The notes below the pieces were generated by a model. That model had not been told where the DNA came from. It saw nothing but the letters and a program-made list of their open reading frames with translations, and did not search any database. Positions 1-35,156 of a stretch of 35,156 nucleotides of DNA are shown here, in pieces. Each line of letters begins with the position of its first letter. Within the stretch, counting starts at the first letter, position 1. The position numbers were made by a program, and so were the translations under genes. Source of the DNA: Chloroflexia bacterium (GTDB lineage Bacteria > Chloroflexota > Chloroflexia > Thermomicrobiales > CFX8); assembly GCA_030431755.1 (NCBI GenBank), contig JAUIIK010000045.1:1-35156 (forward strand), in the 5' to 3' direction.

Positions 1-1
1 A

Positions 2-1369
2 ACCGTCAAGATGCCGAAGCTCGGCGAGAGTGTCACCGAAGGCACAATCGCCGGCTGGTTAAAGCAGGTTGGCGACCGCATCGAACGCTACGACCCGATG
101 GTCGAGGTCATCACCGACAAGGTCAACGCCGAGGTTCCGGCCCCGGTCAGCGGGACCTTGATCGAGATCCTGACCGGCGAGGGCGATGTCGTCCCAGTCG
201 GCGAGATCATCTGCGTTATCGACACTGGCGAGGCGGCCACTCCCGAGGCGGGATCCAGCGCGACTGACGAGGCGGAAGATCGCACCGTCGTCATGTCGGC
301 CGCAACGATGGACGAGATGCAGCCCAGTGGCGACATGCTCTATGACACTGGCCCTGGATCAACGGCTACTGAGCGCCCGACCAACGGCGCGGCCCGCGAC
401 GTCGACGCCGAGATTCGACAGGCGCGCGACGCCCGCGATGAGCGGGCCTTGCTCCAGATTCGCTCTTCCCCACTCGTGCGCCGCCTGGCTGACGAACACG
501 ACATTGACCTCGCCGAGGTGAACGGCACCGGCATCGGCGGCAGGGTCACCAAATCCGATATCGAAGCGCACATCGAGCGTGGACCTGCCGCAGCCGCCGT
601 CGAGCAGCGGCCGTCTCAACCCACGCCACCGCCTGCGCCGGAGCGCGCTGCCACGCCGTCGCCCCAGGTCGATGTCTGGCCGGGCGACGAGGTCATCGAA
701 GCGAGCGCGATGCGTCGTCAGATCGCCGAGCACATGGTGCGCTCGGTGACGACCGCACCGCACGTCACCGTCTGGATGGAAGTCGACATGAGCGCCGTCG
801 TTGACTACCGCGAGGCCCACAAAGCGGATTTCCAGGACCGCGAGGGTTTCAGCCTGACCTACGTTCCGCTCGTCCTTAGCGTCGTCGTCGAAGCGTTGCA
901 GGCCTACCCGGAGATCAACGCCGTCTGGGACAATGGCCGGATCATCCGCCGCAAGGCGATCAACATCGGCATCGCCGTCGCGCTCGAAGATGGCCTGATC
1001 GTGCCGGTCGTCAAGCAGGCCGACGAGAAGAACACTACCGGCCTGGCGCGCGCCGTCAACGATCTGGTGGAACGCGCCCGTGACGGCAAGCTCACCCCGG
1101 ACGACGTCAGCGGGGGCACTTTCACCCTGAATAACCCCGGCACGCTCGGCTCAATCTCATCGACGCCGCTGCTCGTCCAGCCGCAGGCCGGCATTCTCTC
1201 GATGGAGGCGATCGTCAAGCGCCCCGTCGTCGTCGATGACATGATCGGCATCCGGCCGATGATGAACCTCTCGATGTCCGTCGACCACCGTCTCCTCGAC
1301 GGCCTCGCCGCCACCCGCTTCCTCGCCGACGTCAAACAGCGCCTGGAGACGTTCGATGCGGGTTCATAA
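2..1369 (+). CDS. 2-oxoacid dehydrogenase E2 (dihydrolipoamide acyltransferase), 5' end cut by window edge
   Basis: This is the acyltransferase core of a 2-oxoacid dehydrogenase complex (pyruvate, branched-chain or 2-oxoglutarate type), which moves an acyl group from lipoyl-lysine to CoA. Counting from the first ATG at 11, a lipoyl domain covers residues 1-72 with the lipoylated Lys37 in ITDKVNAEVPAP. An acidic, Ala/Pro-rich linker follows, then an E3/E1-binding domain at about 151-188 (SSPLVRRLADEHDIDL, GTGIGGRVTKSDI). The catalytic domain runs from about 230 to the end and carries the HRxxDG motif (DHRLLDG, His426, Asp430). The frame is open to the left edge and reads TVK before MPKLGESV. 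Family members usually have a few residues before this motif, so the real start probably lies just outside the window. A single lipoyl domain fits a branched-chain or pyruvate E2. The substrate cannot be decided here; the E1 genes would be expected upstream. Confidence 0.93.
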   Translation, partial: TVKMPKLGESVTEGTIAGWLKQVGDRIERYDPMVEVITDKVNAEVPAPVSGTLIEILTGEGDVVPVGEIICVIDTGEAATPEAGSSATDEAEDRTVVMSAATMDEMQPSGDMLYDTGPGSTATERPTNGAARDVDAEIRQARDARDERALLQIRSSPLVRRLADEHDIDLAEVNGTGIGGRVTKSDIEAHIERGPAAAAVEQRPSQPTPPPAPERAATPSPQVDVWPGDEVIEASAMRRQIAEHMVRSVTTAPHVTVWMEVDMSAVVDYREAHKADFQDREGFSLTYVPLVLSVVVEALQAYPEINAVWDNGRIIRRKAINIGIAVALEDGLIVPVVKQADEKNTTGLARAVNDLVERARDGKLTPDDVSGGTFTLNNPGTLGSISSTPLLVQPQAGILSMEAIVKRPVVVDDMIGIRPMMNLSMSVDHRLLDGLAATRFLADVKQRLETFDAGS

Positions 1370-1383
1370 CGCCATAGGATCAA

Positions 1384-1460
1384 CGTAGGGCCGGGGCTCG
1401 TCCCCGGCCGCGTTCGACCAGAATCCCATTCGCCGGCCGGGGACGAGCCCCGGCCCTACG
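1384..1460. repeat. Perfect 27-bp inverted repeat, copy 1 of a dispersed palindromic family
   Basis: Two perfectly complementary 27-base arms (1384-1410 and 1434-1460) begin and end with CGTAGGG/CCCTACG and are separated by 23 bases. The arms share 23 of 27 positions with the arm at 24403-24429. Each arm also contains its own short near-palindrome (CCGGGG...CCCCGG). It lies 14 bases past the E2 stop, so the transcript would fold into a very stable hairpin that could end or protect the mRNA. No run of T follows, so a classical intrinsic terminator is not obvious. The conserved sequence in two unrelated places suggests a REP- or MITE-like element rather than a dedicated terminator. Confidence 0.8.
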
Positions 1461-1559
1461 CCACCGTGACATCTTGACCCAATAGCGCATACGCGTAGTA
1501 CGACGTTCTTCGCATCGTGCCTCACCGACGTCCATTCCAATTACGATATTCCGCCGATG

Positions 1560-1587
1560 TTACGCGGTCGCGCATCCCCGATACTAG
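1560..1587 (+). promoter_or_regulatory. Possible sigma-70-like promoter of the small CxxC gene
   Basis: TTACGC at 1560-1565 and TACTAG at 1582-1587 are separated by 16 bases and lie 26 bases before the ATG at 1614. Both hexamers match the consensus only partly. The upstream 100 bases are more AT-rich than their surroundings. This is a weak prediction. Confidence 0.25.
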
Positions 1588-1613
1588 ATACCGTAGACAC
1601 GAAAGGGGATCGC

Positions 1614-1751
1614 ATGAACGAGACAATCTTGATCGCCGACCTGAACCGCGCCCGGAACATCGAACTGCGCTTTGACGGCTGCCGCCGCTGCGCCCGGACG
1701 CGCAACCGCTGGATCACGAGCGAATTCCGCCGCTTCCGGCGCACGGCATAA
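1614..1751 (+). CDS. Small basic CxxC protein (45 aa), hypothetical
   Basis: This short reading frame has a strong ribosome-binding site (GAAAGGGGA, ending 4-5 bases before the ATG) and stops eight bases before the next gene. The protein starts MNETILIADLNRARNIEL and continues with a Cys-x-x-Cys pair (GCRRCARTRN) in an Arg-rich C-terminal half. One CxxC is not enough for a zinc ribbon alone; metal binding would need a dimer or a partner, and a redox role is also possible. The basic tail would suit nucleic-acid binding. I do not recognise a family. The good Shine-Dalgarno sequence and close spacing to the PPOX gene support a real two-gene transcript, but the length is small enough that chance cannot be excluded. 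Confidence 0.5.
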   Translation: MNETILIADLNRARNIELRFDGCRRCARTRNRWITSEFRRFRRTA

Positions 1752-1759
1752 CCGCGGCG

Positions 1760-2275
1760 ATGCACGAGACACCGCAAGACCTCGAACAGTTGCAGGGCCT
1801 GCTCGATCGCAGCATCGGGCAGGCCGGCGCATTCCTACGCGATTCGATGCGCCTCGACACGGACACTCTCAGCGCCCGTCAGGTTGTGCGCTACCTGACA
1901 GGCATGCGGACGGCCTCGCTCGCGTCGGTCACAGCGCGCGGCGAGCCACGAGTCGCGCCCATCGCCGCGATCTTCTACCGTGGCAAGTACTACGTGCCGA
2001 CGGTCGTCGAGGCCGCCCGCGCGCGACATCTTCGAAAGCGCCCTGGCGTCAGCTTCACGGAATACTCCGGCACGGTCAACGCCATCACCATCCACGGCCA
2101 GGCCACGCTGATCGGAGAGGACGAACCGAACTTTGCGCCTGTCGACGCCGCATTTGTGGCTGTGTCAATAACCGGCGGACCGCGCAGCTGGGGCGGCGGC
2201 GGGCCGCTCTACATCCGCATCGACCCGGACGTGATGTACGCAACGGCCCAGGAGCCCGACGAATACCCTGAGTGA
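1760..2275 (+). CDS. Pyridoxamine 5'-phosphate oxidase (PPOX) family flavin/F420-binding protein
   Basis: This is a 171-residue split-barrel protein of the PPOX/FMN-binding superfamily, whose members bind FMN or deazaflavin F420 and reduce or oxidise small substrates. The core is visible as RQVVRYLTGMRTASLASV, then VAPIAAIFYRGKYYVPT, an Arg/His-rich strand (ARARHLRKRPGVSF) and the strand ITIHGQATLIGEDE. The N-terminal 35 residues form a probable helix outside the barrel. The ATG at 1760 has no good Shine-Dalgarno sequence; translation may depend on the small CxxC gene ending eight bases upstream. Several LLM-type oxidoreductases nearby often use F420, which makes an F420-dependent PPOX plausible. 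The cofactor is not determined by the sequence seen here. It converges on ppk2 with a 10-base gap. Confidence 0.78.
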   Translation: MHETPQDLEQLQGLLDRSIGQAGAFLRDSMRLDTDTLSARQVVRYLTGMRTASLASVTARGEPRVAPIAAIFYRGKYYVPTVVEAARARHLRKRPGVSFTEYSGTVNAITIHGQATLIGEDEPNFAPVDAAFVAVSITGGPRSWGGGGPLYIRIDPDVMYATAQEPDEYPE

Positions 2276-2285
2276 CCGCGTAGCG

Positions 2286-3122
2286 CTAGTGAGCGTCGAG
2301 CGACGGGAACTCGTCTGCATGTTCGGAGAACATCTTCTCCGCTGGACCAACGATGAGGGGATCTGGGTTGCCAACGGCATCGGCGTCCTTGTCGGCATAG
2401 TCAATCTGACTTAGGACATGACGGATCGCGCCAAGCCGCGCGCGGCGCTTGTCGTTGGATAGGATCACCGTCCATGGGGCATGGGCGACATCCGTGTAGA
2501 AGAACATCATCCGCCGCGCTTCGGTGTACTCATCCCACTTTGACATCGCGAACTCGTCCAGGGCGCTGAGCTTCCAGTGCTTCAGCGGGTCGGATTTGCG
2601 CGCTTCGATCCGCTCGCGCTGGACATCCCGGTCGACGGCGAACCAGAGCTTGAAGAGATGGGTACCGCTGCTTACCAATGAGTTTTCGAGGTCGGGCGAC
2701 TGGCGCATGAATTCGAGATACTCTTCCGGCGTGCAGAAACCCATCACCCGCTCGACTCCGGCGCGGTTGTACCAGGAACGGTCGAAGAAGACGATCTCGC
2801 CGCCGGCCGGTAGCTGGCTGACGTAGCGCTGAAAATACCACTGGTGTTGCTCGGTCTCGTTCGGCTTCTCCAACGCCACGACGCGCGCGCCGCGCGGATT
2901 CAGGTGCTCCCGAAAACGCTTGATCGTCCCGCCCTTGCCGGCGGCGTCGCGGCCCTCGAAGATGATCAGCACCCGCTCGTTCTCCGCCTTGACCCAGCTC
3001 TGGAACTTCGCGAGCTCGATATGAAGCTTGTAGAGATCGTCCTCGTAGATGCTCTTCTTCAGCCGCTTATCGTATGGAAACTCGGTTGTATCCTGCGCCA
3101 CGACGCCGCTCGTAGCGTCCAT
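2286..3122 (-). CDS. ppk2: Polyphosphate kinase 2 (PPK2 family)
   Basis: PPK2 transfers phosphate between polyphosphate and nucleoside mono- or diphosphates. From the ATG at 3122 the protein has 278 residues, typical of single-domain PPK2. It shows the Walker A loop EGRDAAGKGG (about 56-65), the GxRxVxLxKP-type strand RGARVVALEKPNETEQHQWYF, and the Walker B segment FFDRSWYNRAGVERVMGF (about 112-129). The lid region continues as RIEARKSDPLKHWKLS and the SKWDEYTEAR helix. A TTG six bases upstream is also in frame, but the ATG has GGGAG six bases before it. It is the last gene of a minus-strand run, 14 bases after the Nudix gene. Whether it prefers NDP or NMP substrates cannot be told by eye. 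Confidence 0.93.
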   Translation of the reverse strand: MDATSGVVAQDTTEFPYDKRLKKSIYEDDLYKLHIELAKFQSWVKAENERVLIIFEGRDAAGKGGTIKRFREHLNPRGARVVALEKPNETEQHQWYFQRYVSQLPAGGEIVFFDRSWYNRAGVERVMGFCTPEEYLEFMRQSPDLENSLVSSGTHLFKLWFAVDRDVQRERIEARKSDPLKHWKLSALDEFAMSKWDEYTEARRMMFFYTDVAHAPWTVILSNDKRRARLGAIRHVLSQIDYADKDADAVGNPDPLIVGPAEKMFSEHADEFPSLDAH

Positions 3123-3136
3123 CTGCAACTCCCGCC

Positions 3137-3631
3137 CTACGCGAAGAAACCTTCGAGGGTACCGTCACATGACAAGATGCAGCCATCCTCCAGCAGCAGT
3201 CCTCGCTGACTATCGTACAGGCGGCACAGGTCGACGACATCCGGCGAGCGCAGACGACGCGCCGCCAGCTCCGGCGGTGCTAACCAGTCGATACTCTGAA
3301 TGTCGTCCTCAATGACGCGTGCCGGGTCCGTGGAGACAAGCCGGGCAGCCACAACGAAACGCCACCACAGCAGACCAGCCGGCTCCGAAAACGCGCCATG
3401 GTTGATTGCGATCACCCGCTCCGGCAGCACCTCGTAGCCTGTCTCCTCCAGCGTCTCGCGCCGCGCCGCGGTTGCCAGCCCCTCACCCGGTTCGAGTGCA
3501 CCTGACGGGAAATACCATATCGGACCGTCCGGCCCGCCGCGCTCCTCCTCGATCACCAGGAACCGGCTCTGATGCTCAACGACGACCACAACCGAAACGG
3601 TTTTTGGCAATGTCACGCGCAACGCATCCAT
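3137..3631 (-). CDS. Nudix hydrolase
   Basis: This 164-residue protein hydrolyses a nucleoside diphosphate linked to another moiety. The Nudix box is complete: GALEPGEGLATAARRETLEETGYE fits Gx5Ex7REUxEExGU, at about residues 45-68. The N-terminal strand TVSVVVVVEHQSRFLVIEEE and the WYFPSGALE turn are typical of MutT-like folds. A longer frame runs back to 3805, but it overlaps the upstream nucleotidyltransferase; the ATG at 3631 (MDALRVTLPKT) sits five bases after that gene's stop and gives a normal length. The close packing between a nucleotidyltransferase and PPK2 suggests a shared role in nucleotide chemistry. The substrate is unknown. Confidence 0.9.
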   Translation of the reverse strand: MDALRVTLPKTVSVVVVVEHQSRFLVIEEERGGPDGPIWYFPSGALEPGEGLATAARRETLEETGYEVLPERVIAINHGAFSEPAGLLWWRFVVAARLVSTDPARVIEDDIQSIDWLAPPELAARRLRSPDVVDLCRLYDSQRGLLLEDGCILSCDGTLEGFFA

Positions 3632-3636
3632 CTCAT

Positions 3637-4401
3637 TCAAGATAGGTCCAACGCGCAGGCGGCGCGAACGACCTCGTGTTGCCGCGTATCCAGTAGCGGC
3701 AAGGTCAATTCGGCGGCCAGACCGTAGAGCTGCAGCGCAGCCCCGCATGTTGCCCCAAATGGCTCGCCAGAGAGACCGAATGCGGTGTCCTGGGCTTGTC
3801 GCCACCGGTCATCCAACTGCGCGGCGACCATGTTCCAAAGCTCGTTCTCAGTCGAGTACAGCAACCGCAGATGCACCCCGAGGATGACGCTGAGCCGAAT
3901 CGCAAGCAGGTTGCGCTGCACAGCCGCGCCGCGCAGGTTCCCGGTAGCGTGCAGGTTTGCAAGCTTGTGAACCTCCTCGGCGAGGCCGGTAAGCTCTCCG
4001 GCGACGTACCTATTGCAGGCAGCGTCACCGACACGCTGCCATGCCCACTCCCTCGCTGCCTCTTGTAACCCGGCCGCCAGCCCGTCTCGGTCGGCCAGGA
4101 TCCGCGCATCACGCCAGCCCTGGACGGCGTACCCGGCGCTTGCCGGCTCAGCGAACGAGCGCTCGACGGCCGCGACCGTGGTCCAGGAAACCGCGAAGAG
4201 ATAGCCGCACCGACGCTGCAGCACATACTCCGGACCTTCGCCTATGGCGAGCAGGTCGACATCCGAGTGAGCCATCGCATCACCCCGCGCATGGCTGCCC
4301 ATCAGGAGGACGGCTTCGGCGCCCTGACCGACGAGTTCCGCAGCCATAGTGCCTAGCTCCCGGTCCGGCGTCATCCCACCCCACTTCGTCCGCGAGTTCA
4401 C
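3637..4401 (-). CDS. Nucleotidyltransferase-domain protein (MNT / aminoglycoside nucleotidyltransferase-like)
   Basis: This 254-residue protein has a pol-beta-type nucleotidyltransferase head followed by an all-helical C-terminal domain. The active-site motif MGSHARGDAMAHSDVDLL (about 34-51) contains the GSxxRGD turn and the DxD metal ligands (Asp47, Asp49). This architecture is shared by antibiotic nucleotidyltransferases and by MNT-HEPN toxin-antitoxin proteins with the two parts fused; the C-terminal half, with ELWNMVAAQLDDRW and many Leu/Ala, is compatible with a HEPN-like or KNTase C-terminal bundle. The listed start is GTG at 4401; an ATG at 4374, after a G-rich stretch, is a good alternative and would remove nine residues. 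It lies 22 bases after the LLM gene and five bases before the Nudix gene. The substrate is not evident. Confidence 0.8.
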   Translation of the reverse strand: MNSRTKWGGMTPDRELGTMAAELVGQGAEAVLLMGSHARGDAMAHSDVDLLAIGEGPEYVLQRRCGYLFAVSWTTVAAVERSFAEPASAGYAVQGWRDARILADRDGLAAGLQEAAREWAWQRVGDAACNRYVAGELTGLAEEVHKLANLHATGNLRGAAVQRNLLAIRLSVILGVHLRLLYSTENELWNMVAAQLDDRWRQAQDTAFGLSGEPFGATCGAALQLYGLAAELTLPLLDTRQHEVVRAACALDLS

Positions 4402-4423
4402 GCCCCGGCTACGACCGGCAACG

Positions 4424-5278
4424 CTAGGCGAAACGCGGTATCAGCTCGTTTCCTACGCCTTCGATCATGGTCAGGATACCGCGCTCATCTGCGCCACGCG
4501 GTGGCGCAACTATCAAGCGTTCGACACCAAGCTCAGCGTACTGCTCCACTAGCCCAGCATCGACGGTCATGGGCGGCGTGACGCTGACTTCGAGCGTGCC
4601 CACGCTGGCAGGACGTTCAACTTCGGAGTGCGCATCGCGGAGCCCGGCAAGCGCTATTGCGGTCGCGTCGGGGGCGAGGAGCCAGCCATAGAAGCCGTCT
4701 CCTACCCGGACAGCCCGGCGGTAGGCAGCCCGGCTGCGGCCACCGACGACAATCGGCACACGATCCGGTCGCGGATAGGACTGGATGCCAGCAAAGCGCA
4801 CGCGCTCGCCGTCGATCTTAGGCGCGTCGTCAAACCACAACGAGCGCATCGCGGCGATGATCTCGTCAGTCGCGCTACCGCGGCGGCGCAGCTCGGTGCC
4901 GAGCGTGTCGAACTCCTCTTGCAGGTGGCCGACAGCGATGCCGAACAAGAGCCGCTGTTCAGAGAGCGCCTGAATCGTTGCGACGCGCTTTGCCAGCACC
5001 ACCGGATTGTGGTGGGGCAGAACCAGCACGCCGGTACCGAGCATGATCTTCTCGGTCTTCCCCGCGAGGAAGCTGAGCGTCTCCAAGGGATCGAGCATTC
5101 GCTCTGTTGGCTCGACCGGAAATGTCGGAACCGGCGGGTCCGGTAGCACATAGTGCTCCGGAACCCAGAGTGAGTCGAACCCCGCCTCCTCCGCGGCTCT
5201 GGCAATGCGAGTCAGCGGACCGGGATAGGAACATGGGCCAGTATTCATTGAGAACAGGCCAAAGCGCATAGCGGTCAT
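4424..5278 (-). CDS. LLM-class flavin/F420-dependent oxidoreductase
   Basis: Luciferase-like monooxygenase fold, 284 residues, closest in character to the F420-dependent TIGR03619-like group. Visible features are MRFGLFSMNTGP at the start, the first helix IARAAEEAGFDSLWVPEHYVLP, the strand IMLGTGVLVLPHHNPVVLAKRVATIQALS, the segment LLFGIAVGHLQEEFDTLG, and PIVVGGRSRAAYRRAVRVGDGFYGW near the C-terminal third. The frame extends upstream, but the ATG at 5278 has AAAGGAA seven bases before it and starts directly at the conserved strand. It is divergent from marR, and a MarR-type palindrome lies 31 bases upstream. This suggests MarR control of this gene and probably of the three genes after it. The substrate is unknown. 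Confidence 0.88.
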   Translation of the reverse strand: MTAMRFGLFSMNTGPCSYPGPLTRIARAAEEAGFDSLWVPEHYVLPDPPVPTFPVEPTERMLDPLETLSFLAGKTEKIMLGTGVLVLPHHNPVVLAKRVATIQALSEQRLLFGIAVGHLQEEFDTLGTELRRRGSATDEIIAAMRSLWFDDAPKIDGERVRFAGIQSYPRPDRVPIVVGGRSRAAYRRAVRVGDGFYGWLLAPDATAIALAGLRDAHSEVERPASVGTLEVSVTPPMTVDAGLVEQYAELGVERLIVAPPRGADERGILTMIEGVGNELIPRFA

Positions 5279-5303
5279 ACCAATTCCTTTCGTCACCATT
5301 GTA

Positions 5304-5325
5304 TATAGCTTGACATCAAGATACA
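5304..5325. promoter_or_regulatory. MarR-type palindromic operator in the LLM/marR divergent promoter region
   Basis: The core CTTGACATCAAG (5309-5320) has two perfect five-base arms around CA. Extending outwards, TATAGCTTGA and the complement of TCAAGATACA agree at 8 of 10 positions. The size and AT-rich flanks are typical of MarR-family operators. On the minus strand the sequence TATACAAT, a good -10-like element for the LLM gene, directly follows the palindrome. On the plus strand the core contains TTGACA, a perfect -35 hexamer facing marR, though a matching -10 is weak. A repressor bound here would block both directions, consistent with autoregulation. Confidence 0.6.
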
Positions 5326-5392
5326 TTGCACCAAGGTACCATAGGTTCGGTAGAACGCGCGAGCTACGACGCGGCAAACTAGAATCGACGCT

Positions 5393-5911
5393 ATGAAACG
5401 CGACGCTGTCGACCGCACATTGCAAGAGTGGACCGACCACGCGCCGGAAACTGATGTCTCCGGCCGTCATGTCGTCTGGCGCTTGCAGATGATCGCGAAA
5501 TACATCAGCCAGGCGATTGCCGACATGGATGAGCTCGACGGGCAGCTCTCCTCTTCGGCGGTGCGGATGTTGCTACATCTCATCGCGACGCCGGAGCCGC
5601 ACGAAGCACACCCATCGGCGTTGGGTGATCGGCTATTGCTGACCTCAGGTTCGATGACGGCGCTCATTGACCGGTTGGAGGGGCTGGGATATGTCTCGCG
5701 GCGCCGTGACCCAAGCGACCGCCGCGCGATCCTCGTCGGGCTCACCGATACTGGCAAGGAAACCGCCCGCCGACTGAGCGTCGCTCACACCGAACTGGAA
5801 GCGCGGATTCTCCAGCCGCTCGACGAGCAGCAGCGCGCCGAGCTGACTGAACTACTGCGGGCGCTCGTCCTCGCCTACGAGTCCGACGGTTGGCAGTTTC
5901 CGAAAGGCTAG
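5393..5911 (+). CDS. MarR-family transcriptional regulator
   Basis: This is a 172-residue winged-helix regulator that binds DNA as a dimer. The recognition helix region reads HPSALGDRLLLTSGSMTALIDRLEGLGYVSRRRDPSDRR, and the wing ends in the family signature DRRAILVGLTDTGKE (about 108-122). The N- and C-terminal helices that form the dimer interface are present (VWRLQMIAKYISQAIADMDEL and LEARILQPLDEQQRAELTELL). It is divergent from the LLM oxidoreductase with a 114-base intergenic region that carries the palindrome at 5304-5325. MarR proteins of this arrangement usually repress themselves and the neighbouring gene until a small molecule binds. The ligand is unknown. Confidence 0.93.
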   Translation: MKRDAVDRTLQEWTDHAPETDVSGRHVVWRLQMIAKYISQAIADMDELDGQLSSSAVRMLLHLIATPEPHEAHPSALGDRLLLTSGSMTALIDRLEGLGYVSRRRDPSDRRAILVGLTDTGKETARRLSVAHTELEARILQPLDEQQRAELTELLRALVLAYESDGWQFPKG

Positions 5912-6025
5912 CGATCCCGCGCAGGGCAGCTGGCTTCCACGGAAGGCAGACGATGTCGAGCACTCGTAAGGATCAATGCACGGCGATGCGCTACACGCAG
6001 TCCACCAAACAGGCAGACGACGGCG

Positions 6026-6673
6026 TCATTGGCCGAGGACGAATGGGGGGTACTTGTCCGTGACGAGCAATGCCGCGTAGGCATTCACCCGGTTACCCCA
6101 GCGCTCCACATCGACGACGAAGCCGAAAAGCCCGGGCGGGTATCTGCCAGTGATGAGAATCGCGAACCAGGCGATGATGACGACGAAGAGGACTCCAATG
6201 CCCAGAAAAAAGAGGACGAAGTAGTGCGGCAGCGCCAGCAGCCATTTCACGAGCGGCAGCCAGCGGTTCAGATCGCGCTCGGCATTGGGATAGGCAATCT
6301 CCAGATGGACCGCCTGCTCTTCATCAGTCGACGGGTATTCGTCACGCAGCAGGAACAGGTACGCCGTTACGCGGTTCTGGAACTTCAATAGCTCGACGTT
6401 CCAATCGAACCACCAGCGCGGATACTTCTGCCGGAAGACAATCATCAGCGCAGTCGGCGCCACGATGAATGACCCGGCGACGACGAACCCGGCGTAGGCT
6501 GTCGCATCGGTGTCCTGAATCATGTCCGGGCTGGTTGCGCTCACCAGCGCCAAAATGATCCCGATCGGGATAATCAAGATCAACCTGAACGCGGTACGCA
6601 GGCGATCAAGCCCCTCCTCCGGGTAATCGACGGAGAATCGCACGGGATATCCGGTGCCGTATTCGTCGGCCAT
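6026..6673 (-). CDS. DUF4389 membrane protein
   Basis: This protein of about 215 residues matches the DUF4389 pattern: PVRFSVDYPEEGLDRLRTAFR before a first membrane segment (LILIIPIGIILALVSA), a second one (AGFVVAGSFIVAPTALMIVF), then the cytoplasmic stretch KYPRWWFDWNVELLKFQNRV. The signature NRWLPLVKWLLALPHY precedes a long hydrophobic region (FVLFFLGIGVLFVVIIAWFAILITG), and RYPPGLFGFVVDVERWGNRVNAY lies close to the C-terminus. The function of the family is unknown; many members occur in Chloroflexota and Actinobacteria. The start is uncertain: ATG 6673 has a G-rich stretch eight bases upstream, while ATG 6691 and TTG 6694 are also in frame. It follows the SGNH hydrolase by 63 bases and may be co-transcribed. 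Confidence 0.85.
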   Translation of the reverse strand: MADEYGTGYPVRFSVDYPEEGLDRLRTAFRLILIIPIGIILALVSATSPDMIQDTDATAYAGFVVAGSFIVAPTALMIVFRQKYPRWWFDWNVELLKFQNRVTAYLFLLRDEYPSTDEEQAVHLEIAYPNAERDLNRWLPLVKWLLALPHYFVLFFLGIGVLFVVIIAWFAILITGRYPPGLFGFVVDVERWGNRVNAYAALLVTDKYPPFVLGQ

Positions 6674-6736
6674 CAGTCGCGCCCCATCCATCAAGACTAT
6701 CGAGAACTACTCAATAGAAAGACGGTCGGACAACGA

Positions 6737-7369
6737 TCACGTTGCGATACCGGCTCGCACGCGCCTGGCCAGCGCGTCGGCAATGCGTTCCCCGCCCAGC
6801 GCCGAAGGTTCGATGATGTTCGTGAAGTGCTCCGGGGCGTTGCAAACATTGCGCAGCTCCACCCAGACGCAGCCGCGTCGATGTAGGCATCTCGTTATGG
6901 CGTCGTTGAACATCGCAAGTGCACCGGCTGTGGCTGCCTGGGGAAACTCGTCCATCACCGGCTGGTAGATCGTGCAGCCGACAAGCCGCAGCCCCAGATC
7001 ATCGCAGATCGTCTCCACGAGAGCCGCATACTGGCCCGCAAATTCTTCGACTGCTGCCTGCAATCGAGCGATTGACTCGATTGCAGGTCGCGGAGTGGGA
7101 TCAGACAGTAAATCGACATTCCAGATTGCGTCATTTCCACCGACGCTGAGACACACCACCGTAGTGTCTGGCTCGGACCGCAGAACGTCAGCGTCGACCA
7201 ACTCCACGAGGTTGCCATCGACCGCGTGGTTCTCAACCGACCAGTCGTCTCCGAGCTGACGCAGCAGCAGTTCGGGCACCGATTGTCCATCCCGCACATA
7301 CTTGCCGTTATCGAAGATCGAGTCGCCCAGGAGTACGCACCGCCACGCCGAGCGACCGTTGCTAGTCAT
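6737..7369 (-). CDS. SGNH/GDSL-type hydrolase
   Basis: Esterase/lipase-like protein of the SGNH fold, 210 residues. Block I is CVLLGDSIFDNG (Ser17), block III is SVGGNDAIW (Asn79), and the Gly of block II may be in VENHAVDGN. The usual block V Asp-x-x-His is not visible; the C-terminal part reads PEHFTNIIEPSALGGERIADALA, a variant in which the DxxH is replaced by an IEPS..GG..IA pattern, with the nearest His in PEHF. The start at 7369 overlaps the stop of the VOC gene within ATGACTAG, so translation is probably coupled. There is no signal peptide, so it should act in the cytoplasm. The substrate is unknown. Confidence 0.85.
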   Translation of the reverse strand: MTSNGRSAWRCVLLGDSIFDNGKYVRDGQSVPELLLRQLGDDWSVENHAVDGNLVELVDADVLRSEPDTTVVCLSVGGNDAIWNVDLLSDPTPRPAIESIARLQAAVEEFAGQYAALVETICDDLGLRLVGCTIYQPVMDEFPQAATAGALAMFNDAITRCLHRRGCVWVELRNVCNAPEHFTNIIEPSALGGERIADALARRVRAGIAT

Positions 7370-7718
7370 CGTCGGGTTGGCTGTAGAGCATGATCGGCGC
7401 ACCCGATGGGCTCAGGCATAGCGCCGCGCGAAAGCCGGGGCTTTCGAAGATATCGCTGGTCTCCGCGCCGTGCGATGCCAGATCCGCAATCGAATCTTCG
7501 AGATTGTCGGCGCGGACCGCGACACACCAGGGCGTGCCCAGATCGCCCTCGAAGAGCGTGATGCGCTGGTGCGTCGTCGGATGCTCCAGCAAGACCCAGC
7601 CGGGAGCGTCTTCGGCCGGCGCCATGTTCAACGCGTTGGTCCAGAACTCAAGAGCTGTATCGAGATCATCAACCGCGATCATCACATCAGTGAATTCGGT
7701 CGACGGCAACAGTGACAT
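7362..7718 (-). CDS. VOC (glyoxalase/bleomycin-resistance fold) family protein
   Basis: This is a 118-residue vicinal-oxygen-chelate protein with two beta-alpha-beta-beta-beta modules. The first is FTDVMIAVDDLDTALEFWTNAL, followed by GWVLLEHPTTHQRITLFEG; the second is PWCVAVRADNLEDSIADLASHG, followed by FRAALCLSPSGAPIMLYSQ. Members include dioxygenases, isomerases and drug-binding proteins. The canonical metal ligands are not all clear: the first His is absent from FTDVMIAV, so it may be a metal-free binding protein. The ATG at 7718 has GAAGGGAAG about five bases upstream; the longer frame to 8024 overlaps the LLM gene and is rejected. It sits 20 bases after the LLM gene and overlaps the SGNH gene by eight bases. 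Confidence 0.87.
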   Translation of the reverse strand: MSLLPSTEFTDVMIAVDDLDTALEFWTNALNMAPAEDAPGWVLLEHPTTHQRITLFEGDLGTPWCVAVRADNLEDSIADLASHGAETSDIFESPGFRAALCLSPSGAPIMLYSQPDDD

Positions 7719-7738
7719 GGCACTTCCCTTCGCTACTA

Positions 7739-8662
7739 CTAGCTGGACGCATCGTACTCGTCCCGCAACTCTGGAATGACCTCGGTAGCGACGTGTGCGA
7801 GCGCCGCGTTCGGCGCATCCGGCGGCACGTTGAAGAGAAAGGTCCGCACGCCCACCGCGACATAGCCCGCGACATGTTCGCGCACCGCCTGCTCGACAGC
7901 AGCCACCGGCTGTCCATCCCAGATGATGACCGGGGCTTCGATGTTGCTGGCGGTCGCGCGATGCTCGTAGTAGGCCGAGACCGAGAGCCGTATCTCGCCG
8001 GGATCGCGGCCGATCTCGCCACAAGCCTCCGCCAGCATCGCTCGCAGCCGCTCGACGCCTGCCGGGGATTGCGCCGTCTCAAGATAGTCCGCATAGCGTG
8101 CGACATTCCGCATCATCCGCCGCCCACCGGTGGCAATCATGACCGGAATATGGCCGTGGACGGGCTTCGGCTCGAATGGCGCGCGGTCCAGTTGGACATG
8201 CCTCCCGGCAAACGTCACCGTCGGCTCAGTCTCGGCACGGCGCGCGATCTCCAGCGTCTCGCCAACCAGCTCGACGCGCTGCCCCGGCGGTGGAAACGGA
8301 ATCCCGTACGCCTCATGCTCGGCTGCCACCCAACCCGCGCCGAGCCCGAGAATGAGCCTGCCACCGGAAACCTGATCGACGGTCGCCGCTTGCTTGAGCA
8401 GGACGGCCGGGTAGCGGTGCGTGACGCCACTGACCTGCGTACCCATGCGGATCCGCCGCGTCGACGCGGCCAGCGCCGCCAGCAACGTCCAGGACTCCAG
8501 CGTCGGGCCGTCCTCTGTTGGCCGCAGCGACCAGAAGTGATCAAAGAGCCAGGCGCTATCCAGCCCGACATCCTCAGCCCACTGCCATTGCCGGAGAAGC
8601 GTTGACCAATTACGCCAATCCTGCGCGGTCACGATGCCGAACTCGAGCGGCTGTGTAGACAC
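7739..8662 (-). CDS. LLM-class flavin/F420-dependent oxidoreductase, tandem paralogue A
   Basis: Luciferase-like fold, 307 residues. It begins LEFGIVTAQDWRNW and has the helix QWAEDVGLDSAWLFDHFWSL, the strand IRMGTQVSGVTHRYPAVLLKQAATVDQVS, the GGRLILGLGAGWVAAEHEAYG loop, and HIPVMIATGGRRMMRNVARYADY. It aligns without gaps to the gene at 8663-9607 over the N-terminal region, with 35 of the first 50 core positions identical, so the two are a tandem duplication. The start is GTG at 8662, touching the stop of the upstream gene (TAA then GTG), with GGGA before it. These enzymes use reduced flavin or F420; the substrate is unknown. An Ala/Pro-rich PFPPPGQRVEL loop is conserved in both copies. Confidence 0.9.
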   Translation of the reverse strand: MSTQPLEFGIVTAQDWRNWSTLLRQWQWAEDVGLDSAWLFDHFWSLRPTEDGPTLESWTLLAALAASTRRIRMGTQVSGVTHRYPAVLLKQAATVDQVSGGRLILGLGAGWVAAEHEAYGIPFPPPGQRVELVGETLEIARRAETEPTVTFAGRHVQLDRAPFEPKPVHGHIPVMIATGGRRMMRNVARYADYLETAQSPAGVERLRAMLAEACGEIGRDPGEIRLSVSAYYEHRATASNIEAPVIIWDGQPVAAVEQAVREHVAGYVAVGVRTFLFNVPPDAPNAALAHVATEVIPELRDEYDASS

Positions 8663-9607
8663 TTAGAGACTCCCGCTACCAAACTCTTCACGAAGCGCCG
8701 GCAGGACGTTCCGGGCTACCCAATCCGTTGCGTCGTTCGGCCCCTCATATGGCAGGTTGAAGAGAAACGAACGCACGCCGACCTCGGCGTAGGCTTTCAC
8801 ATGTTCGCGCAGGTCGGCTTCAAGCTCCGCCGATGAGCGCTCTTCCCAGAGGATTACCGGCGCTTCCGGGTTACTGGCTGGCCCGAAGTAGGCCGAGATA
8901 GCCTTCCGAATCTCGGCTGGATCACGACCAATCTCGGCGCAATGCTCCGCGACCTGGGCCGCGAGTCCCGGCAGGCTGGCCGGCGAACGGCCCGAGTCCC
9001 AGTAATCCGCATAGTGAGCGACGCTCCGCAACATGCGCTTGCCGCTGGTGCCCATCATGACCGGGATATGCCCGTTGACCGGCTTCGGCTCGAAGGGCAG
9101 ATCGACGACCGAGAACTGCTCCCCCTCGAAGGTCGTCAGCGCCTGCGTCTCCAGCAGCCGGTTGATCTCCAGCGCCTCCTCGAACATGTCGACCCGTTCC
9201 TTCGGCGGCGGGAATGGGATGCCGTGGGCGACATGCTCCTCTTCCTCCCAGGCAGCGCCGACACCGAGGATCAGCCGCCCGTTGGAGATGTGGTCGACGG
9301 TGACTGCCTGTTTGAAGAGCACGGCCGGGACGCGGTGGGTGATGCCGGTCACCAGCGTGCCCATCTTCAGCCGTGACGTCTCGACAGCCAACGCCGCCAA
9401 CAACGTCCAGCCCTCGAGCGTCTCGCCGTCGTGCGTCGGCCGAAGCGACCAGAAGTGGTCGAAGACCCAGGCGCTATCCCAGCCCGTCTCCTCCGCCCAC
9501 AGCCACTGTTTTCGCACCGTCTCCCAGCTGCGCCAGTGCTGGCCCGTCACGATCCCGAAATCGAGCTCGTCGGGTGGCGGCAACTGCGTGTTTGACTTGG
9601 CAGGCAT
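8663..9607 (-). CDS. LLM-class flavin/F420-dependent oxidoreductase, tandem paralogue B
   Basis: This 314-residue LLM-fold protein is the first gene of the minus-strand run LLM-LLM-VOC-SGNH. Core elements are LDFGIVTGQHWRSW, FDHFWSLRPTHDGETLEGW, LKMGTLVTGITHRVPAVLFKQ, GRLILGVGAAWEEEEHVAHG and HIPVMMGTSGKRMLRSVAHYADYW. The ATG at 9607 has GGAG nine bases upstream, a clear start. It is divergent from the PLP decarboxylase with 118 bases between them. Compared with copy A it carries a 9-10 residue N-terminal extension and a more acidic loop (EEEEHVAHG). Either the two copies form a heteromer or they act on related substrates; the sequence does not decide between these. Confidence 0.9.
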   Translation of the reverse strand: MPAKSNTQLPPPDELDFGIVTGQHWRSWETVRKQWLWAEETGWDSAWVFDHFWSLRPTHDGETLEGWTLLAALAVETSRLKMGTLVTGITHRVPAVLFKQAVTVDHISNGRLILGVGAAWEEEEHVAHGIPFPPPKERVDMFEEALEINRLLETQALTTFEGEQFSVVDLPFEPKPVNGHIPVMMGTSGKRMLRSVAHYADYWDSGRSPASLPGLAAQVAEHCAEIGRDPAEIRKAISAYFGPASNPEAPVILWEERSSAELEADLREHVKAYAEVGVRSFLFNLPYEGPNDATDWVARNVLPALREEFGSGSL

Positions 9608-9725
9608 CGATCATCTCCTATGGCTGGCGTTGCGGTCCCTCGCGAGAAGTGTAGGCGACAGCGTGATCCCGCTCATCCGCTATAGTCAACAGGACGTGTG
9701 ATCGAGTTGAGCGAACGCGAGCAAG

Positions 9726-11105
9726 ATGAACGACGAGCAATTCACCGGCCAATTCGAGCAGGCATTGGAAGCGCTGCAAACAGGCCTTGAGCGCTGGGAA
9801 TCTTTTGAGCCCGACCCGACGACAGCGGTCGGCGACGAGCGCATCACGAGTGTCCTTGCTGAGCTGACAGAACGCCTGCAGATCGACTACCCCTACGGCC
9901 ACCCGCGCTATGCCGGGCAGATGCTGAAGCCGCCGCATCCAATCGCGATCATCGCCTACGCGACGACGATGTTCGTCAACCCGAACAACCACGCCCTCGA
10001 CGGCGGCGCGGCGACGTCGCAGATGGAAAAAGAAGTGGTCCCGCAGCTGGCCCAGATGTTCGGCTATTCCGATTCTCACCTCGGACACCTGACCTCCAGC
10101 GGGACAATCGCCAACCTCGAAGCGCTCTGGATTGCCCGCTGCATCAACCCGGACAAGGCCATCGCCGTCAGCGACCAGGCGCATTACACCCACGCCCGCG
10201 CCGGCGAGCTGCTGCGAACCGAGATCCGGCCGATTCCGAGCGACTCAAACGGACGTATCAACGTCGACGCATTGAGCGAGATGCTCTCCGCTGGCGATGT
10301 CGGCACCGTCGTCGCAACGGCCGGCACGACCGGGCTCGGCGCAGTCGACCCGATCCACGATATCCGCCGGTTGACAGCCGAAGCCGGGGTTCGCCTGCAC
10401 GTCGACGCCGCCTACGGAGGCTTCTTCAGTCTCCTGGCGCGCAGCCAGGAACCAACGATAGATCCCGCCCCGTTCCTCGCAATCGCCGAAGCCGATAGCG
10501 TCGTCGTCGACCCGCACAAGCATGGGTTGCAACCCTACGGTTGCGGCGCGGTGCTCTTCCGCGACGCCGCAGTGGGTCAATATTATGTCCACGACTCGCC
10601 CTATACCTATTTCACATCGGATGAGCTGCACCTCGGCGAAATCAGCCTCGAGTGCTCCCGCGCCGGCGCTTCGGCAGCGGCACTCTGGGCGACACTCAAG
10701 TGCCTGCCCCTCGAAGCAGATAGTGGGCTGGGATTGATCGTCCGGCGAACGCGCGAGGCCGGTCTACGCTGGGCGAAATTGCTGCGCGACCATCCCCGCT
10801 TTCGGTTGACCGTCGAACCGGATCTCGACATCGTGAGCTTCTACGTCTTGCCCGGCGACGGAGCGCCGACAGCGAGTGCGATCTCGGCCTTGACCCGCCG
10901 CATCTTCGACGGCACTGAACATGACCCGGAGGAGCCCGTCTACCTGGCCACGCTTCGCATCGACCAGGCGCAGATCGAGTCCAGCCATCCGGAGATCGTC
11001 TGGGATCAGCCGACGGTCGAGGTGCTGCGCTGCGTTGTGATGAAACCCGAGCACGCCGACTGGATACCGACGATCCAGGCAGCCATTGAACGGCACATCG
11101 ACTGA
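9726..11105 (+). CDS. Group II PLP-dependent amino-acid decarboxylase (glutamate/tyrosine/aspartate decarboxylase-like)
   Basis: This 459-residue fold-type I PLP enzyme decarboxylates an amino acid. Recognised features are HLGHLTSSGTIANLEALW (phosphate loop and substrate entry), SDQAHYTHARA with His153 stacking on PLP, ATAGTTGLGAVDPI, RLHVDAAYGGFF (Asp227 pairing with the pyridine nitrogen), and the Schiff-base lysine Lys265 in VVDPHKHGLQPYGCG. The length and spacing fit the group II family. The N-terminal region with YGHPRYAGQMLKPPHP and NPNNHALDGG is typical of enzymes near L-2,4-diaminobutyrate, tyrosine or aspartate decarboxylases. The amino acid used is not determined. A TATAGT -10-like element lies at 9681-9686. 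Its stop overlaps the start of the MOSC-like gene (TGATG), which implies coupled translation and a shared pathway. Confidence 0.9.
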   Translation: MNDEQFTGQFEQALEALQTGLERWESFEPDPTTAVGDERITSVLAELTERLQIDYPYGHPRYAGQMLKPPHPIAIIAYATTMFVNPNNHALDGGAATSQMEKEVVPQLAQMFGYSDSHLGHLTSSGTIANLEALWIARCINPDKAIAVSDQAHYTHARAGELLRTEIRPIPSDSNGRINVDALSEMLSAGDVGTVVATAGTTGLGAVDPIHDIRRLTAEAGVRLHVDAAYGGFFSLLARSQEPTIDPAPFLAIAEADSVVVDPHKHGLQPYGCGAVLFRDAAVGQYYVHDSPYTYFTSDELHLGEISLECSRAGASAAALWATLKCLPLEADSGLGLIVRRTREAGLRWAKLLRDHPRFRLTVEPDLDIVSFYVLPGDGAPTASAISALTRRIFDGTEHDPEEPVYLATLRIDQAQIESSHPEIVWDQPTVEVLRCVVMKPEHADWIPTIQAAIERHID

Positions 11106-11737
11106 TGACCCAGACATCCACCAACAATTACCGCGAAATCGGCCCGATCACACGGCTACAGATCCAACGCCAGTCGCTGAAGCAGCCGTTGGAGCCACAG
11201 CCTGGCCAGCGCCGCTCGCCGGAACGATTCTATGACCCGCGTCACATCCTCGCAGCCGACGCACTCTGGCTCGCCGACGGTGTGGCAACCGTCGCGCATG
11301 GTGCCGACTATGTGCTCGACGTTCACGCGGCAGCCCACCCAGAATCACGCAACCGCGGCAACGGCAACATGCTATCGGTCGGATTCACGTCGCACTATGC
11401 CCAGATGCGCGAGCGTTTCGCGCCGCACATCACCGATGGCATCGCCGGCGAGAACATTCTCGTTGCGACTAACGAGCACTTCGCGTTGGAGGATGTCGCG
11501 GCAGGCATCGCGGTTCGAACAGCCGATGGCGCGCTTCTCAACTTCGGTGAGGTCACGGTCGCCGCGCCCTGTGTCGAGTTCAGCCGCTTCTGTCTCGACG
11601 ACCGCTACGCCGACCCGCGGCCGACGAGTGATGCATTGCGGTTTCTCGACGGCGGCATGCGCGGTTTCTACGCCTATGTCTCTGCAGGACTCCCAACCAT
11701 GCTCCGCATCGGCGACACGCTACTAGCGCGCGAATAG
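11105..11737 (+). CDS. MOSC-domain-like protein
   Basis: This 210-residue protein resembles stand-alone MOSC (molybdenum cofactor sulfurase C-terminal) proteins. It shows the opening GPITRLQIQRQSLK, then ADYVLDVHAAAHPESRNRGNGNMLSVGFTSHYAQMRERF, the GIAGENILVATN loop, and the cysteine-containing strand FGEVTVAAPCVEFSRFCL. MOSC domains carry sulfur on a conserved cysteine or handle N-hydroxylated compounds (as in YiiM and mARC). Here Cys is present in AAPC and again four residues after VEFSR. The ATG overlaps the decarboxylase stop by one base. A functional link between a PLP decarboxylase and a MOSC protein is unusual. I know no defined pathway for the pair. Confidence 0.78.
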   Translation: MTQTSTNNYREIGPITRLQIQRQSLKQPLEPQPGQRRSPERFYDPRHILAADALWLADGVATVAHGADYVLDVHAAAHPESRNRGNGNMLSVGFTSHYAQMRERFAPHITDGIAGENILVATNEHFALEDVAAGIAVRTADGALLNFGEVTVAAPCVEFSRFCLDDRYADPRPTSDALRFLDGGMRGFYAYVSAGLPTMLRIGDTLLARE

Positions 11738-11788
11738 GTTTGTACCGCTGTTGGTCGCCCACTGAGAACCATAAGCTGGAATTCATCG

Positions 11789-11820
11789 CCACCCCTGCCC
11801 GCAAGCCCCGAGCAGGGTGG
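11789..11820 (+). terminator. Possible terminator hairpin after the MOSC gene
   Basis: CCACCCCTGC (11789-11798) pairs with GCAGGGTGG (11812-11820) with a single bulged C and a loop of 13 bases. It begins 51 bases after the MOSC stop. No T-run follows, so Rho-independent termination is doubtful. Confidence 0.3.
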
Positions 11821-11922
11821 AGTGAACGCCACCTCACGCGTCAAGGTAAGACGTGGTGTCGACAGGTTTCCGTAATCCGCTGACCTACAACCACTCACTG
11901 GACACGCGTAAGCACCAACCTG

Positions 11923-12044
11923 GTCATCCCGAGGCAGGTCGGGTGCCCGTGGAACGGGTGATAGCCGGCGGATCTTGTCGCCCCATCGAGGCTTCGGAGT
12001 GACCACTAGATCCTTCGGCTGCACTCCGTTTCGCTCAGGATGAC
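11923..12044. repeat. Dispersed-type repeat with inverted ends (GTCATCCyGAG ... CTCAGGATGAC)
   Basis: The left end GTCATCCCGAG (from 11923) matches the complement of the right end CTCAGGATGAC (to 12044) at 10 of 11 positions. A second inner pair, GGATCTTGT (left) against the complement of ACTAGATCC (right), matches at 8 of 9. The right half contains GATCCTTCGGCTGCACTCC, a string I associate with frequent non-coding repeats in several bacterial genomes; this is from memory and was not searched. No coding potential is visible. The arrangement suggests a folded RNA or a non-autonomous mobile repeat. Confidence 0.55.
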
Positions 12045-12090
12045 GTCCGTGCGGATGTCGAGTCAGGATGAAACACATATGCACCAAGAG

Positions 12091-12156
12091 TTAGGCCCAA
12101 GAGGTGAGATGAACTCCGGCCCCACGATTTCATACACGAGCGCCGAGTGGGCCTAA
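12091..12156 (-). terminator. Inverted repeat at the 3' end of the ThDP beta-like gene
   Basis: TTAGGCCCA (12091-12099) and TGGGCCTAA (12148-12156) are perfect nine-base complements, with a 48-base loop. The right arm includes the stop codon of the gene ending at 12153. It could fold at the transcript end. The long loop and absence of a U-run make this a weak terminator call. Confidence 0.3.
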
Positions 12157-12752
12157 TCAGGCGCGAGACCGAGGTCAGCCATGAAATTGAGCTTGATTGC
12201 GACCGGGTCATCGCGCTGCGGCGGTAGACCGGGCGTCGGAGCGATCTTGGTGACAAGAGCGTGCGGGCCGGGCGCATCGAGCGCATAGCGCAGTGCTTGG
12301 ACAAACTCGTCGGCGTTAGCCGGGGTAGCGCTGTTCTGGATGCCGCAAGCCGTTGCGACCGCCGCCAGATCGCAGCTCTCGGCCGTCGATAGCCGCTGGC
12401 CACCGGTGATCTGCCACTGCTCGTTGTCCCAGATCACCAGCGTCAGGTTCGGCGGCGCAACCATGCCGATCGTGGCCAATGCGCTCATGTTGAGCAACAC
12501 CGAGCCTTCGCCCTCCATCACCACGACGGACCGCTCCGGCTGTGCCAGGGCAAGCCCCAGCCCGATTGAGATCGCCTGGCCCATGCTGCCGAGCATGTAG
12601 AAGTTCCCGGGCCGTTCGCCGGCAATGGCCCGCAGGTCGAAGCTGGCGTTCCCGATGCCGGAAACGAGCAGCACATCGTCCGCTGCCGTATCGACAATGC
12701 GCCGGGTGAGATCGGCGCGCTCGGGACGCTCCAGGCTGGGGTTAGCGGCCAC
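12153..12752 (-). CDS. ThDP-binding subunit of a split decarboxylase (sulfopyruvate/phosphonopyruvate decarboxylase beta-like)
   Basis: This protein of about 199 residues is the C-terminal (PP) domain of a thiamine-diphosphate enzyme. The cofactor motif is EGEGSVLLNMSALATIG with NLTLVIWDNEQW downstream, and the substrate-side strand NFYMLGSMGQAISIGLGLAL precedes it. The family (ComE of coenzyme M synthesis, or the C-terminal part of phosphonopyruvate decarboxylase) removes CO2 from a 3-sulfo- or 3-phosphono-pyruvate. An ATG at 12779 is in frame, but the GTG at 12752 is the better start: GGAGG (12758-12762) lies five bases before it and overlaps the end of the alpha gene. The two genes overlap by 11 bases, so they should be made in equal amounts. 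No other coenzyme M or phosphonate gene is nearby, so the substrate is uncertain. Confidence 0.82.
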   Translation of the reverse strand: MAANPSLERPERADLTRRIVDTAADDVLLVSGIGNASFDLRAIAGERPGNFYMLGSMGQAISIGLGLALAQPERSVVVMEGEGSVLLNMSALATIGMVAPPNLTLVIWDNEQWQITGGQRLSTAESCDLAAVATACGIQNSATPANADEFVQALRYALDAPGPHALVTKIAPTPGLPPQRDDPVAIKLNFMADLGLAPD

Positions 12753-13269
12753 GTTTGCCTCCAGATAGCTGGGTTTCAATCCCGATCACGGTCGGGCGGC
12801 GGCTTACGAACGCGTGCCGCATGCCCTGTTCGGCGACAAAGGCCACCTCGTCCTCGCGCGTCATCGGGAAGTACTGCATGCCGAGCGCCTCGGCGGTCTC
12901 CGGCGCTGCCTTACCCCAGGCAACCTGGACGACGTTGTGTTCCAGAAATCCACCACGGGCGCTCAGGATAATCGGGAACGGGATCTGGTAGGGAATCGCA
13001 AGCGAGCCAAGCGCATTCAAGATGTTGCCGAATCCGGAGGCCTGCAGGAGCAGCGCCCCGCGCACACCGCCGAGGTAGGCGCCGGTCAACGTCCCCACGC
13101 CCTCCTCTTCTCGGGTAAGCGTCACGACGTTGAATGTTGGGTCCTCTTCGAGCGTCCGCACGATCGGCGCGAGGACAGTGTCTGAGACATGGCAGATAAG
13201 CTCGATGTCATTGGCGCGCAACGCTTCGACGATGCCGCTCCGCCAGTCGATTTGACGTTCAGTCACCAC
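12742..13269 (-). CDS. N-terminal (Pyr-domain) subunit of a split ThDP decarboxylase, alpha-like
   Basis: This protein of about 175 residues carries the pyrimidine-binding domain. The catalytic glutamate region is VVTLTREEEGVGTLTGAYLGGVRGALLLQASGFGNILNAL, and the strand IPFPIILSARGGFLEHN follows, as in sulfopyruvate decarboxylase subunit ComD and in phosphonopyruvate decarboxylase. Together with the overlapping downstream gene it would form a complete ThDP enzyme with active sites at the subunit interface. The frame is open to 13347, but GGAGAG followed by eight bases and GTG at 13269 (VVTERQIDW) gives the natural start; GTG 13266 is also possible. Confidence 0.82.
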   Translation of the reverse strand: MVTERQIDWRSGIVEALRANDIELICHVSDTVLAPIVRTLEEDPTFNVVTLTREEEGVGTLTGAYLGGVRGALLLQASGFGNILNALGSLAIPYQIPFPIILSARGGFLEHNVVQVAWGKAAPETAEALGMQYFPMTREDEVAFVAEQGMRHAFVSRRPTVIGIETQLSGGKRGR

Positions 13270-13439
13270 GAGCCGATCTCTCCGAGTACGATTGACGCGG
13301 CGACATCCTAGCACGGTCGGGCGGGAGGGGTATGCCCGGCCATGCACGGAGGGAGTCGCGTTGATCAGGCCGAGGCTACGGCGGTCGCGATCATCGGGAG
13401 ATTGCTCGCAGGTATGGCGGATTGGTGCGATATAGCGAA

Positions 13440-13979
13440 ATGTCTATCAGTTTACCGCAACGCGGTTCACGTCTCGCATGGGTGCTCGGACGTGGCAACG
13501 TCGAATCCGACCGCGATGACTTCTTCGCCTGGCAAGAGCGCGTTCTCGACCTGCTGCTTGCCTGGGGGATCGGCAATGTCGGCGCGGGGACAGTGCTGGC
13601 GCTGCGGTCGCAGGGCATCAAACGCGCCATCGGTGTGCAAGCCGTCGCCTGGGGGCTCGTCGATAGCGCGGTCGCTCTCTACGCCGGCTGCATCGCCCGG
13701 CGCCACGCGACATCGGCCCGCTCGGGCATGTACGGCGCCCGCCACATCCAGCAACGGGCCCAACGCTTCGAGCAGCTGCTGGCGCTCCAAACCGCGGCTG
13801 ATATCGCCTACGTCGCTGCCGGCGCATTCTTCGCTTACCGCAGCCGCGCGCCGTGGGTACAAGGCACGGCAATCGGCGTGCTGATCCAGGGCGGCGCGCT
13901 GCTCGTCTACGACGCTGGCCTCGTCGTCCGGCTGCTGACGCGCCCGGAGCTGCGCCACCGCGAGCACCGCTATGACTAG
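13440..13979 (+). CDS. DUF6992-like four-helix membrane protein
   Basis: This hypothetical membrane protein has about 179 residues and four hydrophobic segments: VLDLLLAWGIGNVGAGTVLAL, IGVQAVAWGLVDSAVALYAG, LLALQTAADIAYVAAGAFFAY and VQGTAIGVLIQGGALLVYDAG. The pairing of WGxxNxxxG with QAxxWGxxD resembles the DUF6992 family, which has no known function. TTG 13422 and GTG 13425 are in frame upstream, but the ATG at 13440 gives a compact N-terminus; neither has a strong Shine-Dalgarno sequence. It overlaps the methyltransferase by eight bases in the string ATGACTAG, so the two are co-translated. Confidence 0.72.
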   Translation: MSISLPQRGSRLAWVLGRGNVESDRDDFFAWQERVLDLLLAWGIGNVGAGTVLALRSQGIKRAIGVQAVAWGLVDSAVALYAGCIARRHATSARSGMYGARHIQQRAQRFEQLLALQTAADIAYVAAGAFFAYRSRAPWVQGTAIGVLIQGGALLVYDAGLVVRLLTRPELRHREHRYD

Positions 13980-14787
13980 CAACGACAGCACACCACGCGA
14001 ATGGAACGCGAGCGAGTACCACCGACTGGCGAACCCGCACGTCGTCTGGGGACGGCGCGTACTGGAGCGGCTGCCGCTCCGGGGCGATGAGATCGTCGTT
14101 GACGCCGGTTGCGGTTCCGGTCGTCTGACCGCGGAGCTGCTAGAGCTGCTACCAACGGGCCGTGTGATCGCAATCGACCAGTCCGCCAACATGCTCTCCG
14201 AAGCCCGCCAGCATCTTGACCAGCTCGCGCCGGGCCGGGTCGACTATCTCCAGGCCGACCTCCAGACGCTCGCGCTCGACACGCCGGTCGACGCCATCTT
14301 CAGCACGGCGGCGCTCCACTGGGTGCTCGATCACCCGCGCATGTTCGACCACTTCTTCGCGGCACTCAAGCCGGGCGGCTGGCTTTTTGCCCAGTGCGGT
14401 GGCGGGCCAAACATCGCGACGCTCGTGGCGCGGGCGCGGCGGCTCATGCGAGTCGGTGAGCTGGCCGTCTATTTCGGCGACTGGAATGGGCCATGGGAGT
14501 TCGCCGACGCCGTCGAAACGGCAGAACGCCTCGTGCAAGCCGGGTTCGTCGACGTCCAAACCGGACTCGAAGATGCGCCGGTGACGCTGGACAACGCCCA
14601 GGAGTACCGCGACTATCTGGAGACCGTCGTGTTCGGCAGTCACTTGAGCCGTATTCCGGAGCAGGCCGCGCGCGCTGCGTTTCTCGACCAGCTCACAGCG
14701 CAGGCCGCTGAGGATGACGAGCCCTACCTGCTGGACTATTGGCGGCTCAACATGCAGGCCCAGCGGCCCGCCAACAGCTTGGACTAG
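13972..14787 (+). CDS. SAM-dependent methyltransferase (class I, trans-aconitate methyltransferase-like)
   Basis: Rossmann-fold methyltransferase, 271 residues. Motif I is IVVDAGCGSGRLTAELLELL (about 41-60), the acidic loop is VIAIDQSANMLSEARQHL, motif II is YLQADLQTLAL, and motif IV is DAIFSTAALHWVLDHPRMF, followed by LKPGGWLFAQCGG. The HWVLDH signature and the general layout match trans-aconitate 2-methyltransferase and related small-acid or unknown methyltransferases. It starts inside the DUF6992-like gene, and its stop overlaps the converging ABC binding-protein stop by four bases (CTAG). The substrate is not known. Confidence 0.9.
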   Translation: MTSNDSTPREWNASEYHRLANPHVVWGRRVLERLPLRGDEIVVDAGCGSGRLTAELLELLPTGRVIAIDQSANMLSEARQHLDQLAPGRVDYLQADLQTLALDTPVDAIFSTAALHWVLDHPRMFDHFFAALKPGGWLFAQCGGGPNIATLVARARRLMRVGELAVYFGDWNGPWEFADAVETAERLVQAGFVDVQTGLEDAPVTLDNAQEYRDYLETVVFGSHLSRIPEQAARAAFLDQLTAQAAEDDEPYLLDYWRLNMQAQRPANSLD

Positions 14788-16598
14788 TCCAGCCACCAGG
14801 TTTCGGCGTTGAAGTAGAGACTCACTCCGGTGGGGTAGACGTTGTGCACATGCGCCGCTACGCCGGTAAGCCCGCGAGGGAAATCGAGCACGGCAACCGG
14901 CAGCTCCGCCAACACTAACTCCTGGATCTCAAGGTAGAGCGCCGCGCGCCGGTCGCCGTCCAATTCGCGTTGCGCGCGCACGAGCAGGTTATCGACGTTG
15001 CGGTTGCAGTAACCGGTGAAATTCGCGGCCGGACGCCCGCTGGCGCAGCCCCAGACGGCTGACTGATCCGGCGACAGCCCCCAGGAATAGCCAAGCAAGA
15101 AGGCATCGAAGTCGCCGCTCTCGGTCAGCCGCCGCTCGACGTCGGCAAACGGCTCGATAACGAGTTCGACCTGAACGCCAACCGAACGCCACTGCTCTTG
15201 GATCAGCTCAAGGTACTCCACCCGAATCACGTTCTCGCTGTTCGTCACGAGCTGGAACGCAAGTTCGCGACCGTCCTTGGTTCGCGCGCCGTTCGTCCCG
15301 GTCGTCCAACCGGCGTCGTCCAGCAGCTGACGGGCCCGGGCCGGGTCGAACGGATACGTAGCGCTCAAGCTGTCGGGGTTCGCGGCCCATGAGTTCGGGG
15401 GCAATGTGCCGGGCATGACATCCGCATAACCAAACCGCGCCTGCTGCGCCATCCCGTCGCGGTCGAGCGCCAGCAGCAATGCCTCCCGCACCCGTGCATC
15501 CTGAAACATTGGCGTGGTGTTGCTATTCAGATTGAAGCCAAGCATCGTGAAGCCAGTTAGCGCGTAGTCGGCGATGCGCACGTCAAGCCCCTCGAAGGCC
15601 GGCGCGGCCCCGGCCGGCAACGTGCCGACATCGATCTCCTGAGCCCGCAGTAGCTCGATCATCTCGGACTGACTGCCGACTGGCTGTGCCACGAGCTCTT
15701 CAAGCACCGGCGCGCCGTCCCAGTATGGCGCGTAGGCGGTCGCGTGGACCGTGCCGTCCGCATCAAGTGCCGTGAACTGGAATGGACCGGTGCCGACAAC
15801 CGCCTCCGGCGCAGCCCCGGTGGAGCCACCGTGGAGCGGGAGATACTCCGGCGGCACATCGCCGAAGATATGGGCAGCAACGATCGGGAGAATCCCGAGC
15901 ACGACCGGCAGGTCCGCATACGGTTCCACCGTCGAGACACGCACCGCCAGATCGCCGTCGGCTTCGATGGCGGTCACGATCCCGTCGAGAGCGCTAGCGC
16001 TGGCGTACCCATAGGTCGGGTCGAGATAGCTCTGCAGGGAGAAGACGGCGTCTGCGGCCGTCAGGGGCTGTCCATCGTGCCAGGTTATGCCCGCGCGCAG
16101 GTTGAATGTCCAGAGCGTTCCACGCGCGTCGACTGACCACGATTCGGCCAGGACGCCGACCGGTTGGAGCGTGTCCGGGTGGGGTTCGATCAACGGCTCG
16201 AAAATGGCGTTGAGAATTGAATCGACGGGTTGCGGTCCAGCCAGCAGTGGATTGAGCGACGTTGGCGCGGCATTGACGCCGATGACGAGCTTGCCGCCGG
16301 CATTCTCCGGTTGGGCTATCGCCCGCCCCATCAGCCGGTCGCCGCCAAGCCTGACCTCGCCCGGCGACCCGGCTGGCGCTTGCGCCGTCGCGGCGGTCGC
16401 GCTCACGCCGGCCACAACAGAGTCGCCGGACGTAGCAGTCGCCGGTTCGGAAGTCGGCGTGCGGACGGCCCGCGGCTGTAGCGTTGCCGGTGCCGACGGC
16501 ACGACCGTCTGCCGGCGGTTGTCGGTCATCGTAAAGGCGGCGACGACTCCCGCGCCAAGCAGCACGGCAAGCGCGAAGGTGATTCCCATGACCTTCAT
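14784..16598 (-). CDS. ABC transporter substrate-binding protein, family 5 (peptide/nickel type)
   Basis: This 604-residue extracellular binding protein has an N-terminal hydrophobic segment (MGITFALAVLLGAGVVAAFTM) without a lipobox cysteine, so it is probably a membrane-anchored or signal-peptide-cleaved form. A Thr/Ala/Pro-rich linker follows to about residue 90. The SBP_bac_5 body starts with GGKLVIGVNAAPTSLNPLLAG and has LAESWSVDARGTLWTFNLRAGITWHDGQPLTAADAVFS, VVGTGPFQFTALDADG, and the C-terminal dipeptide pocket region with YCNRNVDNLLVRAQREL. It binds oligopeptides, nickel or similar ligands. No permease or ATPase gene is adjacent, so its transporter is elsewhere or the protein has another sensing role. 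It lies 148 bases after the M29 aminopeptidase gene on the same strand. Confidence 0.9.
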   Translation of the reverse strand: MKVMGITFALAVLLGAGVVAAFTMTDNRRQTVVPSAPATLQPRAVRTPTSEPATATSGDSVVAGVSATAATAQAPAGSPGEVRLGGDRLMGRAIAQPENAGGKLVIGVNAAPTSLNPLLAGPQPVDSILNAIFEPLIEPHPDTLQPVGVLAESWSVDARGTLWTFNLRAGITWHDGQPLTAADAVFSLQSYLDPTYGYASASALDGIVTAIEADGDLAVRVSTVEPYADLPVVLGILPIVAAHIFGDVPPEYLPLHGGSTGAAPEAVVGTGPFQFTALDADGTVHATAYAPYWDGAPVLEELVAQPVGSQSEMIELLRAQEIDVGTLPAGAAPAFEGLDVRIADYALTGFTMLGFNLNSNTTPMFQDARVREALLLALDRDGMAQQARFGYADVMPGTLPPNSWAANPDSLSATYPFDPARARQLLDDAGWTTGTNGARTKDGRELAFQLVTNSENVIRVEYLELIQEQWRSVGVQVELVIEPFADVERRLTESGDFDAFLLGYSWGLSPDQSAVWGCASGRPAANFTGYCNRNVDNLLVRAQRELDGDRRAALYLEIQELVLAELPVAVLDFPRGLTGVAAHVHNVYPTGVSLYFNAETWWLD

Positions 16599-16686
16599 GT
16601 TGGACCGCCAGACCGGAGAACGAACCGCTCGCGGTCATCGCCGCGAACAGGGGCGTACGTTCACCCACTTGAATCATTCCCCAGGA

Positions 16687-16711
16687 GCCCACTGATTAGC
16701 AACCCGTGGGC
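16687..16711 (-). terminator. Hairpin between the aminopeptidase and the ABC binding-protein genes
   Basis: GCCCAC (16687-16692) pairs perfectly with GTGGGC (16706-16711) around a 13-base loop. It lies 36 bases after the aminopeptidase stop on its transcript. There is no T-run, so it may be a weak terminator or a processing site. Confidence 0.25.
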
Positions 16712-16746
16712 CCGATTGGATTGGCTGACGCGGGGACTAGCCGAGC

Positions 16747-17853
16747 CTAGACAACGATCTTGCCATCCACCAGGAACGGCTCGCCGTCGACCGTTACCCG
16801 GCCCTCGCTGCGTAGATCACAGATCATGTCCCAGTGAATCGCGCTCTCGTTGGTGCTGCCGGTCTCCGGGTAGCCCGCGCCGAGCGCGATGTGGATCGTG
16901 CCGCCGATCTTCTCGTCGAAGAGGATGTTCCGCGTAAAACGGTCGATGCCGTAGTTTGTGCCGATGGCGAACTCGCCGATGCGGCGCGCGCCCTCGTCTG
17001 CTTCGAGCATCTGCTGGAGGAAGTCCTCGTTGCGCGCTGCGGTCGCTTTGACAACACGGCCCTGCTCGAAGGTCAGCCGGACATCCTCGACCTCACGGCC
17101 GCCAGTGATGGCCGGGAAGCTGTAGCGAATCGTGCCCTCGACCGAGTCCTCGACCGGCGCGGTAAAGATTTCGCCGTCGGGGAAGTTCTTGCGCCCATCG
17201 GCGTTCATCCATGCCCTGCCGGCGATGCTCAACCGCAGGTCGGTGCCAGGGCCGGTAACCTCGACCTCCTGCTTGTCGCTGAGCCAGTCGATCAGCCGCT
17301 GCTGCTCTGCCGAGACGCCTTGCCAGTAGGCCACCGGGTCTTCATCGGGATCGTCGACATGACAAGCGCGATAGACGAAATCGGCGAAATCCGAGAGCGA
17401 CATGTCGGCGTCCTGGGCGTGGGCTTCGGTCGGGAAGAGCGTCACGCACCAATCCAGCTCCCCGGCGGCCGAACGCTCGAGCATGGTCTGCGTCAGTTCG
17501 CGACGCGCTTCGGCAACGAAGCGCTGCCGCGCCGGGTCGACGCCGGTGAGCCTGCGCGTGTTTGTCTCCGAGATGATGGAGAGCATCGATCCGGCGTCCT
17601 CGATGGCGGCTCGCTGAACTGGAGAGATGTACTGGAGCTGATCGTCATTGCCGTGTTTCAATGCGAGTTCGTCGACACCCGGTATCGACACCAGTGGCAT
17701 CGGGTAGGCGCCTGCCGCCAGCAGCTCGCGCGTCAACGCCAGCACGAGGGGTGTCGCGAGCGGCGTGCCTTGGAATGCGACAAGCTCCCCAGGTTCCGCC
17801 TGCAACGAGTAATTGACTAGTACCTGCGCGAGCCGCTCTATTCGAGGGTCCAT
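16747..17853 (-). CDS. M29-family aminopeptidase (thermophilic metalloaminopeptidase)
   Basis: This 368-residue metallopeptidase resembles AmpS and Thermus aminopeptidase T. It begins MDPRIERLAQVLVNYSLQAEPGE, a typical family start. The metal-binding half is visible near the C-terminus: GGREVEDVRLTFEQG, GEFAIGTNYGIDRFTRNILFDEKIGG with Glu294, TIHIALGAGYPETGSTNESAIHWD with His321, His340 and Asp342, and VDGEPFLVDGKIV at the end. The enzyme removes N-terminal residues from peptides in the cytoplasm using two metal ions. The ATG at 17853 has GGAG eight bases upstream; the longer frame to 17904 lacks this. The neighbouring peptide-binding protein suggests a peptide-use role. Confidence 0.93.
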   Translation of the reverse strand: MDPRIERLAQVLVNYSLQAEPGELVAFQGTPLATPLVLALTRELLAAGAYPMPLVSIPGVDELALKHGNDDQLQYISPVQRAAIEDAGSMLSIISETNTRRLTGVDPARQRFVAEARRELTQTMLERSAAGELDWCVTLFPTEAHAQDADMSLSDFADFVYRACHVDDPDEDPVAYWQGVSAEQQRLIDWLSDKQEVEVTGPGTDLRLSIAGRAWMNADGRKNFPDGEIFTAPVEDSVEGTIRYSFPAITGGREVEDVRLTFEQGRVVKATAARNEDFLQQMLEADEGARRIGEFAIGTNYGIDRFTRNILFDEKIGGTIHIALGAGYPETGSTNESAIHWDMICDLRSEGRVTVDGEPFLVDGKIVV

Positions 17854-18179
17854 GACCGTGCTCCTAGATTCACTCCGCCAGTCGGCTGGCCGTACGATGT
17901 CCAAGATTCCATCCGGCGCTACCGGATCGCGTTCAAGCTACCACGGTCCCAACTCCACCAGTGCACTCCGGCTATCCAAGCACCCATCCGTACTCGGCAT
18001 AGATCTCAACCGGTCCAAAACTACCGATTCCAGCAATCTGTACTCCCGAGAGTCTGCACTGCGTGACCTAGGCCGTGGGGCGGGTTGGCGCTCACTATAG
18101 GAGATATATAGGTACGCCCATCACTAATTGGTGGCAAGCCTGAGCGGCCCCAGTAGTTCCAGGTAAGGATGGACACACT
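17854..18179. other. Non-coding leader region before the TadG-like gene
   Basis: This stretch of 326 bases lies between the divergent aminopeptidase and TadG-like genes. I see no convincing protein or known RNA. The last 70 bases before the ATG could fold: CCATCA (about 18117-18122) pairs with TGGTGG, and CCTG with CAGG further down. It does not match the c-di-GMP (GEMM) consensus that I looked for. Confidence 0.5.
18085..18112 (+). promoter_or_regulatory. Possible promoter of the TadG-like/TadE cluster
   Basis: TTGGCG (18085-18090) and TATAGG (18107-18112) are 16 bases apart and lie in the most AT-rich part of the leader (ATAGGAGATATATAGG). Transcription would start about 60 bases before the ATG at 18180. 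The match is moderate. Confidence 0.35.
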
Positions 18180-19961
18180 ATGCAACGGTTCTTCCGGCGT
18201 CGCCGGAATCTAGCCGATCCGTCCCACGGCCGATCGTCGCGCAATGCGGCGCTCAACCGAGCGGACGACCGATCCCGAGATGAGGGCCAGGTCCTCGTTC
18301 TCTTCGCACTTTTCTCCATTGTTCTCGTTGGCGCAATGGCCATGGCTCTCGACGTGGGTTACTTGCTCACCGAGCGCCGTGAAACTCAGGCAGCGGCCGA
18401 TGCATCGGCGCTTGCGGCGGCGAAGATCATCGCCGACGGCGCTTCGTATGGCTCGCCGGCTGTCGCCAGCGCGGCCAACTCCTACGCCACGGCCAACGGC
18501 ATCCCGGAAGGCGCGACCATCTCAGTCACGCCAACCTGGACCGGTCCGGAACCGGAAGACGGCACAGTCGAGGTCAGCGTTACCCAGCCGGTCCAGCGTT
18601 TCTTCCTGGGCGCTGTTTATACGGGCAACTGGGAAGTCTCTGCTTCAGCAACTGCCGAGGTCGATTCCCGGCCGGAAGCGCCTGCGATGGTCGTTGGTGG
18701 CGACCTGATCCTCGACGGCAATCCGACGATCGATGTCATCAACGGCTCGCTCTGGGTCGGCGGCACCATTGAGGTGATCTCCAGCGGCCGCGTCTGGGCC
18801 GACGACGACATCATCGCCGGCGGTTTCGAGACCGTGCCCGGCCAGCAGTGGCGCATCAACAGCCGCGACGGCGAAAAGAAGCTCTCCACGACTCCGATAG
18901 AAGATCCGCTCGCCGGCGTCGTGATCGAACCGACGTTGCCCTCGTTCCCGGGCCCTGGCACAGCAGTCGGCAACCCGCCAGCACAGACCTGTGAATCGGG
19001 CGTCAGCTACAACAGCAGCAACAAAACGATCACGATGCAGCCCGGCACCTACTCCGACGCATCACTCCGCGAGGGCGGCGGCTGCTTCGAGGACACGGTC
19101 CGTGACGTCAACTCGTACCACTGGAACAACTACACGCTCAAGCTCAACCTGGAGCCCGGCACGTATCTCTTCGAGAATGGCGCTGGCGTCTATGTTGACC
19201 GGAATCGCCGCATCAACATTACGTTCGAAGAGGGCCAGTTCTACTTCACCGGTGGGGGCGGCTTCGTCGTCGATGGCCAGCACGAGATCGACCTCTACCC
19301 CGGCAACTACTACTTCGATGGTGGCGACGGCATGTACCACTCCATCTCGAACAACAACCGGCGGCTGGAGTTCCATCCCGGTGACTACGAGTTCTGGTTC
19401 AACGGCACAGACTTCGTCTCGGACAACAACGCCCAGATGGACTCCGACGGCAGCACCTACGCCAAGTGGTACTTCTATGACGGCAACATGGACATCACCG
19501 GCAACGGGCTCCGCACATCAGAGTTCCCGTCCGGCAACTACTTCTTCGAGAACGGCCACCTGCTGCTCGGGTTGCACACCGACGCGCGCGGCGACGACAC
19601 CTTCTTCTACTTCACCGGCGAGGACTCCTGGGTCCGCCTCGCGCAGTGCGCCCAGTTCCAGTTCAGCGCGCCGAACTACGCGCCCTACAACGGCGGCACG
19701 CCAGGCATGCTGATTCTCGGCGGCGTCGGCAACACCAGCGAGTTCATCAACACCGGCTCGCAATGGTCCGGCAACAGCGAAGGGCTGATCTACACACCCG
19801 ACGCGACCTGGACGGTCGGCCTTGAGTGGGGCGAGACCTACACCTTCGTCGACGGTCAGTTCTTCACCAAGAACCTGATCATCACCGGCAGTGAGACGCA
19901 GAAGATCATCGCCGACGACATCGTCGAGATCGAAGAGATCAACGTCTGGCTGGTCGAGTAG
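18180..19961 (+). CDS. TadG-like surface protein with repetitive, beta-solenoid-like ectodomain
   Basis: This 593-residue protein starts with a basic cytoplasmic segment, then the TadG/TadE-type signal RDEGQVLVLFALFSIVLVGAMAMALDVG (about 34-60) with the conserved Asp and the following ETQAAADASALAAAK. This is the Tad pilus secretion/anchor module. A short linker leads to an ectodomain of roughly residues 175-593. From about 280 the ectodomain repeats units of about 24-26 residues with PG-x-Y/F-x-F-x-x-G, for example EPGTYLFENGAGVYV, EGQFYFTGGGGFVVD, YPGNYYFDGGDGMYH, HPGDYEFWFNG and PSGNYFFENGHLLL. Such regular Gly/aromatic repeats suggest a stacked beta-helix. It is first in a cluster with two TadE-like genes. 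Typical TadG proteins have a vWA domain instead; none is visible here. Confidence 0.8.
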   Translation: MQRFFRRRRNLADPSHGRSSRNAALNRADDRSRDEGQVLVLFALFSIVLVGAMAMALDVGYLLTERRETQAAADASALAAAKIIADGASYGSPAVASAANSYATANGIPEGATISVTPTWTGPEPEDGTVEVSVTQPVQRFFLGAVYTGNWEVSASATAEVDSRPEAPAMVVGGDLILDGNPTIDVINGSLWVGGTIEVISSGRVWADDDIIAGGFETVPGQQWRINSRDGEKKLSTTPIEDPLAGVVIEPTLPSFPGPGTAVGNPPAQTCESGVSYNSSNKTITMQPGTYSDASLREGGGCFEDTVRDVNSYHWNNYTLKLNLEPGTYLFENGAGVYVDRNRRINITFEEGQFYFTGGGGFVVDGQHEIDLYPGNYYFDGGDGMYHSISNNNRRLEFHPGDYEFWFNGTDFVSDNNAQMDSDGSTYAKWYFYDGNMDITGNGLRTSEFPSGNYFFENGHLLLGLHTDARGDDTFFYFTGEDSWVRLAQCAQFQFSAPNYAPYNGGTPGMLILGGVGNTSEFINTGSQWSGNSEGLIYTPDATWTVGLEWGETYTFVDGQFFTKNLIITGSETQKIIADDIVEIEEINVWLVE

Positions 19962-19976
19962 TCCGACACTGAACTG

Positions 19977-20019
19977 ACGGGACGCGAGGTAGCCGCGCTG
20001 CGGTTGCCTCGCGTCCCGT
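19977..20019 (+). terminator. Strong hairpin between the TadG-like and first TadE-like genes
   Basis: Left arm 19977-19989 (ACGGGACGCGAGG) and right arm 20007-20019 (CCTCGCGTCCCGT) are perfect 13-base complements. The 17-base loop contains an inner CCGC/GCGG pair. It starts 16 bases after the TadG-like stop. No U-tract follows, so it could be a partial terminator that lowers expression of the downstream genes or an mRNA-stabilising structure. Confidence 0.5.
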
Positions 20020-20178
20020 TCCGCGGCTTTCCGGCCGTCCAGGTCCGGCGGTACCGCGCCCATCGTGACTTATGACCGCTGGCTCAGAGTCGCGCTCCAC
20101 ATAGACTGAAATCAGGTGGTTGCGCCATACGGAGAGCATCCGCCAACTGGCAGAGCTCCGATAGAACAGGGCACGAAT

Positions 20179-20613
20179 ATGGCAGACGCGAAACAACCAG
20201 CAACCTGCACGGCGCGCACATCACGCCATGCCCGGCGTAGGGGACAAGGGCTTGTCGAGCTGGCGCTCCTCGCGCCGATGCTCGTCTTCATGCTCCTGGC
20301 CACGGTTGACTTCGCGCGCGCTTACTCCGCCAACATCGAGGTCAACAACGCCGCCCGGGCTGGCGCCATCTTCGGCTCACGGTCGACCTCGAACGCCAAC
20401 GACGCCAGCGCGGTCCGCGACGCGGCGCTTGCCGACAGCCCGTCCATCTTCGGCGAAACGCCCACTGTTTCCAGCTCGACGGCGACGGACGCCGACGGCT
20501 ACGAGCAAATCACCGTCACCGTGGACTACACGTTCTCAGTTCTCAGCGGCTTCCCGGGCATCCCGGGCAGCATCGACATGAGCAAGACTGTCCAGATGCG
20601 AGTGGTGGGGTAA
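20179..20613 (+). CDS. TadE-family pilus assembly protein (first copy)
   Basis: This 144-residue membrane-anchored minor-pilin-like protein contains the TadE domain RRGQGLVELALLAPMLVFMLLATVDFARAYSANIEVNNAARAGA (residues about 20-63), with the conserved Glu in the hydrophobic segment that is seen in Tad and type IV prepilins. The remaining C-terminal part (ITVTVDYTFSVLSGFPGIPG) is predicted to be outside the cell. TadE proteins help to assemble Flp/Tad pili or form related surface structures. The ATG at 20179 (MADAKQ) is preferred over the start at 20116, which adds 21 residues without a family counterpart. It sits 10 bases before the second TadE-like gene. Confidence 0.88.
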   Translation: MADAKQPATCTARTSRHARRRGQGLVELALLAPMLVFMLLATVDFARAYSANIEVNNAARAGAIFGSRSTSNANDASAVRDAALADSPSIFGETPTVSSSTATDADGYEQITVTVDYTFSVLSGFPGIPGSIDMSKTVQMRVVG

Positions 20614-20623
20614 GGACCGCATA

Positions 20624-21058
20624 ATGATCAGACGCTTTCGCCAAACCCACGTCGGACAAAACCTCGTCGAGTTCGCGCTCATCGGCCCGATGTTCATCAT
20701 ACTCGTCTTCGGAATCATCGAGGGCGGCCGGCTCGTCTGGACGAATCACACCCTCGGCAACGCGACCAAAGAAGGCGCGCGCTATACATCGGTGCGCGGC
20801 TCAGGCTCGACTCAACCGGACGCGCCCGCCAGCAGCGCCGACATCAAATCCGCGATGCTCGACAAAGGCACCGGCCTCGACAGCAGCAATCTCACGGTCA
20901 ATCTCGTTCTGCTCGACGGCGACATGAATGACCGCAGCCGCTTCCGTGTCGAGTCGACCTATACTCACGACCTCATTGTGACGTCGATCTTCGGCATGAG
21001 TGGCATCACCCTCGACGCTACAAGCACCGATATGTTCTGGCGCGAACCGGACGATTGA
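20624..21058 (+). CDS. TadE-family pilus assembly protein (second copy)
   Basis: This is a 144-residue TadE-like protein. MIRRFRQTHVGQNLVEFALIGPMFIILVFGIIEGGRLVW (1-39) shows the short basic N-terminus, the QNLVEFAL motif with conserved Glu, and a single membrane segment. NHTLGNATKEGARYTSVRG follows as the amphipathic helix found after the membrane in the family. The rest is a small extracellular domain ending DATSTDMFW. It is the last gene of the cluster and converges on the O-methyltransferase with only seven bases between stops. The two TadE-like proteins share little outside the N-terminal module, so they are not a recent duplication. Confidence 0.88.
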   Translation: MIRRFRQTHVGQNLVEFALIGPMFIILVFGIIEGGRLVWTNHTLGNATKEGARYTSVRGSGSTQPDAPASSADIKSAMLDKGTGLDSSNLTVNLVLLDGDMNDRSRFRVESTYTHDLIVTSIFGMSGITLDATSTDMFWREPDD

Positions 21059-21065
21059 GCGTCGC

Positions 21066-21632
21066 TCAGCGCACGCGCGACACCCAGAACCCGCCGGCAA
21101 TCGACATGCCAATCGAATCTAGCCCGCTGTCTGCCTCAACTGCTTGACGGTAGGCGAGCGACTGGTCATTCTGCTCCGACACATTGTCGGCTACGATGAT
21201 CGTCCCGGACGCCACCTTGCTGCGCACGCCGGCGAGATAATCCGGATACTGCGGTTTGTCGGCGTCGATGAAGACCAGGTCGAACGTGCCGCCCAACGCC
21301 TCCAGCGAGCGCAACGCCGGTCCTTCGATGATCGTGACCGTGTCGAACAAGCCGGCGCGTTTCAGATTCTCGGTCGCCATCGACACCTTGAAATCCTCGA
21401 CCTCCAGCGTGACCAATTCACCGTCGGTCGCCTGCAAGGCACGCGCCATCCAGATCGTTGATACACCGTTCGATGTGCCGATCTCGAGCACTCGCTTCGC
21501 ATCGAGCATCCGGATGAACCAGGCAAGCAGCGCGCCACCCTCCCGGCCAACATTCCACATGCCGCCCTCACTGCGACCGAATGCGTACAATTCTTCGAGG
21601 AGGAGGTCGACGTCAACACTGGTGTGTTCCAC
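21066..21632 (-). CDS. O-methyltransferase (family 3, caffeoyl-CoA/catechol type)
   Basis: This SAM-dependent O-methyltransferase has about 188 residues. The SAM motif is RVLEIGTSNGVSTIWMARAL, the acidic strand is LVTLEVEDFKVSMATENLKRAG, and the metal/catalytic segment is FDLVFIDADKPQYPDYL with VASGTIIVADNVSEQ, giving the Asp-x-Asp and Asp-Asn divalent-metal ligands of the family. GTG at 21632 (VEHTSVDVDL) has AAAGGA six bases upstream and is chosen over the ATG at 21677. It methylates a hydroxyl, possibly of a catechol-like compound. It is divergent from the FAH-family gene, which acts in aromatic breakdown in many organisms, but no pathway link is proven here. Confidence 0.9.
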   Translation of the reverse strand: MEHTSVDVDLLLEELYAFGRSEGGMWNVGREGGALLAWFIRMLDAKRVLEIGTSNGVSTIWMARALQATDGELVTLEVEDFKVSMATENLKRAGLFDTVTIIEGPALRSLEALGGTFDLVFIDADKPQYPDYLAGVRSKVASGTIIVADNVSEQNDQSLAYRQAVEADSGLDSIGMSIAGGFWVSRVR

Positions 21633-21735
21633 GGTCTGTCCTTTCAGTTCAAGTGAGCGACTTCGGACCGGGTCCACATCATGCTAGTCAGACGTCGAAT
21701 TGAGACGCAAGCAAGGCAGGGAAGCGCGGGGAACC

Positions 21736-22500
21736 ATGCACATTGTTCGATATCGCAGTGGCGACGAGATTCTCACCGGGATCCTTGAGGAAGGCATCGT
21801 GCGTCAGGCGCGCGGGGATATGTTCGACCGGCTGGCCGTCGGCCCGGCGGCGGGCAACGTCGACGAACTCGAGCTAGTCGCGCCAGTCGACCCGGGTAAG
21901 CTCATCGCGATCGGCCTCAACTACAAGGACCACGTCGAGGAAGACACCGACATGGAGCTTCCGGAAAACCCGATCATCTTCCTCAAACCGACCAGCGCGA
22001 TCATCGGACCCGGCGCGCCAATTGTGCTCCCGGACGGTCCAGAGAACGTCGATGCTGAAGCCGAGCTCTGCATTGTCATCGGCCAGCGCTGCCGTCACGT
22101 GAAGGCGGAGGACGCCGACAGCGTCATCCTCGGCTACTGCTGCGGCAACGATGTCAGCGCCCGCGACTACCAGTTCAAGGACGGCCAGTGGGTGCGCGCC
22201 AAGGGCTTCGACACCTTCGCTCCGCTCGGCCCGGCCATCGTCACTGATATCGATGCTTCGGACCTCGCGGTCTCATGTAGCGTCAACGGCGAGACGTCGC
22301 AGGACTCACGCACCAGCATGTTGATCTTCGACATCCCGACGCTCGTTGAATTCATCAGCGGCGTCATGACGTTGGAGCCGGGCGACGTGATCATGACCGG
22401 CACGCCGGCGGGCCCGCCACGCTTGAGCGACGGCGATGTCTGCGACGTCGAGATCGAAGGGCTGGGCACTCTCCGCAATCCGGTCCAGGCCGCGGGCTAG
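21736..22500 (+). CDS. Fumarylacetoacetate hydrolase (FAH) family protein
   Basis: This 254-residue protein is of the FAH superfamily, which hydrolyses or decarboxylates beta-keto acids (fumarylpyruvate, acylpyruvate, 5-carboxymethyl-2-oxo-hex-3-ene-dioate and similar). Motifs are KLIAIGLNYKDHVEE, PIIFLKPTSAIIGPG, the metal ligands Glu108 and Glu110 in VDAEAELCIVIG and Asp139 in GYCCGNDVSARD, then KGFDTFAPLGPAIV and the closing MTLEPGDVIMTGTPAG. The ATG at 21736 follows GGGGAACC; the start at 21700 adds 12 residues with no family match. D-Ala carboxypeptidase follows 14 bases later and is probably in the same transcript by position only. Confidence 0.92.
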   Translation: MHIVRYRSGDEILTGILEEGIVRQARGDMFDRLAVGPAAGNVDELELVAPVDPGKLIAIGLNYKDHVEEDTDMELPENPIIFLKPTSAIIGPGAPIVLPDGPENVDAEAELCIVIGQRCRHVKAEDADSVILGYCCGNDVSARDYQFKDGQWVRAKGFDTFAPLGPAIVTDIDASDLAVSCSVNGETSQDSRTSMLIFDIPTLVEFISGVMTLEPGDVIMTGTPAGPPRLSDGDVCDVEIEGLGTLRNPVQAAG

Positions 22501-22514
22501 CGGGAGCATCGACG

Positions 22515-23471
22515 GTGCCGGCGCGTCTCCGCCTGTTGTTGCTGCTTGCGATCATTGTCGCCGGCATCTTCGCCGGCACGGTTGGTGGCGCGCAGGAGCA
22601 GCCGACGCCCCCGGACATCAACGCCGGCAAGTATGTCGTGCTCTCCGACTTTAACGAGATCCTCTACGCCCAGAGCCCGCACGAGCGCACCCCACCAGCC
22701 TCGCTCACCAAGATGATGACCGCGATCGTCGCCGTGCGTGTTGCGGATCTCAACACCGTCGTCACCATCGACGAGAGCGACCTCGTCGGCGAGGCCACGA
22801 TGGGCCTCGTCGGCGGCGACCAGGTGACGATCGGCGATCTGCTCTACGGCCTGCTGCTCCCATCGGGCAACGATGCCGCGATGGCCATCTCGCGCGGCGT
22901 CGGGATCAGCCTCGGCGCGACCAACACCGACGAGGCGCGCGAGCTCTTCGTCGCCAAGATGAACGAGACAGCGCAGCTCTTCCAGCTCCGGGACACGCAC
23001 TTCATGAACCCGCACGGCCTCGACCAGGAGGGGCACTACTCGAGCGCCTACGACCTGGCGATCATCCTCCGAGCAGCGCTCAACTACCCGCAGATCCGCG
23101 AGCGTATGCAGACCCAGGCGATCCGGGTCGGCGAGCGCTACGACCTCTTCAACGGCAATCAGCTCCTGACCGACCGCGGCGACTTCATCGGCGGCAAGAC
23201 CGGCCTGACCGACGGCTGCGGCTTCTGCCTGGCCGGAGCCGCCCGCAACGACGACGGCCGCATGGTCATCGCCGTCGCCCTCAACGATGACTGGTCCTGG
23301 TTCTGGGACGTCAGCCTGCTGCTCGACTACGGTTTCGACCTGCTGGACACGCGCGGCCTCCCCTACTGGGCCGAACCAACCCTCGTCGGCTCCCAGCTTT
23401 CCCAGGCCCCCGACTCCTCGTCACCTCAGATCGCCACATCCGGCACCCCTGGACAGGGCGGCGGTCCGTAG
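22515..23471 (+). CDS. D-alanyl-D-alanine carboxypeptidase (S11 penicillin-binding protein)
   Basis: This is a 318-residue secreted serine peptidase that trims the terminal D-Ala of peptidoglycan stem peptides. An N-terminal signal (LRLLLLLAIIVAGIFAGTVGGA) is followed by the catalytic domain with SxxK at Ser63-Lys66 (PASLTKMMTA), SxN at 117-119 (LPSGNDAAMAIS), and KTG at 228-230 (IGGKTGLTDGCGFC). It lacks the second beta-sandwich domain and the amphipathic membrane anchor of classical PBP5, ending instead in a Ser/Pro/Gly-rich tail. The GTG at 22515 has GGGAG eight bases upstream. It is 14 bases after the FAH gene. Confidence 0.93.
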   Translation: MPARLRLLLLLAIIVAGIFAGTVGGAQEQPTPPDINAGKYVVLSDFNEILYAQSPHERTPPASLTKMMTAIVAVRVADLNTVVTIDESDLVGEATMGLVGGDQVTIGDLLYGLLLPSGNDAAMAISRGVGISLGATNTDEARELFVAKMNETAQLFQLRDTHFMNPHGLDQEGHYSSAYDLAIILRAALNYPQIRERMQTQAIRVGERYDLFNGNQLLTDRGDFIGGKTGLTDGCGFCLAGAARNDDGRMVIAVALNDDWSWFWDVSLLLDYGFDLLDTRGLPYWAEPTLVGSQLSQAPDSSSPQIATSGTPGQGGGP

Positions 23472-23592
23472 GGTACTGCAAACGCAAACGGTGATCGCTC
23501 TTGTCCAGCAAACGTGGGGAGAGCGCTCGTGGATCGCCGAACTCCATTTGCAGACAGAGTCGCGGATGCAGCAAGCGGAAGGAGCATCGGGA

Positions 23593-23814
23593 ATGGCAGC
23601 ACTGTCATTTCTGGCTGGCTTGGTCGTGGTCTTCGTGATGCTTGGTTTGAGCTTGCAGTTCCCTGCCAGAATCGAGCGATTCTTGTCGTGGCCACTCGAC
23701 CTGAACCGTGAACAGCGGACAGTCTTGAGTGTTGTGGTCGCGATCGCAGCCGGTGCCTTATTCTCGCACGTTATAGGGCTGACCCCAAGCACCTACAGTG
23801 AGTTCGAAATATAA
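23593..23814 (+). CDS. Small two-helix membrane protein (73 aa), hypothetical
   Basis: The ATG at 23593 has an excellent ribosome-binding site (GGAAGGAG eight bases upstream). The protein is MAALSFLAGLVVVFVMLGLS, a short polar loop with FPARIERFLSWPLDLNREQR, and a second hydrophobic stretch TVLSVVVAIAAGALFSHVIG. It probably crosses the membrane twice. A longer frame back to 23287 exists, but it overlaps the carboxypeptidase gene and its start lacks a signal. No family is recognised. It follows the carboxypeptidase by 121 bases. Confidence 0.6.
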   Translation: MAALSFLAGLVVVFVMLGLSLQFPARIERFLSWPLDLNREQRTVLSVVVAIAAGALFSHVIGLTPSTYSEFEI

Positions 23815-23865
23815 GGATCGGGCGCGGAACCGTGGCCGCCCTCCAGGGAGCAGGCGATCGATAGC

Positions 23866-24117
23866 GTGGCTGGGTTTGGCGCGGGTATCGTTGCCCCGCT
23901 GGCGTCGCGCGTAGCTGGCACATCCTGGGCCACGGCCTGTCTCCTGGGACCGCTCTACTACATCATCCATGGCATCGCGAGCGTCTTTGTTGGCTTCCCG
24001 CTCGCGCTATTCGGAGTTTCTGGACCAGTAGTATGGAGCATCGTCTTACTCAGTGTCTACGGCGGCCTGGCAGTGTTGACTAGCTCAAAGACTCAGATCC
24101 GACCGCAGAGTGATTAA
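23866..24117 (+). CDS. Small membrane protein (83 aa), hypothetical
   Basis: The frame starts with GTG at 23866 and encodes a very hydrophobic protein with two or three membrane segments (TACLLGPLYYIIHGIASVFVGFPLALFG, VVWSIVLLSVYGGLAVL) and a polar tail. The Shine-Dalgarno sequence is poor (GGGAG is about 15 bases away). The hydrophobic pattern and the preceding small membrane protein argue for a real gene; I do not recognise a family. The two may be a pair of accessory membrane proteins. Confidence 0.4.
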   Translation: MAGFGAGIVAPLASRVAGTSWATACLLGPLYYIIHGIASVFVGFPLALFGVSGPVVWSIVLLSVYGGLAVLTSSKTQIRPQSD

Positions 24118-24402
24118 TGCTCTATCGCGAGGCCAATTGCATCGGCTCGTGATTGTGGCCACCAAGTCACTATGTGTTCCAGTGAGTTCGCCGCTATTCG
24201 TCCCTGCGGCGTCGTAGGGTCGCTAAGATCGCGATTGCGGGAAGGACGAGGCTTAGACAACAGCCGGCGAGCGGCAGCAAAGAGAGTTGGAGATGAAACT
24301 CAAATTCTCCCACCGGCCTCTCCAAAGGTGTTGGTACGCAACACGACGCAACGTCCACAATCGCCCCGGTGACGATTGCACGGAACTCACTCTCATGGCG
24401 CT

Positions 24403-24562
24403 CGTAGGGGCTGGGCTCGTCCCTGCCCGGTCGTCGGGCACGACGACGCTGCTACACAACCGACTCGTTTGCAGGGATCTAAAAGGCCCCTGTGCCATCT
24501 GACGCTGGCCGGTACGTGTTGTCGTGACCGACAAGCGGGCAGAGACGCGCCCAGCCCCTACG
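24403..24562. repeat. Inverted repeat, copy 2 of the dispersed palindromic family
   Basis: The arms 24403-24429 and 24536-24562 are complementary at 25 of 27 positions and are separated by 106 bases. Each arm begins or ends with CGTAGGGGCTGGGC or its complement and matches the copy at 1384-1460 at 23 of 27 positions. The larger loop here, against 23 bases at copy 1, indicates that the arms are the conserved element and the centre is variable. This looks like a mobile or REP-type repeat. Confidence 0.7.
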
Positions 24563-24652
24563 AGGATGTCACGGTCGCCGACTCACGTCATGATCAGCTG
24601 TCCCGACACCGAGCCCACGAGTCCAATGACGTGCGGTCCGGCCTGTTCCCTG

Positions 24653-24682
24653 TTACCTATTCCCTGTTCCCTACACTATGAT
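24653..24682 (+). promoter_or_regulatory. Putative promoter of the BNR-repeat gene
   Basis: TTACCT (24653-24658) and TATGAT (24677-24682) are 18 bases apart, in an AT-richer patch. The start codon is 45 bases downstream, behind AGGGAGA. This is a moderate sigma-70-like match. Confidence 0.4.
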
Positions 24683-24726
24683 CTCCACCGTCTGGGATTC
24701 GTCTAAAAGAAATACAGGGAGAATAC

Positions 24727-27700
24727 ATGGACCCCAAACTCTTCAGGTCGCTGGCCTGGCGGAACATCGGGCCGCATCGCGGCGGGCGTGTCGTGGCGGT
24801 GGCCGGGCACCCGACGGAGAAAGCGACCTTCTACTTCGGTGGCGTCGGCGGTGGCGTCTGGAAGACGACCAACGCCGGCTCGCACTGGGAAAACATCACC
24901 GACGGCTATCTGACGACCTCGGCCGTCGGCGCAATCGCCGTCTCGCAGGCCGATCCGAACGTCATCTACGTCGGCACCGGCGAGGCGACGATCCGCGGCA
25001 ATGTCAGCCACGGTGACGGCGTCTACAAGTCGACCGACGGCGGTGAGACGTGGGCCAACGTCGGGCTGAGCGACACGCGCCACATCGGCGACATCGCCAT
25101 CCATCCGAAGGACCCCGACATCGTCTACGTCGCGGCGCTCGGCCACGCCTGGGGCACGAATGAGGAACGCGGCGTCTTCCGCTCAACGGACGGCGGCAAG
25201 AGCTGGGCGAAGGTGCTCTTCAAGTCCGACCGTGCCGGCGCTGTCGATCTGGCCATCGACGAGTCCAACCCACGCATCCTCTACGCAACGATCTTCCAGG
25301 TCCAACGCCACCCGCACAAGCTGGAGAGCGGCGGCGAGGATAGCGGCCTTTGGCGCTCCTTCGACGGCGGCGACACATGGGAGGACATCTCGCGCAAGCC
25401 GGGCATGCAGCAGGAAGGCATCTACGGCAAGATCGGCGTCGCGGCGTCGCCAGCCAGGCCGGGCCGTGTCTGGGCCATCGTGGAGCATGCGGACGGCGCA
25501 CTCTACCGCTCCGACGACTACGGCGATACCTGGACGCGCCAGAGCGAGCAGGGTGGCCTGCGCGGACGGCCCTGGTATTACATGCACATCTACGCCGACC
25601 CGAGCGACGCCGAGACGGTCTGGATTCTCAATGGGGCGTGCTGGAAGTCCATCGACGGCGGCAAGAGTTTCAGCGACATCCCGACGCCGCACGGCGACAA
25701 CCACGACCTCTGGATCGACCCCGATGACAGCAACCGCATGATCGAGGGCAACGACGGCGGCGCGAACGTCACCTTCGACGGCGCGCGCACCTGGTCGACG
25801 ATCCTGAACCAGCCGACGGCGCAGTTCTATCATGTCGCTGCCGACCACCGATCACCCTACAACGTGTACGGCTCGCAACAGGACAACTGGGCGATGATGC
25901 TGCCGAGCATCGGCTTCGAGGGGGCCATCTCCTGGAAGGATTATGTCGAACCGGGCGGCGGCGAATCCGGCTACATCGCAATCCGGCCCGAGGAGCCCTA
26001 CACCGTCTTCGGTGGCGGCATCGGCACCGGCGCGGGCGACGGTCGTCTGCTAGCCTGGAATCCAGCCACGCGCCAGCCGCGCAACGTCACCGCCTGGCCG
26101 GAATCTGTCGGCTCCGGCGCAGAGAACATGAAGTACCGTTTCCAGTGGACCTTCCCAATTGAACTCTCGCCGCACGACGCCGGCACCGTCTACGTGACGT
26201 CACAGTTCGTCCATAAGACGACCGACGACGGCCAGAGCTGGGAGCTCATCAGCCCCGACCTGACCCGCAACGACCCCGACAAGCTCAAGTCCTCCGGCGG
26301 GCCGATTACCGATGACAACAGCGGCGCGGAGGTCTACTGCACAATCTTCGCCTTCCGCGAGTCGCCGCACGAGCAAGGCGTCTTCTGGGCAGGCAGCGAT
26401 GACGGGCTGCTCCACATCTCGCGCGACGGCGGTCAGAATTGGGCGAACGTGACGCCGCCGGATCTGCCCGAGTGGTCGCTGATCAGCATCATCGATCCCT
26501 CACCGCATGATGCCGGCACCTGCTACGTCGCGGCGACGGCCTACAAGCTCGACGACACCAGCCCCTACATCTACAAGACGAACGACTACGGCGAAAGCTG
26601 GACAAAGATCACCAACGGCATTCCGGATGGCGAATTCACCCGCGTCGCCCGTGAGGATCCAAACCGCCGCGGTCTGCTCTACGCCGGCACGGAGACCGGC
26701 ATCTGGATCTCCTTTGACGACGGCGACAATTGGCAGCGCTTCGACTGGGAACCGCTGGCCCCGGCGCATGACACGCTTCCGGTGACGCCGATCCACGATC
26801 TGGTCGTCAAAGACAAGGATCTCCTCGTCGCGACCCACGGCCGCTCGTTCTGGATCCTCGACGACCTCTCGCCGCTCTATCAGATGAGCGAAGAGACGGC
26901 GTCGGCGTCGATGCAGATCTTCGAGCCGCGCGACACCGTGCGCTTCAAGCACTATGGCCGCGCCTTCGGGATGCAGCCGGGTATCGTCAATTACAAGATG
27001 ACCGGCCCGGTCACCGTCGCCCACGTCCCCGAACGCAACGCCTGGGGCACATTGAGCGAGAAGTACCTCGATGCAGGCGAAAATCCGCCCGAGGGCGTCG
27101 TCCTCCACTACTGGTTGGCCGATGAGCCAGGCGAGGACGAAGAAGTGAAGGTCACGATCAAGAATGCCGACGGCGTCGCGATCCGAACCTACTCCAGCAC
27201 CAGCAAACGACCGCCGCAAGCGCCAGCCAACGCCGGCGCAAACCGGCTCGTCTGGGACTTCCGTGCCGAGCCGCCGGACCCGATCGAACGCGACCGCGAG
27301 CCGGAAGGCATGGAGGCGCTGATCGAGCTCTTCTTCGGCCGGCTGATCCCGCCCGTCGCGCCGCCCGGAACCTACACGGCGACGTTGCAGAAGGGTGACG
27401 AGGAGCAGACTGTCGAGTTCGAGATCCTGCCCGACCCGCGCATCCCGACGACGCAGGCAGACCTCGAAGCGCAATACGAGCTCAAGTCGAACATTCGCGA
27501 CCGTATGAACGAGCTGCACGGCGGCGTCAACCGCATTCGCCGCATCAAGAAGCAGGTGAACGCCTGGCAGGAGCGTGATCCCGAGCAGTTCGCCGACGCG
27601 ATCAAGGCGCTGCTCGACGAGATGCAGTCGATCGAGGATGAGCTGGTTCAGACCGATCCCGACGCGCTCAAGCCCGGCCCTGCGCGACTGAACATGCGTT

Positions 27701-27888
27701 TCAGCTCGCTGGCGGTGATGGTCGACGAGGCGGACGCGCGGCCAACGGATCAGGCTGGCGAGGTCTACGACAAGCTGGCCGAAGATCTCCAGCGCGAGCT
27801 CAACCGGCTCGACGACCTGCTGTCGGAAGAGGTCGCCGCGCTGAATCGGCAGATCCGCGACGCCGACGTGGACCCGGTGTCGATCTAG
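24727..27888 (+). CDS. Large BNR / sortilin-VPS10-like beta-propeller protein (glycosyl hydrolase-like)
   Basis: This 1053-residue protein is built from repeats of the BNR/Asp-box and sortilin type. Many Asp-box motifs are visible: VWKTTNAGSHWENI, VYKSTDGGETWANV, VFRSTDGGKSWAKV, LWRSFDGGDTWEDI, LYRSDDYGDTWTRQ, CWKSIDGGKSFSDI, LHISRDGGQNWANV and IYKTNDYGESWTKI. The first 720 or so residues form one or two beta-propellers (WD40/YVTN/BNR-like). The last part (about 780-1053) includes an Ig-like or FlgD-like fold (GVAIRTYSSTSKRPPQAPANAGANRLVWDFR) and a coiled helical tail ending in LNRLDDLLSEEVAALNRQI. Family members are usually secreted; this N-terminus (MDPKLFRSLAWRNIGPHRGG) has no signal peptide. 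GGGAG lies six bases before the ATG. The substrate is unknown. Confidence 0.9.
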   Translation: MDPKLFRSLAWRNIGPHRGGRVVAVAGHPTEKATFYFGGVGGGVWKTTNAGSHWENITDGYLTTSAVGAIAVSQADPNVIYVGTGEATIRGNVSHGDGVYKSTDGGETWANVGLSDTRHIGDIAIHPKDPDIVYVAALGHAWGTNEERGVFRSTDGGKSWAKVLFKSDRAGAVDLAIDESNPRILYATIFQVQRHPHKLESGGEDSGLWRSFDGGDTWEDISRKPGMQQEGIYGKIGVAASPARPGRVWAIVEHADGALYRSDDYGDTWTRQSEQGGLRGRPWYYMHIYADPSDAETVWILNGACWKSIDGGKSFSDIPTPHGDNHDLWIDPDDSNRMIEGNDGGANVTFDGARTWSTILNQPTAQFYHVAADHRSPYNVYGSQQDNWAMMLPSIGFEGAISWKDYVEPGGGESGYIAIRPEEPYTVFGGGIGTGAGDGRLLAWNPATRQPRNVTAWPESVGSGAENMKYRFQWTFPIELSPHDAGTVYVTSQFVHKTTDDGQSWELISPDLTRNDPDKLKSSGGPITDDNSGAEVYCTIFAFRESPHEQGVFWAGSDDGLLHISRDGGQNWANVTPPDLPEWSLISIIDPSPHDAGTCYVAATAYKLDDTSPYIYKTNDYGESWTKITNGIPDGEFTRVAREDPNRRGLLYAGTETGIWISFDDGDNWQRFDWEPLAPAHDTLPVTPIHDLVVKDKDLLVATHGRSFWILDDLSPLYQMSEETASASMQIFEPRDTVRFKHYGRAFGMQPGIVNYKMTGPVTVAHVPERNAWGTLSEKYLDAGENPPEGVVLHYWLADEPGEDEEVKVTIKNADGVAIRTYSSTSKRPPQAPANAGANRLVWDFRAEPPDPIERDREPEGMEALIELFFGRLIPPVAPPGTYTATLQKGDEEQTVEFEILPDPRIPTTQADLEAQYELKSNIRDRMNELHGGVNRIRRIKKQVNAWQERDPEQFADAIKALLDEMQSIEDELVQTDPDALKPGPARLNMRFSSLAVMVDEADARPTDQAGEVYDKLAEDLQRELNRLDDLLSEEVAALNRQIRDADVDPVSI

Positions 27889-27919
27889 CCGACGGTTGCC
27901 GCTCACAGGTAGGCTTGAT

Positions 27920-27951
27920 AACGAACTGGCCGGGTACCCGGCCAGTTCGTT
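27920..27951. terminator. Perfect 32-base palindrome between the BNR gene and the antiporter
   Basis: The sequence from AACGAACTGGCCGGGT to its exact complement ACCCGGCCAGTTCGTT has no mismatch and no unpaired loop base. It lies 31 bases past the BNR stop. As RNA it makes a long hairpin with about a four-base loop; TTGGATATTCT follows, which is AT-rich but not a T-run. Termination of the BNR transcript is the simplest reading. As DNA, it could also be a protein-binding site. Confidence 0.5.
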
Positions 27952-27990
27952 GGATATTCTGCCCCCGGCTATCCGAAATGAGATCCAGCG

Positions 27991-29967
27991 TTGCATAGTG
28001 AAGAAATCATCGCCGGCATCGCGATGATTCTCGGACTCGGCATGCTCGCCCAGTGGCTTGCGCACCGGCTCCACGTCCCATCCATCCTGCTCTTGCTCGC
28101 TGCCGGGTTGATTGCCGGCCCCGGCATCGGCATTCTCGACCCGACCGAACTCTTCGGGGAGTTGCTCTTCCCCATCGTTTCGATCTCGGTCGCCATCATC
28201 CTCTACGAAGGCGGACTGGACCTCAACATACGGGAACTACGCGCAATCGGCCCGGCCTTCCTGCGCCTGATAACCGTCGGCGCACTCGTCACCTGGGCGG
28301 TCACCACGCTCGCAGCGCACTTCATCCTCGGCCTCAACTACGAGATATCGATCTTGCTCGGGGCGATCCTGATCGTCTCGGGGCCGACGGTCGTGATTCC
28401 GCTCCTCCTCCACATCCGGCCTGCTCGCAGAGTAAGCAACCTCCTGAAATGGGAAGGCATCCTGATCGACCCGATCGGCGCGATCCTGGCAGTGATCGTG
28501 CTCCAGGCGATCCTGAGCGGCGATCTTGGCGATGGCAGCTTCCAGTGGTCGGCCACGCTCAGCGTCTTCGAAACCTTCCTCATCGGCGGCGTCATTGGCG
28601 GCGCAGGCGGCCTGGCAGTCATGTACGCGCTGAAGAACTATCTCTTGCCGGACCTCTACCAGAACATGCTCTCGCTGGCCGTCGTCGTCGGCATCTTCGC
28701 GGCGTCGAACTCAGTGCGGGCCGAGTCCGGACTCTTCGCCGTCATCGTCATGGGTCTCGTCCTGGCCAATCAGCCTTACGTCTCCGTTCGCCGGATCATC
28801 GACTTCAAGGAGAACCTGCGCGTCGTCATCATCTCGTCGCTCTTCATCGTCCTGGCCGCCCGGTTGGAACGTTCGGAAATCCGCGAGGTCCTGACTATCC
28901 AGAGCATTCTCTTCCTGCTCGCGCTCATCCTCGTGGCGCGGCCGCTGGCGACGCTCCTATCGACCTATGGCAGCCCACTCAGCTGGCAGGACCGCGTCTT
29001 CATTGGCTGGATGGCGCCGCGCGGGATTGTTGCGGCCGCCGTGGCTTCGATCTTTGGCCTGGCGCTCGCTTCGGAAGGTATGGGCGGCGGCAGCCAACTG
29101 ACGGCGTATGCCTTCCTGACGATCATCGGGACTGTCTTGATCTACGGGCTGACCGCGCCCTACCTCGCCAAGCGGCTCGGGCTCGTCAGCACCGGACCGA
29201 GCGGCGTCCTGATCCTCGGCGCGCATCCACTCGCGCAGGAACTGGGACTTGCGCTGCTTGAAGAAGGCTTCCCGACTCTTCTGATCGACTCGAACCGCAC
29301 CAACATCCAGGGCGCGCGTCTCGCCGGCCTCAAGACACACTATGGCAACGTCCTCTCCGAAGACACCATCGAGGACCTTGATCTCTCCGGCATCGACAAG
29401 TTCATCGCAATGACGCCCAACGACGAGATTAACGCGTTGGCAGCGGTCCGCATGAGCGAGCTATTCGAAGAACGCAACATCTTCCAGGTCGCCCCCCAGG
29501 GCGCGACGACGAGCCCCGGCCTGAGCGCGAGCCCGGCCCGTCACCTACGCGGGCGCATCCTCGGCAATCCCGGCACGTCGCTCGCCGAGATCAACCGCCG
29601 GCTGCGCGCTGGCGCAACGATCAAACGGACTGTTTTGACCGAGCGCTTCGACTTCGAGCAGTTCCAGGGACTGTACGACAACGCGCTGCCGCTCTTCGTC
29701 ATCAGCGGCAGCCATGTCCTACGGCCGGTCGCCTCCGACCAGCAACGCCCGATCGTGCCCGGTGACCGCCTGATCAGTTTGGTTGAGGATGAAGGCGTCC
29801 GGGTACGCACCGCCGTCCAGGTGTCGCCGGACCGCGTTCTGACAACCGACGAGATGGAGGCGGCGGGACTCATCGCATCCTTCTGCGAATGGCAGGTCGA
29901 TGTGTCGTCCGGCCGGCGACCGCAGCGCCGGGAAGGCGCGCGCGAACCCGCCGGTGTCGAAGACTAG
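27991..29967 (+). CDS. CPA1-type cation/proton antiporter with cytoplasmic TrkA-like (RCK) domain
   Basis: This 658-residue membrane transporter exchanges Na+ or K+ for H+. The N-terminal 400 residues form about 12-13 helices, including LHVPSILLLLAAGLIAGPGIG, VAIILYEGGLDLNIREL, LLGAILIVSGPTVVIPLLLHI and the acidic helix KWEGILIDPIGAILAV, which carries the Asp used for ion binding. A Rossmann-like regulatory domain follows at about 405-500 (GVLILGAHPLAQELGLALLEEGFPTLLIDSN, KFIAMTPNDEINALAAVRM). A TrkA-C-like domain is near the C-terminus (VPGDRLISLVEDEGVRV). The start is TTG at 27991, because an in-frame stop lies just upstream at 27979; its Shine-Dalgarno sequence is weak. The PLP enzyme starts four bases after its stop. 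Confidence 0.92.
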   Translation: MHSEEIIAGIAMILGLGMLAQWLAHRLHVPSILLLLAAGLIAGPGIGILDPTELFGELLFPIVSISVAIILYEGGLDLNIRELRAIGPAFLRLITVGALVTWAVTTLAAHFILGLNYEISILLGAILIVSGPTVVIPLLLHIRPARRVSNLLKWEGILIDPIGAILAVIVLQAILSGDLGDGSFQWSATLSVFETFLIGGVIGGAGGLAVMYALKNYLLPDLYQNMLSLAVVVGIFAASNSVRAESGLFAVIVMGLVLANQPYVSVRRIIDFKENLRVVIISSLFIVLAARLERSEIREVLTIQSILFLLALILVARPLATLLSTYGSPLSWQDRVFIGWMAPRGIVAAAVASIFGLALASEGMGGGSQLTAYAFLTIIGTVLIYGLTAPYLAKRLGLVSTGPSGVLILGAHPLAQELGLALLEEGFPTLLIDSNRTNIQGARLAGLKTHYGNVLSEDTIEDLDLSGIDKFIAMTPNDEINALAAVRMSELFEERNIFQVAPQGATTSPGLSASPARHLRGRILGNPGTSLAEINRRLRAGATIKRTVLTERFDFEQFQGLYDNALPLFVISGSHVLRPVASDQQRPIVPGDRLISLVEDEGVRVRTAVQVSPDRVLTTDEMEAAGLIASFCEWQVDVSSGRRPQRREGAREPAGVED

Positions 29968-29971
29968 CGCC

Positions 29972-30967
29972 ATGCGCCTGAACGCGCTCCCGCGGGTGCG
30001 GCTCGGAACACTGCCGACGCCGCTGCAAGAGCTGCCCAATCTCCGCCGCGAGATCGGCGGGCCGCGTATCTTCATCAAGCGCGACGATCTGACCGGCCTC
30101 GCGTTGGGCGGCAATAAGACGCGCATGCTGGAGTACCTCGTCGGGGATGCGCTCGCAAGTGGAGCAACCCATCTCATCACCGAAGGCGGCCCGCAGTCGA
30201 ACCACGTACGCCAGACCCTGGCGGCCGCCCGCATCCACGGCCTTGCGACGATCATCGTCCAGAACCCAGTCGATCCGGCCCCGGACGTCCAGGGTAACTT
30301 CCTCCTCGACCGGCTGCTCGACATCGAGTACGTCCAGGTCGACATCGAAGCGGAACGCGGCGCAAAGATGCGCGAGATCGCCAGCAAGTTACGCGTGGAG
30401 GGCGCACGACCCTACATCATCCCAGGCGGCGGGTCGAACGATGTCGGCGCGGTTGGGTACGTCGCCGCAATGCTCGAACTACAGCACCAGCTATGGGACC
30501 AGGATCTCAACCCCTCCACGCTCTATCTCGCGTCAGGTGGTGGCGGCACCCAGGCCGGAGCCGCGCTCGGGGCGGCGCTCTTCCACTGTGATTTCGAGGT
30601 TATTGGGATCGCCATCGAGGACGACGGCAAGACGATCAGCGACCGCGCCTGGGCGATTGTCGAGCCTGCTGCGGTCCGGCTCGGCATCAGGCCGCCACTC
30701 ACACGCGACGACCTGATCTGCCGCGATGGGCATGTCGGCCCAGCCTACGCCGTTCCGACTGAAGAGTGTCTTGTCGCGCTGAAGCTACTGGCGCGCACCG
30801 AAGCGATCTTCCTGGAACCGATCTACACCGCCAAGGCCTTCGCCGGGATGCTCGCAGCCATCGACCGGGGCGAGCACCGGGACGACGACGCAGTCATTTT
30901 CCTCCACACCGGCGGCTCACCGGTGAACTTCGCGCTGGTCGATCAGCTGGGCGGCGCTATCGGCTGA
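29972..30967 (+). CDS. PLP-dependent D-cysteine desulfhydrase / ACC deaminase family protein
   Basis: This 331-residue fold-type II PLP enzyme breaks down D-cysteine to pyruvate, sulfide and ammonia, or deaminates 1-aminocyclopropane-1-carboxylate. It begins RVRLGTLPTPLQELPNLRRE and has IFIKRDDLTGLALGGNKTRMLEYL with the PLP-binding Lys49. ITEGGPQSNHVRQTLAAAR follows, containing the catalytic-loop Ser, and then IIPGGGSNDVGAVGYV and LASGGGGTQAGAALG, the phosphate-binding Gly loop. IFLHTGGSPVNFAL closes the fold. By motif it is nearer to the D-cysteine desulfhydrase branch, but the exact substrate is open. The ATG at 29972 is four bases after the antiporter stop, so the two are translated together. 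Its 3' end overlaps the opposite-strand NHL gene by 11 bases. Confidence 0.9.
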   Translation: MRLNALPRVRLGTLPTPLQELPNLRREIGGPRIFIKRDDLTGLALGGNKTRMLEYLVGDALASGATHLITEGGPQSNHVRQTLAAARIHGLATIIVQNPVDPAPDVQGNFLLDRLLDIEYVQVDIEAERGAKMREIASKLRVEGARPYIIPGGGSNDVGAVGYVAAMLELQHQLWDQDLNPSTLYLASGGGGTQAGAALGAALFHCDFEVIGIAIEDDGKTISDRAWAIVEPAAVRLGIRPPLTRDDLICRDGHVGPAYAVPTEECLVALKLLARTEAIFLEPIYTAKAFAGMLAAIDRGEHRDDDAVIFLHTGGSPVNFALVDQLGGAIG

Positions 30968-32171
30968 CCGCCGGCGGGTAGACGGCGACGCCGCGCGGGC
31001 GGCTGAACTCGCCCATGTCATCGCCGACGCCCTCGGCGATCACGGACCACTCGCCGTCCTCGTACTTCTGGATGCGGTGAGCGGCGGTGTCGGCGACGTA
31101 GACGGCGCCGAACTCGTCGACCGCGATGCCGTAGGCTTCGACGATCTGCCCGCTGCCGTACCCCGCGCCCTCGGTGATCACCGACCACTCTTCGCCGTCA
31201 TACATCTGGATGCGAGCGTTCGTGTAGTCGATGACGTAGAGCGTGCCATCGTTGGCAACGCTCACCCGCCAGGGGAACTGGAACTGACCAACTTCTTCGC
31301 CCTCGCCATTGGAGATCTCGATCCACTCGTCGCTCGCCGCGTCGTAGACAAGCACGCGGTTGGCAGCAGTGTCGGCGACATAGATCGTCCCGTCGCGGCC
31401 GACGGTGACGCCTTCCGGCCGCTCGAAGCCGTCGGCGAAGATCTCCCACTGCTCGCCGTCCCAGACCTGGATGCGGCCATTACTCGAATCGGCGACGAAG
31501 ATGTTGTCGTCGCGGTCGACGGCGATGCCATAGGGCAGGCTGAACTCGCCCGGCCCGGGCCCAAAACCGGTGGCGATGATCTCCCACTCCTCGCCGTCGA
31601 AGCGCTGGATGCGGTGGTTGTTCGAATCAGTGACGTAGAGCCAGCCCTGGCTGTCGGCGATGACGCTACACGGGAAGTCAAACTGGCCTGCCTCGACGCC
31701 CTGGCCGCCCTGGCCCGGCACAAGCGTCCACTCCTCGCCGTCGAAGGCGAGGATGCGGTGGTTCAACGTATCGGCAACGTAGATGATCTGGTCGACAACC
31801 TCCGGCGTCGCGCTTGCGGCCGGAGTACGTGTCGCCGTCGGCGCGCGGGTGGCCGTGGCGGACACGGTCGCCTCGGAGGTTGCTGGCGCGGTCAGTCCCG
31901 GCTCAACCGTCAGCGGGCTCGTTGCGGTTGGTTGTGCTGGGGTCGTTACCGTCGGCTCTACGGCCAGTGGCGTGGGGGTGTCGGGTGGCGCGCTGGGAGT
32001 CGGAGTCTCTGCACTGCTCGGGGTTTGGTTCTGCTGGCCAGCGGCCGTAGCCTCCGGGGTCGCCGTCGCATCACGGGGTTCATCGGCGTCGGTCACGTCC
32101 GGCCCCGAACAGGCGGCGAGAATCAGGCAAATCAGCAACGGCAAGCACAGCATCGGTCGCTTCATGCCCAT
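30957..32171 (-). CDS. NHL-repeat lipoprotein with Thr/Pro-rich stalk
   Basis: This lipoprotein has about 404 residues. The signal (MKRPMLCLPLLICLILAAC) ends in a lipobox with the lipidated Cys21. A Thr/Pro/Ala-rich stalk of about 100 residues follows, and then six NHL-type repeats from about residue 130 form a beta-propeller: IIYVADTLNHRILAFDGEEW, LYVTDSNNHRIQRFDGEEW, IFVADSSNGRIQVWDGEQW, IYVADTAANRVLVYD, LYVIDYTNARIQMYDGEEW and VYVADTAAHRIQKYEDGEW. The repeats are highly alike. The ATG at 32171 or at 32165 is the start; earlier frame codons do not fit a lipoprotein. It faces outward on the cell surface. The ligand is unknown. Confidence 0.87.
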   Translation of the reverse strand: MGMKRPMLCLPLLICLILAACSGPDVTDADEPRDATATPEATAAGQQNQTPSSAETPTPSAPPDTPTPLAVEPTVTTPAQPTATSPLTVEPGLTAPATSEATVSATATRAPTATRTPAASATPEVVDQIIYVADTLNHRILAFDGEEWTLVPGQGGQGVEAGQFDFPCSVIADSQGWLYVTDSNNHRIQRFDGEEWEIIATGFGPGPGEFSLPYGIAVDRDDNIFVADSSNGRIQVWDGEQWEIFADGFERPEGVTVGRDGTIYVADTAANRVLVYDAASDEWIEISNGEGEEVGQFQFPWRVSVANDGTLYVIDYTNARIQMYDGEEWSVITEGAGYGSGQIVEAYGIAVDEFGAVYVADTAAHRIQKYEDGEWSVIAEGVGDDMGEFSRPRGVAVYPPAVSR

Positions 32172-32273
32172 ACGATACCACTGGCAACGCAGTGTACGTA
32201 CAGCAATCGAGGGCAATTCCGAACTACACTGCCGCGACGGGGCCTATCGACCTACACAGCGGGACTGAAGCGC

Positions 32274-34367
32274 ATGGCCGGGCAACTTGAACTCGGAATA
32301 GACATCGGCGGCACCTTCACCGACTTCATCGTCACAGACAACGAGCGCGACGCTGTCTTCGTCTGGAAGACGCTCACGACGCCCGACGACCCGTCTCTGG
32401 CCGTCATCTCCGGCATCGACGCGCTTTGCGACGCCCACGGCCTCGACCCGGCGGACGTTGAGCGGGTCGTCCACGCCACGACGCTCATCACCAACGCGCT
32501 GATCGAGCGCAAAGGCGCAAGCACGGCGTTGCTAACGACCAAAGGCTTCGCCGACCTGATCGAAATCGGCCGCGAGGTGCGCTACGACCTCTATGACATC
32601 TTCCTCAAGATGCCGGAGCCGCTCGTCTCCGCGGAACGCCGCTTTGAGATCGCCGAACGGATCGACCACACCGGCGCAGTCGTCGAGCCGCTCGATGAAT
32701 CCCACCTGGAGTCACTCGCTGAAGCCCTGACCGCGTGCCGCGCGGAGAGCCTCGCCATCTGCCTGCTCCACAGCTACGCCAACCCGGACCACGAACAACG
32801 CATCGCATCAGTACTCTCCGAGCTGCTGCCGGAGCTGCCGGTGAGCACGTCAGCCGATGTCGCTGGCGAAATCCGCGAGTACGAGCGTTTTAGCACGACC
32901 GCAGCAAACGCCTACGTCCAGCCGCTGGCCGCTCGCTATCTCAATGTCATGGCGGAGCACCTGCGGGACGCCGGGATCACCGCGCCGCTCCAGATCATGC
33001 TCTCGAACGGCGGCACGACGACGGCCGGCGAAGCGGCGCGGCTCCCGGTGCGGCTGGTCGAATCCGGGCCGGCAGCCGGGGCGCTCATCGCGGCACACTA
33101 CGCGCGTCTGCTGGGAGAGAATCACGTCCTCGCCTTCGACATGGGCGGTACGACGGCGAAGCTCTGCGCCGTCGACGCCGGACAACCTGCCATTGGCAGC
33201 GCGCTCGAAGTCGCCCGAGTCCATCGCTTCAAGCGCGGCAGCGGTTTACCGATACGCGCTCCCTCCGTCGAACTCATCGAAATCGGCGCGGGTGGCGGGT
33301 CCATCGCCAGGATCGACGAGCTTGGATTGCTGACCGTCGGACCGGACAGTGCCGGCGCGGACCCTGGCCCCGCCTGTTATGGCCTCGGCGGCGCGCTGCC
33401 AACCGTCACCGATGCCGATCTCGCGCTCGGCTATCTCAACCCGGACTACTTCCTCGGCGGCCGCATGTCGCTCAATGCACACCTGGCAACAAATGCGCTC
33501 GATACCAGCCTGGGAGAGGCGCTGAAGCTACCCACAGTCGAAATCGCCGCCGGGATCCACGATGTCGTCAATGAGATGATGGCAACAGCCGCCGGCGTCT
33601 ACATCGCCGAACGCGGCCAGGATCCGCGCCGCTACGCGCTCGTTGCCACAGGCGGCGCCGCGCCGGCGCATGCAGTTGAGGTGGCGCGCAAGCTCGGAGT
33701 CGGCCGGGTCATCGTCCCACCTGCCGCCGGCGTTGCGTCAGCCGGCGGATTGCTCGTCGCGCCACCGCGGCTGGACTATGCGCGCTCGGCGCTGACACCT
33801 CTCTCGGAGATCAGCTGGGAATCAATATCGGAGCTATTCGAGGCGATGGAGTATGACGCCCGGACAACGCTCACCGCGATGGGTGTCGCGAACAGCGCCG
33901 TAACGATCAACCGCAGCGTCGATGCCCGTTACGTCAACCAGGGTCACGAGATCAGCGTGCCCCTGAATGACGCGATCACCGACGACGCGAGCGCGAGCAG
34001 CTGTATCCAACGCGCCTTCGACGAAACGTACCGCCAGCTCTTCGGACGCACCGTAGATGGTGTGCCGGTTGAATGCGTCACCTGGCGCACGACGGTGCGC
34101 GGCGTTGACGGCACGCTCCCTCGCGCCGTCACGACCGACGCAGATGCAGCGCCACCCACGACGCGCAGCGCCTACTTTCGGGGACACGGCGCGCTCAAAA
34201 CGCCGGTCTTCCAACGCTCGGCGCTCCTGCCCGGCGAGCAACATAGCGGCCCCGCGATCATCGAGGAAGCACAGTCGACAACCGTCATCGGTCCCGGCGA
34301 CGTGTTCGCGGCCGACCAGCACGGCAACATCATCGTTCAGCTAGCAGTGTCAGGAGCAGCGTCGTGA
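32274..34367 (+). CDS. hyuA: Hydantoinase/oxoprolinase family, HyuA-type subunit
   Basis: This 697-residue ATP-using subunit belongs to N-methylhydantoinase, acetone carboxylase-like and 5-oxoprolinase-related enzymes. It starts MAGQLELGIDIGGTFTDFIVTDN, with the actin-like phosphate-1 loop, continues VVHATTLITNALIERKGASTALLTTKGFADLIEIGR, and has the second phosphate loop in LAFDMGGTTAKLCAVD. VELIEIGAGGGSIARIDELGLLTVGPDSAGADPGPACYG and ALVATGGAAPAHAVEVARKLGVGRVIVPP complete the domain. The open frame extends a further 1.2 kb upstream, but that part lies antisense to the NHL gene, so the ATG at 32274 is chosen. The stop overlaps the GTG of hyuB by four bases (GTGA). Confidence 0.93.
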   Translation: MAGQLELGIDIGGTFTDFIVTDNERDAVFVWKTLTTPDDPSLAVISGIDALCDAHGLDPADVERVVHATTLITNALIERKGASTALLTTKGFADLIEIGREVRYDLYDIFLKMPEPLVSAERRFEIAERIDHTGAVVEPLDESHLESLAEALTACRAESLAICLLHSYANPDHEQRIASVLSELLPELPVSTSADVAGEIREYERFSTTAANAYVQPLAARYLNVMAEHLRDAGITAPLQIMLSNGGTTTAGEAARLPVRLVESGPAAGALIAAHYARLLGENHVLAFDMGGTTAKLCAVDAGQPAIGSALEVARVHRFKRGSGLPIRAPSVELIEIGAGGGSIARIDELGLLTVGPDSAGADPGPACYGLGGALPTVTDADLALGYLNPDYFLGGRMSLNAHLATNALDTSLGEALKLPTVEIAAGIHDVVNEMMATAAGVYIAERGQDPRRYALVATGGAAPAHAVEVARKLGVGRVIVPPAAGVASAGGLLVAPPRLDYARSALTPLSEISWESISELFEAMEYDARTTLTAMGVANSAVTINRSVDARYVNQGHEISVPLNDAITDDASASSCIQRAFDETYRQLFGRTVDGVPVECVTWRTTVRGVDGTLPRAVTTDADAAPPTTRSAYFRGHGALKTPVFQRSALLPGEQHSGPAIIEEAQSTTVIGPGDVFAADQHGNIIVQLAVSGAAS

Positions 34368-35156
34368 GCGCAGACGGAAGATACGATCCGATCACCTTGC
34401 GGATTCTCTGGAACCGGCTGATCGCAATCGTCGACGAGGCTGCCGCAACACTGCGGCGAACCTCGTTTTCGACGCTCGTGCGCGAGAGCAACGACTTTGC
34501 CTGTGTGCTGCTCGACCGCCAGGGCCGCTCACTGGTCCAGAATAGTGCCGCGATCCCATCCTTCATCGGGACGCTGCCGATCACCGTTCGGCACTTCCTC
34601 GACCACTTCCCCGCAAGCGAGCTCGCGCCGGGCGACATTCTGGCGACGAACGATCCCTGGCTCGCTACCGGGCACCTGCCGGACCTGACGCTGGCGTTGC
34701 CGATCTTTCGCGACGGCGAGCTCGTCGCCATCGCCGCCAGCGTCGCCCACTTGCCTGACATCGGCGGGCGCATTCGCAGCGCCGACGCCCGGACGATCTT
34801 CGAGGAGGGTTTCCAGGTGCCGCCGGTGAAGCTCTTCCAGGCCGGCGAACCGAGCCAGCTCCTCTTCGAGCTCTTCCGGCAGAACACACGCGTGCCGGAC
34901 CAGGTGGTCGGCGACATCATGGCCCAGGTGGCAGCAAACGAGGCGACCGCCCGCCGCCTGCTCGCGCTCATGGACGAGCTCGACGACGACCTCGCCGAAT
35001 TGGCGGCGACGATTCACCGCCAGTCGGAAGCGGTCATGCGGCAGCGCATCGCGGCGATCCCGGATGGCGAGTACCACGGCAGCGTCCGCCCCGATGGATT
35101 CGACCAGCCGCTTGAGATCAAGCTCGCGGTCCGCGTCGCCGGTGATCAGATCGTCT
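34364..35156 (+). CDS. hyuB: Hydantoinase/oxoprolinase family, HyuB-type subunit, 3' end outside window
   Basis: This is the 5' part (about 264 codons) of the second subunit of the hydantoinase/oxoprolinase pair; it runs off the right edge. The GTG at 34364 overlaps the hyuA stop, with GGAG seven bases before it. The N-terminus reads SADGRYDPITLRILWNRL, then IVDEAAATLRRTSFSTLVRESNDFACVLLDRQGRSL. Further signatures are LPITVRHFLDHFPASELAPGDILATNDPWLATGHLPDLTL, AIAASVAHLPDIGGR with the conserved HxxDIGG, and EEGFQVPPVKLFQAGEP. The family hydrolyses cyclic amides with ATP. The substrate of this pair is unknown; HyuB needs HyuA for ATP use. Confidence 0.93.
   Translation, partial: MSADGRYDPITLRILWNRLIAIVDEAAATLRRTSFSTLVRESNDFACVLLDRQGRSLVQNSAAIPSFIGTLPITVRHFLDHFPASELAPGDILATNDPWLATGHLPDLTLALPIFRDGELVAIAASVAHLPDIGGRIRSADARTIFEEGFQVPPVKLFQAGEPSQLLFELFRQNTRVPDQVVGDIMAQVAANEATARRLLALMDELDDDLAELAATIHRQSEAVMRQRIAAIPDGEYHGSVRPDGFDQPLEIKLAVRVAGDQIV

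Follow-up and report, generated by a model that had tools for sequence, protein, structure and literature searches.

Three adjacent genes of a Chloroflexia bacterium probably encode a Tad-pilus tip cassette whose TadG-like protein carries a beta-helix head, a reading to which we assign a probability of about 0.68. The genes lie on a contig of 35,156 nucleotides that was analysed over its whole length (the window, contig C246) and that belongs to a draft genome of 5.1 Mb, 97% complete. Our verdict is that the feature is real and well conserved: the TadG-like protein is a longer version of a TadG type that is widespread but uncharacterised, and the gene order of its putative tip cassette is the ordinary one for Tad systems. 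The relevant features are as follows.

16747-17904, minus strand: M29-type aminopeptidase, divergent from the tadG-like gene (synteny marker)
18180-19961, plus strand: tadG-like gene, 593 aa (open reading frame listing; PF13400)
Parts of the TadG-like protein, in residues: Tad anchor helix, 35-85; pilin-like strands, about 110-165; DPL linker, 242; PGxY rungs, 288-505; DUF7305-like tail, 506-580; C-terminal INVWLVE
19041-19694, plus strand: expanded Gly/aromatic rung block, residues 288-505 of the TadG-like protein, probable right-handed beta-helix
20116-20613, plus strand: first TadE-like minor pilin (PF07811, E 1.9e-12)
20624-21058, plus strand: second TadE-like minor pilin, 144 aa (PF07811, E 9.7e-15)

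A TadG-like gene followed by two TadE-like genes

The first-pass annotation of this DNA had proposed a TadG-like protein with an N-terminal Tad anchor, two TadE-like genes downstream and no vWA region, and profile searches bore out all three points. PF13400 matched residues 36 to 81 of the TadG-like protein (E 7.5e-11; 42.6 bits against a cut-off of 22.3), and both downstream genes matched PF07811. The first of these may start at the ATG at 20179, giving 144 aa, instead of the GTG at 20116. Pfam gave no vWA match in the TadG-like protein or in 12 of its relatives. An NCBIfam search returned only subthreshold TadE-like matches, no homologue turned up among solved structures searched by sequence, and a scan of viral contigs yielded no relative. 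Glu5, present in the TadE genes, is missing from the N-terminus of TadG, so that TadG is only a putative substrate of the prepilin peptidase.

A large sortilin/BNR-like protein, confirmed by Pfam, is encoded near the cassette at 24727-27888. Lookalikes, recognized by eye only, occur near another TadE/TadG cassette of the genome, on contig C153, and near the prepilin peptidase gene on contig C55 (L048:2260-5463 and L046:3-1982).

The TadG-like protein contains a genuine repeat with a probable beta-helix fold

At least five units of the form PG-x-Y/F-x-F-x-x-G had been noticed at first sight, and the repeat is real. Rungs of this motif, 23 to 26 residues per unit, start at residues 288, 326, 351, 374, and 400; one more, PSGNYFF, follows at about 451 and brings their number to six. 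The spacings are 38, 25, 23, 26, and 51 residues. The best off-diagonal self-alignment of residues 165 to 593 scored 148, while 60 shuffled sequences gave a mean of 39 (SD 7) and a maximum of 62. The stricter pattern PGx[YF]xF occurs three times in the same region and was matched by none of 20,000 shuffles. Lag autocorrelation peaked at lag 24 with a z of 3.1, under the 95% limit over all lags of 3.25, and is thus suggestive but not significant alone; this weakness is explained by the variable period of the repeat.

The repeat region, which had been described as beta-solenoid-like, is probably a beta-solenoid of the right-handed beta-helix type, as judged from structure prediction. AlphaFold2 with a nine-sequence alignment gave a low-confidence model (mean pLDDT 57.5, pTM 0.55) with regular short strands from residue 319 on, about three per 25 residues, a pattern like that of beta-helices with their three short strands per rung; a single-sequence prediction reached a pLDDT of 43. 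At this confidence, the model favours a repetitive over a globular fold. When it was compared with the PDB by Foldseek, the best matches were an ice-binding protein (top), a polygalacturonase, an alginate lyase, a tapirin, and an SRRP adhesin, with tailspikes also present. The listed matches were mostly beta-helix proteins, with TM-scores of about 0.2 and none reaching an E-value of 0.001. The viral Foldseek list was mixed and included tailspikes as well as pectate-lyase-like and right-handed beta-helix proteins.

The presence of many polygalacturonases and alginate lyases in the Foldseek list, together with a pectate lyase that a profile search picked up weakly (5olp, E 0.23), raised the question of whether the head is a pectate-lyase-like enzyme that degrades polysaccharides while displayed on a pilus. 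We consider this very improbable. Neither the pectate lyase match nor the Foldseek E-values are significant, and Pfam detected no carbohydrate-active family in the protein or in the alignment of its relatives. Moreover, conservation in the rung block falls mostly on Gly, Pro, and Tyr columns, and no acidic cluster is conserved there.

The top Foldseek match, although weak, also recalls ComZ of Thermus, a DNA-binding minor pilin proposed to sit at the tip, whose large beta-solenoid is inserted ahead of the last pilin strand and resembles an ice-binding protein (PMC6561018). The head proposed here would share this architecture, and a DNA receptor serving DNA uptake could be imagined. However, the competence pilus that contains ComZ is of a different type, and no sequence similarity to ComZ was found, including in the search of solved structures. 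The rung block is strongly acidic, with 31 Asp and Glu against 12 Lys and Arg (net charge, -19), which argues against DNA binding. A role as DNA receptor is thus highly improbable.

The repeat is shared within the order and expanded in the long TadG class

The repeat had been taken as peculiar to this protein, a view that did not survive comparison with its homologues. Relatives of the TadG-like protein are present in 25 of 61 searched genomes of the order, its own genome included, and PGxY rungs occur across the TadG homologues of the order. We aligned 13 long TadG homologues, 29 to 35% identical to the window protein; all 13 carry the repeat, and insertions and deletions among them span whole rungs. 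The first-pass annotation had held that a repeat common to all TadG homologues of the group would speak against its reading; such sharing is found for the most part, the exception being the order's short TadG proteins, a class with only one to three rungs. In a tree, the long forms group with two forms of intermediate length within the order; support is moderate, and the window protein sits on a long branch.

In the relatives, TadE-TadE-TadG or TadG-TadE-TadE triads occur in one to three copies per locus, not adjoining TadABC in the stretches that were read, and in nearly all of the relatives covered, two TadE pilins adjoin TadG. At least nine relatives have, at their TadG loci, a homologue of the M29 peptidase at 16747-17904, suggesting that the neighbourhood is old and vertically kept. 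Many genomes of the order keep an M29-type aminopeptidase next to the TadG cluster; the enzyme is not known to have any functional tie to the pilus.

The tail of the protein resembles DUF7305 (PF23981). In the window protein itself, similarity to this profile is below detection, but 9 of the 13 aligned homologues matched it at an E-value of 0.1 or less (best, 3e-5), as did 31 of 201 genomes sampled from the phylum at 0.001 or less. The layout of a Tad anchor, a DPL-P linker, PGxY rungs, a DUF7305-like tail, and an LVE C-terminus extends beyond the phylum: we found it in Acidobacteria (L066), Planctomycetales (L063), Deltaproteobacteria (L058), and Alphaproteobacteria (L064 and L068), as well as in Chloroflexi (L072). 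Proteins with a Tad anchor and DUF7305 thus share with the window protein the layout, the rungs, the DPL linker, and the GxxYxP and GQLIV tail motifs, but their minimal form has about 2 rungs, which the window protein exceeds by about five. Other TadG heads among related loci, assigned by reading the sequences rather than by profile search, are vWA-like (L069, L071, and L074) or of an EPGNMxGP type (L060, L067, and L075). Literature searches found no paper naming DUF7305, and the sole match for TadG together with a beta-helix was a survey of the Pseudomonas matrix.

A second alignment located the expansion. The window protein shares its first rung, linker, and tail with the multiphylum PGxY type and has an extra ∼150 residues between the first rung and the tail. 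This distance is 247 residues in the window protein, against 95 to 117 in forms from other phyla and distant Chloroflexi; it is 214 to 292 residues in most long-class proteins, a few of which gave distances that are too short because the pattern missed their first rung, and 87 to 126 in short forms. The rung block is therefore enlarged, to about 250 from about 100 residues, in the window protein and its same-order relatives.

The C-termini of these proteins bear on where the head is placed. The pattern [LIV][LIVT][EKRQN]-stop ends 45 of 58 TadG-like proteins with differing heads, compared to 9 of 306 other open reading frames (3%); the 58 proteins, the window's included, are mutually related, so the count does not translate into a probability. 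Such a shared ending would be expected of a pilin fold that is closed by its last strand and has the head inserted into it.

Genes for the Tad machine lie on other contigs of the same genome

As first remarked, no genes for the pilus machine were found in the window: in searches of the bacterium's own genome, matches to T2SSE, T2SSF, peptidase A24, and Flp were all on other contigs. The end of contig C189 carries genes for RcpC/CpaB, TadZ (with receiver and ParA domains), TadA, and TadB in a row, and the start of contig C34 encodes a C-terminal piece of TadC. The tadC gene seems to be split between both contigs (end of L044, start of L045), which are therefore probably neighbours joined in the genome. 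The prepilin peptidase (peptidase A24) is on C55, and two Flp pilins are on C226. The possibility that the cassette is an orphan lacking a machine was thus ruled out, and the earlier proposal that a tip or adhesin-type complex uses a machine encoded elsewhere is supported, with adhesion as its presumed function. A report on Chloroflexales (PMC7332563) describes the same gene complement as in this genome, with rcpC-tadZABC, flp, and tadEEG (two TadE and one TadG).

The genome has at least three TadG genes. One of the extra copies, on C59, encodes a protein of 627 aa of the same long class and has no adjoining TadE; the other, on C153, is truncated by the contig end and lies with two TadE genes. 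The lone gene on C59 and the anchor devoid of the canonical prepilin Glu5 would fit a TadG that is an envelope-anchored surface protein outside the pilus, its solenoid acting at the cell surface as a scaffold or in adhesion. We regard this as unlikely, given the pair of TadE genes beside TadG in nearly all relatives covered and the Tad machine genes in this genome. In addition, the large minor pilins CpaL and KilN have been modelled at the pilus tip (PMC12607857 and PMC12075869).

A model for the tip and its meaning

The best reading of the cassette, by analogy to the Kil Tips of Myxococcus, is an exchangeable tip. In the Tad-like Kil pilus, trimers of TadE/F/G-type minor pilins form exchangeable tips, and modelling of other Tad loci yielded structural analogues in which TadG serves as the backbone and its C-terminal domain is modular (PMC12075869). 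The KilN/KilL/KilM Tips resemble our set in having three minor-pilin genes, a large TadG-like member, and several paralogous cassettes per genome, but KilN4 is reported to have a head made up of two long helices, a beta-scaffold, and loops (PMC12075869). Caulobacter CpaL is likewise a minor pilin of large size that bears an additional head domain, and modelling places it at the tip next to two small minor pilins; its head is a vWA domain with a MIDAS, which is absent from the window protein (PMC12607857).

On the tip reading, both TadE proteins would combine with the pilin-like N-terminal part of TadG into a trimer of minor pilins. This trimer would initiate the filament of Flp pilins, which the RcpC-TadZABC machine assembles, and would also cap it. 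The TadG head (residues about 165 to 580) would consist of 6 to 8 stacked beta-helix rungs with a DUF7305-like cap at the end. Inserted ahead of the last pilin strand (NVWLVE), it would stick out from the end of the pilus as a rigid rod, acidic and rich in aromatic residues, that touches a surface, a polymer, or another cell. Adhesion or surface sensing is the likeliest function. With at least three TadG genes in the genome, one pilus could bear different tips.

As regards the window, the outcome is for the most part a tidy assignment and no surprise. What is understood of the make-up of Tad pilus tips, and of the way in which a single machine can serve different targets, comes largely from a few models such as Caulobacter CpaL and the Myxococcus Kil Tips. 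We tentatively put forward, as a possibility short of an even chance, that the window protein represents a multiphylum class of Tad tips in which an extensible beta-helix head precedes the last pilin strand, evolution tunes the number of rungs for reach or binding face, and several exchangeable tips per genome share one machine. If so, a TadG class with a beta-helix of variable length, encoded in cassettes away from the machine, would be a head type beside the vWA and KilN domains, and rung number would offer a natural variable for testing.
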